This document shows positions 1-64,000 of a DNA stretch of 64,000 nucleotides, piece after piece (position 1 is the stretch's first letter; every line of letters starts with the position of its first letter). This stretch comes from an uncultured Alphaproteobacteria bacterium. GTDB lineage: Bacteria > Pseudomonadota > Alphaproteobacteria > HIMB59. The position numbers were made by a program, and so were the translations under genes. Location: NCBI GenBank assembly GCA_902610255.1, contig CACLUX010000007.1, forward strand, positions 1-64,000. Direction: 5' to 3'. A model generated the notes under the pieces. It searched no databases and was not told where the DNA came from. It saw only the letters and a program-made list of their open reading frames with translations.

Positions 1-1
1 T

Positions 2-1516
2 GCATGTGAGGGATCTGTTCTTGTTGTTGATAGCACACAGGGTGTAGAGGCCCAAACACTCGCAAACGCTTATCAGGCAATTGATGTCAATCATGAGATA
101 TTACCTGTGTTAAACAAAGCCGACTTACCAGCATCTGAACCAGAGAGAGTAAAAGAAGATATTGAACAAACAATAGGAATAGATACTTCTGACGCCCAAC
201 TTGTTTCTGCAAAAACAGGATTAGGTGTTGATAGCTTATTAGAACAAATTATCGAAAAACTCCCAGCTCCACACACAAATGAAAATCATCTAAAAGCCCT
301 GTTAGTTGACAGTTGGTATGATAATTATTTAGGAGTTACAGTTCTTGTTCGGATTCTTGATGGTGTAATGAAAAAAGGAATGAAGGTAAAGTTTTTATCA
401 AATAATCAACAGTACAATATAGATAGAATTGGATATTTTACACCAGATATAAATTATTGCGATGAACTAGGTCCTGGTGAGATAGGTTTTATTAATGCAA
501 GCATTAAGTCAGTTGCAGATTGCAAAGTTGGCGATACCATAGCAGAATTAAACGATCAAAAAGTTAAGCCACTGCCCGGATTTAAGCCCTCATTGCCAGT
601 TGTATTCTGTGGTATTTACCCAGTGGATACCTCAGACTATGAGAGATTGAAAGAAAGTTTTGAAAAATTGGCTTTAAATGACTCAAGTTTCACCTACGAG
701 AATGAGACTAGTGCAGCATTAGGTTATGGATTTAGATGTGGTTTTCTTGGGCTACTTCATTTAGAGGTAACAACAGAAAGATTGAGAAGAGAATTTGATC
801 TTGATTTGATAACAACTGCACCTGGAGTTGTTTACAAAGTAATAGATAGAAATAAAAATGAAATTGTTATAAGGAACCCTTCAGAGCTCCCTGACCCTGC
901 AGAAATTGATCAAATTTTAGAACCTTGGGTCAAATCAACGATTATAGTTCCACAAGATTATTTAGGAACAGTAATAACACTTTGTATTGAAAAAAGAGGT
1001 AAGCAAAAAAATTTAAATATACAAAATAATAGAGCTGTTTTAGAAATGGAACTTCCTCTAAATGAAATAGTAATAGATTTTTATGATAAATTAAAATCTT
1101 ACTCCAAAGGTTATGCAAGTTTTGATTATCAAGTTTATGATTATTTTCAAGGCGACTTAGTTAAGCTTAATATTTTAGTAAACTCAGAAACTGTTGATGC
1201 ATTTTCAAATATAGTTCATAAAACAAGAGCAGAAACAATTGGCCGAAAGATATGTAATAAACTTAAAGATTTAATTCCAAGACAAAATTTTCAAATTCCA
1301 ATTCAAGCTGCGATTTATGGAAAAATTATTGCCAGAGAAACAATTAAAGCATTCAGAAAAGATGTTACAGCGAAACTTTATGGTGGAGATGTGAGTAGAA
1401 AGAAAAAACTCCTTGAAAAGCAAAAAAAAGGAAAGAAAAGAATGAAACAATTTGGTAATGTTGAAATACCACAAACAGCTTTTTTTGAAGCTTTGAAAAT
1501 AGGGGATAGTGATTAA
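2..1516 (+). CDS. lepA: Elongation factor 4 (LepA), 5'-truncated by window start
   Basis: Frame is open from base 2 ([50 protein letters not shown]...); C-terminal LepA motif [33 protein letters not shown]. Confidence 0.97.
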
Positions 1517-1521
1517 TTTTT

Positions 1522-1611
1522 GGAGAGATGGCCGAGTGGTTTAAGGCGCACGCCTGGAACGCGTGTATAGGGGCAACTCTATCGTGGGTTCGAATCCCAC
1601 TCTCTCCGCCA
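1522..1611 (+). tRNA. tRNA-Ser (anticodon GGA), CCA encoded
   Basis: GGAGAGA...TCTCTCC acceptor stem, long variable arm, anticodon stem-loop CACGC-CTGGAAC-GCGTG, T-loop GGTTCGAATCC, terminal GCCA. Confidence 0.96.
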
Positions 1612-1616
1612 ATAAA

Positions 1617-2435
1617 ATGAGTGAGTCAGTAGGATATAATCTTAGAAAATTTGCCAGAAAATTTACTGAGTTTCCATTAGTTGAAATAAAAGACAAAATA
1701 ACCAACCACAAATCAATTAATAAAATACCCCAAAACGTCTATCAAACATGGGAGACTAGATCTCTTGGAAAGACTCACGCTAAATCAATTCAAGAATTTA
1801 GAGAAAAAAATCCAACTTTCTCTTTCTATTTATATGATAAGGAGAAAAGAGATAGCTATATGGAGTCTAGTTGGGGTAAGGAAGATATTTCAAAAATATA
1901 TTTCAAAAGTATTTTTGGTCCAATGAAAGCTGATATTTTCCGTTATTGTATATTGTATGAGTTAGGTGGTTATTATTTCGATATAGCAAAAGGCTGCAAA
2001 TGCCCACTTAATCAACTTCATGATAGTAATCACATAGGAGTCTTAACTTATGAGGATACAATATGCTATTACCCACCAAATAATCCGAAACTTTTTTCAC
2101 TACTCAGGCCTTTTAACCATTTTTTGCAATGGGGACTTGCATTTTCATCAAAAAATTTGTTTTTAGAGAGTTTAATTAATAATATTTGTTCAGACTATAA
2201 ATATTATAGAGGTAAGGTTTTTGAAAATCCAAAGGTAGCTATTTTAAATTTTACTGGACCTGGCATGTATACAAAAGTAATGAGAAATTATATTTCAAAT
2301 AACGATATTTTTGATATGTCTGAATTAGATATAAAGTTTAATAACAATGGAATATTTAAATTAAAGGGATCCTCTGTAAGACATTATATAGTCCCTAGTT
2401 ATACTTATCAAAAAAACTCAAAAATAGTTAGTTAG
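1617..2435 (+). CDS. GT32-like glycosyltransferase (DXD sugar-binding / capsular polysaccharide synthesis type)
   Basis: IPQNVYQTWETRSLGKTHAKSI and FGPMKADIFRYCILYELGGYYFDIAKGC motifs; start moved to ATG 1617 because the ORF-track start (1563) lies inside the tRNA. Confidence 0.75.
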   Translation: MSESVGYNLRKFARKFTEFPLVEIKDKITNHKSINKIPQNVYQTWETRSLGKTHAKSIQEFREKNPTFSFYLYDKEKRDSYMESSWGKEDISKIYFKSIFGPMKADIFRYCILYELGGYYFDIAKGCKCPLNQLHDSNHIGVLTYEDTICYYPPNNPKLFSLLRPFNHFLQWGLAFSSKNLFLESLINNICSDYKYYRGKVFENPKVAILNFTGPGMYTKVMRNYISNNDIFDMSELDIKFNNNGIFKLKGSSVRHYIVPSYTYQKNSKIVS

Positions 2436-3405
2436 CATCAATTGATTTAAGAAATTCTCGTAAAATATTTTCATAAATATTCAATGGGAAATCTTTTAAA
2501 TTTTTAAAACCATAATCTTTTATTTGAATTGTCTTTGAAAAACCAGGTCTTGAAAATTTTTTTTCATTTGTAACTCCAAATATTTTAAGTGTTTTTACTC
2601 CCACAAATTCAAACATCCAAGCAGTGCCGCTATCATTGCAAAGCAAACAACTCATTTGTTTTGCTAAACCCATAGTGAAAGTTATATCGTTTGAGATTAA
2701 CTCACCATTTTTCCATTCTGGGCAGTTAAAGCCGTTTTTTAGACAAATATTTAAGAGATCTTTTTCATCAGGACCTAAAAAAAAGAAAACATTATAGCCA
2801 TTTTTCTGCAATTTGTGTGCAATAATTAAATACTTTTCAAAATCCCATTGTCTTATTTTATTGCCAGCGCCTGGTGAGATTGCAATATTTTTGTTAATTT
2901 CTTCATTATTAAATGAAAACTTAATATTTTTTGGAAGTATTATATTAGGTATCTCTTTAATAACTTTTTTTTGAAGGGTTGATAAAATATTAAAATAAAA
3001 TTGCTCAATATAAACATCTTTAAATTTTAAATTATATTTATTTTTAATATCAGAAAAAAAAAAGTTTGCACATGAACTAAAAAAATATTTGTGTGGTATT
3101 TTTTTTAGACTTAATGTCCTTAAAACAACTTTTTGTAAATCTATGATTAAATCAAAATATTGATTTTCAAGTTTAGTATTTTTTCTAAATAGATTTGATA
3201 TTGATGACTGTATGCCGTTATTTTCAATAATTTCAAAAATTGTATCTTTTACTAATGGATTTAATTTATCTTTAAAAGTTGTTGTATGGGTGGTCGTGTA
3301 ATAAATTTTTGATTCAGGGTATATGTTTTTTAAAGTTTGTAAAAAAGTTACCTTTTGTAAGCCATCTCCAATTTTATCATTAAAACTATATACAAGAATA
3401 TTCAT
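2428..3405 (-). CDS. GT9-like glycosyltransferase (ADP-heptose:LPS heptosyltransferase family)
   Basis: NIAISPGAGNKIRQWDFEKYLIIAHKLQ and CNDSGTAWMFEFVGVKTLKIFG, typical of GT9 proteins. Confidence 0.7.
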   Translation of the reverse strand: MNILVYSFNDKIGDGLQKVTFLQTLKNIYPESKIYYTTTHTTTFKDKLNPLVKDTIFEIIENNGIQSSISNLFRKNTKLENQYFDLIIDLQKVVLRTLSLKKIPHKYFFSSCANFFFSDIKNKYNLKFKDVYIEQFYFNILSTLQKKVIKEIPNIILPKNIKFSFNNEEINKNIAISPGAGNKIRQWDFEKYLIIAHKLQKNGYNVFFFLGPDEKDLLNICLKNGFNCPEWKNGELISNDITFTMGLAKQMSCLLCNDSGTAWMFEFVGVKTLKIFGVTNEKKFSRPGFSKTIQIKDYGFKNLKDFPLNIYENILREFLKSIDAN

Positions 3406-4364
3406 TCATTAATATCTAACTCAACTTTTGTTTTGGCACCTAAATCTTTAATTTTATTAGCCCTACTTAATAAACTACCCTTACCATCTGTTATATATTT
3501 TTTCGACTGATTTATATTTTCAGTTGATTTAATTAAACTTGCTTCAGTTTTTTCTAGCAAATTTAAAGTTTTTGCAATCTGGTCAAACATACTACCTGCA
3601 ATTTCTGCAATTTCTTTTGAATTTTTATTTTGTTTCTCAAGTCTCCAAATACTTTCGACGAGTTTCATGCACATAATGAGAGTAGATGGTCCCACAATTA
3701 TTACTTGTTTTTGTTGTGCATAGTTTGAAATACTCTGATCGTACTTTTGAGCAGTGATCAATGCATAATCATGAGGCATAAATATAAAGACATAATCCGG
3801 CGAATTCACTTTTATGAGGTTTGTATAATCCTTTTTGTGAATTGCATTTATATGACTTTTCATTGAATTTATGAAATTTTTTATAGACACCTCTTTTGCC
3901 TTTTCATCATCAGTGTTTTGATAATCATACCAATCTTTCATTGGTAATTTTGAGTCAATAATAATATTCCTTTTTTCTGGAAGAAAAATTACTACATCAG
4001 GCCTAAAAATTTGCCCACTCTCATTTTTATCAGTAAATTGCGTTTTGTAGTCTCTATCTTTGGTCATTCCACAATCTTGTAAGATATTCTCCAAAATAGC
4101 CTCACCCATGTCGCCCATATCGGAGATATTTGCTGTCATGGCATTAGTCATTTTTTTTGTTAAAACCCCAATTTCATCTATTTTGGAGTTAACATATCCC
4201 GTTTGTTCAAGAGTTTTATCAAATAGGTTTGCGAGGTTTTCGTTAATTTTTTTTAAATCTAAATCTGTGTTATCATTAGTCTTAGTACTCGACTTAAACA
4301 AAACAAAAACTAAAAGAATGATTACAATAATTAAAAATATAATTATTAAAAAATCCAAATTCAT
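3402..4364 (-). CDS. rmuC: DNA recombination protein RmuC-like
   Basis: N-terminal TM helix plus RmuC core: LENILQDCGM...RPDVVIFLPEKRNIIIDSKLPMKDWYDY...VSPDYVFIFMPHDYAL-like stretch. Confidence 0.85.
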   Translation of the reverse strand: MNLDFLIIIFLIIVIILLVFVLFKSSTKTNDNTDLDLKKINENLANLFDKTLEQTGYVNSKIDEIGVLTKKMTNAMTANISDMGDMGEAILENILQDCGMTKDRDYKTQFTDKNESGQIFRPDVVIFLPEKRNIIIDSKLPMKDWYDYQNTDDEKAKEVSIKNFINSMKSHINAIHKKDYTNLIKVNSPDYVFIFMPHDYALITAQKYDQSISNYAQQKQVIIVGPSTLIMCMKLVESIWRLEKQNKNSKEIAEIAGSMFDQIAKTLNLLEKTEASLIKSTENINQSKKYITDGKGSLLSRANKIKDLGAKTKVELDINE

Positions 4365-4381
4365 ATAAATTTAACTAATAT

Positions 4382-4756
4382 TTAAGAGTAAATTTTATGA
4401 ATATTATCAATATTACTCTTTAATTTGTTCTTTAATATATTTAATGATTCATAATCAAAAAAATTCTGTTCTAAAAACTTATTATAACTTTGTTTAATCT
4501 CATGGGAGATTTGCTCGATTTTTAAAAAATCTTCAGGTATGTGATTTTTTATTTTTTTTACCTCTTGATTGAAATCATTAAGTGCATTTTTAAAATGCTT
4601 ATCAGAAAAAGTTTCAAGTTTATTTTTAATATTTGAGATATTTAAATTAGTATCAATTTTAGACTCCAAGTCATAAACAGTTAAACTAAAATAGTCAAAA
4701 ATTTGTTCATACAAATCGTAAAGTTTTTGGGAATTTATAACTTTTGGAATATTCAT
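4382..4756 (-). CDS. Hypothetical protein, predicted helical/coiled
   Basis: Uninterrupted 124-aa ORF between same-strand genes; no recognisable family. Confidence 0.5.
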   Translation of the reverse strand: MNIPKVINSQKLYDLYEQIFDYFSLTVYDLESKIDTNLNISNIKNKLETFSDKHFKNALNDFNQEVKKIKNHIPEDFLKIEQISHEIKQSYNKFLEQNFFDYESLNILKNKLKSNIDNIHKIYS

Positions 4757-4808
4757 ATATAAAGATTACATTAGATACTTTTGGTATGTCAAAGAAATTT
4801 TAAAATGA

Positions 4809-4843
4809 AAAAAGCCTAAATACTTATTTATCTAGGCTTTTTA
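4809..4843 (-). terminator. Candidate rho-independent terminator
   Basis: AAAAGCCTA-N-TAGGCTTTT inverted repeat with flanking A/T runs, downstream of the 4853..6157 gene. Confidence 0.7.
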
Positions 4844-4852
4844 AAAATAAAA

Positions 4853-6157
4853 TTAATATGCCGTATCTCTTCCATCATCCTTTGCAATTTCTCGTGCATT
4901 AGGATTTACTGATGGCCTAAAAGGTATTTCAACTATTTCACCATCTACAGGCGACCCTGGAGTTTCACAATACTCATCAGGTAGATGAAATTTAAATTTA
5001 TTACCTATGTCTTTTTTCTCATAAGGTACATATCCCATTGCGATATTTGTTCCCAATTCAGGGGAATACCAAGGTGATGTTAGATACCCTATTGGTGTAG
5101 ATCCATCTTCAGATATAAGCCAAAAGTCTGGAGCATATTCATCAATGGGTTTACCACCTAATCTAAATCCAACTAGTTGGTTGCTATATGGTTTCTCACC
5201 TGCCTCAATTTTTGTTCTCATTGCTTCTAGAGCTTCTTTACCAATATAGTCAGCTTGTTTTTTTCTTGGAACTTGATAGCCAAGGTTACATTGAAATGGA
5301 TAAGTTTCGGCATCAAGATCTTGACCCCAAGATAAAATTCCTGCAGCTATTCTTCTATGGTGCGCAGGTGCGATTACTTTTAGATTGTGTTTCTTTCCAG
5401 CCTCTAAAACAGCATTCCACATATCATCTGCATACAAAGTTGCATCTCTGAGGTAGATTTCATATCCCTTTTCCCCAGTAAAACCTGTTTGGGAAATAAT
5501 ACAATCTCTCCCTCCAACTTTTGCTGCCATTAATCCATAGTAAGGAATGTCTCTAACAGCATCTCCAACTAAATCTGCCATAAGATCGATTGACTTTGGT
5601 CCTTGAATTTGAACAGGAGATACGTCTATTTCATCAATTTCTACATTAAATTTTTTATCGTGATTTACGCCTTGAAGAAAAAACATAATATCAGAGTCAG
5701 ATAGTGAAAACCAAAATTCATCCTCTGCAACTCTAAGTAATATAGGATCATTTAATACTCCTCCTTTGTCATTACAAAGGATTACATATTTTCCTTTCAT
5801 TACATCAATTCTTGTAGCATCTCTTGTGATAACGAAATTTGTAAATTTTAAGGCGTCAGGTCCTTTTACACGAATTTGTCTTTCTACTGCAACATTCCAC
5901 ATAGTTACGTGATTTACTAATGCATCATATTCGACCATTGCACCACCATCCTCAGGTTTTACATAACCTCTAGGATGATACATTCTATTGTACACAGTGC
6001 ATCTCCAACATCCTGCCTCAACTGATAAATGCCAATATGGATTTTTTCTAACTCTGGTAGAAATCAACATTTGTTGAGGTGTTGGTCCTGATTGCCTTAA
6101 ATTAAATGGGACTTTTCTATCAGATTGGTCCACTGAACTTGGTTGCTTTAGCTTCAT
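4853..6157 (-). CDS. GcvT/DmdA/LigM-like aminomethyltransferase or demethylase family protein
   Basis: GcvT-fold motifs: VSPVQIQGPKS, GFTGEKGYEIYL, ADYIGKEAL; SD-like GGAGG upstream of ATG. Confidence 0.75.
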   Translation of the reverse strand: MKLKQPSSVDQSDRKVPFNLRQSGPTPQQMLISTRVRKNPYWHLSVEAGCWRCTVYNRMYHPRGYVKPEDGGAMVEYDALVNHVTMWNVAVERQIRVKGPDALKFTNFVITRDATRIDVMKGKYVILCNDKGGVLNDPILLRVAEDEFWFSLSDSDIMFFLQGVNHDKKFNVEIDEIDVSPVQIQGPKSIDLMADLVGDAVRDIPYYGLMAAKVGGRDCIISQTGFTGEKGYEIYLRDATLYADDMWNAVLEAGKKHNLKVIAPAHHRRIAAGILSWGQDLDAETYPFQCNLGYQVPRKKQADYIGKEALEAMRTKIEAGEKPYSNQLVGFRLGGKPIDEYAPDFWLISEDGSTPIGYLTSPWYSPELGTNIAMGYVPYEKKDIGNKFKFHLPDEYCETPGSPVDGEIVEIPFRPSVNPNAREIAKDDGRDTAY

Positions 6158-6237
6158 ATATCCTCCTATAAAAAATGCAGTAGCAATTTTTGAAAACTAA
6201 TTTCTTTTTAAGGTCTATGCAATCGAAAAATTTGAAC

Positions 6238-7119
6238 TTAAAAGATTTTGTTGTGGAGGACTATTTTGTCATTTTCCATGATAAAATCACCATTTTGAAG
6301 AGCATTTAACCAATGACAGGTCTTCTCGAAGCCACCAAAAGGAAAGCAGTGAAAATTTTTAAATGAACTTTGTTCTTTAGAGAAATTTGCTAACTCAATA
6401 AACATTTCATCGTTTGAAGTTTTGGTTAGAAGGTCAGTTACTTTAGATGAGTTCTTTTTAAGAAAACTTAATGAATTTCCAACACCACTCATTATCCCAA
6501 AATTAAGAAGTGTTTTAAAAGATGCTGGGCCTGGAAAGCCTACTCTGACGGGTAATTTTATATTTGAATTATCTAAAAATTTGCACCATTTAATAAATGG
6601 TTCGGCATTAAAAAAAAATTGAGTAACAAGTTCTAAACTTAAATTTTTATTTTTTGATAATTCATATTTTTTATCTAAAAATTCGTTGACAGTATTTTGA
6701 TCAATATCAGGTGAACCTTCTGGGTGTCCAGCTATTCCTATCTCTTCAAAATCATTATCCTTTAATAAACCAGACTCTAGTATTTCCAGCGAAGATGATA
6801 CTGATCCATTCTGATTACCACCACCACCTATAACAAGAATTTTTTTGCTATCTGTTCTATTTCTTAGTTCTTTTAGGAAGTCTGAAACATGATCTAAATT
6901 TCTCATTGTCCTTGCAGGCAAATGAGTAATAGGAGTTAATTCTTGCTTAGATACAAAATCAACAGTTTCTAAGATATCGTTTTCCGTAGCATCAGGTAAA
7001 TATGTTATGTAGACATTATTTTTTTTATCTAGAGGGATAGACTTTAGTTTGTGTCTTACTTTTGGGTTTAACTCTATGGTAAAGCCATCTACTAAAGAAA
7101 CAATATTTTCTTTGATCAT
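6238..7119 (-). CDS. Methylenetetrahydrofolate reductase-like (MetF family) protein
   Basis: TIM-barrel pattern PITHLPARTMRN, IVIGGGGNQ-like, IGIAGHPEGSPDI, LVTQFFFNAEPFIKWC. Confidence 0.75.
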   Translation of the reverse strand: MIKENIVSLVDGFTIELNPKVRHKLKSIPLDKKNNVYITYLPDATENDILETVDFVSKQELTPITHLPARTMRNLDHVSDFLKELRNRTDSKKILVIGGGGNQNGSVSSSLEILESGLLKDNDFEEIGIAGHPEGSPDIDQNTVNEFLDKKYELSKNKNLSLELVTQFFFNAEPFIKWCKFLDNSNIKLPVRVGFPGPASFKTLLNFGIMSGVGNSLSFLKKNSSKVTDLLTKTSNDEMFIELANFSKEQSSFKNFHCFPFGGFEKTCHWLNALQNGDFIMENDKIVLHNKIF

Positions 7120-7137
7120 ATTTTTAAAATATAATAG

Positions 7138-9612
7138 TTAAGACTTTAATCTATTATTTTCTGGATCTAGCAAAGGTTCTTCAGTAATTGTTAATGGATA
7201 CCTTTTGCCAAAGTACTCGACCTCTAACTTATTTCCTTTTTCTGAAACTTCTGTTGGTAAATATCCATAAACAATGTGTTTATCAACAAAATAGCCATAA
7301 TTTGTACTCGTTACGTACCCTACAGCTTTACCGTTTGAATATATTGGTTCTGTGCCTAAGGCCATTCCTTCAGGGTCATCAATAATCATACAAGTAAGTT
7401 TCTTTTCAATTGGTTTTTCTTTTATTTTTTGTAGTGCACTCTTGCCAATAAACTCATTTTCTTTTTTAAGCTTCACCGTAAAGCCTAAGCCTGACTCATA
7501 AGGGTTGTAATTAGTATGAATATCTGTGCCGAGTGATCTATAGCCTTTCTCCAATCTGAGTGACTCAAAAGCACCAGCTCCAGAACAAATCATGTTGAAC
7601 TCTCTTGAAGTTTCTCGAAGTTCATCCCATAATGATAATCCATACTCAGTAGGTGTATATATTTCCCAACCTAATTCACCTATATAAGATATTCTTACAG
7701 CAACACAGGGAATGTTACTGATAGAAATCTTTTTAATATGGAAAAATGGAAAACCTTCGTTAGATACATCATCGTCATCACACAGTTTTTCAAGAACAGA
7801 TCTTGAATTTGGTCCCCATAAGCCGATACCTGCAAAAGCGGATGTCCAATCTATGATTTGAACACTTCCGTCATCAGGAGCATTTGCTCGAAGCCAACTA
7901 ATATCAATCATTCCATTCCCAGCTCCTGCCAAGACCCAAAATTTATTTTCCTCAAGTCTACTAATAGTAAGATCACTCTTTATACCACCATACATATTAG
8001 AAATTACGCTATAAACAACTTTACCTACGGCAACATCAATATTATTTGTACAAACTTTCTGTAATAATTTTAGAGCACCTTTTCCACTTACTTCAATTTT
8101 CACAAATCCTGTAATATCAAACAGGGCACCCGTTTGTCTTGTTACAAGATGTTCAGCTGCTTGAATTGGTGACCAATATTTTGCAGCCCAGCCTGTCCTA
8201 TTTGGAAAGTTTTTACCTTTCATTAATTCAGCATTTGACTCATACCATTGAGGTCTTTCCCAGCCCATAGTCTCAAAGAAATGTGCTTTTTGTCCTTCTA
8301 ACCTTGCATAAAATGGACTTCTTCTTAGTGGTCTTGGCTGCTCCATTTGTTGAAGCGGGTGAATAATATCATATACCTCTTTATAATTCTGCTTACCTCT
8401 TGACCTTAGATATTTCCTGACATGATGATGTTGATGAAAACGATTGATATCTCCTTGACGAACATCAAGTTCAGGCTCACCATTAACTATCCACTCTGCC
8501 ATAGCTTTTCCAACACCACCCGCATGTGTTATCCATACAGCATTAGCGGTCCACAAACCTTTTACACTTGTCTCGCCCATCAAAGGGTTACCATCTGTTG
8601 TAAATGAAAAAATTCCATTAATTTTTTTTGTAAGTTTTTTTTCTGAAAATCTTGGGAACAACCAATTCGACTCTTTATGTGCACCTTCAAAATCATCAGG
8701 TCTAAAGTCCACCAAAGAGGGCATTTCTTCAGCATCTTCAGGTTTCTTTAATTCTTCTGACTCTAAAATTCTTGGTTCATGTCGATAATTCCCAATAACA
8801 TAAGTATCATTCCATTGTCTGAAATAAAGACTGTAATCTTGGTGACGCATCAATGCGTGTTCAACCAAAGCTTCTTTGTGATCAGCTTTAAATTCTCTCA
8901 ATTCTTCAAACGGTTCTAACCACACCATTTGATGTTCGCAGGGAACTAGAGGTAATGATATGTTCGCAAGCCTTCCCATTTTTGGAGCCCAGATACCAGT
9001 TGAGACAAGTACAATGTCGGCTTCATAATCACCTTTAGATGTTTGTACACCGCGAATTTGATTATTCTGAATTTTAAAACCATTAACTGCTGTATCACCA
9101 AAGAATTCTCCTGCTTTTAAATCAGTAACATATTTTGCCATTGCTCTAACCGCTCTTACAGGTGCTGCTAAACCATCAGTTGGAACATAATATCCCCCGT
9201 GAATTTTTTCTGGATCAATATAGGGGCTCATTTTTAAAACTTCATCTGGAGTGATTATTTTTGCATCAGTTAATCCATAACTGTGAGCTATACCTAGTTT
9301 TCGATAAAGGTCTTGATGTCTTTCTTTTGTCTTCGATACTTCAATTCCTCCAACAGTATGAAAACAAGGTTTTCCCTCAAATGATAAGGATCTAAGTAAG
9401 TCAACTGTGTACTGAGCAAATTTACACATCATTCGTGAAGGATTAGTTTGAAACACACCTCCTGGTGCATGACTTGTAGAGCCTCCAGTTTCAAACAATG
9501 GCCCTTGATCGAGTATAACCATATCTTTCCAACCCAATTGAGCTAAATGATAGGCGGTGCTCGCTCCAACAATACCACTACCTACGATTATTATTCTTGA
9601 TTTTCTTGCCAT
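7138..9612 (-). CDS. Dimethylglycine/sarcosine dehydrogenase-type FAD oxidoreductase fused to GcvT domain
   Basis: N-terminal IIIVGSGIVGASTAYHLAQLG FAD motif, GGSTSHAPG, C-terminal GcvT domain (YIGELGWEIYTP). Confidence 0.85.
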   Translation of the reverse strand: MARKSRIIIVGSGIVGASTAYHLAQLGWKDMVILDQGPLFETGGSTSHAPGGVFQTNPSRMMCKFAQYTVDLLRSLSFEGKPCFHTVGGIEVSKTKERHQDLYRKLGIAHSYGLTDAKIITPDEVLKMSPYIDPEKIHGGYYVPTDGLAAPVRAVRAMAKYVTDLKAGEFFGDTAVNGFKIQNNQIRGVQTSKGDYEADIVLVSTGIWAPKMGRLANISLPLVPCEHQMVWLEPFEELREFKADHKEALVEHALMRHQDYSLYFRQWNDTYVIGNYRHEPRILESEELKKPEDAEEMPSLVDFRPDDFEGAHKESNWLFPRFSEKKLTKKINGIFSFTTDGNPLMGETSVKGLWTANAVWITHAGGVGKAMAEWIVNGEPELDVRQGDINRFHQHHHVRKYLRSRGKQNYKEVYDIIHPLQQMEQPRPLRRSPFYARLEGQKAHFFETMGWERPQWYESNAELMKGKNFPNRTGWAAKYWSPIQAAEHLVTRQTGALFDITGFVKIEVSGKGALKLLQKVCTNNIDVAVGKVVYSVISNMYGGIKSDLTISRLEENKFWVLAGAGNGMIDISWLRANAPDDGSVQIIDWTSAFAGIGLWGPNSRSVLEKLCDDDDVSNEGFPFFHIKKISISNIPCVAVRISYIGELGWEIYTPTEYGLSLWDELRETSREFNMICSGAGAFESLRLEKGYRSLGTDIHTNYNPYESGLGFTVKLKKENEFIGKSALQKIKEKPIEKKLTCMIIDDPEGMALGTEPIYSNGKAVGYVTSTNYGYFVDKHIVYGYLPTEVSEKGNKLEVEYFGKRYPLTITEEPLLDPENNRLKS

Positions 9613-9670
9613 TTATTCCTCTAAAAATACCTAATCAGTTCCAAAATTTGATGTCAATATGAAAAAAAAC

Positions 9671-10192
9671 CTAATAGTTAACCGCGTCAATAAGACGATC
9701 CTCAAGATAGTCAGCAAATGATCGATTACAACTAAGTAACAATTTAAGATCAAGGTTAAAAATAGAACAGTCTACTCTAGCTAATAATGTTTGTGCAGCA
9801 GTGGATTTTTTAAAGGATTTTTCTCTAAAGTCAAAATGCGTTAATTTATTTAATATTTCAAAACTATTTTTACCCTGAATTTCAAAAAATACTTGTGAGT
9901 CAGAAATATTTGTTGCCAATATTAAGGGTGATTTATTTAAGTCAGCTAAGATTTTGTTGAGTTTTTCATTTTCAATTTCTTTTTCAAATATCAAATTCCA
10001 TTGATCAAAAGACATTTTTGCTAAAGTATAATTATCATTTGAAATTATCCTTAAATTATCTGAGGGTGGTAAAAGTTTTAAAGATTTATTTATGTGATTA
10101 TTAAATTTTGAGTCACCAGATCCTCTTAACAGAATCTGTTGAATAACTTTTTTTTTAATCTCAACACCATCAGATCGGATTACTTCAGTCAT
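9671..10192 (-). CDS. soxG: Sarcosine oxidase gamma subunit family protein
   Basis: Position in soxBDAG order and weak GcvT-like features; 173 aa. Confidence 0.75.
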   Translation of the reverse strand: MTEVIRSDGVEIKKKVIQQILLRGSGDSKFNNHINKSLKLLPPSDNLRIISNDNYTLAKMSFDQWNLIFEKEIENEKLNKILADLNKSPLILATNISDSQVFFEIQGKNSFEILNKLTHFDFREKSFKKSTAAQTLLARVDCSIFNLDLKLLLSCNRSFADYLEDRLIDAVNY

Positions 10193-13167
10193 GAAACTAA
10201 CCTTTTATTATCTTCATCATAAAAAACTGGTTTTACTATATCCACACCAGTTGTACTCATACTTGATGTAGAGGCGTAAGCTTTTGTTCCAATCATAGAG
10301 TGGCCATTTTTGATAACAGCTAATGCAAAATCATGACCTAATGTAGAACTGTAATAACAAGAAGTAATATGACCAAGCATTGGGACAGGAGACTTAATTT
10401 CTCTATCAAGAATGATATGTTGTCCTTCCTCTAGTTTATCGGCTTTATTCGAGGGAATGATACCAACAAGTTGTTTCCTATCTTCTCTTATAGTATCAGA
10501 CCGAGCAAGTGATCTTTTACCTAAAAAATCTTTTTTTGATTTACCAATCATCCAGCTAAGTCCCAAATCTATTGGCGTTATAGAACCATCTGTGTCCTGG
10601 CCAACAATAATGTAACCCTTTTCTGCCCTTAAAAGATGCATTGCCTCCGTGCCGTAGGGAGCAAGACCAAATTCTTTTCCAACACTTTGAATGTTATCCC
10701 AAATTTTAGGGGCACTATTTGACGGAATATATATTTCGTAACCTAACTCACCAGTAAAGCTTGCTCTTAGAATGCGTATTGGAATATCATTAAATTCATG
10801 AAATTGGAAAGTCATAAATGGAAACTCCTCATTGCTAAAATTGATATTTGGAAAGGCTTTTTTCATGATTTCTCTGGTTTTTGGTCCACTAATGTTGAAA
10901 GTTGCATATTGCTCTGTAATCGAGTTCATAAAAACTTTTAAATTTGGCCACTCGGTTTGAGCATATTCCTCCATGCAACCTAAAACAGTAGCAGCACCCC
11001 CAGTAGTTGTAGTGGCAATAAAATGCTGATCAGAAATTTTACAAATTATCCCGTCATCTTTTACCATTCCATCTTCCCCCAACATAAGAGCATATCTTGC
11101 AGAACCTTGTTTCATCTTAGTAAAACTGTTTGTGTAAATTAAATTCATAAATTCCAACGCATCCTCACCTTTGATCTCAATTTTTCCTAATGTGCTCCCA
11201 TCTAAAATACCTGCGTTTTCTCTTACATTTTTGCTCTCTCGTTGAACAGCATCATGCATCGACTCATCTTTATTAATTTGAAAATACCATGGCCTTTTCC
11301 ATTGCCCGACATCCTCAAAAATTGCACCATTTTTTAAGTGCCAACTATGTATTGGTGATTTTCTCTCTGGGTCATAAAATTCATAGCAATTTCTGCCAGC
11401 TATTGCAGAAAAACTTAAAGGAGCATAGGGTGGTCGATAAATAGTTGTGCCAACTTCATTTACTTTTTTATCCAGAAGATCAGAAACTATTCCCAGTGCA
11501 TTAATACTACTAATTTTACCTTGATCGGTTCCCATACTATTTGTTGTATATCTTTTTAAATGTTCAATTCTATCAAAACCCTCTGTTATTGCTTGACGGA
11601 TATCTTTAGTTGTTACATCATTTTGTAAGTCAATAAATGATTTAGCCCATAATGATTTCTTTTGCGGAGAGACCTCCCACAATTTTTCAATGTTATACTT
11701 AGTGTTTGTATTTAATTCGAGTTTTACGTCTAATTTTTTGACTTTAAAAGTTTTCAATTTTTCATTTATATCAGAATTTAAATTATCAAAATTAAATTGT
11801 CCTGAAGCAGAACCAAGAGTTATGGTAGGTTGAAAAGGTTTTGATGGTTTGTAAGTTAAATCTTTCTCATCCCAATCTAATAAACCTTTTGATTGAGTAA
11901 ACAAGTGAACATCTGGATTTATTCCACCTGACAAACATAAGCAGTCACATTTAATTTCATTTAAAGCACCAGAACTATCCTCAACAAGAATTTTTTCAAT
12001 TTTTTTGTTTCCAAATGCTCCTTTTATTTGTGAATTTGTGTAGAGAGGAACATCATTTTTTCTTATCAAGTCAAACAAATTTGGCTCAATTTCCTCCCCA
12101 GATCGTGAGTCGATATATGCTTTTGGTTTTAAACCAGCTTTTATAAGACCATAAACTAGGCTGTTTGAATTCGAATTATTACTGAAAATAACAGGTTCTT
12201 TAGAAGGTGCTAGTCCATATCGGCACATATATTTTTCAAATGAAGAGCTTAGCATTATGCCTGGTAGATCGTTATTTTGAAAAGATAAAAATCTCTCAAT
12301 GTGTCCATTACATAATATTGTGTGACCTGTACGTATCTTATGTAAAGTGCTATTAACTTTTCCTTCTATCGGTTTAGAGCCAACAAATCTATCTTCAATG
12401 GCTATAAGATGATTTATGTAATTATAAGTTGTAACAAGTGTGTTTTTTAAAATCTTTATATTCTTAGAGTCTTCTATTTCTTGTATAGTTTCTTTTAACC
12501 AATCTTTAGGCTCTTTGTTATCAATTGATGATATTTTGTTTGAATTATTTATAATGCCACCAAGTTGTTCCTCAAAGTCAATTAACAACACATCATAATT
12601 TGAGTTGATGAAAGATTTAGCTGCGAGGAGTCCATTTAATCCTCCTCCTATAATTGTAATATCGACATTGTGATGGATATGATTGCTTATGCCTTTGAAA
12701 TCTTTGGGAGGTTTACCTAATCCAGCGGCTCTTCTAATAAGTGGTTCATACAAATTTTTCCAAAATTTCTTATGCGGCCCCATGAACGTTTTATAGTAAA
12801 AACCAGCAGTAAAAATTGGAGAAAATAAGTTATTGATACTTCCAAAATCGTTTTCAAGAGAAGGCCATCTGTTTTGACTTTCAATTTCCATTCCTTCATA
12901 AATTTTTTTTATAGTTGCTCTTGTGTTTGGTTCGGAATATTCACTAATTATTTGGACTAGAGCATTTGGTTCTTCTATACCACAGGTATAAATTCCTCTT
13001 GGCCTATGGTACTTAAAACTTCTTCCTACAAGGTTAATATTATTTCTTAATAGAGCTGAGGCTATAGTATCGCCTTTGTAGCCAAAATATTTGACCCCAT
13101 CGAATTTGAAGCTAATTTTTTGATGAAACTGAATAAATTGATTTCCTTTTAAATTTATAGATTTCAT
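10189..13167 (-). CDS. soxA: Sarcosine oxidase alpha subunit
   Basis: 992 aa; N-term FDGVKYFGYKGDTIASALLRN and RSFKYHRPRGI, NAD/FAD Rossmann DVTIIGGGLNGLLAA, C-terminal GcvT domain FTGELGYEIYIPS. Confidence 0.93.
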   Translation of the reverse strand: MKSINLKGNQFIQFHQKISFKFDGVKYFGYKGDTIASALLRNNINLVGRSFKYHRPRGIYTCGIEEPNALVQIISEYSEPNTRATIKKIYEGMEIESQNRWPSLENDFGSINNLFSPIFTAGFYYKTFMGPHKKFWKNLYEPLIRRAAGLGKPPKDFKGISNHIHHNVDITIIGGGLNGLLAAKSFINSNYDVLLIDFEEQLGGIINNSNKISSIDNKEPKDWLKETIQEIEDSKNIKILKNTLVTTYNYINHLIAIEDRFVGSKPIEGKVNSTLHKIRTGHTILCNGHIERFLSFQNNDLPGIMLSSSFEKYMCRYGLAPSKEPVIFSNNSNSNSLVYGLIKAGLKPKAYIDSRSGEEIEPNLFDLIRKNDVPLYTNSQIKGAFGNKKIEKILVEDSSGALNEIKCDCLCLSGGINPDVHLFTQSKGLLDWDEKDLTYKPSKPFQPTITLGSASGQFNFDNLNSDINEKLKTFKVKKLDVKLELNTNTKYNIEKLWEVSPQKKSLWAKSFIDLQNDVTTKDIRQAITEGFDRIEHLKRYTTNSMGTDQGKISSINALGIVSDLLDKKVNEVGTTIYRPPYAPLSFSAIAGRNCYEFYDPERKSPIHSWHLKNGAIFEDVGQWKRPWYFQINKDESMHDAVQRESKNVRENAGILDGSTLGKIEIKGEDALEFMNLIYTNSFTKMKQGSARYALMLGEDGMVKDDGIICKISDQHFIATTTTGGAATVLGCMEEYAQTEWPNLKVFMNSITEQYATFNISGPKTREIMKKAFPNINFSNEEFPFMTFQFHEFNDIPIRILRASFTGELGYEIYIPSNSAPKIWDNIQSVGKEFGLAPYGTEAMHLLRAEKGYIIVGQDTDGSITPIDLGLSWMIGKSKKDFLGKRSLARSDTIREDRKQLVGIIPSNKADKLEEGQHIILDREIKSPVPMLGHITSCYYSSTLGHDFALAVIKNGHSMIGTKAYASTSSMSTTGVDIVKPVFYDEDNKRLVS

Positions 13168-13514
13168 TTTTCAACCGTAAAATTACCCGACCCAACTTCT
13201 GGTTCACCAGAGGGCGTTTTAACAACACTTTTAAAATTATTTAAGTTTGGTTTTTTTTCATCGAGCTTGTAGGTCACCAAAATTTCATCAGTAGATGTAT
13301 CTCTTACACAATTAAACCATTTGCGACAACCATGTGTGTGTACCCAGCGCTCATAAAACAAACCTTTTGGATTTGCTCTTATAAAGACGTATTCTCCCCA
13401 CTCACGATCACCAATTTCTTTTGATCCATCGGGTCTTTTTACATGTGCTTCTCCTCCATTTGAAAATTCCGATTGATCTCTCGGGCCGCAATAAGGGCAA
13501 TTAATTATGAGCAT
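13164..13514 (-). CDS. soxD: Sarcosine oxidase delta subunit
   Basis: CPYCGPRDQSEFSNGGEAHVKRP...W..YVFIRANPKG...ERWVHTHGCRKWFNCVRDT. Confidence 0.95.
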   Translation of the reverse strand: MLIINCPYCGPRDQSEFSNGGEAHVKRPDGSKEIGDREWGEYVFIRANPKGLFYERWVHTHGCRKWFNCVRDTSTDEILVTYKLDEKKPNLNNFKSVVKTPSGEPEVGSGNFTVEK

Positions 13515-13519
13515 ATTTA

Positions 13520-14770
13520 TTAATGTGCTACGGCTGCAGCACCGTGTTCGTCTACTAATCTTCCACTTGCAAATCTATCAAGATTAAACGCACTATTAAT
13601 TTGATGAGGTTCATTTTTTGCAATGGTATGTGCGAAAACATTTGCACTTCCAGGTGTAGCTTTAAAACCACCTGTGCCCCAGCCACAATTAAAAAATAAA
13701 CCCTCAATGTCACATTTACTAATAATAGGACTAGCATCTGGGCAGATGTCAACAATACCACCCCATTGACGAAGCATTTTCATTTTGCCAAATACTGGAT
13801 AAAGCTCTACCATAGCTCGAATAGTATCTTCAATAATGTTAAAACCACCTCTTTGAGTGAAAGAATTATAACTGTCGGTTCCTGCTCCAATAACTAATTC
13901 TCCTTTATCAGATTGACTGACATAAGCATGAACTGCAGAGGACATCACCACTGTATCAATAATTGGTTTGATTGGTTCAGAAACAAGTGCCTGAAGTGGC
14001 TTACTTTGTAAAGGTAATCTGATACCTGCACTTTCTGCTAAAACACCAGTATGACCTGAAGCAACAACTCCAATTTTATTTGCCCTTAAAAAACCCTTGG
14101 ACGTTTCGACACCTTCTATTGTTCCATTTTTAGTCCTTATTTGATGTGCCTCACAATTTTGAATTATATCAACTCCCATCTCATCAGCGCGCATTGCAAA
14201 ACCCCATGCTATTGCATCATGTCTTGCTACACCACCGCGAGGTTGGTAAGATGCACCTAGCACTGGATATCGAAGATTGTCAGTATTCATTATAGGAACC
14301 TTTTTTTGAATTTCCTCTTTAGATAACCAAAATGAATCAATACCATTTAAATTATTTGCACTCACTCTTCTTTTAATTTCTTTTATATCATGTTCGTTAT
14401 GGGCTAAATTCATAACCCCTCTTTGACTAAACATTACATTGTAATTTAATTCGCTTGATAGGTTTTCCCATAACTTCAAAGAGTGTTCGTACAAATGAGC
14501 ACTATCATCCCATAAATAATTTGATCTAATGATAGTGGTGTTTCTACCTGTGTTACCTCCACCAAGCCAACCTTTTTCTATTACGGCAATATTTTTTAAT
14601 CCATGTTCTTTTGCTAAGTAATATGCAGTTCCTAGTCCATGACCCCCACCACCAATTATTATGACATCATAAAACTCTCTAGGTTCGGGGCTTCTCCACA
14701 TTTTTGGCCACTCTTTATGGCCAGATAGTGCATTTTTAGCAAGGCTAAATATTGAATATTTTTTCTTCAC
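13520..14770 (-). CDS. soxB: Sarcosine oxidase beta subunit
   Basis: [57 protein letters not shown]. Confidence 0.95.
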
Positions 14771-14798
14771 AACAGCAAATTAGCAAAAAATAAAATAA

Positions 14799-15629
14799 TC
14801 AGCTAGTTATTTTCAGGGGCGAATTGTCATTAATTTTTTTAAAAATTTTAGGGAACTTCCATTGCAAATCGCAGTCTACATTTGGGGCTTGAGCTGAACT
14901 TTTTAAGTCGTTTTCACAAATAGTTCTAATTTCAAAGCTTATCCTTGTATTTTCAGACTTTTCTTTTGATGAGCTATGTAAGTGGGCACCTGAAAAACAT
15001 AAAATTTCTCCTGGTTTTATAGTTACTGGTATTTTCTTAATATTCCTGGGCAAGTCCTCTTTTAATTGTGGAGCAGAGGGATAAGAAAAATCGCCTTTTT
15101 TTCTATTGGCTAAATAAATGTTTAAGTCCCAAGTCGAAGTAGTATTTTTAACTGGAACATCAAAATAATCTGGATAAAAAATCATAGTATTTTTTTCCTC
15201 TACATTACTTACTGGTGCCCACCAATTAATTTGTTGATACAAATTTGTGCCCCAAGTATCACGATGAATATTTATTCTAGATGCTTCTCTGTAAGGTAAG
15301 TTATTTTCTGCTGGTGCTACTCTTACCACAAATCGATCCCAAAAAGTTTTACCTTTATTGTATTCAATTTCAAATAAAAAGTTTGAAAATAGTTTTCTGA
15401 AATCTTCATGGTTTTTTAATTTTGATACAATATCCTTACTTATATCCTCAGAATTTTTTAAATAGTGTATTTTTTCTATTTCACCATCATAAATATTTTT
15501 AATTTTATTTTTAATTTGGGTTATTAAATCATTTGAAGTTTTTGATTTTTGAAATACAAAAACTTTTCCTTTAAAAATATTTTTTTTAAATTCTTGAAGA
15601 TTTGAAATTTTTTCTATTGGTATAAACAT
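14799..15629 (-). CDS. Putative 2-oxoglutarate/Fe(II) oxygenase-like protein
   Basis: IHRDTWGTNLYQQINWW (HxD-like) and PGEILCFSGAHLHSSSKEKSENTRISFEIRT (distal His/Arg) in expected order. Confidence 0.55.
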   Translation of the reverse strand: MFIPIEKISNLQEFKKNIFKGKVFVFQKSKTSNDLITQIKNKIKNIYDGEIEKIHYLKNSEDISKDIVSKLKNHEDFRKLFSNFLFEIEYNKGKTFWDRFVVRVAPAENNLPYREASRINIHRDTWGTNLYQQINWWAPVSNVEEKNTMIFYPDYFDVPVKNTTSTWDLNIYLANRKKGDFSYPSAPQLKEDLPRNIKKIPVTIKPGEILCFSGAHLHSSSKEKSENTRISFEIRTICENDLKSSAQAPNVDCDLQWKFPKIFKKINDNSPLKITS

Positions 15630-16712
15630 TCACTTTATATCACCAACATATACTCCAAGTGCTAAAGCAGTTTCAATTAGAGGATCGGTTCTATCTACAA
15701 CTTTATAAGTAGATATTCCTTCACTAATTGGAACATCAACAACTTTCCTATCTCTCCAGGCAACCATTCTTCCATATTTTCCTTTTGCTATTAAATCAAC
15801 AGCATAAACTCCAAAAGCACTAGCTAAAATTCTATCACGTGGAGTAGGGGGCGCACCTCGTTGAACATGCCCCAAAGAAGTGACCCTACACTCTATATCA
15901 GTACTTTTCATTATTTCCTCTGAAAGATAATTACCTATTCCGCCTAATCTTTTTTGACCATCAGCGTATTCAACAGTATAACTTTTTCCGTTTTCTGTTT
16001 TTACTGCCTCTGCTACTACAATCAGCGAATGAACTATTCCTCTATTTTTCATTTCAGTGAGTTTATTGACAATTCCTTTGATAGAGTAATCTAATTCAGG
16101 AATTAGGATTACATCTGCTCCACCTGCAATGCCTGCGTTAATAGCTATGTGTCCTGCATCTCTACCCATTACTTCTAAAATCATCGTTCTTTGATGACTT
16201 GCAGCAGTTGTTTGTAAGTTATCTAGTGCTTGGGTAGCAACATTTACAGCTGTATTAAACCCTATGGAGCTTTCAGTGGCTCCCACATCATTGTCAATTG
16301 TTTTAGGTATGGCTACAATATTTAAGTCACCTCTTTTTGCAATTTCAGTTAATATCGACATGCTTCCATCTCCGCCTATAACAATAAGCCCATCAAGACC
16401 TAATTCTTTGTAACCATCAATAATGTCTTGGGATCTATCTTTGTATTTACCATTTGGCATGGGAAATTTAAAAGGATTACCTTTACTTGTTGTTCCCAAA
16501 AATGTCCCACCTTGTCTTAGAAGAGAACCGCTAAAAGTTTGATAATCTAGTGGAACATAAGCCACTGGTCTTTGCATTAAACCAACAGTGCCATCACGAA
16601 TACCCATAACTTCCATTTGATATGTATTTTTAGCTCTAAAAAATATCGATCTAACAGCCGCGTTTAAACCACCACAGTCTCCACCACTAGTAAGAATTCC
16701 AATTTTTTTCAT
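15630..16712 (-). CDS. pfkA: 6-phosphofructokinase (PfkA family)
   Basis: ILTSGGDCGGLNAAVR, VIGGDGSMSI, PKTIDNDV, GRDAGHIA, LGHVQRGAPPTPRDR. Confidence 0.92.
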   Translation of the reverse strand: MKKIGILTSGGDCGGLNAAVRSIFFRAKNTYQMEVMGIRDGTVGLMQRPVAYVPLDYQTFSGSLLRQGGTFLGTTSKGNPFKFPMPNGKYKDRSQDIIDGYKELGLDGLIVIGGDGSMSILTEIAKRGDLNIVAIPKTIDNDVGATESSIGFNTAVNVATQALDNLQTTAASHQRTMILEVMGRDAGHIAINAGIAGGADVILIPELDYSIKGIVNKLTEMKNRGIVHSLIVVAEAVKTENGKSYTVEYADGQKRLGGIGNYLSEEIMKSTDIECRVTSLGHVQRGAPPTPRDRILASAFGVYAVDLIAKGKYGRMVAWRDRKVVDVPISEGISTYKVVDRTDPLIETALALGVYVGDIK

Positions 16713-17636
16713 TTAAAATTTATCTGAGTCCCACAACCACGCTGCCCCTCTAACACCGCTAGAGTCACCGTGAGTATTTCGTAAGATCTTATTTCTTATC
16801 TTATCACTAAATGTGTATTTAGGAAGTAATTTAGGTATATTGTCATAAAGTCTACCAACGTTTGACATACCTCCACCAAAAACTATTACCTCAGGGTCAA
16901 CGATACCTATCATTACAGATATTAATCTGGCAAAACGATCTTCATATAACTCAAATTCTTTTTTTGCTCTTTCATCTCCATTTGCTTCCAAAGCGACTAT
17001 TTCTCTTGTTCTTAAACTGGTGCCATATTTCTCGTTAAATAATCTTGTAAAACCTATTCCTGATATAAATTGCTCAGCACATAAGGGTCTTTTGCAATTA
17101 CCTACATTACATTGCACATTAGAATTAATTTCCTCCTCAGTAGGATAGGGTAATGGTTGATGTCCCCAATCTCCTGCAATTTGGTTAACGCCCTCAATGA
17201 CTTTCTTTTCATAAACAAATGATCCGCCAAAACCAGATCCAATAATTACACCCCAAACTGATTTATAATTTGCCCCAGAGCCATCGATAGCTTCAGATAA
17301 TGCAAAACAGTTAGCGTCATTCATGATACGAATTTCTCTATTTAAACTTTTTTCTAAGTCTTTATGAAATGGTTTGTCATTAATCCATATACAATTAGCA
17401 TTATTTACTAAGCCAGTTTCATATGAAGAAAACCCTGGTATGCAAACCCCTACAGAATTTTGTTGATCTGTAAATTTATCAAATTCTGAAACTAAAGATT
17501 TTACGGTATTTAAACCACTTTCGTAATTTTTTTCATAAGTAGATCTTTTTCTCAGAATTTCTTTACCATTTGAGTCTATTAAAATACCCTCAATTTTGGT
17601 ACCACCGTAATCAATGCCTATTTTAAAATCACTCAT
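16713..17636 (-). CDS. ROK-family sugar kinase (fructokinase/glucokinase-like)
   Basis: GIDYGGTKIEGILID, NDANCFALSEA, CNVGNCKRPLCAEQFISG zinc motif, VFGGGMSN. Confidence 0.88.
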   Translation of the reverse strand: MSDFKIGIDYGGTKIEGILIDSNGKEILRKRSTYEKNYESGLNTVKSLVSEFDKFTDQQNSVGVCIPGFSSYETGLVNNANCIWINDKPFHKDLEKSLNREIRIMNDANCFALSEAIDGSGANYKSVWGVIIGSGFGGSFVYEKKVIEGVNQIAGDWGHQPLPYPTEEEINSNVQCNVGNCKRPLCAEQFISGIGFTRLFNEKYGTSLRTREIVALEANGDERAKKEFELYEDRFARLISVMIGIVDPEVIVFGGGMSNVGRLYDNIPKLLPKYTFSDKIRNKILRNTHGDSSGVRGAAWLWDSDKF

Positions 17637-17661
17637 TTTTTAATAGATACCATAAGTTATA

Positions 17662-17696
17662 AAATATATGTATGAAATCTTTTAAATATATGTATG
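17662..17696. repeat. Two 13-bp direct repeats AAATATATGTATG, 22 bp apart, in divergent promoter region
   Basis: Copies at 17662-17674 and 17684-17696 read directly from sequence. Confidence 0.6.
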
Positions 17697-17725
17697 GATT
17701 GTAGTCATATAGGTTAAATTTTTTT

Positions 17726-18733
17726 ATGAAAAAAAGAATTATTAATTGGGGTATATTAAGCACTGCTAAAATTGGTTGGGAGCACGTAATACCTGCAATA
17801 AAAAAATCTAAAAATAGTCAGGTTATAGCGCTCGCTAGTAGAAATTTATCCAGAGCAACGGCTTTAACAAAAAAATTAAAAATACCAAAAAGCTATGGTT
17901 CTTATAAAGAGTTATATGAAGATAAAGATGTAGATGTAATTTATAACCCTCTTCCTAACCACTTACATATAAAATCAAGTATTGTGGCCTGTAAAAATAA
18001 AAAAAATCTCCTATTAGAGAAACCACTATCTTTAAAATCAAAAGATATAGACCCATTAATAAAAATTGCCTCACAAAATAAAGTTATTGTTAAAGAAGCA
18101 TTTATGGTCAGGCATCATCCTCAATGGCGATGGATTAAAAAATTTATAAAATCAGGTAAGATCGGATCAATATCAAGTATATCAACAGTGTTTTCATACA
18201 ATAATAAAAATCCAAAAAATATCAGAAATATCAAAAAATTTGGTGGAGGGGCCATCTATGACATTGGATGTTATCCGACTGTCATATCAAGATTTCTATT
18301 AGATAAAGAACCAAAAAGAGTTATAGCAACCTCTAAAAATGATAAAAAATTTAAAACAGATATTTTATCATCCGCATTGTTAGATTTTGGAGATATTTTC
18401 TCAACCTTTACAGTTGCTACACAAAGCACATTTTCACAACAAGTCGTAATTCTTGGCACAAAAAAAACAGTTGTTATCGAAAATCCTTTCAATGCAATTG
18501 TGAATAAACCAACTACAGTTGTTATCTACAATGGAAAATCAATCTATCGAAAAGACAATACAATAAAAGTATTTCCAGCTACTGATCAATATGAGCATCA
18601 AGTTACAAAATTTTCTAGTGAGTTAATTAGTAAAACTAAAATAGATTATGGATTATTAGATGCAAAAAAAAATATGAAGGTATTAGATGCAATTTTTATG
18701 TCTATTAAGAAAAAAAAGTGGATTAAAATTTAA
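17726..18733 (+). CDS. Gfo/Idh/MocA family oxidoreductase
   Basis: WGILSTAKIGWEHVIPAIKKS, NPLPNHLH, LLEKPLSL, GGGAIYDIGCYP. Confidence 0.9.
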   Translation: MKKRIINWGILSTAKIGWEHVIPAIKKSKNSQVIALASRNLSRATALTKKLKIPKSYGSYKELYEDKDVDVIYNPLPNHLHIKSSIVACKNKKNLLLEKPLSLKSKDIDPLIKIASQNKVIVKEAFMVRHHPQWRWIKKFIKSGKIGSISSISTVFSYNNKNPKNIRNIKKFGGGAIYDIGCYPTVISRFLLDKEPKRVIATSKNDKKFKTDILSSALLDFGDIFSTFTVATQSTFSQQVVILGTKKTVVIENPFNAIVNKPTTVVIYNGKSIYRKDNTIKVFPATDQYEHQVTKFSSELISKTKIDYGLLDAKKNMKVLDAIFMSIKKKKWIKI

Positions 18734-18766
18734 CTTATTAGTGAGATAATAAAAAATTTGAATTAA

Positions 18767-19792
18767 TCAATGGGCACTAGAAGGAGCCCATATGTTTATA
18801 TCACCCTCTTTTGCCGCTTTATTTATTTCTTTTATTTCTTTTTTTGAAAATTTTAAATTATCAAGTGCAGCTAAGTTTTCTTTAAGCTGTTTTACGGTTC
18901 TAGCTCCAATTAAAGCAGAAGTTATTGCACGATTATTTAATACCCATGCTATAGCCATTTGGGATAGTGATTGATTTCTTCTTTTTGCAATTTTATTGAG
19001 TTCATTAATAATTTTAGTATTTTTTTTCGTTATTAAATCTTTGTTGAAAGAGCTATTTTCATTAACCCTTGAAACTTTGGGAATTCCTTTCAAATATTTA
19101 TTAGATAAAAAACCTTGGGCTAGTGGAGAAAAGGCGATACAACCAACCCCTTTTTTTATGAGAGTTCTTGTTAAATCTTTTTCAATCCATCTATTGATTA
19201 ATGAATAAGAAGGTTGATGAATTAATAATTTAATTCCTTTGCTCTTTAAAATTGAAATCATTTTATTTGTCTTATTGGAGGAGTAAGAAGAGACACCAAT
19301 ATACAGGGCTTTACCAGCTTTATAGATACTTTCTAAAGCATCAGCTGTTTCCTCAAGAGGTGTATTTGGATCAAAACGATGAGAATAAAATATATCTACA
19401 TAATCCAGTTTCATCCTCTTTAAACTTTGATCGCAACTAGCAATTACATGTTTTTTTGAACCCCATTCACCATAGGGTCCATCCCACATATCGTAACCTG
19501 CTTTAGACGATATAATTAATTCATCACGGTATTTTCCAAGATCACTTTTCATGACTTTTCCAAAATTAGACTCAGCACTGCCATAAGGTGGTCCATAATT
19601 ATTTGCTAAATCAAAATGAGTAATTCCTGCATCAAAAGACTCAAAAAGAATTTTTTTAGACTCTGAAGCCATTCCATTGCCACCAAAGTTATGCCATAAC
19701 CCTATTGACAAGACAGGTAGTTTTAAACCACTATCACCACAGTTTCTATAATGCATTTTTTGATAGCGATTTTTGTCTGAAATATATGGCAT
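18767..19792 (-). CDS. Aldo/keto reductase (YghZ/Kv-beta-like)
   Basis: GLKLPVLSIGLWHNFG, HFDLANNYGPPYGSAE, YVDIFYSHRFDPNTPLEET, GCIAFSPLAQGFLS. Confidence 0.9.
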   Translation of the reverse strand: MPYISDKNRYQKMHYRNCGDSGLKLPVLSIGLWHNFGGNGMASESKKILFESFDAGITHFDLANNYGPPYGSAESNFGKVMKSDLGKYRDELIISSKAGYDMWDGPYGEWGSKKHVIASCDQSLKRMKLDYVDIFYSHRFDPNTPLEETADALESIYKAGKALYIGVSSYSSNKTNKMISILKSKGIKLLIHQPSYSLINRWIEKDLTRTLIKKGVGCIAFSPLAQGFLSNKYLKGIPKVSRVNENSSFNKDLITKKNTKIINELNKIAKRRNQSLSQMAIAWVLNNRAITSALIGARTVKQLKENLAALDNLKFSKKEIKEINKAAKEGDINIWAPSSAH

Positions 19793-19794
19793 TT

Positions 19795-20700
19795 TTAAAG
19801 TAATTCCTCTTTGTATGGCATTGAATTTGCTGCTCCCTCCCTTGTAACAGAAACACCTGCCGCAAGATTAGCAAACTCAATAGCCTCTTTGTAATTTTTA
19901 TTTTGTGAGATTGCCACACTTAGAGCCCCATTAAAAGCATCTCCGGCACCTGTTGTGTCAACTACTGGTTTTTTTAGATTTGAAGCAGGTACTATAAACT
20001 CCTCTTTATTGTTTTTAAAATAACAACCATTTTCTCCAAGTGTAATAATTATATTCTTTATCCCTTTATCTAAAAAAAAATTTCCTGCTTTTTTACAGTC
20101 TTCCTCATTTTTAATTAATTGACCGTAATAAAAACTTGCTTCCGTTTCATTGGGGGTAAAAAAATCAAAATATTGAAAGTTATCATCAGTTATTTCACTG
20201 GCGGGTGCTGGATTTAAAATTGTTGTACAATTAAAAATTTTCGCTTTTTTTAGAGCATGGAGTGTTACCTCTTTTGGTGTCTCTAACTGAGTTAAAAAAA
20301 CATTAGAAGACTCAATTATATTTAACTTTGAGTCAATTAACTTTTCATCGATTGTACCAGCAGCTCCTGGAACAACATTTATTGCATTTTGCCCAGTTTT
20401 TTCATTAATCAATATACCTGCAGCCCCAGTTGATTCATTTTCAGAGATAACCAAACCATCATAATTTATTTTATCTCTTTCGTACAAAGAGATTGCAAGA
20501 TCGGCATAGCTATCTTTACCTACTTTACTTATAAATGATACATTACCTCCGGCTCTTGCTGCTGCTATTGCTTGGTTAGACCCTTTACCGCCTGGTCCAA
20601 TGATGTATTTTTTTCCTAATATGGTTTGACCTGGTATTGGAATATCATTTGCAAAAAAACATAGATCTGCAACGAATATCCCAAATACACAAATACTCAC
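19795..20700 (-). CDS. rbsK: Ribokinase-like PfkB family kinase
   Basis: GPGGKGSNQAIAAARAGG, LTQLETP, NPAPA, DTTGAGDAFNGAL. Confidence 0.88.
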   Translation of the reverse strand: MSICVFGIFVADLCFFANDIPIPGQTILGKKYIIGPGGKGSNQAIAAARAGGNVSFISKVGKDSYADLAISLYERDKINYDGLVISENESTGAAGILINEKTGQNAINVVPGAAGTIDEKLIDSKLNIIESSNVFLTQLETPKEVTLHALKKAKIFNCTTILNPAPASEITDDNFQYFDFFTPNETEASFYYGQLIKNEEDCKKAGNFFLDKGIKNIIITLGENGCYFKNNKEEFIVPASNLKKPVVDTTGAGDAFNGALSVAISQNKNYKEAIEFANLAAGVSVTREGAANSMPYKEELL

Positions 20701-21155
20701 TTATCTAGTACCCAAACAGTACCATCAGGTTTAACAACTCCTTTAGTTAAGATAAAGCATCCAAATGGTCTAGTTTCGTTTGTTGTTATTATGGCAAATG
20801 CCTTTTTGGCTTCATCATAAAATTTAAACCTTTCAATGGATGAAATTTTCCAATGCTCTCCTGAGATTTTCTTAGTTATGTCAATTATTTCTTGATGAAC
20901 TTCATTTAATTGATCTGGATTTCCATCAATTTCCATCCTTTGAATAGCAGAGTCGACAAAGCTATCTAGAGGAAATACGGAGAGTATAGCCTCGGCAGCT
21001 CTTGCAGCATTTACGCCATCAATACGATGAACTCTGGAGTTCATCGAATAGGCGGGAAAATTTGAGTCACATAAAATTAATTTATCTCCATGTCCCATCG
21101 CTCTTAGAGTATGCAAAACCTCTGGACTAAGTATAGGATCAATTTTAATAAGCAT
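20697..21155 (-). CDS. RbsD/FucU-family sugar mutarotase/pyranase
   Basis: ILSPEVLHTLRAMGHGDKLILCDSNFPA; overlaps ribokinase gene. Confidence 0.9.
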   Translation of the reverse strand: MLIKIDPILSPEVLHTLRAMGHGDKLILCDSNFPAYSMNSRVHRIDGVNAARAAEAILSVFPLDSFVDSAIQRMEIDGNPDQLNEVHQEIIDITKKISGEHWKISSIERFKFYDEAKKAFAIITTNETRPFGCFILTKGVVKPDGTVWVLDK

Positions 21156-21194
21156 ATTACATAGAACTAAATTAATTCGTTAAATTCAACTTAA

Positions 21195-22211
21195 TTAATT
21201 AATCTTTACTGGTTTTGATCTTAGTTTTCTGACAGTCTCTAGCTCTGCTTTTCTACATAACTTTGGAGGGAGACCTTTATTTATAAGTTTTAAATCTTCA
21301 AACACTATTTCGCCCATTTCATAAAACACAGACTCTAGAGCTCCAGCTCTGTGTGCTGAGAAAAGAATATTTTTAGATTTACGTATGGGATCATTTTTTT
21401 TTACTGGCTCCTCAGGAAATACATCTGTTGCAACTTTTATTTTTCTTTTTTTTGAAATTTTTAGTAGGTCTTTAAAATTCACTACATTAGCCCTACTTAG
21501 AATTAGTAAACAAGAATTTTGTTTCATCAGACTCAGTAGCTTTTTATCAATCATATGTTTGTTTTTTGTTGTGATAGAACTAAGAACATATATCACATCT
21601 GATTTTTTAAATATTTCATTAAGAGAATTAATTTTACAATTATTTTCCTCAAGCAACTTGCTTGGAAGCCATGGGTCGTATGCAAGAAAATTATTTGTGA
21701 AAGGCTCTAACAAGGGCTTTAACTTTTTGGCCAAATCTCCAAAACCAATAAAACTCACAATGTTATTTTGCAATAAACTAGAATTCATATTACTTTCCAA
21801 TCCATATTTTTCATTATTATTAATAAAATCTATATGTGATTGATGAATTTCCCTCTTCAGGGATAAAGTAAAACCAACTGCGATTTCAGCAACTGTTTGA
21901 GCAAAAACAGGAGCGGTGGACAGAATATAGATTCCATTTCTAAAACAATACTCATAATCCATATTGTCCATGAAGTTGCTTTCAACATTGAATATGGCTT
22001 TAAGTTTTGCTGCACTTTTTAAAATTGAATTCGGAAGATCAGGTTGTCCAATTATAAAATCTGCTTTTGATATGTTATTTTCATAAAATTTTTTTTTATT
22101 TTTTATTGGTGCATTTATAAGTTTGAAATTTTTTTTTAAATAAACAAGCTTATCTTTAGAGAAAATAAGATTCATTTGTCTTGGAAAAGGATCAACAATT
22201 ATTGTTTTCAT
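21195..22211 (-). CDS. D-isomer-specific 2-hydroxyacid dehydrogenase family protein
   Basis: IVSFIGFGDLAKKLKPLLEPF, LSRANVVNFKDLL, ATDVFPEEPV. Confidence 0.8.
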   Translation of the reverse strand: MKTIIVDPFPRQMNLIFSKDKLVYLKKNFKLINAPIKNKKKFYENNISKADFIIGQPDLPNSILKSAAKLKAIFNVESNFMDNMDYEYCFRNGIYILSTAPVFAQTVAEIAVGFTLSLKREIHQSHIDFINNNEKYGLESNMNSSLLQNNIVSFIGFGDLAKKLKPLLEPFTNNFLAYDPWLPSKLLEENNCKINSLNEIFKKSDVIYVLSSITTKNKHMIDKKLLSLMKQNSCLLILSRANVVNFKDLLKISKKRKIKVATDVFPEEPVKKNDPIRKSKNILFSAHRAGALESVFYEMGEIVFEDLKLINKGLPPKLCRKAELETVRKLRSKPVKIN

Positions 22212-22257
22212 TACTTGATTATATCAATTATTTATTTTTTTGATAATCTAAGTTGAA

Positions 22258-22923
22258 ATGAAAAGATCTGAAATAAATGCTGCAATATCTGAAGCTAAAG
22301 ACATGATCGATAGATATTCGTGGGTTCTACCTAAATGGGGCTATTGGTCTAAAGAAGAGTACAACAATAATCCTAACTTAAAAAATTATTTAAAAAATCA
22401 TCAAATGGGCTGGGATGTTACTGATTTTGGTAAAGGCGAATTTGAAAAAAAAGGTATAACCTTGTTTTGTATAAGGAATGGAATACAGGGTAATAACGAT
22501 GACAAACCCTATGCAGAAAAGTTATTGTTTATGAGAGAAGGTCAAGAAATTCCTTTTCATAGCCATAAGGTAAAACTAGAAGATATAATTAATCGGGGAG
22601 GCGGGGAATTAGTAATTGAATTTTTAGAAGTCGACTCAAATCAAATTGAATTAAACTCTAAAATTGACGTTCTTGTTGATGGTGAAATAGTTTCCATTGC
22701 ACCAAGAGAGCCATTGATTTTAAAAAGAGGTCAGAGCGTCACTGTTGAAAGAAATATATATCATAAATTTTACTCAGCTGAGGGTTCAGGAATGGTTATG
22801 GCAGGAGAGGTTTCTCAAGTCAACGATGATAATAAAGATAACTATTTTTTAGAAAGTGTGGGAAGGTTTACTGAAATTGAAGAAGATGAAGTTGCGATAC
22901 ATCCTCTCTGGAATGAAATATAA
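22258..22923 (+). CDS. D-lyxose ketol-isomerase family protein
   Basis: Cupin-type sugar isomerase pattern MREGQEIPFHSHKVKLEDIINRGGGELVIEF; ERNIYHKFYSAEGSGMVMAGEVSQVNDD. Confidence 0.85.
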   Translation: MKRSEINAAISEAKDMIDRYSWVLPKWGYWSKEEYNNNPNLKNYLKNHQMGWDVTDFGKGEFEKKGITLFCIRNGIQGNNDDKPYAEKLLFMREGQEIPFHSHKVKLEDIINRGGGELVIEFLEVDSNQIELNSKIDVLVDGEIVSIAPREPLILKRGQSVTVERNIYHKFYSAEGSGMVMAGEVSQVNDDNKDNYFLESVGRFTEIEEDEVAIHPLWNEI

Positions 22924-23900
22924 TGCAAAGAGGTATAATTGGCCTTGGAATGTGGTGTGTAGATACCACATACAAAATAGATAATTTACCTGAGAGAGGT
23001 AAACTAGAACCAATTTCTAATACTTTTCAATGCGTAGGTGGAGGCCCATCAAATGTTTTGACAGATTTAAATTCTTTAGGATTTAAACATCCAATGTACG
23101 CAATGGGATCAATTGGACTTGATACAGATGCATCAATTATAAAGAAACATTGTAGAGAAAATAAAATAGAGACTAAATATTTAATTGTATCAAAGCAAAT
23201 TTCAACTTCTCATACCGTTTGTATGTTTGAAAAACAAAAAGAAAGAACTTTTTTATATTATCCAGGGGCAAACAGCTTACTTGATAAAAAACATTTTAAA
23301 ATTAACCAATTAAAAATTTCACCAAAGGTTCTTTATGTCGGATATATCACACTATTAGGTAAATTGGACAAATTTGATATTGACAAAAAAACTCGTTTAT
23401 CAAAAGTTTTAAAAAAAGCTAAAAGTAAAAATGTGATAACAGTTTTAGATTTAGTTTCAAATAAGCACCCTAAATACAAAAATATTATTGAAAGCTCATT
23501 GCCATTCACTGATTATTTGCTTTTGAATGAAATTGAAGCAGAAATATTATTTAATAGAAAAATTTACGACTTCAATAAAAAACTTAATCAAAAAATCTTA
23601 ACTAAGTTAATCAGTAAAGTTTTCAAAAAAGGTATTATTAGAGGAGTTGTTATTCATAGTCCAACTGAGTCTCTCTATTTTGATAGATCAAAAAAAATCT
23701 ATACTAGATCAAAGGTTTTGCCAAAAAGCAGAGTAATAAATTCAGTTGGAGCTGGAGATGCTTTTTGTTCAGCATTTATATTTGGAATACATGAAAATTG
23801 GGATATAAAAAAAACTCTCAAAAAGGCTCATGCAGCTGGGACATCAATGATGAAAGTTAATGCCTCTTCTGGAAATTTACCCAATATATCTAAATTATAA
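22923..23900 (+). CDS. PfkB-family carbohydrate kinase
   Basis: VGGGPSNVLTDLNSLG, LLLNEIEAE, NSVGAGDAFCSAFIFG. Confidence 0.88.
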   Translation: MQRGIIGLGMWCVDTTYKIDNLPERGKLEPISNTFQCVGGGPSNVLTDLNSLGFKHPMYAMGSIGLDTDASIIKKHCRENKIETKYLIVSKQISTSHTVCMFEKQKERTFLYYPGANSLLDKKHFKINQLKISPKVLYVGYITLLGKLDKFDIDKKTRLSKVLKKAKSKNVITVLDLVSNKHPKYKNIIESSLPFTDYLLLNEIEAEILFNRKIYDFNKKLNQKILTKLISKVFKKGIIRGVVIHSPTESLYFDRSKKIYTRSKVLPKSRVINSVGAGDAFCSAFIFGIHENWDIKKTLKKAHAAGTSMMKVNASSGNLPNISKL

Positions 23901-24887
23901 TTTTAAAACTTTTTCCGTGATCTCAATGTCTTTTAAAAGCTTCCTTTCGGGTATGAGTTTATTTTTCTTTAATTCAGAATGGTAAAGTTTAACAGCATCT
24001 TTAGGTTTAATATTATTTTCAACAACTTCTCTCATAATTTTAACTAATAAAATTGGGTCTTCAGCTAAATTAATTTTTCTTCCAAACAAAGCTACTTTCG
24101 CACCATATTGACTAGCTTTTTTAATCAATTCAAAACAATCTCTAGTTGTGCCCTTGCTACCCCCTAGAATGCCAACAATAAGATTTTCAGGATCGAAGCT
24201 GGCTAGCTCCTCCATTGCTTTTGGACCATTGTAAGCTATTTTCAAAAAAAGAGGTCTCTCATCTTTAGTCTGCCCAGATATTGCTTTTATAATGCAATCA
24301 TTTACGTAATCACCCATTTGTCTTATGTTCATATTTAGATCAATCGGGGAATTGAACACCTCTAAAAAATGTTTGAATTTATATTTAGAAGCTTCAATTC
24401 TGAATTCTTTATAGGCATTTAACATTGCAAGGTCATAGTCAACATTATTAGAAAACGTTATAGAAAATAAACCAAGGTTAACTAATTTACTTACCTTATT
24501 CATTTGAGCAGACTTAAAAGGTCTAGGATTAGTTTTTCTATAATTTCCATTTCTCATCAGCCAGATATCAGTCGTATCATTCATTCTAATAGCAGGTGTA
24601 ATACTTGAATTTTTAAATAAATTTCTTTTTACAAGATCTTCACCAACTGATGCAGACATCAGCATAATGTCTACTAAATTAGATTTAGTCATCGATATCA
24701 TTGCATTTTTGTAATCCACTAGGTTTTTATATCCTTTTAGTACTTTTCCATTTTCATTTCTTTTTGATCCAGGTGTTGTGATGCCCATTGCTAGATCGCC
24801 ATCTTTAGCATCTGCTATAATGAAGTCTCTTGGAGAATATTTATTATTTTTTATTTTAAGAATTTTTTGATCTAAAGACTTATTCAT
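23895..24887 (-). CDS. Class-I aldolase-like TIM-barrel protein (DeoC/LacD/FbaB-like, tentative)
   Basis: Candidate Schiff-base strand PLFLKIAYNG and phosphate-binding C-terminus IVGILGGSKGTTRDCFELIKKASQYGAKVALFGRKI. Confidence 0.55.
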   Translation of the reverse strand: MNKSLDQKILKIKNNKYSPRDFIIADAKDGDLAMGITTPGSKRNENGKVLKGYKNLVDYKNAMISMTKSNLVDIMLMSASVGEDLVKRNLFKNSSITPAIRMNDTTDIWLMRNGNYRKTNPRPFKSAQMNKVSKLVNLGLFSITFSNNVDYDLAMLNAYKEFRIEASKYKFKHFLEVFNSPIDLNMNIRQMGDYVNDCIIKAISGQTKDERPLFLKIAYNGPKAMEELASFDPENLIVGILGGSKGTTRDCFELIKKASQYGAKVALFGRKINLAEDPILLVKIMREVVENNIKPKDAVKLYHSELKKNKLIPERKLLKDIEITEKVLKL

Positions 24888-24947
24888 AATTTGATTATAC
24901 TCAATTCTAAAAATAGAAAATAGTTTTATTCTCTATATAATATAAAA

Positions 24948-26402
24948 ATGTATTTAGGTATTGATCTTGGTACTTCTTCGATGAAGTGTTTGCTACTCGG
25001 AGAAGAACAAGAAATTTTGTTGAGTGTTAATAGTGAAGATATACCACTTTCCACGCCTCAAAATGGCTGGTCAGAACAAGATCCATCATTTTGGATAAAA
25101 GCGTTAGATCAGTGTATCAAGCAAATTGTTTTAAAATTTGATTTATCGCAGATCAAAGCTGTATCTTTTTCCGGACATATGCATGGTGCAACTTGTGTTG
25201 ATAAAAATTATAAAGTCATAAGGCCATGTATACTTTGGAATGATACACGTAGTTTTAGGCAGTGCAGTCAAATTATGGCTGACGAAACTGTAATGGATAT
25301 AGCTGGAAATATAGCAATGCCTGGTTTTACATCTCCAAAAATCTTATGGATGAAAGAACACGAAAGTGAAAATTTTAAATCAATTGCAAAGGTTTTATTG
25401 CCGAAAGACTATTTAAGGTTTTATTTAACGGGAGAGTTTTTTAGTGATTTGTCAGACGCAGCAGGCACTTATTGGTTAGATGTTAAAAATAGAACTTGGT
25501 CTAATAAACTTTTAGACATTGGCTCAATGGATATCTCGCAAATGCCTAAAACCTGTGAGGGGACCGATCAAACAGGTATAATTAAAAAAGATATTGCAGA
25601 AAAATATGGCTTTAATAACTCTTGCAAAGTATTTGGTGGAGCAGGAGATAATGCTGCAGCCGCTGTTGGATTAGGGCTTTACCAAGAGGGAAATGCTTCA
25701 TTATCTTTGGGTACTTCTGGCGTAATTTTTGGTTCAACAAAAAATTTTTTAAAAAATTATGATGATGCGATACATTCCTTTTGTCACTGCTTACCAGAAA
25801 CATGGCATCTTATGTCAGTGATGCTCTCTTGTACCTCAAATGTTAATTGGTTTATAAATAATTTTAATTCATCAATTGATGAGATTAATAAAGTGTTAAG
25901 TTCTGTTTTAAATGATTTTTCTGATATAAATAGATACCCTTATTATCTTCCTTATCTCACAGGTGAGAGAACCCCAATTAATGACCCTCATATAAGGGCA
26001 AGTTTTCACGAAATGAGTATTGACACTAATCGAGATACATTAATCTATAGTTTAATAGAAGGTATTTCTTTTGGTTTATATGATAATTATTCTTCCTTAG
26101 TTAAGACAGGTATAAAGTTAGATAACATCTTTGTAATAGGAGGTGGTTCTAAAAATGATAGCTGGATACAAATACTTGCTTCATTGATGGAGAGAGATTT
26201 ATCTATAACAGAAGCTTCAGATACAATGGCTGCTTTTGGGGCTGCTAGAATAGCATTTCTTGGTTACAATAATTTAAAACCAAGTGAAGCCCTTAGTCTT
26301 CCAAAAGTCAAAAAAATTATAGGTAAGAATGAAATTCAAACGGATATTTTAAAAGACAGATTTTTAAGGTGGAAAAGCTTTTATTTAGGAAAAAATGTCT
26401 AG
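24948..26402 (+). CDS. xylB: Xylulokinase (FGGY family)
   Basis: MYLGIDLGTSSMKCLLL, GWSEQDPSFW, SGHMHGATCVD, ILWNDTRS, GGAGDNAAAAVGLG, TGERTPINDP. Confidence 0.92.
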   Translation: MYLGIDLGTSSMKCLLLGEEQEILLSVNSEDIPLSTPQNGWSEQDPSFWIKALDQCIKQIVLKFDLSQIKAVSFSGHMHGATCVDKNYKVIRPCILWNDTRSFRQCSQIMADETVMDIAGNIAMPGFTSPKILWMKEHESENFKSIAKVLLPKDYLRFYLTGEFFSDLSDAAGTYWLDVKNRTWSNKLLDIGSMDISQMPKTCEGTDQTGIIKKDIAEKYGFNNSCKVFGGAGDNAAAAVGLGLYQEGNASLSLGTSGVIFGSTKNFLKNYDDAIHSFCHCLPETWHLMSVMLSCTSNVNWFINNFNSSIDEINKVLSSVLNDFSDINRYPYYLPYLTGERTPINDPHIRASFHEMSIDTNRDTLIYSLIEGISFGLYDNYSSLVKTGIKLDNIFVIGGGSKNDSWIQILASLMERDLSITEASDTMAAFGAARIAFLGYNNLKPSEALSLPKVKKIIGKNEIQTDILKDRFLRWKSFYLGKNV

Positions 26403-27033
26403 TAAACAAAGAATAGAATTCCATGAATTAGTAAATAAAATACTAGAAAATGTTATTAAAATTAATCAAAGTCGATATTTTATTGCAATTTCAGGAGCGC
26501 CAGCATCTGGAAAAAGCACAATATCTGAAAAATTAAAGTCTGAACTAATATCAAATAACCAAAAATCAAGTGTTCTTCAAATGGATGGTTTCCATCTAGA
26601 TAATAATATTCTTGAGAAAAAAAAATTGATTGAGAGAAAAGGGGCACCAGAAACATTTGATGTACTAGGTTTATTAAATTGTTTATTAAGATTAAAAAAC
26701 GAGGGTGAAGTAATTGTTCCTATCTTTGATAGATCATTAGAACTATCAAGATCATCTGCATTAGTCATATCTGAGAATACAAAAATTATAATAGTAGAGG
26801 GTAATTATTTATTGCTTGATCAAGAACCATGGAGAAAAATTCATAATTTTTTTGACACAACTATAATGATTGATTGTAATAAAGATATTTTAGAAAAAAG
26901 ATTAATTGAAAGATGGGAGAGTTATGGGCTATCTAATGATCAAATTAAAAATAAAGTTTATAAAAATGATCTTCCAAATGGATTAAATGTTATTAGTAAA
27001 AGTATTTCTGCTAAATTTAATTTAATTAATTAA
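26395..27033 (+). CDS. P-loop nucleoside/sugar kinase family protein (FrcK-like)
   Basis: ISGAPASGKSTISEKL Walker A; LQMDGFHLDN; VEGNYLLLDQEPWR; next to Frc-like transporter. Confidence 0.75.
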   Translation: MSSKQRIEFHELVNKILENVIKINQSRYFIAISGAPASGKSTISEKLKSELISNNQKSSVLQMDGFHLDNNILEKKKLIERKGAPETFDVLGLLNCLLRLKNEGEVIVPIFDRSLELSRSSALVISENTKIIIVEGNYLLLDQEPWRKIHNFFDTTIMIDCNKDILEKRLIERWESYGLSNDQIKNKVYKNDLPNGLNVISKSISAKFNLIN

Positions 27034-27794
27034 TCTTGAGGTGGTTGCTTAGCACCTGTCATATATGCGACGGCATCAGACATTTCATGTTTCTTTGGGT
27101 CAATTACACATAATCTGGTTCCAAGTCTATGAATATGTATTCTATCAGCTACTTCAAAAACATGAGGCATGTTATGAGAAATTAATATGATGGGAATTCC
27201 TCTAGACCTCACCTCACCGATTAATTCTAAAACTCTTCTACTTTCTTTGACACCTAGAGCTGCAGTAGGCTCATCCATAATAACGACTTTAGTTCCAAAT
27301 GATGTTGCTCTTGCAACTGCAACACCTTGCCGTTGACCTCCAGATAATGTTTCAACTAATTGATTTATATTTTGTATGGTTAATAGACCAAGATCAGACA
27401 GTCGTTTTCTAGCTTCATCTGCCATTGCTTTTTTATCTAAAAATTTTAAAAAACTACCCATAAAGCCTTTTTGTCTAATTTCTCTGCCTAAAAACATATT
27501 ATCAGTGATTGATAAAGCAGGTGAAAGTGCAAGGTTCTGATAAACAGTTTCGATACCTAATTTTCTTGCTTCTATAGGTGATGTAAAAGTAACTTTATTT
27601 CCATCAAGCAATATTTCACCACTATCAGGTATAACAGCACCACATAACACCTTAATTAGAGTAGATTTTCCAGCACCATTGTCTCCAATTACTCCCAAAA
27701 CCTCACCTGGATAAAGCTCTAAATCAGCACTATCGAGTGCAACAACTTTACCGTATTTTTTTGACAACTTATTTGCTACTAGAACTGGCTGCAT
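27030..27794 (-). CDS. CUT2 sugar ABC transporter ATP-binding protein (single domain, FrcA-like)
   Basis: [42 protein letters not shown]; start MQPVLVANKL at 27794 overlaps permease stop (TAATG). Confidence 0.92.
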   Translation of the reverse strand: MQPVLVANKLSKKYGKVVALDSADLELYPGEVLGVIGDNGAGKSTLIKVLCGAVIPDSGEILLDGNKVTFTSPIEARKLGIETVYQNLALSPALSITDNMFLGREIRQKGFMGSFLKFLDKKAMADEARKRLSDLGLLTIQNINQLVETLSGGQRQGVAVARATSFGTKVVIMDEPTAALGVKESRRVLELIGEVRSRGIPIILISHNMPHVFEVADRIHIHRLGTRLCVIDPKKHEMSDAVAYMTGAKQPPQD

Positions 27795-28888
27795 TATGCT
27801 GAGACCTTTCTTATCCATTGATCTATTCCAACAGCCACTATAATAAGACAACCTAAAGCAAATCTTTGCCACAATACATCAAGACCTGCTATGGACAGAC
27901 CTGAGCTAAATACACCCACAATCAAAGCTCCAAATAAAGAGCCAATTATAGTGCCCCTTCCACCAAAAAGAGAAGTTCCACCTATCACAACAGCTGTGAT
28001 GGAGTCTAAGTTACCCTCATAAAAAGATGTTGGAGACACTGAACCAACTCTACCTATGGAAACCCATGCTCCAATAGCAACAACAAGTCCAGCAACAGCA
28101 TAAATTGAAACTAACATCCTATCAGTTCTAATACCTGATAACTCAGCAGCCTCCTTATCATCGCCAATTGCGTAAACATGCCTCCCCCAAGCAGTTTTAT
28201 TGAGTAAAAACCAGAGAAAAACGAAAATACCAATCATTAGGAACGCACCGTAAGTGAATACAAAACCCCCAAGATTTATTCTCTCTCCCCAAAAGTGCAG
28301 AAGAGGAGCATTTACTTCAATATCGGAGCTTCTAATAGATTGAGATCCAGTAAAGAATATTACTAGCGCAAAAAATATATTCCAAGTTCCTAAAGTAACT
28401 ATAAACGGAGGCAATCTTAAGCGGGTTACCAGTAACCCATTGAAAGCACCTGTTGCAATACCAGAGATAAACCCTACTGCTATTGCTGGGAGGGTTGGAA
28501 CTCCCATTTCAACAGAAAGCTTACCCATAAATACTGATGCTAAAACCATCATTGCAGCAACACTTAAATCAATTCCAGCAGTTAATATTATTAAAGTTTG
28601 AGCAGCTGCAAGAATACCGACAATTGTAACTTGTTGTACAATCAGAGATAAATTAAAAGCAGAGAAAAATTTTCCTCCAGCGATGAAGCCAAATGCAATA
28701 ACGCTTAATATTAAAATAATAACAGGAACTATTGTTGGATTACCGTGAAGAAAATGTTGAATTTTTTTTAGTGTAGTTTGTTCACCTAAATCAAAAGAGT
28801 GATGATCTTGATCTTTTTCACCTATATCAGTTGTGAATTTAGGTTGATCTTTTAGATCTTTAGAAATGTCATCAGAAACTTTATTCAT
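27794..28888 (-). CDS. CUT2 sugar ABC transporter permease (FrcC/RbsC-like)
   Basis: TAGIDLSVAAMMVLASV, GAFNGLLVTRLRLPPFIVTLGTWNI, AAELSGIRTDRML, TAVVIGGTSLFGGRGTIIG. Confidence 0.93.
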   Translation of the reverse strand: MNKVSDDISKDLKDQPKFTTDIGEKDQDHHSFDLGEQTTLKKIQHFLHGNPTIVPVIILILSVIAFGFIAGGKFFSAFNLSLIVQQVTIVGILAAAQTLIILTAGIDLSVAAMMVLASVFMGKLSVEMGVPTLPAIAVGFISGIATGAFNGLLVTRLRLPPFIVTLGTWNIFFALVIFFTGSQSIRSSDIEVNAPLLHFWGERINLGGFVFTYGAFLMIGIFVFLWFLLNKTAWGRHVYAIGDDKEAAELSGIRTDRMLVSIYAVAGLVVAIGAWVSIGRVGSVSPTSFYEGNLDSITAVVIGGTSLFGGRGTIIGSLFGALIVGVFSSGLSIAGLDVLWQRFALGCLIIVAVGIDQWIRKVSA

Positions 28889-28906
28889 TTAAAAAATATC
28901 ATAACT

Positions 28907-28930
28907 TCAGGGCAGAATAATCTGCCCTGA
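28907..28930 (-). terminator. Intra-operon stem-loop between binding-protein and permease genes
   Basis: Perfect 10-bp arms TCAGGGCAGA-ATAA-TCTGCCCTGA. Confidence 0.8.
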
Positions 28931-28947
28931 ATAATAAAATTATTGGA

Positions 28948-29982
28948 TTAACCCCAACATCTATCCATACCTTCTTTGACACTAATTGATGGAACTCCGC
29001 TAGCAGCATCATCTGTAACTAAGTTCACACCAGTGTTAAAGAAGTCAAGACCTGGAGTATTTTCAGGCTTTGAACCATCTTCAGCCCAAGCTTTAATCGC
29101 CTCAACACCAAGTGAAGCCATTAACAATGGGTATTGCTGAGATGTAGCACCTATAATTCCTCTTTCAACGTCAGCCACACCTGGGCAACCTCCGTCAACT
29201 GAAGCAATAAGAACGCTACCATCATCTTTTCCAACTGCTTTTAATGCCTCATAAGCACCAACAGCTGCTGGCTCATTAATAGTGTACACAACGTTTATGT
29301 CTGGGTCTTTTTGTAGACATTTTTCCATTGCAGTTCTTCCACCTTCTTCGTTACCGTTTGTAACTTCATTACAGATAATTCTTGGATCATCCTCATCTCC
29401 CCATCTGGAAACGTCTTTTACATCGATTCCAAATCCAGATAAGAAACCTTGATCTCTAAGAACACCAACAGAAGGTTGACTCTCGTTAAGGTCTAACATT
29501 GCAATTTTGGCATTAGCAGCATCTGCTCCTAACTTTGCAGCAACCCAAGCCCCACCTAACTCACCTGCCTTGAAGTTATCAGTTGCAAAAGTAGAGTCTG
29601 CAGCTGTAATTGGCTCTAGTGGTGTGTCAAGAGCAATGACTAGTAAACCATTGTCTTGAGCATTTTTTAATGGAGTAACAATAGCTTTTGTGTCAGATGC
29701 AGCAATTAAAATACCTTTTGCACCTGAAGCAATACAAGTCTCAATAGCTCTTACTTGAGTCTCATGGTCACCATCAACTTTACCCGCAAAGAATGATAAT
29801 TTGACACCTAATTCATTAGCTCTCGCTTCTGCTCCTTCTTTCATTTTAACGAAGAAAGGATTGATGTCTGTTTTTGTAATTAAGCAAGCTTCAACAGCGT
29901 GGCTTCCTGCTTTTGCTGGCATAGTAGCAAAAGTAAAAGCAACAGCCATAAGTGAAGCTAGAACTAGAGATAATTTTCTCAT
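28948..29982 (-). CDS. CUT2 periplasmic sugar-binding protein (FrcB/RbsB-like)
   Basis: Signal peptide [25 protein letters not shown]; type-I PBP pattern; GGAGG SD. Confidence 0.92.
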
Positions 29983-30058
29983 AGTTATTTCCTCCTATAT
30001 ATAGTCTTATATACAATATCTCATTGGCACTATAACTTGCTAGTTAAATTTTAAATTT

Positions 30059-31534
30059 TTACTCTTGATTTTTTACGAAATGTTTATCCACAATCTCTTT
30101 CCAATTTGCATATGACTTTTTGATAACGTTATTAGTATTTGGTTTTATAACTGCCTTTTTTACTTTGAAATCCCTTAAATCCTCTAGATTTTTTACATTA
30201 TGAAAATGCTGTATTCCAAAAAGAAGAGCTCCGTACGAGGACATTTCCTCAAGTTCAGGGATACTTAAATCAATTTCTAACAAGTCACTAATGATTTGGA
30301 GGAAAAATTTATTTTTAACCATCCCTCCATCGATGGATAGATTATTTAATTCCATGTTTTGAGTTTTTTTCATAAATTCGAGATAAACAACCATTTGATA
30401 TGCTACAGACTCAAGACCTGCTCTGATTAAGTGATTAGTATTAGTTGAAGTACTAATTCCAAAGAAGGCGGCTCTGGCCTCAGAGTTCCAATATGGTGGA
30501 CCTAAACCTGAAAACGCAGGAATTAAATATACTCCATTGTTATCTTTTTCTTTTTTAGAAAATATCTCACTTTCTTCAACTGTCTTAATTAATCCTAAAT
30601 TATTTTTTAACCATGAAATTGTTCCCCCCGCATAGGAATTTAAACATTCAAGTGCATAGATATTTTTATTTTCATGAGTGAATGCAAGAGAAGTAAGCGA
30701 TTTTTCATCAATAAACATTTTATTACCAATATTTGTTTGAATATTAAAACCTGTACCTGTAGTTATTTTAGTATCTCCTTTGTTGAAACAAAAATTTGCA
30801 AATAATGATGCTTGTGCATCACCAGCTACTCCAATGATAGGTATTATTTTATTAAAAATTTTATTAAAATTACTCTCTCCAAAGATATTTGAACTATTAA
30901 TAACTTTTGGAAGTTTAATTTTTTTTATATCAAAAATATTTAATAATTCTTGATCCCATTCATTAGTTAAACAATTAAATAAAAGAGTTCTTGATGCATT
31001 TGTTGTGTCCGAAACATATGATTTCATATTAGTAAGCCTATAAATTAAATACGTTTCAATTGTTCCAAATAGTATTTCTCCATTATCAATTTTTCTTCTT
31101 ATTTCTTCTTTTTCATTATAAATCCATTTTAATTTACTACCTGAAAAAAAAGTATTTGGTTTTAACCCTGTTTTGTTAATAATCTTTGTTCTCTTTGAGT
31201 CATCGTTTAAAATTTTTTCACATATACTTTGACCTCTGGTACACTGCCATACAATAGCGTTATGTAAGGGTTTCCCATCTTTTTCGTTGAATAATGTAAA
31301 AGTTTCTCGTTGGTTTGTGATGCTGATAAATTTTGGATTTGGTAATATCTCTGAAGCTTTTTGTACTAATTCTAATAAATTCTGATAAATCTCTTCTAGG
31401 TCGTGTTCAATGTAACCTTCCTGAGTAACTATTTGGGAGTGATCTTTTTGAAATTTTTTTAATATTTCTAATTTTTCATCGAATACTAAAACTGTTGTAG
31501 ATGAAGTGCTTGAGTCAACAGTGATATAACTCAT
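30059..31534 (-). CDS. FGGY-family carbohydrate kinase, glycerol-kinase-like
   Basis: ISITNQRETFTLF, AIVWQCTRG, TGTGFNIQTNIG, IPAFSGLGPPYWNSEARAAFFG; divergent N-terminal DSSTSS. Confidence 0.88.
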   Translation of the reverse strand: MSYITVDSSTSSTTVLVFDEKLEILKKFQKDHSQIVTQEGYIEHDLEEIYQNLLELVQKASEILPNPKFISITNQRETFTLFNEKDGKPLHNAIVWQCTRGQSICEKILNDDSKRTKIINKTGLKPNTFFSGSKLKWIYNEKEEIRRKIDNGEILFGTIETYLIYRLTNMKSYVSDTTNASRTLLFNCLTNEWDQELLNIFDIKKIKLPKVINSSNIFGESNFNKIFNKIIPIIGVAGDAQASLFANFCFNKGDTKITTGTGFNIQTNIGNKMFIDEKSLTSLAFTHENKNIYALECLNSYAGGTISWLKNNLGLIKTVEESEIFSKKEKDNNGVYLIPAFSGLGPPYWNSEARAAFFGISTSTNTNHLIRAGLESVAYQMVVYLEFMKKTQNMELNNLSIDGGMVKNKFFLQIISDLLEIDLSIPELEEMSSYGALLFGIQHFHNVKNLEDLRDFKVKKAVIKPNTNNVIKKSYANWKEIVDKHFVKNQE

Positions 31535-32478
31535 TGGTTAAGTAAAGATTTAGATATGTCAGAAATTTTTTCTGGACTCATGTCATAATGATCTAATACA
31601 TCAGCTTGAGAGCCATTGATCATATATTCATCAGGTATACCTAAAATTTTAAATTTTGTATTATATCCTGCTTGTGAAATAAGGCTTGCACAACACTCGC
31701 CAAGTCCGCCATATATGCTATGTTCCTCGACTGAAATTAAACAGTTAGTTTTTTTAATTGATTTCATTAATGCATCCTCATCAAAAGGCTTTATGGTGTG
31801 CATACTAATGACTTCTGCATTTACACCATCTTCTTTAAGTATCCTACTTGCTAAAAAAGCTCTTTGAACAGTTTCACCTGTTCCAATAATCGTTATATCA
31901 TTTCCTTCACATATAATAGAAGCTTTACCTATCTCAAAATTAGAGCCTTTTTTATGAAGATTGATCATTGGTTTTTTTCCATACCTTATATATAAAGGTT
32001 TGTTAAAAGATACAGCTCTTTTGATAACTTCAGATGCTTCAAAATTATCAGCCGGCGAGACAATGGTCAGGTTATTTATCGTTCGCAATACCGCATAATC
32101 GTGTAAAGAATGATGAGTAGAGCCAAGTTGGCCGTAGCTTATTCCAGCACTTATTCCTACTAAAGTTACGGGTTGATCTGAGTAAGCCACATCATTTTTA
32201 ATTTGTTCTAAAGATCTTGCTGTTAGAAAACTAGCAGGAGAAACGCCAAAGACAATTTTACCTCCAGCTGCAAGCCCAGAACATACACCAACTAAATTTT
32301 GTTCAGCAATACCAACCTCTATAATTTGATCTGGTAATTCTTTTCCAAAAGGTACAATCTTTCCTGATCCTCTCGAGTCACTTGTTACAACAATAAGATT
32401 ACTATTTTTTTTACCTTCCTCTAAAAGAGTTTCTCCAAATATTTCTAAATTTGCTTTACCTGTAGTAATTTCACTCAT
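31531..32478 (-). CDS. Transketolase C-terminal subunit (split transketolase)
   Basis: VGIAEQNLVGVCSGLAAGGKIVF, STHHSLHDYAVLRTI, SVEEHSIYGGLG. Confidence 0.9.
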   Translation of the reverse strand: MSEITTGKANLEIFGETLLEEGKKNSNLIVVTSDSRGSGKIVPFGKELPDQIIEVGIAEQNLVGVCSGLAAGGKIVFGVSPASFLTARSLEQIKNDVAYSDQPVTLVGISAGISYGQLGSTHHSLHDYAVLRTINNLTIVSPADNFEASEVIKRAVSFNKPLYIRYGKKPMINLHKKGSNFEIGKASIICEGNDITIIGTGETVQRAFLASRILKEDGVNAEVISMHTIKPFDEDALMKSIKKTNCLISVEEHSIYGGLGECCASLISQAGYNTKFKILGIPDEYMINGSQADVLDHYDMSPEKISDISKSLLNQ

Positions 32479-33304
32479 AAGATTTTAATTGACTTTCTAG
32501 TTCTAAATTAGCTTTTTCAAATTCTTCTTTTGATGGAACTTTGTGATGCCAACTTATTTGATTTTCAATAAAGCTTACACCTGAACCTTTGACAGTATTT
32601 GCAATGATAACATTTGGTATGTTTGTTTTAAATGGTACTTCTTCTAAAGCACTTATTAATTCCTCGATATTATTTCCATCAATTTCCTTAACGATAAAAC
32701 CAAATGATAGAAATTTTTCATTCAAAGGTTCTATTGGATTAACATCCTCAGTTTTTCCAGTTATTTGAAGTTTATTTCTATCTACAATTACTACAAGATT
32801 ATCAAGTTTGTACTTATGTGCAGTACTGCACGCTTCCCAAACAGAGCCTTCAGATAATTCTCCATCACCTAGAAGTGTATAAATCTTAAAATTTTCTTTA
32901 TTAAGTTTTTGAGCTATAGCTAAACCAACAGCAACTGAAAGACCATGGCCAAGAGCTCCGGTATTGTGTTCAATGCCAGGTACTTTTTTTGTAGGATGCC
33001 CAATAAAATGAGAATTAAAATTATTTAAAGTATTTAGTTCTTCTTTTGTAAAAAATCCTTGGTCACACAAAACTGTATATAGAGCCTCAACTGAGTGCCC
33101 TTTACTTTGTATGTATCTATTTCTATTTTTTTTGGCAAAATTTTTTGGGGTAATTTCTAAAAAATTATTATAGAGCACATTTAATATATCAACACATGAC
33201 AAGCTACCTCCAGTATGCCCAGCACCAGAATTATAAATAATTTCTAAAACTGTTTTTCTGTACTCAAGAGATTTTTTTTTTAAATAATCACTATTCTTAG
33301 CCAT
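32471..33304 (-). CDS. Transketolase N-terminal (ThDP-binding) subunit
   Basis: GHTGGSLSCVDIL, SKGHSVEALY, GALGHGLSVAVGLA, LLGDGELSEGSVWEA, NKLQITG. Confidence 0.92.
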   Translation of the reverse strand: MAKNSDYLKKKSLEYRKTVLEIIYNSGAGHTGGSLSCVDILNVLYNNFLEITPKNFAKKNRNRYIQSKGHSVEALYTVLCDQGFFTKEELNTLNNFNSHFIGHPTKKVPGIEHNTGALGHGLSVAVGLAIAQKLNKENFKIYTLLGDGELSEGSVWEACSTAHKYKLDNLVVIVDRNKLQITGKTEDVNPIEPLNEKFLSFGFIVKEIDGNNIEELISALEEVPFKTNIPNVIIANTVKGSGVSFIENQISWHHKVPSKEEFEKANLELESQLKSYE

Positions 33305-33392
33305 TTTTTTTTACCTTTGTAATATTATAATGCATTCATTGCATATTAAAGCAATATCCATTACTCTTAAATGTATAAGGAGGAGGAATAAG

Positions 33393-34343
33393 ATGAGAAA
33401 AACATTTCTTAAAATATTTACTCTATTTGCATTTGGTCTTTCTACGCTTATAAGTGGAAATGCCATTGCTCACGATAGTAAGGGATATACTATCGGTTTC
33501 GCAGCTGCAAACTTGCAAGCTGACTTTTTCAATTTTATCAAAGAGTCAGTTGAAGCAGAAACCAGTAGACTTGGACACAAGGCAATTGTTGTAGACTCTG
33601 GTGGAGATGACGCAAAACAAGTTAGTCAGATTGAAGATTTACTTGTAAAGCAAATCGATGCTTTAATACTAATCATATCCGGTAATACTGACGGTAACGC
33701 TCAAATTAGAAAAGCTAAGGAGGCTGGAATACCAGTTATAACAGTTGATAGAAATACAACTAACCCTCCAGGTGACTCTTTTATAGCTTCTGACAGTGAA
33801 GTTGCTGCATATGAAATGGGTATGTGGGTTGCAGAACAAACTGGTGGTAAGGGCATTGTTGGAGTTATTCAAGGACAGCTTGGATCTACTCCTGAAATTG
33901 CCAGAGACACTGGATTTGAAAATGCTATTGCTCAATTTCCAGACCTAAACACTGTTGAAAAACAAGCAAGTAAAATGTGGAGTAGAGACGAAGGTGTTTC
34001 TATTGCTCAAGACTTGTTAACTAGAAATCCTGAGATCACTGTCCTTTTTGGAAGATGTGATGCTCTTGCACAAGGTGCTGCTCAGGCAGCTAAGGCAATG
34101 GGTAGAGATGATATTCTAGTTGTTGGTTTTGATGGTGACAGAGCTGCTCTTCAAGATTTAAAAAATAATAATACTTTATTAGCAGCTACAATGACTCAAC
34201 AAACATTAACGATAGGAAGAAATGCTGTAAGATTTGCTATTGATGCTATCGAAGGCAGATATATTCCAAGTGAAATGTTGTACGGATCTACATTAACAAC
34301 ACCTGAAAACGTAGATCAGTTCATTGGCGATGGTCATCCATAA
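33393..34343 (+). CDS. CUT2 periplasmic sugar-binding protein
   Basis: Signal peptide MRKTFLKIFTLFAFGLSTLISGNAIA; type-I PBP; strong SD AAGGAGGAGGAATAAG so start set at 33393. Confidence 0.92.
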   Translation: MRKTFLKIFTLFAFGLSTLISGNAIAHDSKGYTIGFAAANLQADFFNFIKESVEAETSRLGHKAIVVDSGGDDAKQVSQIEDLLVKQIDALILIISGNTDGNAQIRKAKEAGIPVITVDRNTTNPPGDSFIASDSEVAAYEMGMWVAEQTGGKGIVGVIQGQLGSTPEIARDTGFENAIAQFPDLNTVEKQASKMWSRDEGVSIAQDLLTRNPEITVLFGRCDALAQGAAQAAKAMGRDDILVVGFDGDRAALQDLKNNNTLLAATMTQQTLTIGRNAVRFAIDAIEGRYIPSEMLYGSTLTTPENVDQFIGDGHP

Positions 34344-34352
34344 TTAAATTTA

Positions 34353-34380
34353 TAAAATAATTTTTATATAAGTTATTTTA
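34353..34380 (+). other. AT-only inverted repeat between binding-protein and ATPase genes
   Basis: TAAAATAA-N12-TTATTTTA, 8-bp arms. Confidence 0.4.
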
Positions 34381-35868
34381 ATGAGCGATCATCTCGGGCT
34401 TGAAGTCAAAAAAGTCTCAAAAAGCTATGGCACAGCCAAAGTTTTAAATGAGGTTTCTTTTGAAGTGAGGCCTGGAGAGGTGGTCGCTCTTCTTGGTGAA
34501 AATGGGGCAGGAAAATCAACAATTTCATCAATTATAGCAGGTTCAGTTAATCATGACTCAGGCACTATGACTTGGAAGGGGCAAGATTACAACCCATCAT
34601 CTCCAGGTAATGCAATTCAAAAAGGTATTGGTTTAATACACCAAGAGACAAGGCTTTTAAAGGAACTGTCAGTTGCAGAAAATGTATTTGTTGGAAGAAT
34701 GATCACAAAAAACGGAATAGTAGATTTTAATAAAATGAATTCTCTTGCTAGTGAGCAGTTAAAAAGATTAGGTTTAGAAATATCACCTAAACAACTTGTC
34801 AAAAACCTTAAAATGTCAGCTCAGCAGCAGATTGAAATAGCAAAAGCACTGACATTAAACTCTGAATTGCTTATTCTTGATGAGCCTACCTCTTCACTTG
34901 GTGAGTCAGAAACAAATTTTCTTTTTGACAAAATAAGACAACTTAAAAAAGAGGGTGTATCCTTTATATATATAAGTCATAGATTAGAAGAAATTGAGCA
35001 AATAGCTGATAAAATTATTGTGCTTAGAGATGGTAATTTAGTTTCCTCATATGATAACGCTAATATTGCAATAAATAAAATAGTACATGATATGGTTGGA
35101 AGAGATGTCGATAGAATATTTCCAACAATAGAAAATGAATCTACCACTGAGACACTTAGAGTTGAAAATTTAAATTCGATTGATGGAAGTTTCGAAAATA
35201 TTAATTTTTCAGTTAATAAAGGAGAAATATTTGGTATAGCTGGTCTTGTTGGGGCGGGTAGAACTGAATTGGTAAGAGCAATCTGTGGAGCAGATATGAT
35301 TACATCTGGGAAAATATTTGTTGATAATAATGAAATAAATATAAGTTCACCTCAAGATGCAATTAAAAATGGAATTGTGATGGTGCCTGAGGATAGGAAA
35401 AGCCTTGGTTTGTTACTCGAGCAATCAAACTCTCAAAACATATCTATAGCTAATTTTGATGTTTTTTTAAAATCAGGTTGGGTTTCACCTGAAAAAATAA
35501 AAAATTTTTCAAAGAAAGGTATTGAATTAATGGGTGTCAAAGGAAGTGTTGATCAAAACGCTAACGAATTATCTGGTGGCAATCAACAAAAACTCCTTAT
35601 ATCGAAATGGATATCAAGAAAGCCCAAAGTATTAATTTTTGACGAGCCAACAAGAGGTATAGACGTTGGAGCAAGACACTCAATTTATCAAGTTATGAAA
35701 CAATTATCAGAGAGTGGAATATCAATTATTGTTGTAAGCTCTGATTTAGAGGAAGTAGTGGGTTTATCACATAGAATGTTAATATTAAGTAGAGGTGTTC
35801 AAAAAAATATACTGACAAACAGTGATAACATTTCTAGAGTTGAGATAATGAAACAGGCAACTAATTAA
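34381..35868 (+). CDS. CUT2 ABC transporter ATP-binding protein (two NBDs, RbsA-like)
   Basis: GENGAGKSTISSIIAGS, LDEPTSSLGESE, second NBD GLVGAGRTELVRAICGA, LSGGNQQKLLISKW. Confidence 0.94.
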   Translation: MSDHLGLEVKKVSKSYGTAKVLNEVSFEVRPGEVVALLGENGAGKSTISSIIAGSVNHDSGTMTWKGQDYNPSSPGNAIQKGIGLIHQETRLLKELSVAENVFVGRMITKNGIVDFNKMNSLASEQLKRLGLEISPKQLVKNLKMSAQQQIEIAKALTLNSELLILDEPTSSLGESETNFLFDKIRQLKKEGVSFIYISHRLEEIEQIADKIIVLRDGNLVSSYDNANIAINKIVHDMVGRDVDRIFPTIENESTTETLRVENLNSIDGSFENINFSVNKGEIFGIAGLVGAGRTELVRAICGADMITSGKIFVDNNEINISSPQDAIKNGIVMVPEDRKSLGLLLEQSNSQNISIANFDVFLKSGWVSPEKIKNFSKKGIELMGVKGSVDQNANELSGGNQQKLLISKWISRKPKVLIFDEPTRGIDVGARHSIYQVMKQLSESGISIIVVSSDLEEVVGLSHRMLILSRGVQKNILTNSDNISRVEIMKQATN

Positions 35869-36653
35869 TGCAAAGATTTGAGGGAAAAACAGTAATTATT
35901 ACCGGATCTGGTAGAGGTATTGGTAAAGAAATAGCATTAAGGTTTGCAAAAGAAAAAGCTAATGTTGTTCTTTCATCCAATGAGGCTCTTGTAAATGATA
36001 CTTGCAAACAGTTTAAAGACATGGGTTATGAGGCTTCATCTTTTGAAGCGGATGTAGTTGATAAATCAAATGTAAGGGAGCTATTCGATTTCGCAGAAAA
36101 AAAATATGGAGAGGTAAATATATCTGTTCATAATGCTGGTGTAATTACAATTGCAAAAGTTGAGGATTTAACTGAAAAGGAATGGGATTTTAATTTAGAT
36201 GTTAACACAAAAGGTGTTTTTCTTTGCTGCCAGCAAGCGATTATGAAGATGAGGAAAAGTAAAAAGGGAGGAAGCATAATTAATATGGCTTCTGGTCAAG
36301 CAAGGGATGGCTTTATATATACACCTCACTATGCAGCTAGTAAATTTGGAGTTATGGGCCTCACTCAAAGCTTAGCAAAAGAAGTCGCAACAGAAAGTAT
36401 AAACATAAATGCAATTTGCCCAGGTATAATAGATACTGACATGTGGGCGTACAACGATTCCAAATGGGGAGAAATTTTAGGAGGTTATAAAAAAGGTGAG
36501 CTCATGAATAGTTGGGTTCAGCAGAATGTTCCTATGAAAAGAGTTGGAACTGGACAAGACGTAGCTGCATTAGTATCTTTTTTAGCATCTGATGACGCTA
36601 ACTATATAACTGGTCAAACTATAAATGTTGATGGAGGATTAATAATGTCCTAA
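35868..36653 (+). CDS. Short-chain dehydrogenase/reductase (SDR)
   Basis: VIITGSGRGIGKEIALRFA, HNAGVITIAKV, YAASKFGVMGLTQSLAKE, YITGQTINVDGG. Confidence 0.93.
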   Translation: MQRFEGKTVIITGSGRGIGKEIALRFAKEKANVVLSSNEALVNDTCKQFKDMGYEASSFEADVVDKSNVRELFDFAEKKYGEVNISVHNAGVITIAKVEDLTEKEWDFNLDVNTKGVFLCCQQAIMKMRKSKKGGSIINMASGQARDGFIYTPHYAASKFGVMGLTQSLAKEVATESININAICPGIIDTDMWAYNDSKWGEILGGYKKGELMNSWVQQNVPMKRVGTGQDVAALVSFLASDDANYITGQTINVDGGLIMS

Positions 36654-36673
36654 ATCAATGAGGATTTAATAAA

Positions 36674-37630
36674 ATGGAAAATATAATTAATTTTACAAAG
36701 AGAGTTTTTAGAGGCACCCAAGGTACATTTTTGGGTTTAATTGTTTTAACAATATTTTTTTCCCTAGCTTCGCCCTATTTCTTTTCTGCTAGAAATTTTA
36801 TTAACATACTGGACCAAGTAACGGTTTTGGGAATTATGGCCCTCGGTATGACTGCAGTGATTATAATCGGAGGAATTGATCTATCGGTAGGTTCTATTCT
36901 TGCATTATCAATGATGGTAACTGGTTGGGTTTGGGATGCCTTTGGTGTCCCTTTACATTATGCATGCCTAATTGGGATATTCATAGGTTCAATTGCTGGA
37001 TTAATTAACGGTTTACTTGTCTCATATTTGAAACTCCCCGCATTTATAGCCACTTTGGCTATGCTTTCTGCTGCCCGAGGCTTGGCTAATATCTTTACTG
37101 ATGGAAAGCAAATTTATGGTTTCCCAGAATGGCTTACCAACTTATCTGTTGTAAGACACTTTGGTTTCATTCCTGTAACAATGTTAGTCTTTATTTTTTT
37201 AACAATATTATGTTGGTTTTTACTAAAATATAGAAAAGAGGGAAGAAATCTCTACGCAATTGGCGGTAACCCAGAAGTAGCAAGATTATCTGGTATAAAT
37301 GTTAAGGGAACAACAGTTGTTGTTTATACTATTTCAGGTTTTCTAAGTGGAATAGCTGGAATTTTACTTACTGCCAGGTTAAATACCTGTGTCCCTCAAG
37401 CAGGATTTACATATGAGCTTGATGTCATCGCAGCAGTCGTAATTGGCGGTGCCAGTCTAAATGGCGGAGTTGGAGGTATTGCAGGAACAATTGTTGGCGT
37501 TTTTATCATAGGTGTTTTAAGAAATGGTCTTAACCTTCTAGGGTTCTCTCCATTCGTTCAAGGAGTTGTCATAGGTGCAGTTATTGTTTTTGCTGTTGCC
37601 TTAGATACTTTCAAGAAAAAAGAAAGATAA
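36674..37630 (+). CDS. CUT2 ABC transporter permease (RbsC-like)
   Basis: GGIDLSVGSILALSMM, GLINGLLVSYLKLPAFIATLAML, VARLSGINVKG, AAVVIGGASLNGG. Confidence 0.94.
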   Translation: MENIINFTKRVFRGTQGTFLGLIVLTIFFSLASPYFFSARNFINILDQVTVLGIMALGMTAVIIIGGIDLSVGSILALSMMVTGWVWDAFGVPLHYACLIGIFIGSIAGLINGLLVSYLKLPAFIATLAMLSAARGLANIFTDGKQIYGFPEWLTNLSVVRHFGFIPVTMLVFIFLTILCWFLLKYRKEGRNLYAIGGNPEVARLSGINVKGTTVVVYTISGFLSGIAGILLTARLNTCVPQAGFTYELDVIAAVVIGGASLNGGVGGIAGTIVGVFIIGVLRNGLNLLGFSPFVQGVVIGAVIVFAVALDTFKKKER

Positions 37631-37636
37631 TCATAT

Positions 37637-38416
37637 TTGGATTTTAAAGCTTTATTTAATCTAAAAGACAAAGTTGTTTTCATTACTGGCGGTGGGAGAG
37701 GGATTGGCCAGAGTCTTGCAAATGGTTTTTATAATTGCGGAGCAAATGTTTCAATATGCGATCAAAATGAAGAAGGAATGAACGAAACAGAAATTATTTT
37801 AAAAGAAAGTGAAATCAAAGATCAAAATTTTATTAAAAGTATAGTTGACGTAAGAGATAAAAAAAGTATTGCAGAAGCAATTTTTAAAACTGAAAAAGAA
37901 CTCGGTCCAATAGAGGTTGCAATTAATTGTGCTGGTATTGCAAATGCAAATCCAGCTGAGGAGATGACACAAGATCAGTGGCAAAATATGTTCGATATAA
38001 ATTTATCTGGTATTTTCTATTCTTGCCAAGAAGAGGCAAAAACAATGATCAAGAGAAAAAAAGGTTCAATAATTAACATTGCATCAATGTCTGGAATAAT
38101 TGTAAACAGAGGACTTAAGCAAGTACATTATAACTCCTCAAAAGCTGGCGTTATTCATTTGACAAAAAGCCTGGCAATGGATTGGGTTGAATATGGAATA
38201 AGAGTAAACTCCATTAGCCCAGGATACACAAAAACACCCATGAACTTAAGACCAGAAATGGTTGATCAAGTAAAGCTTTTCGAAAGCGGTACTCCTATGA
38301 ATCGTATGGCCGATCCTGATGAGATTGTTGGTCCCGCAATATTTTTAGCAACTGAGGCATCTTCATTTTGTACAGGTATAGACTTAGTTGTTGATGGTGG
38401 CTTTACTTGTTGGTAG
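37637..38416 (+). CDS. Short-chain dehydrogenase/reductase (SDR), TTG start
   Basis: VFITGGGRGIGQSLANGF, NCAGIANANPAEEM, YNSSKAGVIHLTKSLAMDW, VVDGGFTCW. Confidence 0.9.
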   Translation: MDFKALFNLKDKVVFITGGGRGIGQSLANGFYNCGANVSICDQNEEGMNETEIILKESEIKDQNFIKSIVDVRDKKSIAEAIFKTEKELGPIEVAINCAGIANANPAEEMTQDQWQNMFDINLSGIFYSCQEEAKTMIKRKKGSIINIASMSGIIVNRGLKQVHYNSSKAGVIHLTKSLAMDWVEYGIRVNSISPGYTKTPMNLRPEMVDQVKLFESGTPMNRMADPDEIVGPAIFLATEASSFCTGIDLVVDGGFTCW

Positions 38417-38428
38417 TAAAGAAATTTG

Positions 38429-39415
38429 TTATTTAGCTAAATGTTTATAAAGAGCTTTTTGAGCAATTTTTAAGGCAGCCATAGCATCATGATTTGCTTG
38501 AGCTTTTGTTAATGCCTCAATGTCTAAATCATCTAGGGCTTTATCAACAGCTTTTAAAAAATCTATAGCCATATTTGCCATTACTACACTATCTTCTCTA
38601 AATGGAAACTGATCCAGTTGCCAAACACCCTGCCAATTATTTTTTCTTAGAACATAAAAAAATTCAAAAAGCTCTATGGGGTGAAGACTGCCAGCTAGAA
38701 GATCATCGTCCCATGATCTAAAGTTATCATTAACATCCATTCCAAATAGCCTACCATAATCAATAGCTAATTGAGCTGAGTCAGCTGCTGACTCTCCACC
38801 GTAAATTGCATGACCAAAATCGAGAAGAAGACCAATGTTAGGAAGGCCAATTTTTTCAATACCAAGAATAGTTCTGGAAACAGAGTCATAACTCATTTTC
38901 ACTCTCGGTTCTCTTGGTTTATATTCTATAACAAAGTTTAAATCAGGATTTTCACTTGCTAAATTTCCTACGCCATCCATTGAATTCTTCCATAAAGACT
39001 TATGATCAACTTGAAATGGATAGTCCCATCCGTCCTGTCCAGGCCAAAGTTTTACATATTTTGCATCAAAAAATCTTACAGCTTCACATGATTGAGTAAT
39101 AAGCTCGTGTGCTCTTTTTCTCACACCTGGATCTGGATTTGTAAATGCACCTTTTGAAAATTGTCTTGTGTATATTTCAGGAGTGATACCAATTACTTTA
39201 AGATTAGCTTTGTCGAGAGCATCTTTTATCTGTTCATTTGAATAACTTCCTCCAAAATATGGAAAATTAAGATCTACATAAGAAAGATCTTTCACTTGTC
39301 CAGCTAGCTCTATCGCGTCAAGTACACTTCTTGGTTCGCCATATCCATCTGTAGCGTATCTATCAAGATAAGTTGCAAAATGCCAAATACCTGCTCCAAA
39401 TTCTTGTTTACCCAT
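38429..39415 (-). CDS. Xylose-isomerase-like TIM-barrel sugar isomerase/epimerase
   Basis: [13 protein letters not shown] (Glu ligand), [32 protein letters not shown]. Confidence 0.8.
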
Positions 39416-39496
39416 ATTTATATTTTCTATTAATTATTAAATTTATCTATTTATTAATTCAATCGTTTCTTGGCTTATATGTATGACAAATTCAAA

Positions 39497-39528
39497 GTCA
39501 AAATACAGATTAAATTAGATATTTTGAC
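39497..39528. promoter_or_regulatory. 9-bp perfect inverted repeat with 14-nt spacer, candidate operator
   Basis: GTCAAAATA-cagattaaattaga-TATTTTGAC in divergent promoter region. Confidence 0.55.
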
Positions 39529-39623
39529 GCAAATGCCTAAAATACATAGATTTCTCCTCACATTTATTTGGATTTACTTTCAAAATTGATTATCATGCTC
39601 TCGTTAAAACTAAGGAGGAATTT

Positions 39624-40526
39624 ATGAGAAAAATAATTCTTACAATTCTTGTATCATTTTTATCTCTTTCCGCATTTGCTGAAAGATATGTGATGGTAAC
39701 ACACGGTGAGGGTAAAGACCCTTTCTGGCCTGTTGTGCAAAAAGGTGGTGAAGATGCTGCTAGACACGTAGGTGCAGACTTTGAATATATCTTCAACCCT
39801 TCAGGTGATATGGGCGACATGGCAAAATCAATTGCTGCTGCAGCTGCAACTCAGCCTGATGGAATGGTTGTTTCACTTCCAGACCCTGAAGCATTAGGTC
39901 AAGCTATTAAAGACGCAGTTGCTGCTGGTATTCCAGTTATTACTATGAACTCAGGTCTTGAGTCATCTGCTTCTCTTGGCGCATTAATGCACGTTGGTCA
40001 GCCTGAATACCTTGCTGGTCAATCTGCTGGTGCAAGAGCAAAAGCAGAAGGTGCTACAAAAGCTCTTTGCATGATTCAAGAAGCTTACAACACAGCTTTG
40101 ACAGATAGATGTGGTGGTTACGGCGAAGCTATTCCTACTGAATTAGTAGATAGCTCAAACGATCCTGCTACTATCCCAACAAGAGCTGCTGCTGGTTTAC
40201 AAGCAAACCCAGATGTTGATGCAGTATTATCTGTTGGTCCGCATGTTTGTGTTGGAGTTCAACAGGCTATCGATGAGTTAGGTATGTCAGTACACCACTC
40301 TTGTTTTGACTTGAGCCCACCTGTTATGGACTTAATCAATGAGGGTAAAGTTGCTTTCACAATTGACCAACAACAACGTCTACAAGGTTATATGCCTGTT
40401 GTAGTTTTACACTTATACAACAACGGTGCTGGCCTTTTACCTGGTGCAAACATTCCATCAGGTCCAGGATTTGTTGACAAGTCAAATGCTTCATCAGTTG
40501 CTGCTTTAGCAGGTATTGATAGATAG
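39624..40526 (+). CDS. CUT2 periplasmic binding protein (inositol/ribose-like)
   Basis: Signal peptide MRKIILTILVSFLSLSAFA; type-I PBP; SD AAGGAGG. Confidence 0.9.
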   Translation: MRKIILTILVSFLSLSAFAERYVMVTHGEGKDPFWPVVQKGGEDAARHVGADFEYIFNPSGDMGDMAKSIAAAAATQPDGMVVSLPDPEALGQAIKDAVAAGIPVITMNSGLESSASLGALMHVGQPEYLAGQSAGARAKAEGATKALCMIQEAYNTALTDRCGGYGEAIPTELVDSSNDPATIPTRAAAGLQANPDVDAVLSVGPHVCVGVQQAIDELGMSVHHSCFDLSPPVMDLINEGKVAFTIDQQQRLQGYMPVVVLHLYNNGAGLLPGANIPSGPGFVDKSNASSVAALAGIDR

Positions 40527-40545
40527 CATAATCTTATAAATCTTG

Positions 40546-40576
40546 AAAAGTGGGTAGTAAACTACCCACTTTTTTT
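40546..40576 (+). terminator. Strong intra-operon stem-loop with T-run after binding-protein gene
   Basis: AAAAGTGGGTAGT-AA-ACTACCCACTTTT followed by TTT. Confidence 0.85.
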
Positions 40577-40631
40577 ATATTTAAGTAAAATTAAACTGAA
40601 TGATCTTTATTAAAATTATATAAATTAAATC

Positions 40632-42221
40632 ATGGCTACTACATCAACTCCCCAAAGACAAGAGTCTGATAGACACCAAAAGAAAACCTGGCTTACCACA
40701 CTGGTTTCAAGACCAGAAATTGGACCTATTGGAGTTATGCTTCTTTTATTTGGAATGCTTGGCTATTTCTCCATCCCTGCTGGTGAAATGTCTTGGAACC
40801 CTTTTACAGGTGAGGGTTTTAATGCACTAGGTATTAGAAACTTTCTAAGAGTTATATCTCAACTTGGAATCATAGCAATTGGTGCTGGGCTTTTAATAAT
40901 TGCTGGTGAGTTTGACTTATCTATTGGATCTATGATTGGTTTCGCAGGAGCCTGTATGGCAATGATTTTAAGATGGGGTTTTTCATTTATTGTGCCCTAC
41001 ATATCTTTCGAGGGAGGTTTCCACATAGAATTTTATACTGTTTTCCACATTGATGATGTTTCCCCAATACTAGCAATATTTATTACCTTATGTTTCACAC
41101 TTTTTTTTGGATGGATACAAGGTACCATTGTAGTTAGATCAGGCTTACCTTCTTTCATCGTTACACTTGGTGGATTATTTTTTTTAAGAGGACTTACAGA
41201 AGTTTCTCTTCGCTCTTTCAATCATAGACCAGATCAAGCTAAGGGCGCTACAACAGTTACAGAAATCCCAGATATTAAAAATATTGTAAATGTTCCCGGA
41301 CATGGTGAAATGGTTCGTGAAAAAGCAAAAGCTCTTCCAGAAGCTGACCTTGTATCTTTAGCTCAAACATTACCAGCAGATACAGTAGCAGCAATAACTG
41401 AAAGACTCGAATATACATATCAAAGGGTAGCAGATGCCAAAACTCAAATTTTGGTGGATAAAGGCACCAAGCCTTTGCAAGAAGCTCTAGCAAATGCTCA
41501 GGCTACTGGAAACGATTATATGGTTGGGATGATACAAGAAAAAATTGCTAACTTTCAAATTGATCCTGTTGTTGCAAAAACTGTCACAGATGTTGATATA
41601 GCAAGGGTTTATATAGATTCATTGTACTCAGCTCAACCTGTCGCTAACTTTTTTGGTGGAGATATTTTAGAGCCTGTATTTGATTGGCTATATTTTCCAA
41701 TTGATTGGAATACCAATAATTTTGGAAACCAATTTGCTCCAGGGCTGTACTCCTGTGTAATGATTTGGCTTATTATAGCCATAATCTGTTATGTTGTTCT
41801 AAGTAGAACACAGGCTGGTAACTGGATTTATTCTACTGGTGGAAACTTAAGTGCTGCTAAAGCTAATGGTGTGCCCACAGATAAAGTTAAAGTATCTCTA
41901 TTTATGTTTTCTGCTTTTTGTGCGACTGTATTTGCAACTTGCCAAGTTTTCGAGGTCAATACCGCAGATGCAGCCAAAGGTAATTTAAAAGAATTAGAGG
42001 CAATTGCTGCTGCTGTTATTGGCGGTGTTGTACTAACAGGTGGCTTTGGAACAATTTTAGGTATATGTGTTGGTGCATTTATTTTTGGAATAGCAAAAGA
42101 GGCTTTCTTCTATATCCCAGGAATCGATGGATCATTTTATAGAGTATTTTTAGGTTTAGTGATCATAGCCTCTGCGCTAACAAATGAAAATATCCGAAAA
42201 AGAATTATAGGTAGTATATAA
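40632..42221 (+). CDS. CUT2 ABC transporter permease with large internal insertion
   Basis: AGEFDLSIGSMIGFAGA, SGLPSFIVTLGGLFFLRG, AAAVIGGVVLTGGFGTILG; 529 aa with a soluble segment at about 41221-41660. Confidence 0.92.
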   Translation: MATTSTPQRQESDRHQKKTWLTTLVSRPEIGPIGVMLLLFGMLGYFSIPAGEMSWNPFTGEGFNALGIRNFLRVISQLGIIAIGAGLLIIAGEFDLSIGSMIGFAGACMAMILRWGFSFIVPYISFEGGFHIEFYTVFHIDDVSPILAIFITLCFTLFFGWIQGTIVVRSGLPSFIVTLGGLFFLRGLTEVSLRSFNHRPDQAKGATTVTEIPDIKNIVNVPGHGEMVREKAKALPEADLVSLAQTLPADTVAAITERLEYTYQRVADAKTQILVDKGTKPLQEALANAQATGNDYMVGMIQEKIANFQIDPVVAKTVTDVDIARVYIDSLYSAQPVANFFGGDILEPVFDWLYFPIDWNTNNFGNQFAPGLYSCVMIWLIIAIICYVVLSRTQAGNWIYSTGGNLSAAKANGVPTDKVKVSLFMFSAFCATVFATCQVFEVNTADAAKGNLKELEAIAAAVIGGVVLTGGFGTILGICVGAFIFGIAKEAFFYIPGIDGSFYRVFLGLVIIASALTNENIRKRIIGSI

Positions 42222-43012
42222 TGAGTCAAGACGATCAAGCTCCATTTATTGAGATTACAAATTTAGTTAAAAAGTTTGGCACATTCACAGCACTGAACGG
42301 TGTCTCCTTAAATGTTTTGCCTGGAGAGGTTCATGCACTTCTTGGTGATAATGGTGCCGGAAAATCAACTCTAATAAAAGTTTTATCAGGTGTTCACAAG
42401 CCTACATCTGGTGTGATTAAAGTTGATGGAAATGAAGTGAAATTTGGATCCCCAAGAGAAGCAACAAGTGCAGGCATAGGAACTGTTTACCAAGATTTAG
42501 CATTGAACGCACTTACATCGGTTACTAGAAACTTTTTTTTGGGTAATGAGTTAAAAAAAGGCCCAGGACCTCTTGGAATATTAGATTTTAAAAATATGAA
42601 TGAAATCACTATAGCTGAGATGGGCAAGATAGGAATAAATATCTCTGATCCGACTCAGTTAGTAGGTACGATGTCTGGAGGACAGAGACAAACTTTGGCG
42701 ATTGCTAGAGCGATATATTTTGGAGCTAAAATATTAATCTTGGATGAGCCAACATCAGCTCTTGGACAAAAACAACAAATGGAAGTTTTAAAAACTATTA
42801 AAAAGGTTCAACAATTAGGGAATATCGCAATTATTTTGATTACTCACAACGAAATTCATGCAAGACTTATTGCAGATCGATTCACATTCTTAAGCTTGGG
42901 TGAAGTAATAGGATCTGGAAAGTCTTCAGAATTAGGCGGAGATGATGTTAAGCGTTTAATGGCTGGCGGCGCTCAAATAGGTGATCTAGCAAAAGAGCTT
43001 GAAGCCGTATAA
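42221..43012 (+). CDS. CUT2 ABC transporter ATP-binding protein (single NBD)
   Basis: [45 protein letters not shown]. Confidence 0.94.
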   Translation: MSQDDQAPFIEITNLVKKFGTFTALNGVSLNVLPGEVHALLGDNGAGKSTLIKVLSGVHKPTSGVIKVDGNEVKFGSPREATSAGIGTVYQDLALNALTSVTRNFFLGNELKKGPGPLGILDFKNMNEITIAEMGKIGINISDPTQLVGTMSGGQRQTLAIARAIYFGAKILILDEPTSALGQKQQMEVLKTIKKVQQLGNIAIILITHNEIHARLIADRFTFLSLGEVIGSGKSSELGGDDVKRLMAGGAQIGDLAKELEAV

Positions 43013-43020
43013 TATTTTTA

Positions 43021-43842
43021 CTAGTAAGAGCTAGGATTATTATCTTTATCAGACTCATCGTGATTTTGATTAGTAAGCTCTTTAAATTTTCTTACATGAG
43101 CTGCTGCTGCGCCTGATAACAACCTTACATCATTAGTAATAGTAACAAGATCAAAACCCCATTCGGAAGCCTTGGCAGCGTATTCCGGAGTCCCACAATG
43201 AAGACATGCTACTTTTCCATGCTTATGAGCAATTTCTAAAATTTTCTTTTTAGATTCAATCATCTCAGGTTCTTTTCGATCAAACCCTGGTACTAATTTT
43301 CCTTGATTAAGTCCTATTGTTAAATCTGCTGTGCCAATATAAAGCCCATCAAGACCAGGAGTGGATGCTATGTCATCAAGATTATCAAATGCTTCTTGAG
43401 TTTCTATCATAGCTAAACAAAAAGTTCCCTCATTTGACTCGTAAAAATAATTTGAACTAACTGAAAAGTTAGCTCTCGTTGGACCAAAACTTCTTATACC
43501 CTCTGGTGGATATTTACAATCTTGAACAAGTTTTTGCGCTTGCTCTTTATTATTAATCATAGGGCATATTATTCCCAATGCTCCTGCATCCATGACTTTT
43601 GATATTACGGCGTGATCTAGTCCTGAAACTCTACAGATTGGAGTGACACCACTATTTCTAATACTTTGCAACATTGTAAACAAATCACTAAAGCCAATCA
43701 TCCCATGTTGATAGTCAATGGTCAGGGCGTCATAACCCTGCTCAGACATAATTTCAGCAGTAAAAGTATTGGGTATCGATAAAAAGCTATTAAGAACCAC
43801 CTCTTTTTTTTGCCATTTAGTTTTTACTTTATTTTCAATCAT
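43021..43842 (-). CDS. HpcH/HpaI-family class II aldolase
   Basis: YDALTIDYQHGMIGFSDL, GALGIICPMINNKEQA, MIETQEAFDNLDDIASTPGLDGLYIGTADLTIGLNQG. Confidence 0.92.
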   Translation of the reverse strand: MIENKVKTKWQKKEVVLNSFLSIPNTFTAEIMSEQGYDALTIDYQHGMIGFSDLFTMLQSIRNSGVTPICRVSGLDHAVISKVMDAGALGIICPMINNKEQAQKLVQDCKYPPEGIRSFGPTRANFSVSSNYFYESNEGTFCLAMIETQEAFDNLDDIASTPGLDGLYIGTADLTIGLNQGKLVPGFDRKEPEMIESKKKILEIAHKHGKVACLHCGTPEYAAKASEWGFDLVTITNDVRLLSGAAAAHVRKFKELTNQNHDESDKDNNPSSY

Positions 43843-43917
43843 TGAGTGTTAGATACCAAAATTATTTAAAAAAATAATTATAACAATTTTTTATTATTTA
43901 TGAATAAATGCATAAAT

Positions 43918-44922
43918 TTAATCAATATTCTCCATCCTCCCACTCTTGACAGATTTATAGGCAGTTTCGGCTAAGAGAAGAGCCCTTCTTCCGTCCTCAA
44001 AGCCAACAGATACTGGCTTCTTTTCCAAAATTGTTTCAACAAATGAGCTAATTGAATTCATATAAGACTCCTGGTATCTCTCAATAAAAAAGTTTAAATA
44101 GGGCTCACTCTTATCAACAAACTCTGAATTATATTTTTTCAATTCATGAGGCTTTCTATTTGCAGATATAACCATCCCTTTACTTCCAAACAACTCAACT
44201 CTCTGATCGTATCCATAAGTCGCTGATCTTGAGTTGTTTATGTGACATTGTTTCCCCGAGGCTGTTTCCATTATAATCATCAAGGTGTCACTATCATTTA
44301 ATTCAGATTTTATTTTTGGATTTATTAAAGCATTAGAAATTGCAAATACTTTAACTGGCTCTTCACCAAGCATAAAGCGGGCTAAATCAAAATCATGAAT
44401 TGTCATATCTCTGAATTGCCCACCAGACACTTTTAAATAATCCCAACTTGGTAAACCTGGATCTCTAGATGTAATCAAACATTGATGAAGTTCACCAATT
44501 TCACCATTAATAAAGGATTTTTTTGCAGCCTTGTGACCAGGATCAAATCTTCTATTAAAGCCTAGTTGGATGGGAACGTTATTGCCTTCAAGTCTTTTTG
44601 AAAACTCATCAACTTTTTTTATATCGAGGTCAATAGGTTTCTCACACAAAACAGGTTTTTTTGAAGCAACAGATCTTTCTATAAAATCAATATGTGTATT
44701 AGTTGGGGAAGCTATAAGAACAGCATCAATATCATTACTATTAAAAATATCGTCAACATTCTTGATAGCGACTACACTTAATTCATTTGATACTTTTGTT
44801 GCAAATTCATCATTTGGATCATATATGCATGCTAAATTTGTTTGTCCATGAAGTTGAATATTCTTAGCATGCATTTGGCCAATACGCCCACAGCCAATAA
44901 CTGCAATACTTACTTTTTTCAT
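43918..44922 (-). CDS. Gfo/Idh/MocA oxidoreductase, inositol 2-dehydrogenase-like
   Basis: VIGCGRIGQMHAKNI, SPTNTHIDFIE, CEKPIDLDIKKV, FNRRFDPGH, GGQFRDMTIHDFDLARFM. Confidence 0.9.
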   Translation of the reverse strand: MKKVSIAVIGCGRIGQMHAKNIQLHGQTNLACIYDPNDEFATKVSNELSVVAIKNVDDIFNSNDIDAVLIASPTNTHIDFIERSVASKKPVLCEKPIDLDIKKVDEFSKRLEGNNVPIQLGFNRRFDPGHKAAKKSFINGEIGELHQCLITSRDPGLPSWDYLKVSGGQFRDMTIHDFDLARFMLGEEPVKVFAISNALINPKIKSELNDSDTLMIIMETASGKQCHINNSRSATYGYDQRVELFGSKGMVISANRKPHELKKYNSEFVDKSEPYLNFFIERYQESYMNSISSFVETILEKKPVSVGFEDGRRALLLAETAYKSVKSGRMENID

Positions 44923-44966
44923 ACCACAGAAGTATAGTATTCTTTATTTATTAAAAATAAAAAAAA

Positions 44967-44979
44967 ATTCATTTTGAGT
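44967..44979. promoter_or_regulatory. Candidate operator, TTCA-N3-TGA-type site
   Basis: ATTCA-TTT-TGAGT between divergent genes 43918..44922 and 45039..45947. Confidence 0.5.
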
Positions 44980-45038
44980 ATAATTTAAGTATTCTTTAAA
45001 AGAATAATTTATCTATAATGTTATAAGAAGAGGATTTT

Positions 45039-45947
45039 ATGAAAGCAAAATTGGGAATAGCACCTATAGCATGGTCCAATGATGATTTACCTGAGTTAGG
45101 AGGAGAGACTTCTTTGGATACTTGCCTTAGTGAATCTAAGCTTGCAGGATTTATAGGTGTTGAAACAGGTGGAAAATTTCCAAAAACCGCTGAAAAACTT
45201 GATCCAATTTTAAAAAATCACAAACTATACCTTGCCTCTGGATGGTATTCAGGAACTGTTTTAGATAATGACCTAGAAAATGAAAAAGATAAAGTTCTTC
45301 AACAACTTACTCTCTTCAGGGACTTAGGCGCAGCAGTTTTAGCATATGGAGAAACATCTGGAACTATCCAAAATGTTAGACATGCTCCTTTAAACACAAA
45401 AAGAAAAATACATAGTGAGGATTTTAAAGAATACGGTAGAAAATTAACACTATTTGCAGAATTTTGTGAAGATTTTGGTGTGCCAATTTCATTTCATCAC
45501 CATATGGGTACAGCCATTGAGACTGAGGAAGAACTAGATAAGTTAATGACTCATACTGGTGAAGCGGTAAAACTTTTGTTCGATACAGGTCACATGAATT
45601 TTGCTGGAGGTAATTCTCTTAATATCATAAACAAATACGCTAAAAGAATTAATCATGTACATACAAAAGATATTAGATCAGAAATAATTAGTAAATTAGA
45701 TAGAGATAAGGAGAGTTTTCTTGATGCTGTGTTAAAGGGTGCATTTACTGTTCCTGGAGATGGTTCCATAAATTTTGTAGAGGTAGTTGAGGCTTTAGCC
45801 AGAAACAATTACGAAGGTTGGTTTATAGTTGAAGCAGAACAAGACCCTGCAAAAGCCAATCCTCTGGAATATGCCAAAATTGGTTTTAATGAATTAGTTA
45901 ACTGTTTGAAATCATTTGATTACCAAATTTCTGATTATCAAGATTAA
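45039..45947 (+). CDS. IolE-like (inosose dehydratase / sugar isomerase TIM barrel)
   Basis: KLGIAPIAWSNDDLPELGG, GFIGVETGGKFP, FHHHMGTAIETEEELDKLM, FDTGHMNFAGG, FIVEAEQDPAKANP. Confidence 0.88.
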   Translation: MKAKLGIAPIAWSNDDLPELGGETSLDTCLSESKLAGFIGVETGGKFPKTAEKLDPILKNHKLYLASGWYSGTVLDNDLENEKDKVLQQLTLFRDLGAAVLAYGETSGTIQNVRHAPLNTKRKIHSEDFKEYGRKLTLFAEFCEDFGVPISFHHHMGTAIETEEELDKLMTHTGEAVKLLFDTGHMNFAGGNSLNIINKYAKRINHVHTKDIRSEIISKLDRDKESFLDAVLKGAFTVPGDGSINFVEVVEALARNNYEGWFIVEAEQDPAKANPLEYAKIGFNELVNCLKSFDYQISDYQD

Positions 45948-45951
45948 TTAT

Positions 45952-47553
45952 CTAATTTTTGTTTTCACTTAAAATACTATCTGATCCTTTTTCAGCAATC
46001 ATAATTGTTGCTGCTTGAGTATTTCCTGAAATAATTTTAGGCATTATTGAGGCATCAATTACTCTTAAATTTTTGACCCCCCGAACTTTGAGTTCATTAT
46101 CAACAACACTATCTTTTTCAGATCCCATAAAACAAGTTCCAACACAGTGTAAAAGTGAGCCACCAATTTTCTGACAATATTCTTCAATTTCTTCATCAGT
46201 TTTAATTGTTGGACCAGGATTAATTTCCTCCATAATGTAGCTTTTTAAAGGATCTGTGTTACCAATTTTTCTTGCATATTTTACTCCGGCTACAATAGCG
46301 TCTCTATCCTCTTGAGACTCAAAAAAATTAAATTGAATAGCTGGGTGTTTAAGTGGATCAGGAGACTTTAGTTTTACAAATCCTCTTGATTGAGGTCTAC
46401 TATGTTCAGCTAAAACTGTAAAAGCAGAAAATGGTTTTGGTTCACCCAAATCCTCTCCAGTGCACCAAGCCATAAAAGAAATCATCATGTCTGGTGTTGC
46501 TTGTGTTGAGTTTGTCTTAATAAACGTATTAGCATAATTACCATTACTGGCAAAAGGGCCAGATTTAAACAAAAAATATTTAATTGCAGCGAATACCCGC
46601 CTTGTATTACTATGATAAAGATCATTTACTGTAATTGGTTTGTTGCATTTATATTCTGTAACAACACCAAAATGATCCTGTAACCTTTTTCCAACATAAG
46701 GAGAGTGATGTATAACTGGAATATCAAATTTTTGCAACTCCTGCGAGTCACCTATACCCGACAACATTAGTATTTGAGGACTATTGATAGTTCCACCACT
46801 AATTATAACTTCTTTATTTGCATTAAAATTAATTTTTTTTCCTTTAAAGATACACTCAACACCTTTAGCTGATTTGTCTTCAATATTAATTTTAATTACT
46901 TGAGTGTTTTTTTGAATTGACAAATATTTACTAAAATTATGATTTCTAAGAAAAGCCTGTGCTGGGCTCCATCTTTTATTATTTTTAGTAGTCACCTGAT
47001 AATAACCTGTACCCTCTTGAGTTTCTCCGTTAAAATCATTGTTATATGGTGACCCTAAATTATATGAGGACTCTATGAAAGCATCTGCTAGCTCATCTCT
47101 TGAAGGTAGGTCTGATACCCAAAGCGGCCCGTCAATACCGTGATAATAACTTTCACCTCTTACCTGATTTTGACTTTTTTTAAAATAAGGTAGAACACTA
47201 TCAAAACCCCAACCATTACATCCAGCTGACTCCCATGCATCAAAATCCTCAGGTTGTCCACGCACATAAATCATTCCATTTATTGAACCAGTGCCGCCAA
47301 GAACCTTACCTCTTGGTTGATAGGATTTGCGATTATTTAGAAATGGTTCTGGTTCTCCCTCATAACACCAATTAATTTTTTTATCTTTAAATAATTTTCC
47401 ATAGCCCATAGGTATATGAATATAGGGATTGGTATCTGAAGAACCTGCTTCAATTAAAAGAACTCTAAATTGTTGTTCTATTAATCTTCGTGCTACAACA
47501 CATCCAGCTGATCCAGCACCAACTACGATATAATCATAAGAACTATTATTCAA
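45952..47553 (-). CDS. GMC-family oxidoreductase (choline dehydrogenase-like)
   Basis: YIVVGAGSAGCVVARRL, GRVLGGTGSINGMIYVRG-like, SGGTINSPQILMLSGIGD, NLRVIDASIMPKIISGNTQAATIMIAEKGSD. Confidence 0.93.
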   Translation of the reverse strand: MNNSSYDYIVVGAGSAGCVVARRLIEQQFRVLLIEAGSSDTNPYIHIPMGYGKLFKDKKINWCYEGEPEPFLNNRKSYQPRGKVLGGTGSINGMIYVRGQPEDFDAWESAGCNGWGFDSVLPYFKKSQNQVRGESYYHGIDGPLWVSDLPSRDELADAFIESSYNLGSPYNNDFNGETQEGTGYYQVTTKNNKRWSPAQAFLRNHNFSKYLSIQKNTQVIKINIEDKSAKGVECIFKGKKINFNANKEVIISGGTINSPQILMLSGIGDSQELQKFDIPVIHHSPYVGKRLQDHFGVVTEYKCNKPITVNDLYHSNTRRVFAAIKYFLFKSGPFASNGNYANTFIKTNSTQATPDMMISFMAWCTGEDLGEPKPFSAFTVLAEHSRPQSRGFVKLKSPDPLKHPAIQFNFFESQEDRDAIVAGVKYARKIGNTDPLKSYIMEEINPGPTIKTDEEIEEYCQKIGGSLLHCVGTCFMGSEKDSVVDNELKVRGVKNLRVIDASIMPKIISGNTQAATIMIAEKGSDSILSENKN

Positions 47554-47560
47554 TTTACTT

Positions 47561-48319
47561 TTAGTCTTCTAAAGACGGAAGTTCTTTCCCTCCCGCCATA
47601 AGATTTTGAAGTTTATCTGGAGAAACTTCATTTTTGTTAGCTGTAGCAATAGTTTTACCTCTATCTAATACTGTAAATCTGTCTCCAACTGAATAGGCAT
47701 GCCTAACATTATGAGTAATAAATACAACAGCTATGCCTTTAGTCCTCATTTTATCAATTGTATCTAAAACATTTGCTGTTTGTTTAACACCAAGTGCAGA
47801 AGTAGGTTCATCCAAAATTAAAACTTTTGCGCCAAAATAGACAGCTCTGGCTATGGCAACAGTTTGCCTTTCACCTCCAGATAAAGTTCCTACTGCTTGT
47901 TCAGGTGATCTAAGTAAAATTTGAAATTTTGACATTTCGTCCTCAGTAATTTTATTTGCAGTTTCATGATCAAATAATTTTACTGGCCAACCCTTAGTGG
48001 GTTCATTGCCAAGAAAAAAATTCCTACTCACAGACATTAAAGGTATCATTCCTAAATCTTGATATACTGTAGCTATTCCTTTAGAAATAGCATCATGTGG
48101 TGAGTTAAAAGTAACTTTTTCACCCTGAAAATAAATTTCACCTGAACTTGGAGGGTGAACCCCTGACATAGTTTTGATGAAAGTTGATTTTCCAGCGCCA
48201 TTATCTCCAAGTAAGCAGTGACACTCTCCAGGATTAACATCAAAAGATACACCTTCCAATGCAATTACGCTTCCAAAGTTCTTTTTGATATTATCTAATT
48301 TTATAATTGGCTCACTCAT
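47561..48319 (-). CDS. CUT2 ABC transporter ATP-binding protein (single NBD)
   Basis: [45 protein letters not shown]. Confidence 0.94.
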
Positions 48320-48324
48320 TTAAT

Positions 48325-49434
48325 CTAATCTCCAGTGCCAACTATTAACCTTCTAATGTAAGTATTTGTGATAACAGCAACTAATAGTAGTCCTCCTAAA
48401 AAAACTCTAAAAAGTGAAGCTTCAGCACCGGAGAAAAATAAGCCTTGCTGAACAACTCCAAACATTATAGCTCCCAAACCAGCACCTATAACTGAACCAT
48501 AACCTCCCGTTAGTAAAGCACCTCCAATAACAACACAAATGATTGCTTCAAACTCCTTTAAAAGCCCTCTGTCAGCTCCAGCAGATCCAAATTCCGTAAC
48601 CTGGCACATTGCAAAGGTACATGCACAGAAAGCAGTAAACATAAATAGTAAAATTTTTACTCTATTAACTGGGACACCAGCATATTTTGCTGCACTGGCG
48701 TCACCTCCAGCAGCATAGATCCAATTACCAAATCTAGTTCTAGTTAAAAGCCAATGACCAAAAATAACCAAACCTATCGCCCACAAAATTAAGTTTGGTA
48801 CACCGCTTACCACAGGTTGACCCTCAAAAACTCCTCTTTTAAAAACTTCAATCCAGCCCTTATCTCCCATCCATTGAAATAGACCTGTAAGAACCTCTCC
48901 ACCAAAAATTGGGGCTAACCAATCAGCATCAGCTAAAGGCTTCATCCCACTTAAAATTGTTTTACTGGTGGTAGTTACTGACATAAAAATTGTTAGACCT
49001 CTTAGAATATACAAAAAAGCTAACGTAACGATAAAGCTTGGTAATTTGGTTTTAATAACAATAAATCCATTAACCCCACCAAGAGCAATAGATAAAATAT
49101 ATGCCAATATAATTGACTGCCAAACTGGCAAACCAAAATGTATAGATCCTATTGCAAGAACCATTCCTGAAAATCCAATCATGGAGCCTACAGATAAATC
49201 AAATTCTCCGGCAATCATTAGTAAGCAAGCCCCCACAGCTATAATTGCAAATTGAGCTGAAACTACAGTCCAGTTTCTTATACCATCAGGATTAAACATC
49301 CCATTATCTGAGGCTATTAAAAGAAAAAAAATAATAACTAAAATAACACCGCATATAGAACCAAATTCAGGACGCACAAGCGTCTTCTGAAAAAAACCTA
49401 TATTTCTTATTCTCTCATCTATTTTATTTTGCAT
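48325..49434 (-). CDS. CUT2 ABC transporter permease
   Basis: AGEFDLSVGSMIGFSGM, KLPSFIVTLAFLYILRG, AKYAGVPVNRVK, CVVIGGALLTGGYGSVIG. Confidence 0.93.
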   Translation of the reverse strand: MQNKIDERIRNIGFFQKTLVRPEFGSICGVILVIIFFLLIASDNGMFNPDGIRNWTVVSAQFAIIAVGACLLMIAGEFDLSVGSMIGFSGMVLAIGSIHFGLPVWQSIILAYILSIALGGVNGFIVIKTKLPSFIVTLAFLYILRGLTIFMSVTTTSKTILSGMKPLADADWLAPIFGGEVLTGLFQWMGDKGWIEVFKRGVFEGQPVVSGVPNLILWAIGLVIFGHWLLTRTRFGNWIYAAGGDASAAKYAGVPVNRVKILLFMFTAFCACTFAMCQVTEFGSAGADRGLLKEFEAIICVVIGGALLTGGYGSVIGAGLGAIMFGVVQQGLFFSGAEASLFRVFLGGLLLVAVITNTYIRRLIVGTGD

Positions 49435-49456
49435 ATCTAATTTGTACCATTTTTAA

Positions 49457-49485
49457 AAAAGAGGGTTTATAAAAAACCCTCTTTT
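49457..49485 (-). terminator. Intra-operon stem-loop between binding-protein and permease genes
   Basis: AAAAGAGGGTTT-N5-AAACCCTCTTTT. Confidence 0.85.
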
Positions 49486-49518
49486 GATGTTAATAATAGG
49501 AGATAATTCAGAAAAAAA

Positions 49519-50469
49519 TTATCTAAAAGTACCAGCTAAGGACTCAACTAATCCAATATTATCCTTTGTAGTGAAACCAGGACCTGAATTAATGTGATGA
49601 GGCACAGTTACACCATATCTAATATGATTAGTCATTAGGTTAGCAGCTAAATACCCTTGAAAAAATTGCTGTTGATCAATTGACCATTGCAAAACACCGC
49701 TCTTAAGAGCAACGATCATTTCATCAGAAAGCTCAAAAGATCCATAGTAAATATCTCCAGCAAGACCAAGCTCTTCAAGAGCTTGAAGGGTTGGATTACC
49801 ACCGTTAGGACCTAAAGTTAAGATAGATGGAGTGTCTGGGTGAGCTTTTAAATAAGCAAAAACTCTGTTCTTAGCTTCAACAGGGTCTCCACCAATATCA
49901 ACCATTCTATCTCCAAGTTCTATCCCAAGACCTGCAGCATAACCAGCACACCTATCAGTTAAAGGTATGTTACCCATTTGATGATTGAAACAAACAAAAT
50001 CTGTAACACCATCTGCTTTAGCCATCACACCAGCTTGTCTTCCTGCCTCAAATTCCGGCTGACCAATATGCAGCATTGCACCCATAGATTCGGATTGTTC
50101 TTGTGTGCCAGAGTTAACTGTAATAACAGGCATCCCTGAGTCAACAGCTCCTGTAATTGCAGCCTTCAAAGCATCATAGTCACCTATTGTAACTATCATA
50201 CCGTCGTAATCTGCGGCTGCAGCTTGCTCAACTATTCTAGCCATATCTGCAGAGTCACCAGTTGGTGGGTTTCTTACATCAACAGTAATCCCCATTTCTT
50301 TTTCAGCTTGTTTAAGAGTATTTTTAATTGTGTTCCACCAAAAATCTTCATCACCTGAATGGTAAATAAACACTAACTTTTCTCCCTCAGCTTTAGCGGT
50401 TGCCGTAAGGGTAAACAAAGCAGATAAAGAAACGAAAAAAATAGTTAAAAGTTTAATTATTGATTTCAT
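49519..50469 (-). CDS. CUT2 periplasmic binding protein (inositol/ribose-like)
   Basis: Signal peptide MKSIIKLLTIFFVSLSALFTLTATAKA; GGAGG spacing favours the second ATG (50469) over the track start 50475. Confidence 0.9.
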   Translation of the reverse strand: MKSIIKLLTIFFVSLSALFTLTATAKAEGEKLVFIYHSGDEDFWWNTIKNTLKQAEKEMGITVDVRNPPTGDSADMARIVEQAAAADYDGMIVTIGDYDALKAAITGAVDSGMPVITVNSGTQEQSESMGAMLHIGQPEFEAGRQAGVMAKADGVTDFVCFNHQMGNIPLTDRCAGYAAGLGIELGDRMVDIGGDPVEAKNRVFAYLKAHPDTPSILTLGPNGGNPTLQALEELGLAGDIYYGSFELSDEMIVALKSGVLQWSIDQQQFFQGYLAANLMTNHIRYGVTVPHHINSGPGFTTKDNIGLVESLAGTFR

Positions 50470-50540
50470 GTCCATTCCTCCCTATTTGGAATTTAATATA
50501 CAAGGGTAACAAATATAATTATATTAATTACAAAAAAAAA

Positions 50541-50553
50541 TCTCATTTTGATA
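50541..50553. promoter_or_regulatory. Candidate operator, weak TTCA-N3-TGAA-like site
   Basis: TCTCA-TTT-TGATA upstream of the minus-strand binding-protein gene ending at 49519. Confidence 0.35.
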
Positions 50554-50625
50554 TTTTTAAAAAATTAAGGAAATCTCTCTTAAATTTAAAAAAAAGCTTG
50601 AAAATAATAATGCAATTTTATTAAT

Positions 50626-51738
50626 TTAAACAGTTATCCACACTCTCTCTCTAGAAGACCTCTTAATCGCCTCAAGTGTTTTTTGTATTTCATAAGCTTC
50701 ATCAAAACCTGGCTTAGCTTTTTGTTTTTTTTCGTAACATTCTATTAAGTGAGCAGACTCAATTATTTTTAAATCATTAAATCCAAGTTGGTGACCTGGA
50801 GCAGGGCAGAAATTTCCATATGGATAGTGTTCAGGCCCTGCTTCTATTTTAGAGAAACCTTGAAGTTTTTGAGAATTTTTAGTTGAAAATAATTGAAGTT
50901 CATTAAGTCTTTCATAGCTAAATTTTATTGAACCTTTTGAACCAATTATCTCATATGATAAATTCATTTTTTGACCGGTAGAAATCCAGCACGCCTCAAA
51001 ACTTCCAGTTACACCTGATTTAAATTTTCCCATGAAAACAGTTCTATCGTCAATATAAACTTTTTTTAAAATCTTATTATCTTTCCTTTTTAGTATATGT
51101 GTTTCTTGTTGCCCAATAACCTCAACTATGGGACCTAATAGATATCTAGCTATAGAAAGAATATGACTACCTATATCATTCAAAGCGCCACCACCGTCTA
51201 CACTAGTTCTAAAAGAATGTGGCACCTTTTTCCCCATATAATTTTCAGCATGAATTCCCCTAAAACCCCAAATTTCTCCAATTTCACCTGACTTTATTAT
51301 TTCTTTAGCTAGTGCAATCATTGGGCTTCTCAAAAAATTATAACCAACTAAAGTAAGACTATTTTTCTTTTTAGAAGCAATCAGCATTCTTTTTGCAGAT
51401 TTTAAATCATGGGAGAGAGGTTTTTCACAATAAACTATTTTATTTAAATTTATTGCTCTAATGGCCATAGTCTCATGAAGAACATTTGGTGAAGTAATAG
51501 AAACCAAATCAATATCGGGGTTATCAACTAATTCTTTCCAATCACCAGTTGAATTAATAAATCCCAAATCATTTTTTGCTTTTATTGCAGTTTTTTCATT
51601 GACATCAGCAACTGTATGAAGCAATGGCTTCAAAGAGAGATTATTAAAAAAGCTTGAGACATTCCTAAAAGCATTAGCATGGGCCCTACCCATGAAACCT
51701 GAGCCAATTAAGCCAATATTTAATCTATTTTTTTTCAT
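50626..51738 (-). CDS. Gfo/Idh/MocA family oxidoreductase
   Basis: IGLIGSGFMGRAHANAFRNV, ITSPNVLHETMA, YCEKPLSHDL, GGGALNDIGSHI. Confidence 0.9.
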   Translation of the reverse strand: MKKNRLNIGLIGSGFMGRAHANAFRNVSSFFNNLSLKPLLHTVADVNEKTAIKAKNDLGFINSTGDWKELVDNPDIDLVSITSPNVLHETMAIRAINLNKIVYCEKPLSHDLKSAKRMLIASKKKNSLTLVGYNFLRSPMIALAKEIIKSGEIGEIWGFRGIHAENYMGKKVPHSFRTSVDGGGALNDIGSHILSIARYLLGPIVEVIGQQETHILKRKDNKILKKVYIDDRTVFMGKFKSGVTGSFEACWISTGQKMNLSYEIIGSKGSIKFSYERLNELQLFSTKNSQKLQGFSKIEAGPEHYPYGNFCPAPGHQLGFNDLKIIESAHLIECYEKKQKAKPGFDEAYEIQKTLEAIKRSSRERVWITV

Positions 51739-51791
51739 TTATCATAATAAAACTAATTAACTTATTTTTAACAACAACTAAATCAGAAATA

Positions 51792-51808
51792 ATATTCAAT
51801 ATGAACTT
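51792..51808. promoter_or_regulatory. Candidate operator, ATATTCA-N3-TGAA site
   Basis: ATATTCA-ATA-TGAACTT between divergent genes 50626..51738 and 51862..52683. Confidence 0.55.
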
Positions 51809-51861
51809 TTTAACAAATTAATTCTGTTGAAATAATATGATGAAGTTGTTTAACTTAAACT

Positions 51862-52683
51862 ATGAATAGCATTGATGGAAAATACGCTTTAGTTACTGGT
51901 GGAACTCAAGGTCTAGGCGCTGCCATCGCACAAAATTTTGCGATGAGTGGAGCTAAAGGTATTGTTACTATTGGAAGGAATGAGGAAAAAGGCTCTAAAG
52001 TTGCTAATAAAATAAAAAAAGATACTGGATGTAATGTTATTTTTGTAAAAACTGATTTACCTAAGATTGAACAATGCCGAAAAGCAGTGGCAATTGCAAA
52101 AAAAGAATTTGGAAAGTTAGATATTCTTGTAAATGCTGCAGGTATAACTGATAGGGGAGATATTGTTAATACCTCTGAAGAATTATTTGATAAAATGATC
52201 GGTGTTAATGTAAAAGGCCCATATTTTTTAATTCAAGATACAGTTAAGATTATGTTAGAGAAAAAAATTCATGGCTCGATAGTTAATATAGGCTCAGTTG
52301 CTGCTATGACTGGTCAACCATTCATATCAACTTATTGTTTATCTAAAGGCGCCTTAGCAACTTTAACACGAAACACAGCTTTTGCTCTTTTGAAAAATAG
52401 GATTAGGGTTAATCAATTGAATATCGGTTGGATGGCATCTGATGGAGAGCATGAAATCCAAACCAAGTATCATGGAGCGTCAGAAGATTGGTTAAAAGAT
52501 GCTGCAAAAGAGCAGCCATTCGGTAGGTTGTTAGATCCTAAAGAGGTTGCAAAAGCTGTTACATTTCTAGCCTCAGAGGACTCAGGAATGATGACCGGAT
52601 CGGTTGTAAACTTTGACCAGTCAGTTTGGGGAGGGTACCCCTTTGCACCACCTCAACCTGCTGAAGAAATGAAACTAAAGTGA
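51862..52683 (+). CDS. Short-chain dehydrogenase/reductase (SDR)
   Basis: ALVTGGTQGLGAAIAQNFA, NAAGITDRGDIV, YCLSKGALATLTRNTA, MMTGSVVNFDQSVWGG. Confidence 0.93.
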   Translation: MNSIDGKYALVTGGTQGLGAAIAQNFAMSGAKGIVTIGRNEEKGSKVANKIKKDTGCNVIFVKTDLPKIEQCRKAVAIAKKEFGKLDILVNAAGITDRGDIVNTSEELFDKMIGVNVKGPYFLIQDTVKIMLEKKIHGSIVNIGSVAAMTGQPFISTYCLSKGALATLTRNTAFALLKNRIRVNQLNIGWMASDGEHEIQTKYHGASEDWLKDAAKEQPFGRLLDPKEVAKAVTFLASEDSGMMTGSVVNFDQSVWGGYPFAPPQPAEEMKLK

Positions 52684-54369
52684 CTGGTTCAAGTACCTTT
52701 CTGTACTTTTTTGACACTCTTTGAGCGTCAACTCTAAATCTTTATTTAAAAAAATATATTCAAAAATTTTATTACCTACTTCCTCAATAATACTAGAGTA
52801 CGAGGGAAGAGGATATCTCGCCCATTCAACAATTTTTTCTTCTTTCTCCATTTTGTCAATTTCATTAAATATCGGACTTAAAGCTCTTACCTCGGGATCA
52901 TTTACAACACTGAACAATGGTGAGCTTAAACTACCATGTTCAATATAATACTTGATAAACTCTGGTGAAACAAAATTTCTGATTGTTTTTATTATGAATG
53001 GTATTTTTTCTTTAATAATATTAGAGGGTATGCCCAGCGAAAAACCCCCAATTGGAGAAACTTGAAAAGTCTCATATCCAGCTGGTCTAGGAAGATATCC
53101 AGTCTTCTTATAAGCTGGCGAATTTTTATTTAATTCAAATAAATGAGCCCTGCTACTCCAATTTATAACCATCGCCGACTTGCCTTGACTATAATATTCA
53201 ACACACTCATCATTAGAATGAGATGAGATTTCTCTAGGTGAGTAATTAACTAACTCTTTTAGCATTTTTGCGGCTTTAAAAGAAGCATCAGTTAAAAAGT
53301 TTGTCTTTAGTTTTATATTCTGAGAGTCTAGATCATAAAAATTATCACCTATGTGTCTAAGATTAATATAGGGTTTTCCATAGTTAGCCATAGCAAGAAT
53401 AAAGCTTGTTGCAAGAGGTTGACCTTTTCTTGCAGGCCAAGAAATTGGACTTTCGATTTCATTTTCTTTTTCTAAAACCGCACAAGCCTCAAGGAGTTCC
53501 TCAAATGTTTGTGGGGGATTTAAGTTATGTTTATAAAATAAATCCTTTCGATAAAATAATAAATCAGGGATAGCTTCAATTGGAATACCATAAAGAATAT
53601 TATTAAATGAACTGGACCTTATTCCGGAATAGTGAAAATCATTTAGATTCAAACCTTCTTTTATAGCAATATTATTTAAAGGCATTAGACAATTAGAATT
53701 TGCCAATTGGCCAATCCAAGGAATATTAAAACCAACAATATCATATTTGGATTTCTTTCTTGAAATTGAATTATTAACAATTTTCTCTAAAAGTTTTTGT
53801 AGATCTCCCTCTAATTCAAGTTCAATTTTACAACCAAGTATGTATTCAAAAAAATTCAAATTCTTTTTTATAACTTTGAAAGTAGGGTTATCATTTGACA
53901 GGAAACTTATTTTTTTAAATTTTTTACTTTGATTAGTAATGATTGATGGTGCTGAAATAATTTTTCCTGCTGTAAGAGATGTTCCAAAAAAATAATTATC
54001 ATTCATGTCATTATAGCCAAGATTAGTTGCAAATTCTTTTTTAATTAAAATCAAATAATCAGTGAAATCTTTAATAAGTTTACTACTTGGATGAATAGAA
54101 AAAGATTTTCCTGTTTTAGTTTTTGATCTTTTAATAAGCTTTTTTTCTTTAATAAGTTTTCGAACTTTTCTAAGCCCTGTTGCAAAAGGAAGGCCAGAGG
54201 CCTGTATAATACTTGAAGTTGTATTTATTTTATTTTCTAAATGATTTGACATCACAAAAGAAAATATTCTCCAATCTGAGTCGATACTGTTATTGGCAAT
54301 TGATTTATTAAATAAAACCCTAATCCTATCAACAAATTTGAGCAAAGATGTTATTTCGTTTCTATTCAT
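52675..54369 (-). CDS. Hybrid regulator: N-terminal winged-helix-like domain plus family-1 solute-binding-protein domain, no signal peptide
   Basis: N-term NTTSSIIQASGLPFATGLRKVRKLIKEKKLIKRSKTKTGKSFSIHPS (wHTH-like); C-term YDIVGFNIPWIGQLANSNCLMPLN, LYGIPIEAIPDLLFYRKDLFYKHNLNPPQTFEELLEA, GKSAMVINWSSR, IGGFSLGIPSN (SBP_bac_1-like). Confidence 0.75.
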   Translation of the reverse strand: MNRNEITSLLKFVDRIRVLFNKSIANNSIDSDWRIFSFVMSNHLENKINTTSSIIQASGLPFATGLRKVRKLIKEKKLIKRSKTKTGKSFSIHPSSKLIKDFTDYLILIKKEFATNLGYNDMNDNYFFGTSLTAGKIISAPSIITNQSKKFKKISFLSNDNPTFKVIKKNLNFFEYILGCKIELELEGDLQKLLEKIVNNSISRKKSKYDIVGFNIPWIGQLANSNCLMPLNNIAIKEGLNLNDFHYSGIRSSSFNNILYGIPIEAIPDLLFYRKDLFYKHNLNPPQTFEELLEACAVLEKENEIESPISWPARKGQPLATSFILAMANYGKPYINLRHIGDNFYDLDSQNIKLKTNFLTDASFKAAKMLKELVNYSPREISSHSNDECVEYYSQGKSAMVINWSSRAHLFELNKNSPAYKKTGYLPRPAGYETFQVSPIGGFSLGIPSNIIKEKIPFIIKTIRNFVSPEFIKYYIEHGSLSSPLFSVVNDPEVRALSPIFNEIDKMEKEEKIVEWARYPLPSYSSIIEEVGNKIFEYIFLNKDLELTLKECQKSTERYLNQSL

Positions 54370-54405
54370 GGATTGATAGTTAATAAGTAAACAGAATTTT
54401 AAAAA

Positions 54406-54422
54406 ATATTCAATTTGAATAT
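54406..54422. promoter_or_regulatory. Candidate operator, perfect palindrome
   Basis: ATATTCA-ATT-TGAATAT between hybrid regulator and transporter operon. Confidence 0.7.
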
Positions 54423-54488
54423 ATTTGTGATTAAATCTAAATTTAAATCATAGATACTTGACTAATAAAGGATTTAAGGAGGATTAAA

Positions 54489-55532
54489 ATGAATAAACTA
54501 ATAAAAGTATTAGCTGTTTTAATTTGCTTTTCTTTTGGTTCAGCCAAGGCGGTTGAAATCGTATCATTTAATGCTGCATCTTCTGAGGCTTATGTTGGTG
54601 CATTTGTTAAAGGAATTAAAGCGACAGCTGAGCAATATGGTTATGACATAACCGTTTTTGAAAACAACTATAACCAAGCTGAGCAAAACCAACAAGTAGA
54701 ACAGTACCTTTCAAGTGGGGCACTTCCAGATGTATTTATCTGGTGGCCACCTGATGCAGTTGCTGGCTTAGGCTCACTTAGAAAATTAGCTAAAACCGGA
54801 GTACCCGTATTAAAAATTAACCAATTACCTAATGAGCAAGATAAAGCATTCATCTTCGGATATGCTGGTCCAGATGACAGCCTACGCGCATACAACGCAG
54901 GTGAAATGATGGTTAAAGCTATGAAAATGAAACAAGCCGCTGGTGGTGACGGATATAATGTGATTGCACTATCGTACCCTCACTCCTATGGAGGTTATGG
55001 TTTATCGATTAATGCTTTCAAACAAGCTATCGCTGGTACAGATTTAAATCTTATTGGTGATATTGGTGAAGGCTTTGGACAGGCTAATGGTTACAAAGGT
55101 GCAGCTAAGCTTATTGCCAAAGTTAAAGACCAAGGGATTCATTTTGTATACGGAATGGATGATGCGATTCTAACAGGAGGTATTAAAGCTCTTGAAGAAG
55201 CTGGGTACAATGTTGATTGGTATGCAGGTACAGGCAAAAGCGGCAGTGTAGATAGTGATGCTGTTATTACTGTTGGAACTGTTTGTAATGGTGACAAGCA
55301 GATGATTACCGATGGTAAGCAATTTGGTACAACTCTTCAATCACCTCTTCATGAGGGTCAATTAGCTATTGCTCTTGTTAAAGAGTATATGGAAAACGGA
55401 GAGCTTGCTAACTATATAAACTTTACTCCTAATCCGTCAGTAACTGGTGCAACAATGGATTTCACTGCACTCAGAGGTTTTGATGGAAAATTATACGGTA
55501 TCAACGAGCTTTGCTCAGGTGCTTGGGACTAG
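54489..55532 (+). CDS. CUT2 periplasmic sugar-binding protein
   Basis: Signal peptide MNKLIKVLAVLICFSFGSAKA; type-I PBP pattern; SD AAGGAGG. Confidence 0.9.
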   Translation: MNKLIKVLAVLICFSFGSAKAVEIVSFNAASSEAYVGAFVKGIKATAEQYGYDITVFENNYNQAEQNQQVEQYLSSGALPDVFIWWPPDAVAGLGSLRKLAKTGVPVLKINQLPNEQDKAFIFGYAGPDDSLRAYNAGEMMVKAMKMKQAAGGDGYNVIALSYPHSYGGYGLSINAFKQAIAGTDLNLIGDIGEGFGQANGYKGAAKLIAKVKDQGIHFVYGMDDAILTGGIKALEEAGYNVDWYAGTGKSGSVDSDAVITVGTVCNGDKQMITDGKQFGTTLQSPLHEGQLAIALVKEYMENGELANYINFTPNPSVTGATMDFTALRGFDGKLYGINELCSGAWD

Positions 55533-55560
55533 AATTTTATAAGTTAAATAAATATTTTTT

Positions 55561-55587
55561 ACACACAGGGACTTAGTCCCTGTGTGT
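55561..55587 (+). other. 12-bp perfect stem-loop after binding-protein gene
   Basis: ACACACAGGGAC-TTA-GTCCCTGTGTGT; no strong T-run follows. Confidence 0.8.
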
Positions 55588-55620
55588 AGTTTAAATTTCT
55601 AAAAGGTGTACAATTAATTA

Positions 55621-57129
55621 ATGGCCTCTGATCCAATCCTAAAAATTACAGGAGTTTCAAGAACATTTGGTGCAATAAATGCTCTCAAAGAGGCAAATTT
55701 TGAGATAAACGAGGGTGAAATTATGGGGTTGGTTGGTGAGAACGGTGCAGGAAAATCAACTCTTGTTAAGATAATTAGTGGCTTTGATCCAGGGTTTCAA
55801 GGAAGCTATAAAATTAATGGCCAAGAAGTAAAATTTGAAACCCCCTCTCAAGCCGAAGAGTCAGGTATTGCAATAGCCCAACAAGAATTAAGTTTAATTC
55901 CTAATATGTCAGTCGCAGAAAATATTTTTTTAACTGGCACTAAGGTAAAAAAGTTCGCTACTCTTAATACTTTATCAAAAATGGCCAGACCATATCTTGA
56001 TGAGGTAGGACTCTCAGAAATAGACCCAACAACAAGAATTAATTTGTTATCTGTCGGCGAGCAACATTTAGTTGAAGTTGCAAGATTAATTTCAAGAGAA
56101 GCAAAAATTTTGATATTAGATGAACCAACAGCTGCATTGGGTGAAGCTGAAAGCAGAAGAATACTGGAAATGGTTGAGAGATTAGCCGCTAATGGTAAAT
56201 CAATTATTTATGTCAGTCACAGACTTGATGAAATTTTTAAAATCACAAAAAGAATTACAATTTTAAGAGATGGCCTAAGCCAAGGTATTCAATATACTAA
56301 GGATATAGATGTTAACAAACTTGTAGAAATTATGCTAGGTAGAGAACTTGCTAATATGTTCCCACCAAGGGCTGATCATATTAGCAATGACTCAAAGATT
56401 AAAATTAAAGATTTATGGCCTGATGGTGTTTTAGAACCTGTCAGTTTTTCTGCTTACAAGGGTGAGATATTAGGTTTATCAGGACAGTTAGGAAGTGGTG
56501 CGGGCGAGGTATTGGCTTCAATAGCTGGTGCGCTACAATCACGGTCTGGTTCTCTTATTATGAATGGTGAGAATTTTTTACCTAAATCTCCAAGTCAAGC
56601 AATTAAGAAAAAAATTGCTTATTGCTCTTCTGACAGAAAAAAAGATGGATTATTTCTTGGAAGACCAATCTTTGAAAATTTAACATCACCTGCTCTTAAT
56701 GCTATTTCTAATTATGGATTTAATTTTGGAAGCACAGAAGGTGATTATTCAAAAAATTTGGCAAGTGAATTTTTGATAGATGTAAAAAGAATGCATGATG
56801 AGTCAGGTCTTTTAAGTGGTGGGAATCAACAAAAAGTTGCTTTAGGTAAATGGCTATCTATCAAACCAGATGTATTATTAGTTAATGAACCAACTAGGGG
56901 TGTTGATGTTGGTGCAAAATCAGAGATTTATCAGAGGATGAGAGATTTAGCAGCAAGGGGTATTACAATTATTTTTGCTTCGACTGATATTCAAGAAATT
57001 ACTTACCTTCCTGACAGAGTGATTACCTTTTATAGGGGTATGATGATTGACGAACATCGCTTAGAACAAATTAAAACACCAATCATACTTAAAGAAATTA
57101 CTGACCCATTTAACGAGACAAATTTATGA
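55621..57129 (+). CDS. CUT2 ABC transporter ATP-binding protein (two NBDs)
   Basis: GENGAGKSTLVKIISGFDP, LDEPTAALGEAE, GQLGSGAGEVLASIAGA, LSGGNQQKVALGKW. Confidence 0.94.
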   Translation: MASDPILKITGVSRTFGAINALKEANFEINEGEIMGLVGENGAGKSTLVKIISGFDPGFQGSYKINGQEVKFETPSQAEESGIAIAQQELSLIPNMSVAENIFLTGTKVKKFATLNTLSKMARPYLDEVGLSEIDPTTRINLLSVGEQHLVEVARLISREAKILILDEPTAALGEAESRRILEMVERLAANGKSIIYVSHRLDEIFKITKRITILRDGLSQGIQYTKDIDVNKLVEIMLGRELANMFPPRADHISNDSKIKIKDLWPDGVLEPVSFSAYKGEILGLSGQLGSGAGEVLASIAGALQSRSGSLIMNGENFLPKSPSQAIKKKIAYCSSDRKKDGLFLGRPIFENLTSPALNAISNYGFNFGSTEGDYSKNLASEFLIDVKRMHDESGLLSGGNQQKVALGKWLSIKPDVLLVNEPTRGVDVGAKSEIYQRMRDLAARGITIIFASTDIQEITYLPDRVITFYRGMMIDEHRLEQIKTPIILKEITDPFNETNL

Positions 57130-58166
57130 GTACGATTATCCAAGATAATCAACAAACATTTTCGGTAAAATTTTTACAATTTTATAAAGATCGCACTCTT
57201 TTAGCTATTTTATTATCTCTTTTTGCTGTGATGTTTGTATATGGGATATTTTTTACAGAAAATTATTTAACAATAACAAATTTTAAAGCAATAATCAGAG
57301 ACGCTGCATTATATGGCATTATGGCCATAGGATTAACCTTTGTAACTTTATCAGGAAACTTTTTTTTATTATCACTAAAAGAAACAGCATCAATTTGTGG
57401 AGTTACATTTGCCATGGGGATGGCTACTGGATTTGGCTCTCCTGATTTAGCTGGAAATTTTTTAGTTTCACTTTTAGCTGCTTTGGCAGTCGGAATAGTT
57501 AGTGGAGTAATTCAAGGATATTTTGTCGGAATGGGAGGTAATCCTATCGTTGTTACATTAGGTGGAGCAGGTATTTTATATGGAATAGGTGCATGGTGGA
57601 GTGATAATCTTGTTATTAATTTTACTAGACCCCACGATGCTGAGTGGTTAGGCACAGGTTCTTTTTTAGGTTTACCGAGTATCACGTGGTCATTCATTTT
57701 GATCGCTATAGCAGCTGAAATAGTTTTAAGGCACACAAATTTTGGAAGAAAGGTATATCTAGTAGGCGCAAATAAAGCAGCAGGAAAAGCCACTGGTCAC
57801 GAAAATTTTTCAATGGCAATAATAGTTTTTACAATTTGCTCTGTTTGTTGTGCTTTTGTTGCTGTAGCATTCGTAGCTCAAATGGATAGTGCTCAGTCTA
57901 ATTATTTTTCAGCAGAATTTGGATCTTCTGGGGACATGACAATATTGGTTATTGCAACAGTCATGGTTGGAGGAAATTCTATTATGGGGGGATATGGCTC
58001 TACTTTGAGGACAAGTTTGGGTGCAATTTTTATTGCTATGGTAGACAATATGATGGTTTTACAAGGATTTAATAGTGGTCCTAGAATAGTAGGAGTGGGT
58101 TTGATGATAGTTTTTAGTATCATAGTATTTGGACTATTTGCGAAAGGAAGTAGGGCTCAGGAGTAA
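57126..58166 (+). CDS. CUT2 ABC transporter permease 1
   Basis: AIGLTFVTLSGNFFLLSLKETASI, GVIQGYFVGMGGNPIVVTLGGAGILYG, VMVGGNSIMGGYGSTLR. Confidence 0.9.
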   Translation: MSTIIQDNQQTFSVKFLQFYKDRTLLAILLSLFAVMFVYGIFFTENYLTITNFKAIIRDAALYGIMAIGLTFVTLSGNFFLLSLKETASICGVTFAMGMATGFGSPDLAGNFLVSLLAALAVGIVSGVIQGYFVGMGGNPIVVTLGGAGILYGIGAWWSDNLVINFTRPHDAEWLGTGSFLGLPSITWSFILIAIAAEIVLRHTNFGRKVYLVGANKAAGKATGHENFSMAIIVFTICSVCCAFVAVAFVAQMDSAQSNYFSAEFGSSGDMTILVIATVMVGGNSIMGGYGSTLRTSLGAIFIAMVDNMMVLQGFNSGPRIVGVGLMIVFSIIVFGLFAKGSRAQE

Positions 58167-59203
58167 TGGAAAATTTCGTAAAAAAATTAACAAAAGACGT
58201 AGATTTATCCTTTGCAATATTACTATCATTTTGTGTTTATGTATTTTTCGCATTAAATATTGAGGTATTCTTTAGTCATAATATTAGTTTTGCTATTCTT
58301 GAGAGATTTGCAGTTTTGGGTCTTGTAGGCTTAGCATTAACAATTTGTATTATTGCTGGAGAAATTGATTTATCGATTGGATCAAATGCAGCATTATGTG
58401 CAGTAATTGTTGTTAAGTTAACTGACCCTTTAGGAGCACCACTTGCAATAATTATAGGCTTATCAGTTTCTACACTTATAGGCGCTACTCAAGGATTTGT
58501 AATTGCATTTATAAGAATTAGAGCAATTGTAATTACTGTAGGAACACTAATGTTATTGAGAGGGGTTGCTCTTTTAATTGCTGAAGAAAAAACAGTTATG
58601 CTGACTGATTTTAGAGTTCCAGATTTTATAACAACAAAATTTTTTATGTATTTTTCTCCAGCTAGTATAACTGTCATCTTTATTTTTATTTTAGTTGGCA
58701 TTTTTATGCGTTACACAAAATATGGTAGAGAAATTTATGCAATAGGTGGAGCAAGAAAAGAAGCACTCACTGCAGGTATACCACTTAGAAGACCCATGAT
58801 CATTGCCTTTGCCTTATCAGGTTTTTGTGCTGGTTTTGCAGGAACAGTTATTGGATTAAAGTCAGGCACCGCACAAGGTTTGGGTTTACAATATCTTCTT
58901 CTCGCAGGAACTGTTGCTGCATTTGTCGGAGGTGTGAGTATCTTAGGAGGAAAGGGTGGAGTTTTAGGAGCAGCTATTGGGGCACTTACTGTAAATTTTT
59001 TAAACACTGGTCTTGTTTTCTACGCTCTTCAAGTTCATTTTGTACAATTATTTACATCCGTGCTCCTAGTAATAGTTATAGTATTTCAAACTATGTCTAG
59101 AGTATTTGACTCCAGACAATCTAGGAAGAGTTTGCTTGCAACGATTGATGAACGAAAAATAGCACTTCTTGAAAAGAAAAAATCATCTAAATTTGGTAAG
59201 TAG
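58166..59203 (+). CDS. CUT2 ABC transporter permease 2
   Basis: IIAGEIDLSIGSNAALCAV, ITVGTLMLLRGVALL, ALTAGIPLRRP, FVGGVSILGGKGGVLG. Confidence 0.92.
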   Translation: MENFVKKLTKDVDLSFAILLSFCVYVFFALNIEVFFSHNISFAILERFAVLGLVGLALTICIIAGEIDLSIGSNAALCAVIVVKLTDPLGAPLAIIIGLSVSTLIGATQGFVIAFIRIRAIVITVGTLMLLRGVALLIAEEKTVMLTDFRVPDFITTKFFMYFSPASITVIFIFILVGIFMRYTKYGREIYAIGGARKEALTAGIPLRRPMIIAFALSGFCAGFAGTVIGLKSGTAQGLGLQYLLLAGTVAAFVGGVSILGGKGGVLGAAIGALTVNFLNTGLVFYALQVHFVQLFTSVLLVIVIVFQTMSRVFDSRQSRKSLLATIDERKIALLEKKKSSKFGK

Positions 59204-59204
59204 T

Positions 59205-60197
59205 TTAATCTAAATATATAATTTTATTATTATTCGCTGACTTTTTAGCTGCGTCAGCTATTTTCATTGCAATGAGCCCATCATTAAAATCTGGTGAGGG
59301 CCTACCTTTTCTATTAATAATATCTACAAAATTATCTATTTCATTTACAAAAGCCTCTTTATACCTCTCTAAAAAAAAATGTTGGTAATTATCTTTTGAA
59401 TTAGTTGAGTTTTTTAAGGTAATCTCTAAGTTTGAGTCTCTTAAATTCGTAGTGCTTATCATTCCTTTGGAGCCAAAAGCTTCAACTCTTTGATCGTAAC
59501 CATATGAGGATTGACGCGAGTTATTAATTTGACATAGTAATCCTGTTTTTGTCTTCAAAATTGTATTAACTGTATCAAAGTCTCCAGCTCCTCCAATTTT
59601 CTTATCAATTAAGCAACTCCCTCTCGCAAAAACTTCACTTGGGTTTTCTGACATTAGCCATCTGGCAATGTCTATGTCATGAATTTGGCTATCAAGAAAA
59701 ATACCTCCCGAAACTTTGACATAACTAATTGGCGGAGGACTCGGATCTCTAGAGGTAATAGAAATCATTCTTAATTTTCCTATTTTTCCAGAGTCAATAT
59801 ACTTTTTTAATTTCATTAACGAAGGGTCAAATCTTCTCATAAAACCTATAAAAAAATTTGTCCTATTCTTTTTTAAAATATTTTCACATGAAATTACTTT
59901 ATTGATGTTTAAATCAATTGGTTTTTCACAAAAAATATTTATTTTTCGTTCAGAAAATTTTTTAATGAAGTCAACATGGGTGTTGGTTGCAGAACCAATG
60001 AGCACTGAGTCAAAATCTTTTTTTTTTAAAACCTCATCAACAGTTCTTATTGGAACAGATCCATATTTTTTTGCTAATTTTTTTGCAGAGTCAAAATTAG
60101 TATCAACAACATATTTAAGATTTATTTTTTTGTTATCATATATATTTTTGGAATGAACTAATCCTATTCTTCCAGCTCCAATTAGACATATATTCAT
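59205..60197 (-). CDS. Gfo/Idh/MocA oxidoreductase, inositol 2-dehydrogenase-like (paralogue of 43918..44922)
   Basis: CLIGAGRIGLVHSKNI, GSATNTHVDFIK, CEKPIDLNINKV, FMRRFDPS, SSYGYDQRVEAFGSKGM. Confidence 0.9.
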   Translation of the reverse strand: MNICLIGAGRIGLVHSKNIYDNKKINLKYVVDTNFDSAKKLAKKYGSVPIRTVDEVLKKKDFDSVLIGSATNTHVDFIKKFSERKINIFCEKPIDLNINKVISCENILKKNRTNFFIGFMRRFDPSLMKLKKYIDSGKIGKLRMISITSRDPSPPPISYVKVSGGIFLDSQIHDIDIARWLMSENPSEVFARGSCLIDKKIGGAGDFDTVNTILKTKTGLLCQINNSRQSSYGYDQRVEAFGSKGMISTTNLRDSNLEITLKNSTNSKDNYQHFFLERYKEAFVNEIDNFVDIINRKGRPSPDFNDGLIAMKIADAAKKSANNNKIIYLD

Positions 60198-60242
60198 ACA
60201 TTATAATATTAAATATTATTTTAAGAAAATAATAACAAATAT

Positions 60243-60255
60243 GCTCACAATGAAA
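60243..60255. promoter_or_regulatory. Candidate operator, weak TTCA-N3-TGAA-like site
   Basis: GCTCA-CAA-TGAAA upstream of the minus-strand gene 59205..60197. Confidence 0.4.
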
Positions 60256-60259
60256 CTTT

Positions 60260-61960
60260 TTAATAAACTTGAATATCTATAGAATTTTGAATTTCTTCAA
60301 TAATTTTTAAACATTTTGTTCTATGTATATTTGAGTTTAACTTGAATTCACTATTTAACCTATTTCCAATAATATTCGCAACTTTTGTAAACTCTGGCAA
60401 TGGAAGTCTTGACCAACTGTTTACTTTCCCTGTTTTTTGAAGTTTATCAATTTTTAAAACTGATGGACTAACCTCTTGAACCACAGGATCATTAGAAACA
60501 CTAAAAAGTGGAGATGTAGTTACACCTTTTTCAACATAGTATTTAATCATACTTGGAGAAACTAAAAATTTAATTACAGAAAATGATAGATTAATTTTTT
60601 TTTTCATAATATTTGATGGTATTCCCAATGAATAACCACCTATAGATGACGTTTGATAGCCCTCTTTACCTCCAGGTTTGGCATCGTAAATTGATTTTTT
60701 TCTAGCGGGGGAAAGTATATCATTTTCAAAAAAACCACTCCTTCCAGACCAAATATTTGCTATAGCAACTTCACCATTTGAATAAGATTCAGCGACCTCA
60801 TCCCAACTCATGTTCAAAGTATCAGGATGAGAATATTTAATTATCTTAAAAAGCAAAAAAATACTCTCTTGACCAGCTGAATTAAATATATTTATTTTTT
60901 TATTAATTGAGTCGAGATTGTTTGTTTCAAAAATTGAGTCAGATATTTTTCTTAGATCTACAATTGGAGAGCCTAGATTCCCCATCATTTCCATAAAATG
61001 GCAACCCAAAGTAAAACCAGATTTACCAGGCCAAGCAAAAGGATATTTTATTAAATTTGAATTTTTAATCCGCTTTAGACAGAAAAAAAGATCACTAATT
61101 GTTTGAGGAATATTTAAATTTAATTGTTTAAATATATCTTCTCTGTAAACCATAATAGAAGCAACTTGTTCAATTGGTAATCCATATAGTTTATTATTAT
61201 AAGAGGATGCATTTATACCCTCTGGATGAAAATCTTTAATATTAAAATCGTTATCAACAATCAAATCATTTAAAGGGAGTAAATATTTATTATTATAAAT
61301 TTCGCCTGTCCAAGGTACATCAAAACAAATAATATCGTAATTTGAATTTTTTAATTCTGAATTTTTAATAAGCTCTTTTCTTAAATATTCATTGTTCATT
61401 AAAGAAATATCTAATTTTAATCCAAGTAAATTTTCTATATATTTTTTATTTCTTTTTATAATTTTGAATGTTTGATTATCGTTAAATAAAATTGATATTA
61501 CTTCGTTTGCATCACAGTTCAGATTAATTTGTGTAGGCTTTGGAATAATATTAGCTGAAAGAAGTGAAGTTCCAAAATAAAAATTATTATTTTTTTTATT
61601 TTCATAACCTAAGCTTAAAGCAATGTGTTCTTTTATTTGTTCTAAATAGTTTGTAAAAGATAGATATAATTTTTCACTAGGATGAAGAGAAAAAGTTTTG
61701 CCAGTAGTTGTTCTAGGTTTTTGAATTATTATTTTTTTTTTAATTAATTTTTTAATTTTTCTAATTGCAGTTGCTCTAGGTAACCCGCAAGAATGTGCTA
61801 AGCTAGTAATGGTAACTAATTTATTATCAAGATGACATTTAATTAAATATGAATAAATTTTCCAAATAAAATTTTTAGAAATCGCTTCTTCATCAAAATT
61901 AAATAAATTATTTGATTTATCAATAAATGAAATTAAATATTTTAATTCATTTCTATGCAT
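60260..61960 (-). CDS. Hybrid regulator paralogue: winged-helix-like domain plus family-1 solute-binding-protein domain, no signal peptide
   Basis: N-term VTITSLAHSCGLPRATAIRKIKKLIKKKIIIQKPRTTTGKTFSLHPS; C-term YDIICFDVPWTGEIYNNKYLLPLND, LYGLPIEQVASIMVYREDIFKQLNLNIPQT, IGGYSLGIPSN; colinear with 52675..54369. Confidence 0.75.
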   Translation of the reverse strand: MHRNELKYLISFIDKSNNLFNFDEEAISKNFIWKIYSYLIKCHLDNKLVTITSLAHSCGLPRATAIRKIKKLIKKKIIIQKPRTTTGKTFSLHPSEKLYLSFTNYLEQIKEHIALSLGYENKKNNNFYFGTSLLSANIIPKPTQINLNCDANEVISILFNDNQTFKIIKRNKKYIENLLGLKLDISLMNNEYLRKELIKNSELKNSNYDIICFDVPWTGEIYNNKYLLPLNDLIVDNDFNIKDFHPEGINASSYNNKLYGLPIEQVASIMVYREDIFKQLNLNIPQTISDLFFCLKRIKNSNLIKYPFAWPGKSGFTLGCHFMEMMGNLGSPIVDLRKISDSIFETNNLDSINKKINIFNSAGQESIFLLFKIIKYSHPDTLNMSWDEVAESYSNGEVAIANIWSGRSGFFENDILSPARKKSIYDAKPGGKEGYQTSSIGGYSLGIPSNIMKKKINLSFSVIKFLVSPSMIKYYVEKGVTTSPLFSVSNDPVVQEVSPSVLKIDKLQKTGKVNSWSRLPLPEFTKVANIIGNRLNSEFKLNSNIHRTKCLKIIEEIQNSIDIQVY

Positions 61961-61972
61961 GTTTTAAAAATA

Positions 61973-61985
61973 GTTCATTTTGAGA
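61973..61985. promoter_or_regulatory. Candidate operator, TTCA-N3-TGA-type site
   Basis: GTTCA-TTT-TGAGA just upstream of hybrid regulator start. Confidence 0.45.
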
Positions 61986-62004
61986 TTTTTATAAATTAAA
62001 AAAA

Positions 62005-62017
62005 GTTCAAATTGATT
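62005..62017. promoter_or_regulatory. Candidate operator, TTCA-N3-TGA-type site
   Basis: GTTCA-AAT-TGATT. Confidence 0.4.
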
Positions 62018-62059
62018 TTTTTTAAGTAATTTGATTTTATTTAACGTTATTTTTTATGT

Positions 62060-62078
62060 AATATTCAAAATGAATATT
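62060..62078. promoter_or_regulatory. Candidate operator, perfect palindrome
   Basis: AATATTCA-AAA-TGAATATT, 8-bp perfect arms. Confidence 0.7.
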
Positions 62079-62142
62079 TTAATGATAGCGATTGCGTACA
62101 AAAAAATATTCAATAAATAATTATATTTGGTTGGAGGATTAT

Positions 62143-62946
62143 ATGGATAAGGAGAGACTTAAGGGTAAAAATGTTTTGATAACTGGTGCTGCCCAAGGAA
62201 TGGGTGCTGCAGTTGGAGAGCACTTTGCTTCCCAAGGGGCCAAAATTTGTTTAACAGATGTAAACCTTGACGGATGTAAAGAGGTTGAAGACAGAATAAG
62301 ATCTGCGGGTGGTGAGGCTATTTCATGTAAAGTTGACGTTCGAAATCGTGAAGATCATGTAGCTGCTGTAAAAGCAACAGTTGAAAACTTTGGTAGCCTA
62401 AATGTTTCAATAAATAATGCAGGAGTAAATAAACCACTCTTCTTTATGGATATAACTGAGGAAAATTATGATTTTATTATGGATATAAATGTACGAGGTG
62501 CTCTTTTAGGTATGCAAGAACAAGCTCGACAAATGATTAAACAAGGTAAACAGAAAGAGCCCTATAAAATTATTCATGTAGCGTCCATCCTATCTAGAGA
62601 AACTTTTGATGATGTTGTAGTTTATGGGATGAGTAAACATGCAATAGCTGGTTTAATAAAAGGTGGCGCAAAAAGTTTGGTTGAACATGGTATTACTGTC
62701 AATGGTTACGGCCCTGGTGTAGTAAGAACAGAGTTATGGGAGCAACTAGATAGAGATTTAGTTGCAATTGGAAAATTTGACAAACTCGGAGAGTCAATGG
62801 ATAAAATTGCAGAGAACATGATTTTGATGAAGAGGTATTCTTATCCTGAAGATGTAGTAGGTACAGCATCATTTTTAGCATCTAATGAGTCTGACTATAT
62901 GACAGGACAAATACTTATGATTGATGGAGGGATGGTAATTCAATAA
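62143..62946 (+). CDS. Short-chain dehydrogenase/reductase (SDR)
   Basis: VLITGAAQGMGAAVGEHFA, NNAGVNKPLFFMD, YGMSKHAIAGLIKGGAKSL, MTGQILMIDGG; start set at 62143 after GGAGG (track start 62092 is an upstream TTG). Confidence 0.92.
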   Translation: MDKERLKGKNVLITGAAQGMGAAVGEHFASQGAKICLTDVNLDGCKEVEDRIRSAGGEAISCKVDVRNREDHVAAVKATVENFGSLNVSINNAGVNKPLFFMDITEENYDFIMDINVRGALLGMQEQARQMIKQGKQKEPYKIIHVASILSRETFDDVVVYGMSKHAIAGLIKGGAKSLVEHGITVNGYGPGVVRTELWEQLDRDLVAIGKFDKLGESMDKIAENMILMKRYSYPEDVVGTASFLASNESDYMTGQILMIDGGMVIQ

Positions 62947-64000
62947 ATGAGCCAACCTTCAATAATCAAACCTGAAGATATAAATCCAAATTACGATTGG
63001 CATAGAAGAGTACCATCTCATGGAAGAACAAATGTTGACTATGAGGAAAGAATTAATTTTCCTAGACTTCACAAATATAGATTAGGTAGAGCCAGAGAGG
63101 CTCTAAAAAATTCAAAAGCCGGTTCACTCCTTTGTTTCGATAACAACAACATCCGATATCTCACAAGCACGGTTATAGGGGAGTGGTCAAGAGACAAAAT
63201 ATGTAGATATTCTCTATTAGCTCAAGACCATGATCCTGTACTATGGGATTTCGGATCAGCGGCTAAACATCATCAAATATTTTCTCCTTGGCTGCCAAAA
63301 GAAAATTGGAAGGCGGGGATGGTAGGCTTAAGAGGCACAGTTCATCCTGATGCAGGATTAATGAAAAACGCTGCAAAAGAAATAAAATCAATGTTAAATG
63401 AGAAGGGTTTGGCGAATGAACCCGTAGGTGTGGATCTTGTTGAACCGGCAATGATGTTTGCTTTGCAAGCAGAGGGATTAGAGATAATTGATGGACAACA
63501 AATTCTTCTTGAAGCAAGAGAAATAAAATCAAGAGATGAGCTAATGTTATTAAATCAGGCTGCATCAATGGTTGATGCAACTTATCATCAAATTTACGAG
63601 ACTATGAAGCCTGGCGTTAGCGAAGCCCAAATAGTTGCTAATGCAAATAAGCTTTTATACGAACTTGGCTCAGATGATGTCGAGGCAATAAATGCTATCT
63701 CAGGAGAAAGATGTAACCCACATCCGCATAATTTCACAGATAGAATTTTTAGACCCGGTGATCAAGCTTTCTTTGACATACTTCAATCTTACATGGGATA
63801 CAGAACCTGTTATTATAGAACCTTCAATATAGGACGAGCATCAGACTCTCAAAATGATGCCTATAAACAGTGTCGAGAGTGGCTAGACAAAGCCATTGAA
63901 CTTGTAAAACCTGGGGTTTCTACAGATAAAATTGCTTCTGTATGGCCGAAGGCTGAAGAATTTGGTTTTGCTAATGAAATGTCAGCATTTGCGTTACAGT
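62947..64000 (+). CDS. M24-family (creatinase/Xaa-Pro peptidase/DddP-like fold) protein, truncated by window end
   Basis: Not in ORF track because it runs off the edge; frame open from ATG 62947 (MSQPSIIKPEDINPNYDWHRRVPSHGRTN...). Motifs NIRYLTSTVIGEW, KSRDELMLLNQAASMVDATYHQIYETMKPGVSEAQIVA, GDQAFFDILQSYMGYRTCYYRTF. Confidence 0.82.
   Translation, partial: MSQPSIIKPEDINPNYDWHRRVPSHGRTNVDYEERINFPRLHKYRLGRAREALKNSKAGSLLCFDNNNIRYLTSTVIGEWSRDKICRYSLLAQDHDPVLWDFGSAAKHHQIFSPWLPKENWKAGMVGLRGTVHPDAGLMKNAAKEIKSMLNEKGLANEPVGVDLVEPAMMFALQAEGLEIIDGQQILLEAREIKSRDELMLLNQAASMVDATYHQIYETMKPGVSEAQIVANANKLLYELGSDDVEAINAISGERCNPHPHNFTDRIFRPGDQAFFDILQSYMGYRTCYYRTFNIGRASDSQNDAYKQCREWLDKAIELVKPGVSTDKIASVWPKAEEFGFANEMSAFALQ

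Follow-up and report, generated by a model that had tools for sequence, protein, structure and literature searches.

What does a solute-binding protein (SBP) do when it is joined to a DNA-binding domain and carries no export signal? This question is raised by REG1, a gene in a 64-kb window (the whole stretch of DNA analysed here) from a HIMB59 genome of 1.09 Mb that is about 80% complete. HIMB59 corresponds to the AEGEAN-169 clade (PMC10308909). REG1 is read here, with considerable confidence, as a one-component regulator that stays in the cytosol, has a sensor derived from an SBP and controls a CUT2 importer/dehydrogenase regulon, DNA binding and ligand binding being inferred. The evidence obtained by computation comprises its domains, the lack of an export signal, a single-family origin, conserved synteny, and the conservation of an operator that co-occurs with the gene. 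A second regulator copy, REG2, resembles REG1 along its whole length and was also confirmed as an open reading frame (ORF), with no orthologue found among 52 genomes of the genus. The features of the locus are collected in Table 1.

Table 1. Regulators, putative operators and neighbouring genes, numbered by position in the window
Feature	Position	Strand	Remarks
REG1 (regulator copy 1)	52675..54369	-	564 aa, fusion of winged helix-turn-helix (wHTH) and family-1 SBP
REG1, predicted MarR-like winged-helix DNA-binding domain	54022..54369	-	residues 1-116
REG1, complete family-1 (MalE-type) solute-binding domain, predicted sensor	52687..53919	-	residues ~151-561
SDR oxidoreductase converging on REG1	51862..52683	+	conserved neighbour; 3' ends overlap by 9 bp
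Operator 1, palindrome between REG1 and CUT2 operon	54406..54422		ATATTCAATTTGAATAT; putative, no binding data
CUT2 periplasmic binding protein, divergent from REG1	54489..55532	+	Peripla_BP_4 with signal peptide; probable target
CUT2 ATPase	55621-57129	+	probable target
Two CUT2 permeases	57126-58166, 58166-59203	+	probable targets; transporter part spans 55621..59203
IolG-type inositol 2-dehydrogenase	59205..60197	-	TIGR04380, 391 bits, cutoff 355; 62 bp downstream of REG2
REG2 (regulator copy 2)	60260..61960	-	566 aa, 41% identical to REG1
Operator 2, upstream of SDR gene, divergent from REG2	62061..62077		ATATTCAAAATGAATAT; putative, no binding data
SDR oxidoreductase	62092..62946	+	probable target of operator 2; ORF from TTG 62092, likely start ATG 62143 after GGAGG

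The two domains of REG1

The solute-binding part of REG1 is readily recognised. Pfam identifies SBP_bac_1 over residues 202-431 (E = 5.6e-18; 66.4 bits against a curated cutoff of 26) and SBP_bac_8 (E = 4.4e-13). SBP_bac_1 also matches 27/27 aligned family members, all of which match SBP_bac_1/SBP_bac_8. Over residues 155-558, a profile of the family can be aligned with transport SBPs from one end to the other (2.9e-60 for 5iai, 4.2e-44 for 1eu8), indicating that the whole two-lobed SBP is present in REG1. Structural comparison of the full-length model gave the trehalose/maltose-binding protein 1eu8 as the best match (E=1.3e-25), with MalE3, 5iai and SmoF close, and the SBP part reached TM-scores by target length of 0.84-0.87 against family-1 SBP structures. 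The sugar-SBP segments PW-G, YG-P, R-D, GG-aromatic and RP are conserved over the 27 members. Because the fold is both complete and conserved, a sensor role is inferred for this domain, in the absence of ligand-binding data. The initial annotation had argued that the sensor was not copied from the neighbouring transporters, and this is borne out, since the window's CUT2 binding proteins belong to Peripla_BP_4 and not to family 1. Five such CUT2-type proteins, with transporter genes, are encoded in the window of this streamlined genome (28948-29982, 33330-34343, 39624-40526, 49519-50475 and 54489-55532).

An SBP domain that senses nothing, and serves a DNA-acting REG1 only for dimerisation or as a protein-interaction scaffold, is unlikely but cannot be set aside entirely. 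The missing ligand-binding evidence leaves room for it, as do the long branches on which some members sit. Erosion of the fold would be expected if it were only a scaffold, however, whereas all of it is conserved in the 27 members and can still be aligned with transport SBPs over its full length. Standalone relatives of the wHTH domain also exist, which argues that this domain can persist without an SBP part and counts against a scaffold. Sensing is thus retained as the inferred role. Two of these relatives, of 144-146 aa, were seen in genus genomes G031 and G023 (L043:6400-6840 and L044:6813-7247). Both stop inside the linker, with Pot-like importer and cyclase-like genes nearby, and they resemble regulators in which the sensor was lost or had never been present.

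The N-terminal part is more divergent in sequence. Searches of REG1 alone against Pfam and NCBIfam returned no HTH match, and the domain was therefore examined through an alignment of the family and structure models. Among the 27 aligned members, MarR_2 matched 17 (best 2.3e-4), REG1 itself not included, and further matches to the N-terminus came from HTH_IclR (best 2.2e-7), HTH_24 and TrmB. The AlphaFold model of the first 120 residues of REG1 contains a wHTH (mean pLDDT 86.8), formed by helices at 3-23, 31-44, 51-58 and 62-74, strands at 78-82/90-94 and a helix at 96-116. In a Foldseek comparison of this model with the PDB, the matches were mostly MarR/MepR/SlyA structures at a probability of ~1.0, with a best E-value of only 1.5e-3, which is weak. 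The same 120 residues are basic (23 K/R vs 9 D/E). The full-length model is of modest quality (pLDDT 77.7), with low values around residues 18-29 and 124-140. On the strength of these models, the N-terminus is predicted to adopt a MarR-type winged-helix fold, the absence of which would have refuted the earlier reading. The arrangement first described for the 564-aa ORF, an HTH-like N-terminus followed by a full-length family-1 SBP, was confirmed by Pfam, the family profile and AlphaFold together.

Operators and gene neighbourhood

A palindrome beside REG1 had been suggested as its operator. The sequence is exact, and although no binding data exist, the suggestion is strongly supported by its conservation in the genus and its co-occurrence with the gene. 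When 14 distinct REG1/CUT2 intergenic sequences are aligned, ATATTCAAnTTGAATAT stands out as a conserved block amid diverged flanks. The exact sequence is found in 24/25 genus genomes with REG1, the 25th having one mismatch, and in 0/27 without it; a reversed control pattern gave 3 matches in all 52. Two of the genomes scored as lacking REG1 have a contig that stops just before the gene, and they retain the SDR-gene site. Within the window's own genome, operators 1 and 2 are the only sites with at most one mismatch to ATATTCAAnTTGAATAT, where ~0.25 would be expected from base composition.

These counts bear on an improbable alternative, namely that some other regulator binds the palindromes and the fusion protein has a different job. 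It draws on the fact that the operators are recognised by conservation only, without demonstrated binding. The exact operator nevertheless tracks the gene genome by genome, and a related motif accompanies the family in lineages with different gene content. REG1 thus remains the preferred candidate for binding these sites.

Nearly identical to operator 1, operator 2 lies on the far side of the CUT2 permeases, upstream of the SDR gene, in 11/13 genus loci. As these include genomes without REG2, its interpretation as REG2's own site was dropped. Judged by this pattern, it may be described as a conserved SDR-gene operator that is not necessarily REG2's own; REG2 and its adjacent iolG gene (59205-61960) sit between the permeases and this site. 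Two weaker palindromes with three mismatches each are not claimed as operators. One, at 44965-44981 in the divergent region between iolG and iolE, is conserved in only part of the genus; the other, at 51792-51808, lies in a Gfo-Idh/SDR divergent intergenic region.

The distance from operator to start codon is 66 bp for the importer (operator 1) and 65 bp for the likely SDR ATG (operator 2). The REG1 ATG lies just 36 bp from operator 1, so that the REG1 promoter should overlap the operator, and this geometry favours autorepression by inference. When the two intergenic regions were scanned for promoters, matches were no more numerous than in shuffled sequence.

A related motif, TATYCAnnnTGRATA, is found upstream of many distant homologues, often paired 21 bp apart. 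Allowing up to two mismatches, 22/28 matches in 14 annotated plasmid loci were intergenic, where intergenic DNA makes up 12%; this DNA is AT-richer than genes, which favours an AT-rich motif in such a count. Permuted half-sites gave 0.18 matches on average vs 16 for the real motif, and some of the stretches compared had been picked with knowledge of matches. A clean test is provided by seven loci with eight regulators that were retrieved later and not used in building the motif. In this held-out set, 11 matches fell in the 2,800 bp upstream of regulators vs 7 in the other 144,207 bp counted, the shuffled expectation being 0.28, and 21-bp pairs preceded 4/8 regulators. Pairs exactly 21 bp apart were also noted upstream of regulator homologues at L080, L082, L084, L086, L105, L106, L108, L133, L134, L135 and L139. 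This spacing equals about two helical turns, suggesting cooperative binding of two dimers. No match to the motif was found at the Loktanella, Shinella, Paraburkholderia, G410 and G732 regulator loci, indicating that the operator is not universal and differs between branches.

REG1 is divergent from an SBP-ATPase-permease-permease CUT2 operon in 16/16 genus loci examined (13 genomes). By scores that exceed the NCBIfam cutoffs, two Gfo/Idh/MocA genes, at 43918-44922 and downstream of REG2, count as IolG equivalogs and 45039-45947 as an IolE equivalog. Distant homologues mostly adjoin CUT2 operons with SDR, GMC or Gfo/Idh/MocA oxidoreductases. More rarely they are surrounded by CUT1 operons, seen beside the regulator only in Agrobacterium and Aminobacter loci, or by intradiol-dioxygenase/maleylacetate-reductase clusters. 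Genes for intradiol dioxygenase, maleylacetate reductase, YciI and Gfo/Idh/MocA proteins accompany the regulator in four Rhizobiales loci (L087, L093, L090 and L091), a set that gives a hint of a pathway of the type leading from cyclic polyols to hydroxyquinol. As the neighbouring catabolic genes vary between lineages, no single ligand class fits all regulators.

Cellular location and distribution of the family

Most distant homologues are labelled 'extracellular solute-binding protein' in databases. This label, together with the SBP fold, is what could support the very improbable interpretation of REG1 as a conventional SBP, periplasmic or tethered to the membrane, that has an unusual extension at its N-terminus. 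Hydropathy analysis, however, revealed no signal peptide or transmembrane (TM) segment in any of 35 family members. In REG1, 19-residue hydropathy peaks at 0.72 within the first 70 residues and at 1.06 over the whole protein, whereas neighbouring SBPs with signal peptides reach 1.97-2.07. Of the transport SBPs closest to the sensor domain, most likewise show signal-peptide or TM hydropathy, unlike the regulators. A hidden signal peptide can also be discounted, because the ORF opens with ATG and no ATG, GTG or TTG occurs between it and the preceding stop codon. The start-codon check and hydropathy thus uphold the earlier view that REG1 lacks a signal peptide or TM anchor. In addition, the N-terminus is conserved, basic and predicted to form a wHTH, and most members adjoin CUT2 rather than CUT1 genes. 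REG1 is very likely a cytosolic transcription factor, although no experiment has addressed this.

Within the genus, the fusion is present in 25/52 genomes (one copy truncated at a contig end), including 9/10 well-completed ones, with 59-77% identity to REG1. Full-length homologues extend to Roseobacteraceae, Rhizobiales, Azospirillaceae, Vibrio (Vibrio penaeicida) and Paraburkholderia, at identities of 20-77% overall. Plasmid-borne homologues were identified in Skermanella, Phaeobacter, Marinovum, Pacificitalea, Tritonibacter, Loktanella, Rhizobium, Sinorhizobium, Shinella, Agrobacterium, Aminobacter and Paraburkholderia. Culturable relatives with a homologue include Phaeobacter inhibens (WP_254683009.1) and Tritonibacter mobilis (WP_283502692.1). 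Homologues occur in at least 9/387 genomes of a class-wide sample, and matches, some of them SBP-only, in at least 11/398 of a phylum-wide sample; both are lower bounds for the distribution of the family, with no more than three candidates per genome scored. In one genome (G685; L137, L138), three full-length regulator copies were observed, two of them flanking one CUT2 cluster. That REG1 is two genes fused by a sequencing or assembly error, which would have overturned the initial annotation, finds no supporting evidence and can safely be dismissed, as the identical fusion recurs in the 25 genus genomes and in many distant genera, including Vibrio and Paraburkholderia as well as members of Rhizobiales and Roseobacteraceae.

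In a phylogenetic tree, the SBP domains of the regulators form one clade (100/99), separate from the six transport SBPs included, while REG1 and REG2 group with the genus clade (100/100). Long branches limit any finer reading. Computation on the SBP-domain clade thus shows a single-family origin, as far as sequences alone can tell.

Proposed mechanism and relation to known systems

REG1 unites a predicted sensor and a predicted DNA-binding domain in one non-exported chain, with a conserved operator beside its gene, and in these respects fits a one-component transcription factor, its ligand-dependent DNA binding being inferred. In the proposed mechanism, the MarR-like winged helix, presumably dimeric, would bind the palindrome ATATTCAAnTTGAATAT, whose form across the family is TATYCAnnnTGRATA. 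The non-exported MalE-type domain would sense a sugar or cyclitol that has been imported, or the first metabolite formed from it, and ligand-induced closure of the two SBP lobes would alter DNA binding. In this way REG1 would control its own gene as well as the divergent CUT2 operon that encodes the importer and, behind that operon, the SDR gene. DNA binding, dimerisation, ligand binding, the identity of the ligand and the sign of control are all inferred, without experiment. Judging from the neighbouring genes, the ligand is probably a cyclitol or sugar, and the IolG and IolE neighbours tip the balance towards a cyclitol. For the importer and SDR genes, ligand-relieved repression is somewhat more likely than activation, with no direct evidence for either.

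More broadly, it seems quite likely that these proteins constitute an unnamed, scattered but widespread transcription factor family that arose once. In such a family, a MarR-like winged helix was joined to a complete CUT1-type SBP that is kept cytosolic and controls unrelated CUT2 importers and polyol/cyclitol dehydrogenases, through an operator, TATYCAnnnTGRATA, often present as two sites 21 bp apart. Its recognition corrects a systematic misannotation as 'extracellular solute-binding protein' across Proteobacteria. It also supplies a testable operator and regulon for the abundant uncultured HIMB59/AEGEAN-169 bacteria and for culturable roseobacters.

Several known systems share part of this design. 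Like the MarR family, REG1 shows the predicted N-terminal fold, a short palindromic operator and a divergent arrangement. MarR proteins, however, sense inside the same small domain, whereas REG1 is a 564-aa protein with an added 400-aa SBP domain, and MarR Pfam models match members of the REG1 family only weakly and REG1 itself not at all. In LacI/GalR, sugar-uptake genes are controlled through a sugar sensor that descends from a periplasmic binding protein, but there a type-I domain is paired with a LacI-type HTH, while REG1 pairs a family-1 type-II SBP with a winged helix. LysR proteins combine an HTH with a type-II PBP-like domain, the effector domain being about 200 aa, in contrast to the ~400-aa family-1 SBP of REG1. 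Neither the LacI HTH and type-I Peripla_BP domain nor HTH_1 and LysR_substrate are among the Pfam families matched by the 27 members. LacI and LysR are analogous to REG1 and unrelated to it by domain content. Over its entire length, the sensor domain can be aligned with the family-1 SBPs of CUT1 importers (5iai, TMBP 1eu8, MalE3 6dtq and SmoF 7ofy); these are exported, whereas REG1 has no export signal, carries a wHTH and belongs to a family mostly found with CUT2 genes.

In the initial annotation, this architecture was not known to have a characterised member. This stands for family-1 SBPs, as no description of a wHTH joined to one was found in the open-licence literature. It does not hold for HTH proteins with type-II SBPs in general, for which the transcription factors SgrR and DsvR, with an N-terminal HTH and a C-terminal SBP_bac_5, set a precedent (PMC13060122). 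Both they and REG1 carry an N-terminal HTH and a C-terminal solute-binding domain, but the SBP is of family 5 in the former and family 1 in the latter, and the gene context differs. Among the 27 regulator members, SgrR_N (PF12793) matches only one (E=0.16) and SBP_bac_5 (PF00496) is absent from the Pfam families matched. Going by the domains tested, SgrR and DsvR would be the nearest known architecture, yet another family, to which REG1 would not belong.

Periplasmic binding proteins have also been joined to DNA-binding domains as engineered PBP-DBD chimeras that act as sensors, showing that the principle can work (PMC6079105). Those chimeras are man-made, while the REG1 family appears to be their natural counterpart and offers a natural template for biosensors so far engineered in this way. 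Beside LacI (type-I) and SgrR (family-5), the REG1 family would represent an additional route from transport binding protein to gene regulator, one that draws on family-1 sugar SBPs, a large group whose structures are well known.
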